14,251 nt of DNA from contig DGOD01000135.1 of NCBI GenBank assembly GCA_002389265.1, forward strand, positions 1,433 through 15,683, given 5' to 3'. Both the position numbers and the translations under genes were made by a program. A model generated the notes under the pieces. The model saw only the letters and a program-made list of their open reading frames with translations. It did no database searches and had not been told where the DNA came from. Source of the DNA: Gammaproteobacteria bacterium UBA4475 (GTDB taxonomy: Bacteria; Pseudomonadota; Gammaproteobacteria; Pseudomonadales; Azotimanducaceae). How positions within the stretch are numbered: the first letter of the stretch is position 1; every line of letters begins with the position of its first letter. Shown here piece by piece: positions 1 through 14,251 of this stretch.

Positions 1-711
1 GCGACGTACATCGCAGGCGAAATTGACGACCCACAGAAGAATCTGCCGCTGATCCTGATCGGTGGCACCTTGATTGTGATGGCCTTGTATCTGTTGCTGA
101 ATATCAGTTTTCTATACGGCGCACCGATGGACGCCATGGTCGGTAAAATAGAAATTGGTTTTGTGGTGGCCGATCATGCGTTTGGAGAGCAAGCCGCAGG
201 TGTTATGGGCTTTGTCTTATCCCTGATGTTGATCTCGACGGTCAGCGCCATGACCCTGGCGGGTCCGCGGGTACTGCAGGTTATTGGTGAGGATTTTTCG
301 GCCTTTAGATTCCTCGCGGGTGTGCGCAACGGGGTTCCGGTTAAGGCGATTCTGTTTCAGTCGTCTTTGGCTATCCTGTTTATTGTGACCGGGAGCTTCG
401 AATCTATTTTAATTTTTTCCGGCTTTGTGTTGGGCATCAATACGCTATTTGCCGTGTTAGGCGTCTATGTCCTGCGCTATCGAAAAATAGGCGAAGAAAG
501 TCGTTATCGGACGCTCGGCTATCCACTGACGCCTGCCATCTATTTATCGGTTACGCTCTGGACTTTGATTTATATTCTCATCAATCGTCCCCAAGAGGGC
601 TGGGTCGGACTTGGTCTGATTCTGGCCGGCTGTCTGGTTTATATTGTAACAACCCGCGCTCAGGTTGGTGTGATAGTGGCTCGGGATAAGCAGGTTCCAC
701 CATCGCTATGA
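1..711 (+). CDS. APC-family amino acid/amine permease, C-terminal part (5' truncated)
   Basis: The frame is open from base 1, so the gene begins outside the window; 236 residues are visible. The first visible residues, ATYIAGEIDDPQKNLPL, match the conserved cytoplasmic loop of APC-superfamily permeases (typically a YxGE...NPxRNxP-like motif) between a mid-protein helix and the next membrane segment. About six hydrophobic segments follow, as expected for the last half of a 12-helix transporter. It probably imports an amino acid or related amine across the inner membrane; the substrate cannot be read from this half. Its stop overlaps the start of the amidohydrolase by ATGA (708-711), so the two are translationally coupled and the permease probably supplies that enzyme's substrate. 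The internal ATG at 70 is not the real start, because the homology runs through it from base 1. Family call is firm, substrate unknown. Confidence 0.85.
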   Translation, partial: ATYIAGEIDDPQKNLPLILIGGTLIVMALYLLLNISFLYGAPMDAMVGKIEIGFVVADHAFGEQAAGVMGFVLSLMLISTVSAMTLAGPRVLQVIGEDFSAFRFLAGVRNGVPVKAILFQSSLAILFIVTGSFESILIFSGFVLGINTLFAVLGVYVLRYRKIGEESRYRTLGYPLTPAIYLSVTLWTLIYILINRPQEGWVGLGLILAGCLVYIVTTRAQVGVIVARDKQVPPSL

Positions 712-2351
712 TCACTGTCTATACAGCAAAAAATATTCTGACCATGAACCCGTCTTGGCCAACAGCTACTGCAATTGCGGTTAAGGATGGACGTATTGTC
801 GAGGTCGGTAGTCTAGCTTCTCTGCAACCTTGGCTTGAGCAACATCCACACCGTATAGATGCTCAATTCGAAGATTCAGTGATTATGCCGGGCCTGATTG
901 ATCCCCACCTACATCCAGTCATGGCCGCCGTGCTCTTGCCAATGCAGTTTATTACTGCCATGGAATGGCATTTGCCCTGGGAGACAGTGCCGGCGACTGT
1001 CAGTCCGCAAGCCTACGAATCGATTCTCAGGAAGGCGGCTGCAGAGGACGATTCAACGCCGTACTTCACCTGGGGCTATCACAAGATTTGGCATGGCGAA
1101 ATGAGTCGAGGCCTGCTTGACGAAATCTTCGGCTCACGACCCGCGGTAGTCTGGCAACGGTCGTTCCATGAAGTGTACTTGAATAGCGCCATGATGGCGT
1201 TGTTGGAAATTGATATAGAGGCGATACGTGGCCGCCATCAGATAGATGTAGATCGGGGTCATTTTTATGAAGTGGGATTAAGCTACGTCATTAATAAATT
1301 GAATCGTATTATTATGGCGCCAGCGTGGATTTTGGCTGGTCTAGCGCGTCTGAAACAGTTAGTCCAGTTTGGTGGTCACACAACAGTAGGTGATATGGCC
1401 GTGGGCATTTTTGACTTCGAGATGGAGTGGCGATTATGTCAACAGGTGTTTGAGCAACCTGACAACCCGTTTCGAGTGGTCAGTGTCGCCCACGCGAATG
1501 GGTCAGGAGTCAGGCAGGACGACCTGGCGACGACGGTCGAATTTGTTAGGAACCTACCAGAGCGTAACACGGCACATTTTGAGTTTGGCCAGCGTATCAA
1601 GTTGTTTACCGATGGCGCATTTTTTTCACAATTGGCGATGATGCAAAGCCCTGGCTACATCGACGGGCATCTCGGCGAGTGGCTCATGCCTCCAGAAAAA
1701 TTTGAGACCATAGCGCGGGCCTATTGGCATGCAGGATTCAAAATTCATGTGCATTGCACCGGTGATCTAGGTTGCGAGTTGGCCCTGGACGTCCTTGAGA
1801 AGCTCCAATGGGAGCGTCCGCGATTTAACCACGGGTATACGATTGAGCACTTTGGCTTCTCGACCCCAGAGCAGGTGGACAGAATCAAACTGCTTGGCGG
1901 ATCAGTTTCGGCGAACGTGTATTATCTTCGCGAGCTCAGTGGCGCCTATAGTCAGGTCGGCATTGGTGTCGAGCGTGCCTCGCAGATGGCGCGGCTGCAG
2001 AGTTGTGTTGGGCAGAATATTCTAACGACCCTGCATTCTGATTTTCCAATGGCACCGGCGATGCCGCTGCACAATGCCTGGGTCGCCTGTACACGGCAAA
2101 ATATCGAAGGCAATGTTGTTGCACCGCAAGAACGTCTGAGTCTTGAGGATGGGCTCAAAGCGATTACCATTAATGCCGCCAAGGTGCTGGGTATCCAAGA
2201 AGAAACCGGCAGCTTGCGGGCCGGTAAAAAAGCTGACTTTGTGGTGCTTGATTCGGATCCGCATATAGTTGGCGTCGATGGTTTGTTGACCATTACAGTA
2301 TTGGCTACCGTGTTCGAGGGCCAGGTACATATAACGCCAGGCTTATCCTGA
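708..2351 (+). CDS. YtcJ-like metal-dependent amidohydrolase (amidohydrolase family 3)
   Basis: This 547-residue protein has the full layout of the YtcJ/amidohydrolase-3 branch of the amidohydrolase superfamily: an N-terminal beta-sandwich piece (residues 1-60), the metal-binding HxH at 67/69 in PGLIDPHLHP, KLFTDGA around 298-304 (K298 could be the carboxylated bridging lysine), HVH at 347-349, EH at 380-381, the catalytic-type Asp in LHSDFP (D445), and a C-terminal composite domain with GSLRAGKKADFVVLD (501-515). Such enzymes hydrolyse C-N bonds of amides, carbamates or cyclic amides; the substrate here is unknown. There is no signal peptide, so it is cytoplasmic. It starts inside the permease stop codon (ATGA) with no good ribosome binding site, consistent with translational coupling, and ends 3 bases before the CobW-like gene. 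Several antisense ORFs within it (about 1936-2330) are shadows. Confidence 0.88.
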   Translation: MITVYTAKNILTMNPSWPTATAIAVKDGRIVEVGSLASLQPWLEQHPHRIDAQFEDSVIMPGLIDPHLHPVMAAVLLPMQFITAMEWHLPWETVPATVSPQAYESILRKAAAEDDSTPYFTWGYHKIWHGEMSRGLLDEIFGSRPAVVWQRSFHEVYLNSAMMALLEIDIEAIRGRHQIDVDRGHFYEVGLSYVINKLNRIIMAPAWILAGLARLKQLVQFGGHTTVGDMAVGIFDFEMEWRLCQQVFEQPDNPFRVVSVAHANGSGVRQDDLATTVEFVRNLPERNTAHFEFGQRIKLFTDGAFFSQLAMMQSPGYIDGHLGEWLMPPEKFETIARAYWHAGFKIHVHCTGDLGCELALDVLEKLQWERPRFNHGYTIEHFGFSTPEQVDRIKLLGGSVSANVYYLRELSGAYSQVGIGVERASQMARLQSCVGQNILTTLHSDFPMAPAMPLHNAWVACTRQNIEGNVVAPQERLSLEDGLKAITINAAKVLGIQEETGSLRAGKKADFVVLDSDPHIVGVDGLLTITVLATVFEGQVHITPGLS

Positions 2352-2354
2352 CCA

Positions 2355-3293
2355 ATGACGCTACCGCTTACCTTGATCAGTGGCTACCTCGGCGCGGGCA
2401 AGACCACCTTCATTAATGGATTGCTAGGTTCTGCCAATAGGGAACATGCCAGGATTGTCGTGCTGGTTAACGATTTTGGTGATGTGGCCATTGACGCGGC
2501 ACTGATCAGTTCGATCACCACGGATATGATCAGCCTCATCAACGGTTGCGCCTGTTGCTTGGTTAACGATGATCTTGAACGACAATTGAGCAATCTTGTG
2601 GAGGCGGGCCAATATGATCAGGTGGTGTTTGAGGCCAGTGGCGTCGCGGATAGCGCGAAACTATTGCGTCAACTCAGGCACTTTCCCGGACTGACAGTGA
2701 GTACGCACTTAACTCTGGTGGACCTCAGTGTTATCCAGCGCCAAGTTCGGGACAAATTTGTCGGTGAGCATATTCAACGTCAACTGATGTTCGCCAGGGA
2801 CATCGTTGAGACTAAAGCCGATCTGCTGGATGAGCGCCAACAGGCGCTAGTGCGGCAATGGCTGGTGCTAGGCTACCCGGCTGTCGAACTCCATACCATG
2901 GCTGCCATATCCACAGGCGTCGTTTTAGGTGAGTTAACAGGTGAGTTAACCAATGAGTTAAAGGCAGTCACTGAGGATTTTTCGACCGTTAAGGCCACGC
3001 ACCCGGATTTTAAGTCCTACCGGTTTCGTGGCTCGCAGCGGCAGACCAAGGACCATTTGATGGCTTGGCTCGACAAGTTGCCGCCTAACGTCCAACGGGT
3101 AAAAGGTTTCGTTTGGTTGCTAGACGACCCTCGCCCGCACTTGCTGAACTATACGCCGGGCTGTGCGTCAATCAGTGCTTATGACGGTGTTTTGCCCGCA
3201 ATCTTGGAGGATTCGGTGCTGGCGAACAGCGACTTGGTGGCGATTGCTGTTCACAATGGCGGGCAAGATAAACAGTTGCAACAGCCGTTTTAG
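2355..3293 (+). CDS. CobW/COG0523 family metal-chaperone GTPase
   Basis: The 312-residue protein carries the G3E-family GTPase signatures: Walker A GYLGAGKT at 10-17, NDFGD at 39-43, the hallmark metal-binding CxCC within NGCACC (C65, C67, C68), FEASGVAD (92-99) and TKAD (153-156) as the nucleotide-specificity motif. A CobW C-terminal domain follows, from about 220 (YRFRG, WLDKLPPNVQRVKGF). COG0523 proteins bind zinc or another divalent metal and deliver it to client metalloenzymes or act in metal homeostasis. It lies 3 bases after a metal-dependent amidohydrolase, so that enzyme is the obvious candidate client (inference). The ATG at 2355 gives the expected N-terminus just ahead of Walker A. 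The linker between the two domains (about 190-205) contains a 12-base tandem repeat. The stop converges on the metallo-hydrolase gene with 19 bases between stops. Confidence 0.92.
   Translation: MTLPLTLISGYLGAGKTTFINGLLGSANREHARIVVLVNDFGDVAIDAALISSITTDMISLINGCACCLVNDDLERQLSNLVEAGQYDQVVFEASGVADSAKLLRQLRHFPGLTVSTHLTLVDLSVIQRQVRDKFVGEHIQRQLMFARDIVETKADLLDERQQALVRQWLVLGYPAVELHTMAAISTGVVLGELTGELTNELKAVTEDFSTVKATHPDFKSYRFRGSQRQTKDHLMAWLDKLPPNVQRVKGFVWLLDDPRPHLLNYTPGCASISAYDGVLPAILEDSVLANSDLVAIAVHNGGQDKQLQQPF
2927..2962 (+). repeat. 12-base tandem repeat in the CobW linker
   Basis: Two exact copies of AGGTGAGTTAAC (2927-2938, 2939-2950) are followed by a diverged third copy, CAATGAGTTAAA (2951-2962). 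The unit length keeps the frame and encodes GELT-GELT-NELK between the GTPase core and the C-terminal domain, consistent with slippage-driven linker lengthening. Confidence 0.8.
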
Positions 3294-3312
3294 GGCGCCA
3301 GTACCAGGACTG

Positions 3313-4365
3313 TCAAAATCGTCGGGTTTCGCCAATGTCTAGAACCCAAGCGTCAGCTTCGTCAAGCTCCGCATTGACAGTCCCTGCTTTGAAGCGTCGA
3401 GGTGGTTCATCGAGGGGTTCGTCAGACAAGTCGAAGGTGCCGAAATGTATGCCTACAGCCTGACTGGCTTGCAGGTCATCAGCGGCGAGTAACGCTTCCT
3501 CTGGGTTCATATGTGACTCACGCATCATTGCCCGTGGTGCATAGGCGCCAATGGGTATGGCTGCCAGATCAAAAGGCCCGAGCTTCCGGCCGATTTCCGC
3601 GAAGCCAGCAAAGTACCCCGTATCGCCTGCAAAATAAAATTTCCGCTCTGGACCCGTGACGGCCCAAGAAGACCACAGTGCCTTGTGTGTGTCCGTCAGA
3701 CTGCGTTTGCTCCAATGTTGCGCGGGCAAACAATGAATCGTCACACCCTCATAGGAGGCTGTTTGCCCCCAGTCCAACTCTACAACATTGTCGATTCCCG
3801 CCTTGCGTAGCAGCGCAGCGTTACCCAGTGGCACATAGAATAAGGTTCTTGGGTTTCGTGTTGCTAGTGCGCCCAAGGTTGGCAGGTCAAGGTGGTCATA
3901 GTGATTGTGTGAAATAACGACAAAGTCGATAGGAGGCAAATCATCCATCGAGATCCCAGGTTCTACATAGCGACTGGGTCCAATCAGCGGCACCGGACTG
4001 GGCCGGTTTGACCAGGTAGGGTCAGTTAAAAAGCTGATATGCGCCATTTGTACCAACAGGGTCGCGTGTCCGACCCAGGTAACCGTGGGGACACTATGAC
4101 GGGCGTTCTCCCTGAGAAAGGCGCCATCATTGGCTCGTCGATCTGGCGCGTCTCTGCCATCCCGAAAATAGGTGCCAAGACGGCGTAATAGAAATGCCGC
4201 GCGGACACCGAAAGTTCCGTGGCTTAGGTCTCCTGTCGGATTGGTAAATCGGCCGTCGCCATCTCGGTTGGCGTTGGCGAACAGCGGGCTCGTCTCGGAT
4301 TCGGCTCGCGTTGAAGTAAGCGCCAGCAACATGAGTAGTAAGCCGTTCAGAAAAAGTAGTCGCAC
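3313..4365 (-). CDS. Exported NAPE-PLD/UlaG-like metallo-beta-lactamase-fold hydrolase
   Basis: The 350-residue protein opens with a hydrophobic signal peptide (about residues 1-21, a likely cleavage after TRA) and so probably acts outside the cytoplasm. It then shows WVGHATLLVQ (97-106), the metal-binding HNHYDH (153-158, the HxHxDH motif), AQHWSKR with H217, AGDTGY with D248, and H307 in GIHFGTF. These are the ligand set of the NAPE-PLD/UlaG branch of the MBL fold, whose members include phospholipase D-type phosphodiesterases and lactonases; the QHWSKR...DT...WSSW stretch favours NAPE-PLD-like proteins. The actual substrate is not evident. The start is GTG at 4365, chosen because a perfect AGGAGG lies 8 bases upstream (4374-4379) and it gives a clean signal peptide. 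Upstream DNA is AT-rich (4381-4393), so it may have its own promoter. Confidence 0.88.
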   Translation of the reverse strand: MRLLFLNGLLLMLLALTSTRAESETSPLFANANRDGDGRFTNPTGDLSHGTFGVRAAFLLRRLGTYFRDGRDAPDRRANDGAFLRENARHSVPTVTWVGHATLLVQMAHISFLTDPTWSNRPSPVPLIGPSRYVEPGISMDDLPPIDFVVISHNHYDHLDLPTLGALATRNPRTLFYVPLGNAALLRKAGIDNVVELDWGQTASYEGVTIHCLPAQHWSKRSLTDTHKALWSSWAVTGPERKFYFAGDTGYFAGFAEIGRKLGPFDLAAIPIGAYAPRAMMRESHMNPEEALLAADDLQASQAVGIHFGTFDLSDEPLDEPPRRFKAGTVNAELDEADAWVLDIGETRRF

Positions 4366-4373
4366 GTAGAAAA

Positions 4374-4379
4374 CCTCCT
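4374..4379 (-). promoter_or_regulatory. Strong Shine-Dalgarno site (AGGAGG) deciding the GTG start of the MBL hydrolase
   Basis: On the minus strand AGGAGG sits 8 bases before the GTG at 4365-4363, which fixes this non-ATG start. Confidence 0.8.
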
Positions 4380-4434
4380 CTTAAATAATATTAGCTGCAG
4401 AGCACGGTACGTACTTGTAGCGCCGACCTGAAGA

Positions 4435-4450
4435 TGCTCTGTTGCTCTGT
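4435..4450. repeat. Tandem octamer repeat TGCTCTGT x2
   Basis: Two adjacent exact copies of TGCTCTGT (4435-4442 and 4443-4450) lie in the gap upstream of the minus-strand MBL hydrolase gene. No function is evident; it could be chance slippage. Confidence 0.6.
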
Positions 4451-4588
4451 TCGAGCCGATCTAAGCAGGAGTAAGGTCGAATGTCAGAAAAATCCTCAGG
4501 ACATTACCATCTTTGCATTGTGTCCCCAACGTTCCAGCAGTTATCAATTGTGGGGCATCTACCGAATCACATGGGGTTAAGCAGTTCC

Positions 4589-4737
4589 CTATGCCTCAGA
4601 TCTTTTAGCGTACCGGCGACAGCGCTCTCCACAATATTTGACCTGCGGCCAGTTACGGGTCCATTTTTTGCGCCACGAAAATGCTCGATTGCAGACCAGG
4701 CAAAGTTGCTGGGTAGTTCGGATTTATGGTGCGTCAA
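4589..4737 (-). pseudogene. DUF2256-family zinc-finger protein gene, frameshifted
   Basis: Reading the minus strand just past the photolyase gives a clear DUF2256 protein split across two frames. From a TTG at 4737 (overlapping the photolyase end) one frame reads MTHHKSELPSN, the expected N-terminus of this family (xHKKSxLPxK). At about 4705-4707 the match jumps frame and continues LCLVCNRAFSWRKKW (4705-4661), then TRNWPQVKYCGERCRR, ending at the TAG 4591-4589. The Cys pairs CLVC and CGERC and the WRKKW block are family hallmarks, making a roughly 50-residue zinc-binding protein. One base appears lost in what was probably an AAA/AAC codon, so the gene is broken, or the sequence has an error. 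DUF2256 genes often sit beside photolyase/cryptochrome genes, which supports the call. Function of the family is unknown. The downstream half lies in the photolyase frame, beyond its TAA. Confidence 0.8.
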
Positions 4738-6037
4738 CCTGTCCCGCCGCGACTGGCCAGTCATAGTAATCTCTGCTATCGAGAGGCCCCGTGGGGGTTG
4801 TGCCAGCCCAGCGTCGTCGATAGTCGCCGGCGCCATCCCAAATTTCGGCTTGCTTGTCGAGATTGAAATGGCGACCGCCGCGGGGATCTGAGCCAACGCC
4901 GGCGATGTACTGCCAGTTACCCCAGTTGCTGCAGGCATCATAGTCTATAAGTTGCTCCTCAAAGTAACCTGCGCCGCAGCGCCAGTCCAATCCAAGTTCA
5001 TTGATCAGGCAGCTCGCTGCGATTTGTCGTCCACGGTTGCTGAGTAAGCCAGTCTGCTTGAGTTCGTTCATGCAGGCATTGACGATCGGCCAAGGTGTAT
5101 TGCCATCTCGCCATTTGAAGAAGCGCTCTGGATAAAAGCTGGTCAGCGGCCGTTGTCCGGAGATCCCGCTAAACTCAAACAGGGCAGCTTGGTGGTAGCC
5201 CGCATGCCAGCGAAAAAATTCCCGCCACATGAGTTCGAAGAGGATCCACTCTGTTGATTCATTGGCGCCACGTCGCGACTCGTAAAGGCGCAGTAGTTCG
5301 AATATTTGCACGGGCGAAACACAACCCTGTGCGAGCCACGGCGAGAACCCTGTGGCATATTGCTCGCCAAAAAACTGATTTCGAGTGTCCTTGTAGGTCG
5401 AGGCCGCGTTGGTGCTGAAATACTGGTAGAGGTGCTGTGCGCCGGCGGTTTCACCACCGCGAGGGCGTTGAGTGTTGCTGGCTCCAGGCACCATGGCGCT
5501 GTCCAGCTTGATCAACGTAGGTGCTGGTAAGCTGGCGGGCTGGGTTGATGATGGTCTGAACTCAACAGTATCTAGAGCTCGTCGAAACGCGGAAAATGTC
5601 GCTGGAAATCCGTTAGTAAATTGCACTTTATCCTGCAGGTACAAGGTGGTGCTGTCGTATTCCTCGAATAAGATGTTTGGGTACGCCAGCCGCAGAGACT
5701 GCCACATGACTGTTTTGTCGCTGCTGTGTTGGCGGCTGCGAACGATCCGATGAAAGCGCCCAGAGTCCAACAGGCTGGTAACGATCAGCTGCGGATTACC
5801 TTCCAAAATATTCAATTGCTGGCCGAGTTTTGCCAGACCTATGTGCAGATCCTGTAACGAGTCTCGAAGAAACCCCCAGCGATGCTCTCCCATCTGGCTA
5901 TTCGAAAAACGATCGGTTTTGAGTCTTCGCTCATCCAAGCAGAACAAGATGGTCAGGGCATCATCTTGTGCCGCGGCGTTCAGCGCCGGATTATCCTGCA
6001 AGCGCAAGTCATCATTTAGCCAGTAGAGTGTGCTCAT
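4724..6037 (-). CDS. DASH-type cryptochrome/photolyase
   Basis: The 437-residue flavoprotein matches the cryptochrome-DASH group. An N-terminal photolyase domain begins LYWLNDDLRLQDNPAL (4-19), with antenna-binding Rossmann fold up to about 130. The helical FAD domain includes TGFSPWLAQGCVSP (229-242), ELMWREFFRWH (268-278), KWRDGNTPWPIV (308-319), LSNRGRQIAAS (332-342), DWRCGAGYFE (351-360) and DYDACSNWGNWQYIAG (365-380) with GVGSDPRGGRHFN. DASH proteins repair cyclobutane pyrimidine dimers, chiefly in single-stranded DNA, using blue light, and may also sense light. The length is typical, perhaps slightly short, and no key FAD-loop motif is missing. Its ATG (6037-6035) overlaps the stop of the upstream DUF3429 gene by ATGA and lacks a clear ribosome binding site, so translation is likely coupled. 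The frameshifted DUF2256 gene overlaps its 3' end. Confidence 0.95.
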   Translation of the reverse strand: MSTLYWLNDDLRLQDNPALNAAAQDDALTILFCLDERRLKTDRFSNSQMGEHRWGFLRDSLQDLHIGLAKLGQQLNILEGNPQLIVTSLLDSGRFHRIVRSRQHSSDKTVMWQSLRLAYPNILFEEYDSTTLYLQDKVQFTNGFPATFSAFRRALDTVEFRPSSTQPASLPAPTLIKLDSAMVPGASNTQRPRGGETAGAQHLYQYFSTNAASTYKDTRNQFFGEQYATGFSPWLAQGCVSPVQIFELLRLYESRRGANESTEWILFELMWREFFRWHAGYHQAALFEFSGISGQRPLTSFYPERFFKWRDGNTPWPIVNACMNELKQTGLLSNRGRQIAASCLINELGLDWRCGAGYFEEQLIDYDACSNWGNWQYIAGVGSDPRGGRHFNLDKQAEIWDGAGDYRRRWAGTTPTGPLDSRDYYDWPVAAGQVDAP

Positions 6038-6477
6038 GGTGAGAGGAAAAACGCGGTCAGGTGCAGCGCAATGACCAGTGCGCTGACGCCCCCTCGCATA
6101 GCGCGATAATAGTTGGGCTGCAGACTAAAAACGGCTAATGCGTGCTCGCCGATAAGCAGGAGCCCAAACAACAACGCAATGACGAGGAGAGCCAGGCTAT
6201 CCAGGAAAGTCACAGTCAAAACAGCGGCGATGACAATGGTGTTGCTCACTAGCAGGATCTGTCGTAATTGACGCACCGACACCGTGCGCTGCAGCAGGGC
6301 GGTGGTCCACCAGTTACCAGCCAGGAAAGCAATAATGCCCAAAGAGTAGGCCTTCAGTAGGGGTAACCCCCACCAGGTCTCTAGGAAGGTGAGACAAATG
6401 GCCATGGGCAGAATGCCGGCGTAGCCCAACAAGGTGATCAAGCGTTGGTCAAATGGCGATTTTAACGCGAATAGCAC
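6034..6477 (-). CDS. DUF3429 family small membrane protein
   Basis: This is a hydrophobic protein of 147 residues from the chosen start, with about five membrane-spanning stretches. Features such as LLGYAGILPMA near the N-terminus and AYSLGIIAFLAGNWW further on resemble the DUF3429 pattern (LGYAGLIPF ... AYGAVILSFLGGxxWG). Its role is unknown; members are predicted inner-membrane proteins. I chose the GTG at 6477 because CGGAG precedes it by 5 bases. A longer frame from a TTG at 6531 (165 residues) is possible, but its purine-rich site (AAAAAAGGGC) abuts the start codon. Its stop overlaps the photolyase start by ATGA, so the two form one transcription unit, as is common for this family in gammaproteobacteria. 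Family call is moderately sure; start is uncertain. Confidence 0.72.
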   Translation of the reverse strand: MLFALKSPFDQRLITLLGYAGILPMAICLTFLETWWGLPLLKAYSLGIIAFLAGNWWTTALLQRTVSVRQLRQILLVSNTIVIAAVLTVTFLDSLALLVIALLFGLLLIGEHALAVFSLQPNYYRAMRGGVSALVIALHLTAFFLSP

Positions 6478-6660
6478 GATGACTCCGAAATAGTGAGGTG
6501 TCTGCAACCGGAAAGCGACGCTGAAAGACAAGCCCTTTTTTGACTTTTCCAGTGGTCTTACGAACCTTGGGGTCGCGTGGATCAGCTGGGGTTAATCGCT
6601 CTTCAGGTCTTCAGGCAGAGCAAGGCCTCTCAACGGGACAGGTAGTATGAAAGCACAGGA

Positions 6661-6688
6661 GTCGACAGGCCCCGTGTTGCCTGTCGAC
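6661..6688. repeat. Perfect 10-bp inverted repeat (GTCGACAGGC / GCCTGTCGAC)
   Basis: GTCGACAGGC (6661-6670) and its exact reverse complement GCCTGTCGAC (6679-6688) flank an 8-base loop. No T-run follows on either strand, so it is not an ordinary intrinsic terminator. It may be an operator for a dimeric regulator or a structured RNA element; neither can be decided from sequence. Confidence 0.8.
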
Positions 6689-6789
6689 GACTTCCAAGCT
6701 AGGGTGACCTTGCTAAAGATGTTAGGCTAAACCAGAGCTTGTCGATCACAGACTCCAGGGCGGATAGCGCCGACAATAGCGCTGATCTG

Positions 6790-6822
6790 GGGTTCTCAGC
6801 AGATGGATTGCTGCTGAGACCC
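6790..6822. repeat. Imperfect 12-bp hairpin in the divergent gap
   Basis: The arm at 6790-6802 (GGGTTCTCAGCAG) pairs with 6811-6822 (CTGCTGAGACCC): nine continuous base pairs, one bulged T (6793), then three G-C pairs, around an 8-base loop. It lies about 190 bases upstream of the TelA operon and lacks a T-tail on the plus strand. It could be part of a 5' leader, a transcript end of unusual type, or a REP-like element. Confidence 0.7.
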
Positions 6823-7004
6823 TAAGGCCTGGTGTGGCGAAATTAAGATCAAAGCAGAAGCCTTGTGTCAGTAGCGCTCAGTAATGTTTACTTTTCGAAG
6901 CTAGCGACCGAATAAGTCAATTTGCGCCGCTGTTCAAAAGACACATCATTTAGTTAATCAAGGTCGATATTAATGTCAATGTTAACTGGTATTTCACCGG
7001 GCTG

Positions 7005-7009
7005 AAGGA
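7005..7009 (+). promoter_or_regulatory. Ribosome binding site (AAGGA) of the first operon gene
   Basis: AAGGA lies 6 bases before the ATG at 7016 and supports that start as the beginning of the seven-gene plus-strand operon. Confidence 0.7.
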
Positions 7010-7015
7010 AGAAGA

Positions 7016-7522
7016 ATGGAGTTTGGTATTGTTTTCATCGCGATTTTGATCGCGATTGTGGCTGTTTTTATATTTTACAAAATGAAGGCTGAAAAGCCCG
7101 GGGCTGAGCCGGTAGACGAGTCAGTTGGGTCTGACCCCGTTGAGGATCTACTGAGTCTCAACTTGGATGTGCGTAAATCCTCTATGCCGGCGAATTTGGT
7201 TGAAATGACCGAGGAGTTGATTGATCTGATCGTCGATCTACTGCCGTTGGTGCGAGAGCAGGCGTCAGCGTCGGGCGAGTTGACGTGGACCGTTAACCGT
7301 ATCTCTAGTGAATATTTACCGAATAAATGTGTCTACCCCTTCATCAAGCTTGATAAAAAACTGCAAAATGACGCGGCCATTGTCTCCTCTTATAAAGACA
7401 ACATTGATGCGCTCAAAGATGAACTCGTCGCCGTCAAGGCGATGGTCGTTAATCGTGATATCCAACAGTTCAACGCTAAGGCGAAATTTCTAAAAAATCG
7501 TTTTGATAACACAGGAGCCTAA
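7016..7522 (+). CDS. Small membrane-anchored helical protein, possibly XpaC-like partner of TelA
   Basis: The 168-residue protein has a single N-terminal membrane segment (about 3-21) followed by a Pro/Glu-rich linker (25-45) and a helical cytoplasmic region (60-165) rich in charged heptads. I do not recognise it with certainty. The stretch ISSEYLPNKCVYPFIKLD (96-113) recalls the YYLP...Y core of XpaC proteins, which in Firmicutes are encoded next to a TelA homologue (xpaC-yaaN). That neighbourhood is reproduced here, with the TelA gene only 3 bases downstream. If this reading is right it is a short, single-helix version of XpaC. Its role would be to anchor or regulate TelA at the inner membrane. 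It has a good ribosome binding site and opens the operon. The CDS is sure; the XpaC relationship is a guess. Confidence 0.8.
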   Translation: MEFGIVFIAILIAIVAVFIFYKMKAEKPGAEPVDESVGSDPVEDLLSLNLDVRKSSMPANLVEMTEELIDLIVDLLPLVREQASASGELTWTVNRISSEYLPNKCVYPFIKLDKKLQNDAAIVSSYKDNIDALKDELVAVKAMVVNRDIQQFNAKAKFLKNRFDNTGA

Positions 7523-7525
7523 CAA

Positions 7526-8674
7526 ATGACTACTGAAGTAACTCCACCAAAGTGGGCCTTAGAAAAAGACTTGTCAACATTGAAAGATCGTACATTGGCT
7601 TTGGTTCAGTCAACCAAAGAAAAGTCTGGTCCGGCGCTGAGTCGTATCGTTGCCGGTATCGGCGAGGCGTCGCAGAAGAAAATGTCCTCCGCTAACGATC
7701 TGATGGCTGGCAGCGTTGGCACGCTGTTGAAAGGACTTGATGGTAAATCGCCAACCGGTGAAAAGCTGCTAGAGCTTCGTTCGGCGATGGATGATTTGAA
7801 TCCGCACTCGCTAAGCAACTCGTGGTGGTTCGCCTGGATGCCGAAAGGTGTCAAGCGCAAAGCGATTTCTCGGTTTATTAATCGCTATCAGCCGATGCAG
7901 GCCCATTTAAATGGAATTTTTGATGGTTTGCGCAATGGCAAAGATGAATTACTGGAAACCAGCATTGCCTTAGAAGAGCAGTACGACGAAATAGCGGCAG
8001 CCAAGAAAGAAATGGAAGCGGAAATTTATGTGGGCGAACTATTTATAAAACAAGTGGAAGAGCTTGAGGCTGTTGTTGATACAGATCCTCGCGAGCTGCA
8101 GAAGTTAGGCGCAGTCAAAAATCAAGCCATGCGCCGTATTCGAGATATTCGAACGATGGAGCAGGCTGCAGTGCAGTTTTTTATTAGCATTGATCAAACA
8201 GTCGCGACTAACAGTCTGCTAGGTGAGCAAATTGATAGTGCCTTAGTTGTTGGGCCAATGGTTATGAGTAACGCGTTGCGCATCCAAGCAGCGTTGGCAC
8301 AACAAGACAGCGTCCGCGAGGCGGTGGAGAGTGTACAGAATGCAATGGGCGACATGATGGCTCAAAACGCCGCTGCGGTTAATCAAGCCGCACAGAAAGT
8401 CGGTGATATGTATAACAACCCAGTGATAGGACTCGAGAAGCTCGAGGAAGGCTTTGACCAATTAATGCAGGCGGTCAACACGGCCAATGCGACAATAGCC
8501 ACCAGTACGATCAAAGCGCGAGAAACCAGTGATCGTCTCGCCCAAATGACTGCAGAGCTCGAGCCGGTGGCTGCCGGCATGCGCGACGCTCGTGCCGAAG
8601 GCGCTGCGCAAGAGCCGGTTCTGTCTTTGGAGAATGGGAAATCTGAGGCGGCTGTTAGAGGTTCTAATGACTGA
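7526..8674 (+). CDS. TelA/KlaA family (toxic anion resistance) protein
   Basis: The 382-residue, mostly helical soluble protein fits the TelA family (PF05816; Bacillus YaaN, plasmid KlaA/TelA). Recognisable pieces are a conserved ...RFINRYQPMQAHLNGIF segment (116-132), the GKDELLETSIALEEQY stretch (138-153; compare GKDELLxDNxxIE in YaaN), the tDPRELQKLGAVK (186-198), RIRDIRTMEQAAVQFF (204-219), and the C-terminal helix VIGLEKLEEGFDQLMQAV (300-317) with ATSTIKARETSDRL. Long coiled-coil helices dominate 130-180 and 260-345. TelA proteins are tied to tellurite and other membrane-directed stresses, but their biochemical activity is unknown. AGGAG at 7513-7517 precedes the ATG by 8 bases. It sits where a PspA-like protein is found in related DUF350/spermidine-synthase loci. 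The last 8 bases overlap the DUF4178 gene. Confidence 0.85.
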   Translation: MTTEVTPPKWALEKDLSTLKDRTLALVQSTKEKSGPALSRIVAGIGEASQKKMSSANDLMAGSVGTLLKGLDGKSPTGEKLLELRSAMDDLNPHSLSNSWWFAWMPKGVKRKAISRFINRYQPMQAHLNGIFDGLRNGKDELLETSIALEEQYDEIAAAKKEMEAEIYVGELFIKQVEELEAVVDTDPRELQKLGAVKNQAMRRIRDIRTMEQAAVQFFISIDQTVATNSLLGEQIDSALVVGPMVMSNALRIQAALAQQDSVREAVESVQNAMGDMMAQNAAAVNQAAQKVGDMYNNPVIGLEKLEEGFDQLMQAVNTANATIATSTIKARETSDRLAQMTAELEPVAAGMRDARAEGAAQEPVLSLENGKSEAAVRGSND

Positions 8675-9302
8675 TTACAGGCAACGGTTTGATGCTATCC
8701 GGGGACTGTCAATGCACTCTGTTGGCGACCGACCTAAGGTCGATATCACAGCCGTCAAGCAAGGCGGCTATATTGAATTTGGCGGCGATTCTTTTCAAGT
8801 TGTGAAGCTCAATCGCTATCTTGAGGTGAAATGGGAGGACTTCTCTAAACTAAAAAAAGACTACTGGGTTACAGAACTGCTGCTACTAAATCTTTTGACA
8901 GGGGAATCTGCAACTATCGAGTGGGAAGTCGATGACGAGTTAGAGCTTAGTGTGACGATTGAAAGAGTATCTTTGAGCGATCTCAGCTTTCAGGGTAAGC
9001 GCCTCAAGTACTCTGACTTGGAAGACATCGCTGAGGAGGAGGAAGGGGTTGTCAGCCTCAAGGGTACCAAATTTCATTACGAAGAGGACGATACCTGGGC
9101 CGCGCTTTATTACGACGAGAATGCCAGCGATCATCAGCAGGTGCGCATGATGGAGTTCAGTGGTGGAGGTAATAAAAGCCTCACGGTCGAGCTTTGGGAA
9201 GATGAAGGCGCTAAGCCCGACAAGGAGGCGTTTCTGAGCGAAGACCTTAAGCCCTCTGCCGTGAAAGTGTTGCAAGCAGGGATCGCTAGCGAGGTGAGCT
9301 AA
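8667..9302 (+). CDS. DUF4178 domain protein
   Basis: The 211-residue acidic, soluble, beta-rich protein resembles DUF4178: an N-terminal GGYIEFGGDSFQVVKL strand pair (33-48), a mid portion with LLNLLTGESATIEWEV, then KGTKFHYEEDD (132-142), a MMEFSGGGNKSLTVELW block (161-177) and a closing Glu/Asp-rich tail. In DUF4178 proteins the shape is similarly a small beta domain ending in a wLsiE.W-like strand. No catalytic motif is visible and there is no signal peptide. I chose the ATG at 8667 because AGAGG (8657-8661) precedes it by 5 bases; the open frame extends back to an ATG at 8592, but that would bury 25 more codons inside telA. It overlaps TelA by 8 bases and its TAA shares one base with the next ATG (9302). 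DUF4178 genes recur next to DUF350 and spermidine-synthase-like genes, which supports the call. Confidence 0.72.
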   Translation: MTDYRQRFDAIRGLSMHSVGDRPKVDITAVKQGGYIEFGGDSFQVVKLNRYLEVKWEDFSKLKKDYWVTELLLLNLLTGESATIEWEVDDELELSVTIERVSLSDLSFQGKRLKYSDLEDIAEEEEGVVSLKGTKFHYEEDDTWAALYYDENASDHQQVRMMEFSGGGNKSLTVELWEDEGAKPDKEAFLSEDLKPSAVKVLQAGIASEVS

Positions 9303-10978
9303 TGAGATATTTAAAGCCAGCAGCGCTCTTTTTCGTTGTATTGTTTGTGGGTTATTTCAGCTACAAGATATTGACGCAGCTACCGGCGAGAAATTTTGAA
9401 GATGCTCAGGCGTTTATTCAGTCTTTGGATCGACAGCAAAAGTCACTGATCATTGACCAAGGCAAGTTTTCTGAATTGATGCAGTCCGATGCTTGGGGCT
9501 TGCTTAGCCCCTATGCTGCATCTGGCAATTGGGCTGCGGAATTCACCTCTGCTGAGGCGGATCTAGCAAAAGCAGAAAAGATAAAAACTGACGTTGTTGA
9601 TCGTATTCTAGAACGAGATCACGAAGATGACGTTGCTGAGCTTGTCGCCGGCATTACAAAAGGTGTTGAGCTCATTCGCTCAGCAAAACTAGCTTCAGCT
9701 TACCCCCTGCGGCGGGCCGAACTTATTCTCGAAGCCGTAGAGAACAAGGCTGTATATTTTCAAGGCGCCGAAGCCTTAATCGATGCTGTTGATCAATCGG
9801 CAGTGCAATTCAAGCTAAAAATTGATCTGTCGTTGGCTGCTCATCCTGCTAAAAATGCTGATATTAAAGACAAGGAAAAGGCTTTTTTTGAACTAGTGGA
9901 TGCTGGCAGTTCAGCGTTCGCAGCTATGCGTGCGGAATATCGATCGGCCGCGATTAATTATGCGCATTTCATCGATAGTTATGCTGATTTAAAAACCGCG
10001 CATCAAAGCGCGCTAAGCTTTGCTGAAGAAAATTCTGCACTGCTGGCACAGCTAGATAGAAGCTATGTAAAAATATTGGTTGATCAGCAGATTGACTATT
10101 ATCTCGTGATCTCGCGGGCGAGTTGGTGTGATGGCGAGTACTGCGGTTCGGGTTCCGAAATGAATTATCCTGCGGTCAAAGTTGATGAGGATACCTTTGA
10201 ATATTTTGAGAGTAATGATGTCTCGGTAATAGCTCGGCATTCCACAAGTTTTGGTGGTGGTCGATTATCATTGTTGATTCCTCAGCAACGCTGGGATGCA
10301 CTGGGTATTGATTATCAATACCGTTGGGATCGTCGTCAGCCTAGTGCCGAGTACTGGGTCGATTCAGCTGTTATCAAGACGCTGCACAAATATGCCTATA
10401 TAGAAGCAGTTAGTGCAAGCTCAAGCCAAGATGTCAGCGGCGAAGTCAAAGAGCAAGACTGGGAGCCAGTTAGTGAAGCGGTTTTTTGGAAACACTACGA
10501 GCACCTTGGCATGGCGATAGAGACCAAACCCTTCGGCTTTTATGCGTCAGAGTTAATTGATACGGCCGAGCCTGTGGGGATGGCAAGCATTGCTACTCCG
10601 ACCATGGTCAATGGCGTTCCAACGGGATCAAATCAGCAAGGTGAATGGCGCCAAGGCAGCGGCGGTTCATTTTTCTATTTCTATGGAATGTATCGGTTGT
10701 TCTCCGACTTTGGCTATCAACGACGCTATACACATAATGATTGGCGGCAATATAACGCCAATGGTCGCTCTTCAGCATTTTATGGAAGTAATCGACAGTA
10801 CGGTACTTATGGGTCAGCGACTTACAGTGGCACAAGGTACGCCAATAGTAACTTCGGAAGAAGTAATCCATCGGTCTTAAACAGTGCTGTAAGCGGTGGA
10901 GGATCAGGAATAGGACGCTCAATACGAGGTGCGGGGCCTTTCGGTCGAGGTAAGGGCCCTTCAGGTTCCGGCAAATAA
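9302..10978 (+). CDS. Large membrane-anchored envelope protein with Gly/Tyr/Ser/Arg-rich tail
   Basis: I do not recognise a named family. The 558-residue protein has an N-terminal signal-anchor (about 5-23), then a long helical, coiled-coil-prone region (30-260), then a mixed region with the only two cysteines (C276, C281, in SWCDGEYC) and many Trp/Tyr residues (265-420). The C-terminal 115 residues are low-complexity and rich in Gly, Tyr, Ser, Asn and Arg (GSNRQYGTYG, FGRSNPS, ending GPFGRGKGPSGSGK), with FFYFYGMYRLFSDF (457-470) before it. Such a layout suggests an inner-membrane-anchored protein with most of its mass in the periplasm and a flexible, aggregation-prone tail; this is inference. 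It starts in the shared TAATG with DUF4178 and is followed by the DUF350 gene. Its tail resembles tails I associate with uncharacterised proteins of spermidine-synthase/DUF350 loci, from memory only. Confidence 0.85.
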   Translation: MRYLKPAALFFVVLFVGYFSYKILTQLPARNFEDAQAFIQSLDRQQKSLIIDQGKFSELMQSDAWGLLSPYAASGNWAAEFTSAEADLAKAEKIKTDVVDRILERDHEDDVAELVAGITKGVELIRSAKLASAYPLRRAELILEAVENKAVYFQGAEALIDAVDQSAVQFKLKIDLSLAAHPAKNADIKDKEKAFFELVDAGSSAFAAMRAEYRSAAINYAHFIDSYADLKTAHQSALSFAEENSALLAQLDRSYVKILVDQQIDYYLVISRASWCDGEYCGSGSEMNYPAVKVDEDTFEYFESNDVSVIARHSTSFGGGRLSLLIPQQRWDALGIDYQYRWDRRQPSAEYWVDSAVIKTLHKYAYIEAVSASSSQDVSGEVKEQDWEPVSEAVFWKHYEHLGMAIETKPFGFYASELIDTAEPVGMASIATPTMVNGVPTGSNQQGEWRQGSGGSFFYFYGMYRLFSDFGYQRRYTHNDWRQYNANGRSSAFYGSNRQYGTYGSATYSGTRYANSNFGRSNPSVLNSAVSGGGSGIGRSIRGAGPFGRGKGPSGSGK

Positions 10979-10986
10979 AAGTATAT

Positions 10987-10992
10987 AGGTGA
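10987..10992 (+). promoter_or_regulatory. Ribosome binding site fixing the DUF350 start at ATG 10997
   Basis: AGGTGA lies 4 bases before the ATG at 10997. The adjacent in-frame TTG at 10994 would leave only one base between site and start codon, so it is disfavoured. Confidence 0.7.
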
Positions 10993-10996
10993 TTTG

Positions 10997-11848
10997 ATGA
11001 ATATAGAGCAGTACGGAATTTACATTTTATATACGCTCATTTATGTGGTGCTGGCAGTTGTGTTGAAGTACGCGCTCAACTTCAGGTCATTGTCAGACTA
11101 CAATGCCGATGAGCAACTCGCCGGCGGTAATCTGGCAGTAGGCTTGCGCAGAACGGGCGCGCAGTTTGGATTAGCTATTGCTGTGACGGGTGTGCTGAGT
11201 AGTAGTGGTGCAGACGATTTGCTAGCTGATTTGTTCAACACTGCGTCGTATGGCTTCATCGCTGTTGTTTTCATGTTGAGTTCGTTGCTCATCACTGATC
11301 GGTTAGTGTTGCCGGGAGTTAATAATCAAGAGTCGCTTAAGCAGGGCAACGTAGCAGTGGGCTTTGTCGAGTTTGGGATGTTAGTGGCAACAGGCATTGT
11401 CGCCTATTCGAGCATGGTGGGTGAAGGTGGCGGAATGTTGTCTAGTCTTTCATATTTTATTGCTGGTCAGATTACCTTGGTTGCACTAGTCATTGTTTAC
11501 GAAAAAATATTTGTCAGAAATTTTGATATCGTCGAAGCCATAGGAAATAACAATATTGCATCGGGTATTTATCTCGGCGGAAAAATGATCGCTTACTCTT
11601 TGATTTTAAAGAGTGCCATTGCCGGCAATGGTACAAGTGAGCTTCCGGTGGACTTAGCCCTTGAGTTTTTAGCTGTAGCTGCGCTGGGCATGATCTTTTT
11701 GTATCTATTTGAGTCTATTCTTGACCGCTTGATCGTCACTTCGGCAAACTTATCATCTATGCTTAACAAAGATAGTATCGTGCCAGCAGTGCAGTTGGCT
11801 TCGGCAAAAATAGGTATCGCCCTGATTTTAAGCAATGCAATACTCTAG
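10997..11848 (+). CDS. Duplicated DUF350 (YjfL-like, UPF0719) membrane protein
   Basis: The 283-residue protein has about eight membrane segments and an internal duplication: each half is a DUF350 unit of four helices. Every unit carries the small-residue motif following a polar loop: GNLAVG (44-49), GNVAVG (117-122), NNIASG (185-190), and a degenerate IVPAVQLASA (261-270). The ends of the halves show charged hinges such as DRLVLPG (101-107) and DRLIVTS (243-249). DUF350 proteins are integral inner-membrane proteins of unknown activity, represented by YjfL of E. coli in the yjfIJKLMC operon. Here it lies between the tailed envelope protein and the spermidine-synthase-like enzyme. The ribosome binding site and ATG at 10997 are preferred over the TTG at 10994. 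Confidence 0.9.
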   Translation: MNIEQYGIYILYTLIYVVLAVVLKYALNFRSLSDYNADEQLAGGNLAVGLRRTGAQFGLAIAVTGVLSSSGADDLLADLFNTASYGFIAVVFMLSSLLITDRLVLPGVNNQESLKQGNVAVGFVEFGMLVATGIVAYSSMVGEGGGMLSSLSYFIAGQITLVALVIVYEKIFVRNFDIVEAIGNNNIASGIYLGGKMIAYSLILKSAIAGNGTSELPVDLALEFLAVAALGMIFLYLFESILDRLIVTSANLSSMLNKDSIVPAVQLASAKIGIALILSNAIL

Positions 11849-11881
11849 CCCGGTTTGCGTGATAGAAACTAGGACGCAAGC

Positions 11882-13549
11882 ATGAAAACGGCCCGGCTAT
11901 TGCCGGTACTGCTCGCGTTTTGCATGTTTTCAACAGGCGCTAGTGGCCTGGTCAGTGAGTATCTGTTAGCGACGATTACCACCTACATTCTTGGTAACTC
12001 TATCGAGCAATTTTCGCTAGTGATAGCCAGCATGATGCTCATGATGGGTGTTTCCGGTTTTGTTCAAAGCAAAATGACAGATCGGAATCTGTTGCAAAAA
12101 TTTATTGCTGTAGAAGTGTTAATGGCGTTGCTGGGTGGTTTTGCGCCGTTGGCCATATATGCGTCTTATGGTTATTTAGATCACTACTTTACGATCATTC
12201 ACTACGGTTTTGTTTTGTCCATCGGTTTTCTGATCGGTTTTGAAATTCCGCTGGTGATGCGGATTATTGAGAAACAAAATATTCCACTGAAAACGAATCT
12301 GACTATCGTCTATGCAATGGATTATGTGGGTGCATTTGTCGGCGCACTTATCTGGGTGAATTATCTGCTGAAGAATTTTCCGCTGTCTGAAATCAGTTTC
12401 ATTGTTGCCGGATTTAATTTCATTGTTGCTGTCATTACAATACTGTACTTCCTTTATGTCAAAGTAATAGATCGCCCGGCCATGCAAATACTAGCGCTGC
12501 TCTTGACGGCCGCCGCACTGCTGTTTGGTTGGGCTAATAACAGGGATTTTAGCGCATTATTAGAGCAAAAATTTTACGACGACCCTATCGTTTACAAGAA
12601 GACCACAAGATACCAGCATCTTGTGATGACACATAATTCAAAAATCGATGACACGCGTTTGTATATTAACGGCAATACTCAGTTCTCTTCCTTAGATGAG
12701 GGGCGCTACCATGATTTTCTTGTACATCCAGTAATGACTGTCGCGCCAGCCATAAAGCATGTGCTGGTGTTGGGTGGTGGTGATGGGCTTGCGCTTCGAG
12801 AAGTCATCAAATACGCAGAGGTGGAATCTGTGACGCTGGTAGACCTTGATCCTGAAATGATCAATATCGCGACGAATAATCAGATATTAACCGCCTTGAA
12901 TAACCATGCTTTTCAGCATGCTAAAGTGAATGTGGAGTCGATCAACACTTATGTCGCAGGTTCAAAACAAGCCATTTATATGCGTGAGGTGGGCTACGAA
13001 GCCGGCGAGCGAGAGTGGGTGGCTAGTGTCGAAGTGTTTAATATTGATGCTGACCAATTTTTAAAAAAACAGCCGAAACAAAAATGGGATGCGGTAGTGA
13101 TAGACCTGCCAGACCCATCGTCGATTGAGTTGAGCAAACTTTATAGCAAACAATTTTATCAGTCATTACGGCGTTACTTGACAGCGGATGCCTACGTGGC
13201 CATTCAATCAACTTCTCCGTATCACGCAAAAGAGGCCTACCTGTCTATTGGTGAAACATTAAAGGCAGCAGGGTTCAAAGTTTTGCCCTACAGGCAGAAC
13301 ATACCGTCCTTCGGTGATTGGGGCTATTACCTTGCGTGGATCGGTACACGGAGTTCAGAGGCGGTTAAATTACAGCTTTCTGCCTTGCCTGAGTTCAAGG
13401 TTGATACGGATTTTATAACGCCTGAATTGTTGGCGGCATCCTTTGCGTTTGGTAAAGGCGAATTGGTGGCTGATAATCCCTGTGTGAATACACTCATGCA
13501 ACCCTGTCTGTTGACGAATTATTTGGACAGGAGTTGGTTGCTAGAATGA
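11882..13549 (+). CDS. Membrane-embedded spermidine-synthase-like aminopropyltransferase homologue
   Basis: The 555-residue protein has about seven N-terminal membrane helices (8-218) followed by a spermidine-synthase-like methyltransferase-fold domain (240-490). Visible motifs are YQHLV (244-248), an LYINGNTQFSSLDEGRYHDF stretch corresponding to the substrate-gate LDGxxQ...DExxYHE, VLVLGGGDG (294-302) for the nucleotide, VDLDPEMI (320-327), and IDLPDPSS (407-414) with the LYSKQFY helix after it. The family transfers the aminopropyl group of decarboxylated S-adenosylmethionine to putrescine or an analogue; in the membrane-fused branch the real acceptor is not settled. An insert of about 36 residues (around 347-388) lies between the nucleotide Asp and the IDLPDP strand. 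AGGAC is 7 bases upstream of the ATG. Its stop overlaps the channel start by ATGA (13546-13549). Confidence 0.88.
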   Translation: MKTARLLPVLLAFCMFSTGASGLVSEYLLATITTYILGNSIEQFSLVIASMMLMMGVSGFVQSKMTDRNLLQKFIAVEVLMALLGGFAPLAIYASYGYLDHYFTIIHYGFVLSIGFLIGFEIPLVMRIIEKQNIPLKTNLTIVYAMDYVGAFVGALIWVNYLLKNFPLSEISFIVAGFNFIVAVITILYFLYVKVIDRPAMQILALLLTAAALLFGWANNRDFSALLEQKFYDDPIVYKKTTRYQHLVMTHNSKIDDTRLYINGNTQFSSLDEGRYHDFLVHPVMTVAPAIKHVLVLGGGDGLALREVIKYAEVESVTLVDLDPEMINIATNNQILTALNNHAFQHAKVNVESINTYVAGSKQAIYMREVGYEAGEREWVASVEVFNIDADQFLKKQPKQKWDAVVIDLPDPSSIELSKLYSKQFYQSLRRYLTADAYVAIQSTSPYHAKEAYLSIGETLKAAGFKVLPYRQNIPSFGDWGYYLAWIGTRSSEAVKLQLSALPEFKVDTDFITPELLAASFAFGKGELVADNPCVNTLMQPCLLTNYLDRSWLLE

Positions 13550-14235
13550 TATTGAGTTTCATCTTGCGCGGCTATAAGAAAGTGCTTTCTCGAGTGCATG
13601 AATATGCTTGGGTTACCTTGTTTGTATCAATCGCGCTGCTGTATGTGCTGAGTTGTTTTGTCATGTTTTTTGCCGCCGAGGATCAGATTTTTGAAAAGTA
13701 CACTTGGTGGTTATCGGTCACTATAACGACGGTTGGTTACGGTGATTATTCGCCATTAACAACCTATGGGCGGGTCTGTGCCGGGGTCATCATGTTCATT
13801 GGCATCGGTACAGCAGGCCTGGTGATCGGCAAGGCGGCTGAGTCGGTTATTGATTTTGTGAACAAAAACAGGAAAGGTTTGAGGAAGATGAGTCATGCAA
13901 AACATACCGCCATCATGGGCTACCGACAGGGACGCACTGAAAAAGTCATTGCGGAACTGCTGAGTAATAATCCTGCAGAAAAGCAGGTTCTTTGCTCTTT
14001 TGGTCAAAAAGAAAACCCAATTCGGTTTGATATTCCCCCGGGTAATGTTGCGGTTGATTCGCTAATGGTATTTACACGGATGAAGAAAAAGTATGGCGCC
14101 ACAGTACTCGCGGTTAAGGATAGCCACGTGACGCTCAACCCTGAGCTTCTCTTGACCGTCAAATCGGGCATGGCGCTGTTCTATGCTGCTCTCACAAGAC
14201 TTGTAGACATAGACCTTGCTGGTCTTGAGGTGTAG
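13546..14235 (+). CDS. Two-helix potassium channel with shortened RCK/TrkA-like domain
   Basis: The 229-residue protein has a first membrane helix (about 21-42), a pore loop with the potassium selectivity filter TTVGYGD (61-67), and a second helix (76-98) with GIGTAGLVIG, followed by a charged linker (104-118) and a cytoplasmic domain. That domain starts with a Rossmann-like strand HTAIMGYRQGRTEKVIAELL (120-139), as in RCK domains, then reaches the end-of-domain block with LNPELLLTVKSGMALFYAALTRL (197-219) after only about 60 residues. A usual RCK is about 120-140 residues, so the middle of the fold appears missing. It should still form a K+-selective tetramer, possibly with altered ligand gating (inference). 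The ATG at 13546 overlaps the previous stop and has AGGAG 12 bases upstream; the in-frame TTG at 13534 directly abuts AGGAG and is unlikely to be used. Confidence 0.9.
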   Translation: MILSFILRGYKKVLSRVHEYAWVTLFVSIALLYVLSCFVMFFAAEDQIFEKYTWWLSVTITTVGYGDYSPLTTYGRVCAGVIMFIGIGTAGLVIGKAAESVIDFVNKNRKGLRKMSHAKHTAIMGYRQGRTEKVIAELLSNNPAEKQVLCSFGQKENPIRFDIPPGNVAVDSLMVFTRMKKKYGATVLAVKDSHVTLNPELLLTVKSGMALFYAALTRLVDIDLAGLEV

Positions 14236-14237
14236 CC

Positions 14238-14251
14238 GTGAACCAGCGATC
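14238..14251 (+). CDS. Start of a further operon gene (truncated by window end)
   Basis: Two bases after the channel stop a GTG (14238-14240) follows GAGG (14227-14230) at 7 bases and opens a frame MNQR that runs off the window. The spacing fits this operon. The product cannot be named from four codons; a SpeD-type S-adenosylmethionine decarboxylase would make sense by context but is not shown. Confidence 0.35.

Follow-up and report, generated by a model that had tools for sequence, protein, structure and literature searches.

The closest described relative of the locus studied here is the CesT/Tir-PspA operon, a set of six to seven genes that includes a membrane spermidine synthase and forms the second group in section 19 of Ravi et al. 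2024 (PMC11237479). The two have in common a DUF4178 protein, a DUF350 protein and an SpeE fused to seven transmembrane (TM) segments. Each also has a tailed envelope protein, in the published operon a Ctha_1186-type lipoprotein to which the window protein may correspond. They differ in that CesT and PspA are found there while a 168-residue protein (p168) and TelA are found here. The string ‘tela’ does not occur in the main text of that paper, and its section on the CesT/Tir-PspA operon mentions no Gly-Lys protein end. In Escherichia coli, yjfIJKLMC and ygiBC also combine a tailed lipoprotein (hydrophobic stretch, Ser/Arg/Gly-rich tail) with a polyamine enzyme, and DUF350 is present in yjf only. 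They depart from our locus in using an ATP-grasp ligase instead of SpeE and SpeD, in a tail that ends in Gly-Gly, and in having DUF1190 and (in yjf) DUF2491 in place of the envelope protein and DUF4178. An earlier note on this DNA had likened the locus to yjfIJKLMC-type and PspA-associated loci; the kinship with PspA/YjfL-type polyamine loci stands, but the membrane-SpeE operon is the nearer published relative. A further point of comparison is the XpaC-TelA dyad (xpaC-yaaN in B. subtilis, llmg_1115/telA1 in L. lactis, lmo1966-1967 in Listeria), where TelA likewise directly follows a TM-anchored helical protein. Searches of the CC0, CC BY and CC BY-SA literature in PubMed Central brought up no polyamine operon with TelA and no mention of the Gly-Lys end.

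Organization of the operon

The window, i.e., the whole 14,251-nucleotide stretch of DNA analysed, from Gammaproteobacteria bacterium UBA4475, contains the following features:

7016..7522, + strand: p168, no Pfam match, AlphaFold2 model
7526..8674, + strand: TelA (PF05816, 4e-41), a long helical protein
8667..9302, + strand: soluble DUF4178 protein (PF13785, 1.3e-7)
9302..10978, + strand: envelope protein of 558 residues, membrane-anchored at the N terminus, with a helical body and a tail rich in Ser, Arg and Gly that ends Gly-Lys-stop
10970..10975, + strand: terminal Gly-Lys codons (GGC AAA, then TAA), the proposed acceptor site
10997..11848, + strand: double DUF350 protein (PF03994, 1e-41, two stretches), YjfL-type membrane protein
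11882..13549, + strand: membrane SpeE (NF002956, 568 bits), with an aminopropyltransferase domain after seven TM helices
13546..14235, + strand: K+ channel (Ion_trans_2, PF07885, 1e-13), RCK part mostly lost in frame
14238..14251, + strand: start of speD (AdoMet decarboxylase), GTG start, cut at the window end

Seven genes on one strand with intergenic distances of 3, -8, -1, 18, 33 and -4 had been described earlier, and recomputation from the window gave exactly these values. The tally of seven is nevertheless incomplete, as an eighth gene, speD, is truncated by the window edge, and the operon is not ‘TelA-led’ as it had been titled: it opens with the membrane-anchored p168, and TelA is second. 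Neither p168 nor the envelope protein matched any Pfam family up to an E value of 0.1. Promoter-like sites inside the operon were at the level of shuffled sequence (13 versus 10.8), and of the terminator-like sites (14 versus 7.4 in shuffles, both strands together) none was judged convincing.

A conserved unit in which TelA takes the place of PspA

The order p168-TelA-DUF4178-envelope protein-DUF350-membrane SpeE is kept in 25 of 39 TelA loci, the window included, a recurrence beyond chance that supports one co-linear unit. These 25 loci belong to Gammaproteobacteria and Desulfobacterota, and other phyla have the same order with an extra gene; the neighbourhood recurs across several phyla and is conserved beyond this genome. 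The proposal that TelA stands in for PspA is borne out, in that p168-TelA occupies the position of CesT-PspA beside the same genes. Judged from gene order, what is swapped is a two-gene dyad: locus L113 (CesT-PspA-DUF4178-envelope protein-DUF350-SpeE) differs from the window by a near-exact exchange of the dyad, the dyad partners are never cross-paired among 85 SpeE loci, and the gene after TelA in the one operon type, and after PspA in the other, encodes DUF4178. As read from these sequences, the conserved unit has p168-TelA for CesT-PspA beside DUF4178, envelope protein, DUF350 and membrane SpeE, and the channel and SpeD are joiners in part of the loci.

Whether TelA and PspA exclude each other, a question raised in the earlier note, has a different answer at each scale. 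The 85 SpeE loci comprise 37 with TelA, 18 with PspA, 30 with neither and none with both. Genome-wide exclusivity, on the other hand, was rejected, since PspA is present elsewhere in 21 of the 33 searched genomes whose locus shows TelA (a set that leaves out L044, which ends before TelA, and L054, which has no TelA) and the window's own genome has two PspA genes. That genome also carries a CesT-PspA-RHH set elsewhere, on a 10.6-kb contig without SpeE. On the SpeE tree a single change suffices to explain the distribution of TelA and PspA (shuffles averaged 15.5 changes, and 0 of 500 came as low), which is most simply read as one old exchange and does not bear out repeated swaps; the tree is a quick LG+G4 one with a support of 61 for the dividing branch and long-branch warnings.

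The p168-TelA dyad

p168 accompanies TelA in 35 of the 39 TelA loci. It is modelled as a single N-terminal TM helix followed by a helical bundle, predicted to be cytosolic (AlphaFold2 mean pLDDT 83.8; helices 4-23, 41-54, 59-82, 88-110, 114-117, 120-145 and 149-166), and it gave no convincing match to the PDB by profile or by fold. The XpaC family (PF10112) is matched by 4 of 36 p168 homologues, with a best E value of 1.1e-5, but not by p168 of the window; two other families each also match 4 of the 36, with weaker E values. Direct comparison of p168 with XpaC by hhalign was weak (probability 28%, E 6e-4), and the N-terminal TM part of XpaC is mostly absent from p168. The protein is possibly a short, XpaC-like partner of TelA.

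TelA of the window is the sole TelA match in its genome and, compared with TelA of the sister locus L042, has a dN/dS of 0.03. Its structural model is poor (mean pLDDT 61.9) and matched no PDB chain, the PspA fold included, at E ≤ 0.001, a result that speaks neither for nor against a distant PspA/ESCRT-III fold. At the sequence level, TelA and XpaC likewise gave no convincing PDB match. Where XpaC scored over the cut-off in the class sample, TelA adjoined it in all eight loci, and in L033 a full XpaC-TelA pair adjoins DUF350-SpeE. We know of no Firmicute XpaC-TelA dyad with SpeE. Published work on Firmicutes includes accounts of XpaC-TelA in envelope-stress regulons (PMC3139573, PMC3498285, PMC10269926, PMC12791056), and sensing of membrane damage by the present operon would, by analogy, be consistent with it.

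A constant Gly-Lys end on the envelope protein

The best clue to the chemistry of the operon is the end of the envelope protein. Gly-Lys closes every one of the 72 envelope proteins that were labelled, but just 6 of the 997 other ORFs with 150 residues or more. The family of the window protein contributes 54 of 54 labelled members, and 30 of 31 database homologues end likewise, the exception being a 308-residue hybrid frame. Labels were assigned by best score only, since the single box profile that covers the window protein and the PspA-type lipoproteins also drew a PspA. The codons of the 72 ends use all eight GGN-AAR pairs and all three stop codons, the tail ahead of the last two residues is variable, and type 1 and type 2 envelope bodies have the Gly-Lys end in common while homology between them is undetectable. 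The TM anchor of the window protein lacks a lipobox cysteine, whereas a lipobox-like site is found in 45 of 54 relatives.

A blind scan found a Gly-Lys-tailed ORF within 6 kb in 74 of 93 membrane-SpeE loci (missing in 19; the next commonest end dipeptides occurred 3 times each), and within 1.5 kb the count was 64 of 86 for membrane SpeE versus 0 of 20 for soluble-type SpeE loci, i.e., those below the cut-off. All 32 DUF1190 proteins, in turn, have a Gly-Gly end, and 30 of them are adjoined by an ATP-grasp ligase, while tblastn with YjfC and YgiC found no peptide-spermidine ligase in 97 SpeE loci, nor was one present among the scanned window genes. What is new here is this pairing of constant Gly-Lys ends beside SpeE with Gly-Gly ends beside the ATP-grasp ligase; each end may have arisen once. 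A ligase requires a carboxylate and an aminopropyltransferase an amine, and the exact Gly-Lys end therefore suggests that the polyamine enzyme of the operon modifies the tail, with SpeE acting on the terminal lysine. A hydrophobic stretch before the tail looks TM-like in part of the proteins (26 of 54 of type 1, 7 of 18 of type 2); as a TM segment it would place the basic tail in the cytosol, opposite the predicted SpeE domain.

Membrane SpeE, SpeD and the K+ channel

The membrane-bound aminopropyltransferase was correctly recognized in the earlier note: the protein scores 568 bits against NF002956 (membrane polyamine aminopropyltransferase; cut-off 472) and has seven predicted TMs, as do 80 of 85 SpeE relatives. 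The positive-inside pattern of the family is strong, and the predicted topology has the catalytic domain facing outward. The motifs for decarboxylated AdoMet binding and catalysis are kept (GGGDG in 85 of 85, DxPDP in 84 of 85) and the enzyme can be aligned with solved spermidine synthases; its pocket appears near-canonical, and the enzyme may simply make spermidine.

The speD gene (PF02675, E 5e-23) lies mostly just past the window on the same contig, starting 2 bases past the channel stop; it is a reading frame in L041 and intact at the equivalent place in L042. SpeD is within the unit in 6 of 39 TelA loci (our own, L042, L045, L048, L050 and L118), and also in L044, an Alteromonas plasmid and 7 of 18 PspA loci. 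In most TelA loci it is not in the unit, and it is found somewhere in 31 of 36 searched genomes. We know of no export signal in SpeD, so decarboxylated AdoMet would need to cross the membrane to reach an outside-facing SpeE.

The K+ channel, found in 13 of 18 PspA loci, had been called RCK-type, which holds by descent, but most of the RCK part is gone: compared with the 351-residue channel of L042, 348 nucleotides (116 codons) are missing in frame. The loss is probably real, as a 229-residue protein with 97% identity to the window channel represents a cluster of 84 sequences; for the same reason an assembly error is thought less likely.

A model of the operon and its alternatives

The locus is best explained as the TelA form of the envelope-stress operons that link PspA to polyamines; the full explanation, in which SpeE aminopropylates the lysine at the end of the envelope protein, has somewhat less than an even chance. 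We infer this reaction, its acceptor, the topology and the stress sensing from sequence comparison and prediction. Membrane damage would bring TelA to p168 at the inner membrane face, as with PspA, and SpeD would produce decarboxylated AdoMet. The outside-facing SpeE domain would move aminopropyl groups onto the lysine that ends the Ser/Arg/Gly-rich tail, and the tail, once tipped with polyamine, could attach to anionic membrane or LPS and shield it. Transport of donor or product across the membrane may fall to DUF350, to the 7-TM part of SpeE or to both, and the K+ channel may adjust the potential. YgiC/YjfC of E. coli would arrive at a similar product by other chemistry, with spermidine joined to the Gly-Gly carboxyl end. 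Diatom silaffins contain polyamine-modified lysines in Ser/Lys/Gly-rich peptides and provide an analogy for the proposed aminopropylation of lysine in a basic low-complexity protein.

The conserved SpeE motifs and alignment with spermidine synthases would also serve an enzyme that, with SpeD, makes free spermidine or another polyamine at the membrane, perhaps for export, with the tail unmodified and the envelope protected under TelA control. The window's own genome (89.7% complete) fits such a role, as the operon's speD is the sole AdoMet decarboxylase found and canonical soluble SpeE is absent among the matches listed (four of five). However, a soluble-type match is also present in at least 6 of 10 genomes of the class with membrane SpeE (one interrupted by a stop), and free polyamine would leave unexplained a constant Gly-Lys end that is absent near soluble-type SpeE; we consider this explanation unlikely, if a serious one. 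It is rather more doubtful that Gly-Lys is a recognition tag for a carboxypeptidase, for a transpeptidase-like cell-wall link or for docking to SpeE or DUF350. Two kept residues after a variable tail are the pattern of a docking or processing tag, but no constant peptidase or transpeptidase neighbour was seen among the named families sought, and the parallel Gly-Gly end beside the spermidine ligase better suits the chemistry of the neighbouring enzyme.

The Pfam name of TelA would suggest a cassette for resistance to tellurite or toxic anions and for K+ homeostasis, which we regard as very improbable. The reported tellurite sensitivity of a Listeria telA mutant is mild (2-fold) and smaller than its nisin sensitivity (4-fold; PMC12791056), no further tellurite-resistance family was among the Pfam matches of the scanned window genes, and what stays constant in the unit is its polyamine genes.

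Aminopropylation of the terminal lysine may extend to a broader picture, which we put forward more tentatively than the model for this locus: a widespread bacterial system that modifies envelope proteins after translation by building a polyamine at their extreme C terminus. It would exist in two chemically complementary forms: in one, SpeD and a 7-TM SpeE with its catalytic domain outside would use the Gly-Lys amine as acceptor for aminopropyl transfer, and in the other, the ATP-grasp ligase YgiC/YjfC would use the Gly-Gly carboxylate. Either form would be under the control of a membrane-stress dyad, with TelA and PspA interchangeable. The Gly-Lys/Gly-Gly clue bears on what the polyamine genes of PspA-type loci do and on how DUF350, DUF1190 and tailed lipoproteins function, and the occurrence of Gly-Lys beside an aminopropyltransferase and Gly-Gly beside a spermidine ligase yields a prediction at the level of a single residue. 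TelA, named after tellurite, holds the operonic position of PspA, which would rank it with the general membrane-stress proteins in Gram-negative bacteria.

Organization and spread of the operon

The earlier note described seven genes on one strand; all seven are present, with gaps of exactly 3, -8, -1, 18, 33 and -4 bases, but the set was incomplete, the AdoMet decarboxylase gene (speD) being the eighth.

7016-14235, + strand: seven genes, for a membrane-anchored 168-aa protein (p168), TelA, DUF4178, the tailed envelope protein (env, 558 aa), double DUF350, the membrane aminopropyltransferase (SpeE) and a K+ channel
13546-14235: K+ channel, 229 aa, passing the Pfam cut-off only for Ion_trans_2
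14238 onwards, continuing past the window end on the same contig: speD

In the sister-genome locus L042, speD and the channel gene share 4 bases. The nearest upstream genes, for a photolyase and a DUF3429 protein, lie on the opposite strand. The dN/dS values between the window and L042 (TelA 0.03, SpeE 0.05, env 0.16, p168 0.23) indicate strong purifying selection on TelA and SpeE.

SpeE served as the anchor for a comparative survey. The membrane form exceeded the family cut-off in 10 of 140 class genomes (own included), and a genome-collection scan confirmed at least 564 of at least 589 candidates, of which the best 80 were kept. Together with ten regions of 16-20 kb from the class genomes (one from the own genome) and the window, 91 sequences were annotated, using profiles built for this analysis, and 39 contained TelA. 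The neighbourhood is conserved beyond the window genome: the order p168-TelA-DUF4178-env-DUF350-SpeE recurs in 25 of the 39 TelA loci, from Gammaproteobacteria and Desulfobacterota. Five more have an extra gene 5' of env (L052, L055, L056, L061 and L085; Gemmatimonadota and Acidobacteriota among them), and the remainder are cut by contig ends, permuted or otherwise incomplete. The halves are permuted in Desulforapulum L118 (env-DUF350-SpeE-p168-TelA-DUF4178-SpeD), and a 604-kb plasmid of Alteromonas mediterranea has SpeE-SpeD-p168-TelA-DUF4178-env-DUF350.

L203 (plasmid pAMCP48-600), 7944-14602: whole TelA operon, downstream of a DNA cytosine methyltransferase gene

The operon may be mobile. 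Its distribution is sporadic, since among 370 class genomes a close TelA was confined to the own genome, the 37 other matches being 16-25% identical. An extra gene of mostly ~160-230 aa, which we take to be DUF2617-like by resemblance, precedes env or DUF350 in L052, L054, L055, L056, L057, L061, L065, L069, L085, L087, L093 and L094. L054 (Desulfatibacillum alkenivorans, 5652-11665) lacks TelA but retains the rest of the operon, with DUF4178 coming directly after p168.

The channel closely follows SpeE on its 3' side in 8 of 39 TelA loci, and 6 of 39, the own genome among them, have SpeD within the unit, which makes both of them optional members. The supposed RCK-type K+ channel is indeed a channel gene of the Ion_trans_2 family, but compared with the 351-aa L042 channel it has lost 348 nt (116 codons) of the RCK part, in frame, at a site flanked by short similar sequences. 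The window lineage probably does carry this shortened form, apparently as a fixed trait, because a 229-aa protein 97% identical to the window channel represents a cluster of 84 sequences; a 347-aa protein, 81% identical, represents 20.

TelA in the place of PspA

A published CesT/Tir-PspA operon comprises a membrane spermidine synthase, DUF350, DUF4178 and the Ctha_1186 lipoprotein (Ravi et al. 2024, PMC11237479); the string 'tela' does not occur in the main text of that paper. The idea that TelA stands in for PspA was borne out, p168-TelA occupying the CesT-PspA position, and the cleanest comparison is the Myxococcota locus L113 (CesT-PspA-DUF4178-env-DUF350-SpeE). Among 85 loci with SpeE longer than 400 aa, 37 had TelA, 18 PspA, none both and 30 neither, many of the latter cut short. 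CesT accompanies PspA in 18/18 PspA loci and p168 accompanies TelA in 35/39 TelA loci; in three of the other four (L046, L086, L087) TelA lies at a contig edge, and the fourth, L033, carries a complete XpaC. No cross-pairing of TelA with CesT or PspA with p168 was found among the annotated loci. p168 occurs without TelA in L054 and L094 and CesT without PspA in L108. In the SpeE tree, one change suffices to separate the two operon types.

The mutual exclusivity raised earlier holds within these SpeE loci but not genome-wide, as PspA was found in 22 of 35 searched genomes, or 21 of 33 counting those with TelA at the locus (the search left out TelA loci L033, L056, L057, L062 and L087). The own genome encodes two PspA sets: in one, pspA accompanies an NtrC-type regulator and two genes read as pspB and pspC; in the other, located elsewhere, a rhomboid-like gene comes after CesT-PspA-RHH (names by reading of the sequence). 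The contigs bearing them, C325 and C70 (L134, L135), carry no SpeE or DUF350. The operon and the exchange of dyads, taken together, can be considered secure.

XpaC above the cut-off adjoins TelA in 8/8 cases in the class sample. PF10112, one of three families each matched by 4 of 36 p168 homologues, gave the lowest E value of these (1.1e-5), which would make p168 a possible shortened member of the XpaC group, but hhalign of p168 against XpaC gave a weak match. In L033 (G039:C13, 6333-8418) DUF350-membrane SpeE has a full XpaC-TelA dyad as its neighbour, an arrangement that may connect the dyad type of Firmicutes with the window operon type. Large proteins with zinc-ribbon-like Cys pairs adjoin other membrane SpeE genes in L033 and L032.

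In Firmicutes, XpaC and TelA form an envelope-stress dyad. The CesSR regulon table for Lactococcus lactis overproducing membrane proteins gives xpaC as up 10-fold and telA1 3-fold, and the same report describes partly impaired growth of the double deletion under such overproduction (PMC3139573). The sigma-W regulon of Bacillus subtilis is reported to include xpaC-yaaN and pspA (PMC3498285), xpaC to be up 7-fold in an Enterococcus faecium liaR mutant (PMC10269926), and a Listeria telA mutant to be 4-fold more sensitive to nisin and 2-fold to tellurite (Collins 2010, cited in PMC12791056).

The Gly-Lys end of the envelope protein

All labelled envelope proteins, 54/54 of type 1 (the window family) and 18/18 of type 2 (Verrucomicrobiota, Calditrichota and others), end in Gly-Lys-stop; closely related sequences, for example the window and L042, are among those counted. 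With the last 110 residues removed, no homology between the types was detectable. All eight Gly-Lys codon pairs and all three stops are in use, and the end recurs in 30 of 31 database homologues, the exception being a 308-aa hybrid frame. Of the 997 further ORFs in these loci that reach 150 aa, only 6 end in this way; three of the six are unlabelled proteins with comparable tails, two of them immediately ahead of SpeE (L034, L036) and one on a short contig with SpeE (L053). A family-blind scan for same-strand ORFs within 6 kb of SpeE, with Ser/Arg/Gly/Lys-rich tails and Gly-Lys ends, found one in 74 of 93 loci, the next commonest ends reaching 3 loci each; of the 19 without, L077 and L085 nevertheless have a labelled Gly-Lys protein, and in several SpeE is close to a contig end. 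Within 1.5 kb, such ORFs occur at 0/20 soluble-type versus 64/86 membrane-SpeE loci.

In two distant Gammaproteobacteria (L034, 7617-8198; L036, 10641-11279) a small lipoprotein of another kind ends in SRGK, preceded by a gene read as acetyltransferase-like. Unlabelled Gly-Lys-ended ORFs precede membrane SpeE on Ensifer (L204, 7702-7938) and Gemmatirosa (L206, 6223-7680) plasmids; none was found at the other four plasmid loci without the TelA operon (L205, L207, L208, L209).

The tailed lipoproteins of ligase operons (DUF1190) instead end in Gly-Gly at 32/32 loci (the best 30 of 71 positive genomes, many from two families, plus two others), as do Escherichia coli YjfM and YgiB. An ATP-grasp ligase lies inside the 1.5-kb flanks of 30/32 and SpeE of none; conversely, 0/97 SpeE loci have the ligase. 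YjfC and YgiC are peptide-spermidine ligases by RefSeq naming, which reportedly goes back to a 2023 study by Pederick. An amide ligase requires a carboxyl end and an aminopropyltransferase an amine; each tail supplies the group needed by its neighbouring enzyme. The Gly-Lys and Gly-Gly ends may each be of single origin.

Proposed chemistry and role

It is mainly this match between tails and enzymes that leads us to propose modification of the terminal lysine. Seven TM helices are predicted before the enzyme domain in 80 of 85 SpeE proteins, and the average number of Lys+Arg residues goes up and down from loop to loop (2.6, 0.4, 2.6, 0.1, 2.9, 0.2, 2.9), which predicts the N terminus inside and the enzyme domain outside. 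Type 1 envelope proteins mostly have a lipobox-like site (45/54; TM anchor 8/54) and type 2 a TM anchor (14/18; lipobox-like site 2/18). The tail may be on either side of the membrane, because the hydrophobic stretch ahead of it is TM-like in 26/54 type 1 and 7/18 type 2 proteins. If enzyme and tail were both outside, decarboxylated AdoMet would have to be carried out across the membrane, the 7-TM part of SpeE and DUF350 being candidate carriers; if not, the tail could be modified before export. Aminopropylation of the terminal lysine is a plausible, if still tentative, reading of these sequences, and a role of the operon in envelope stress is likely.
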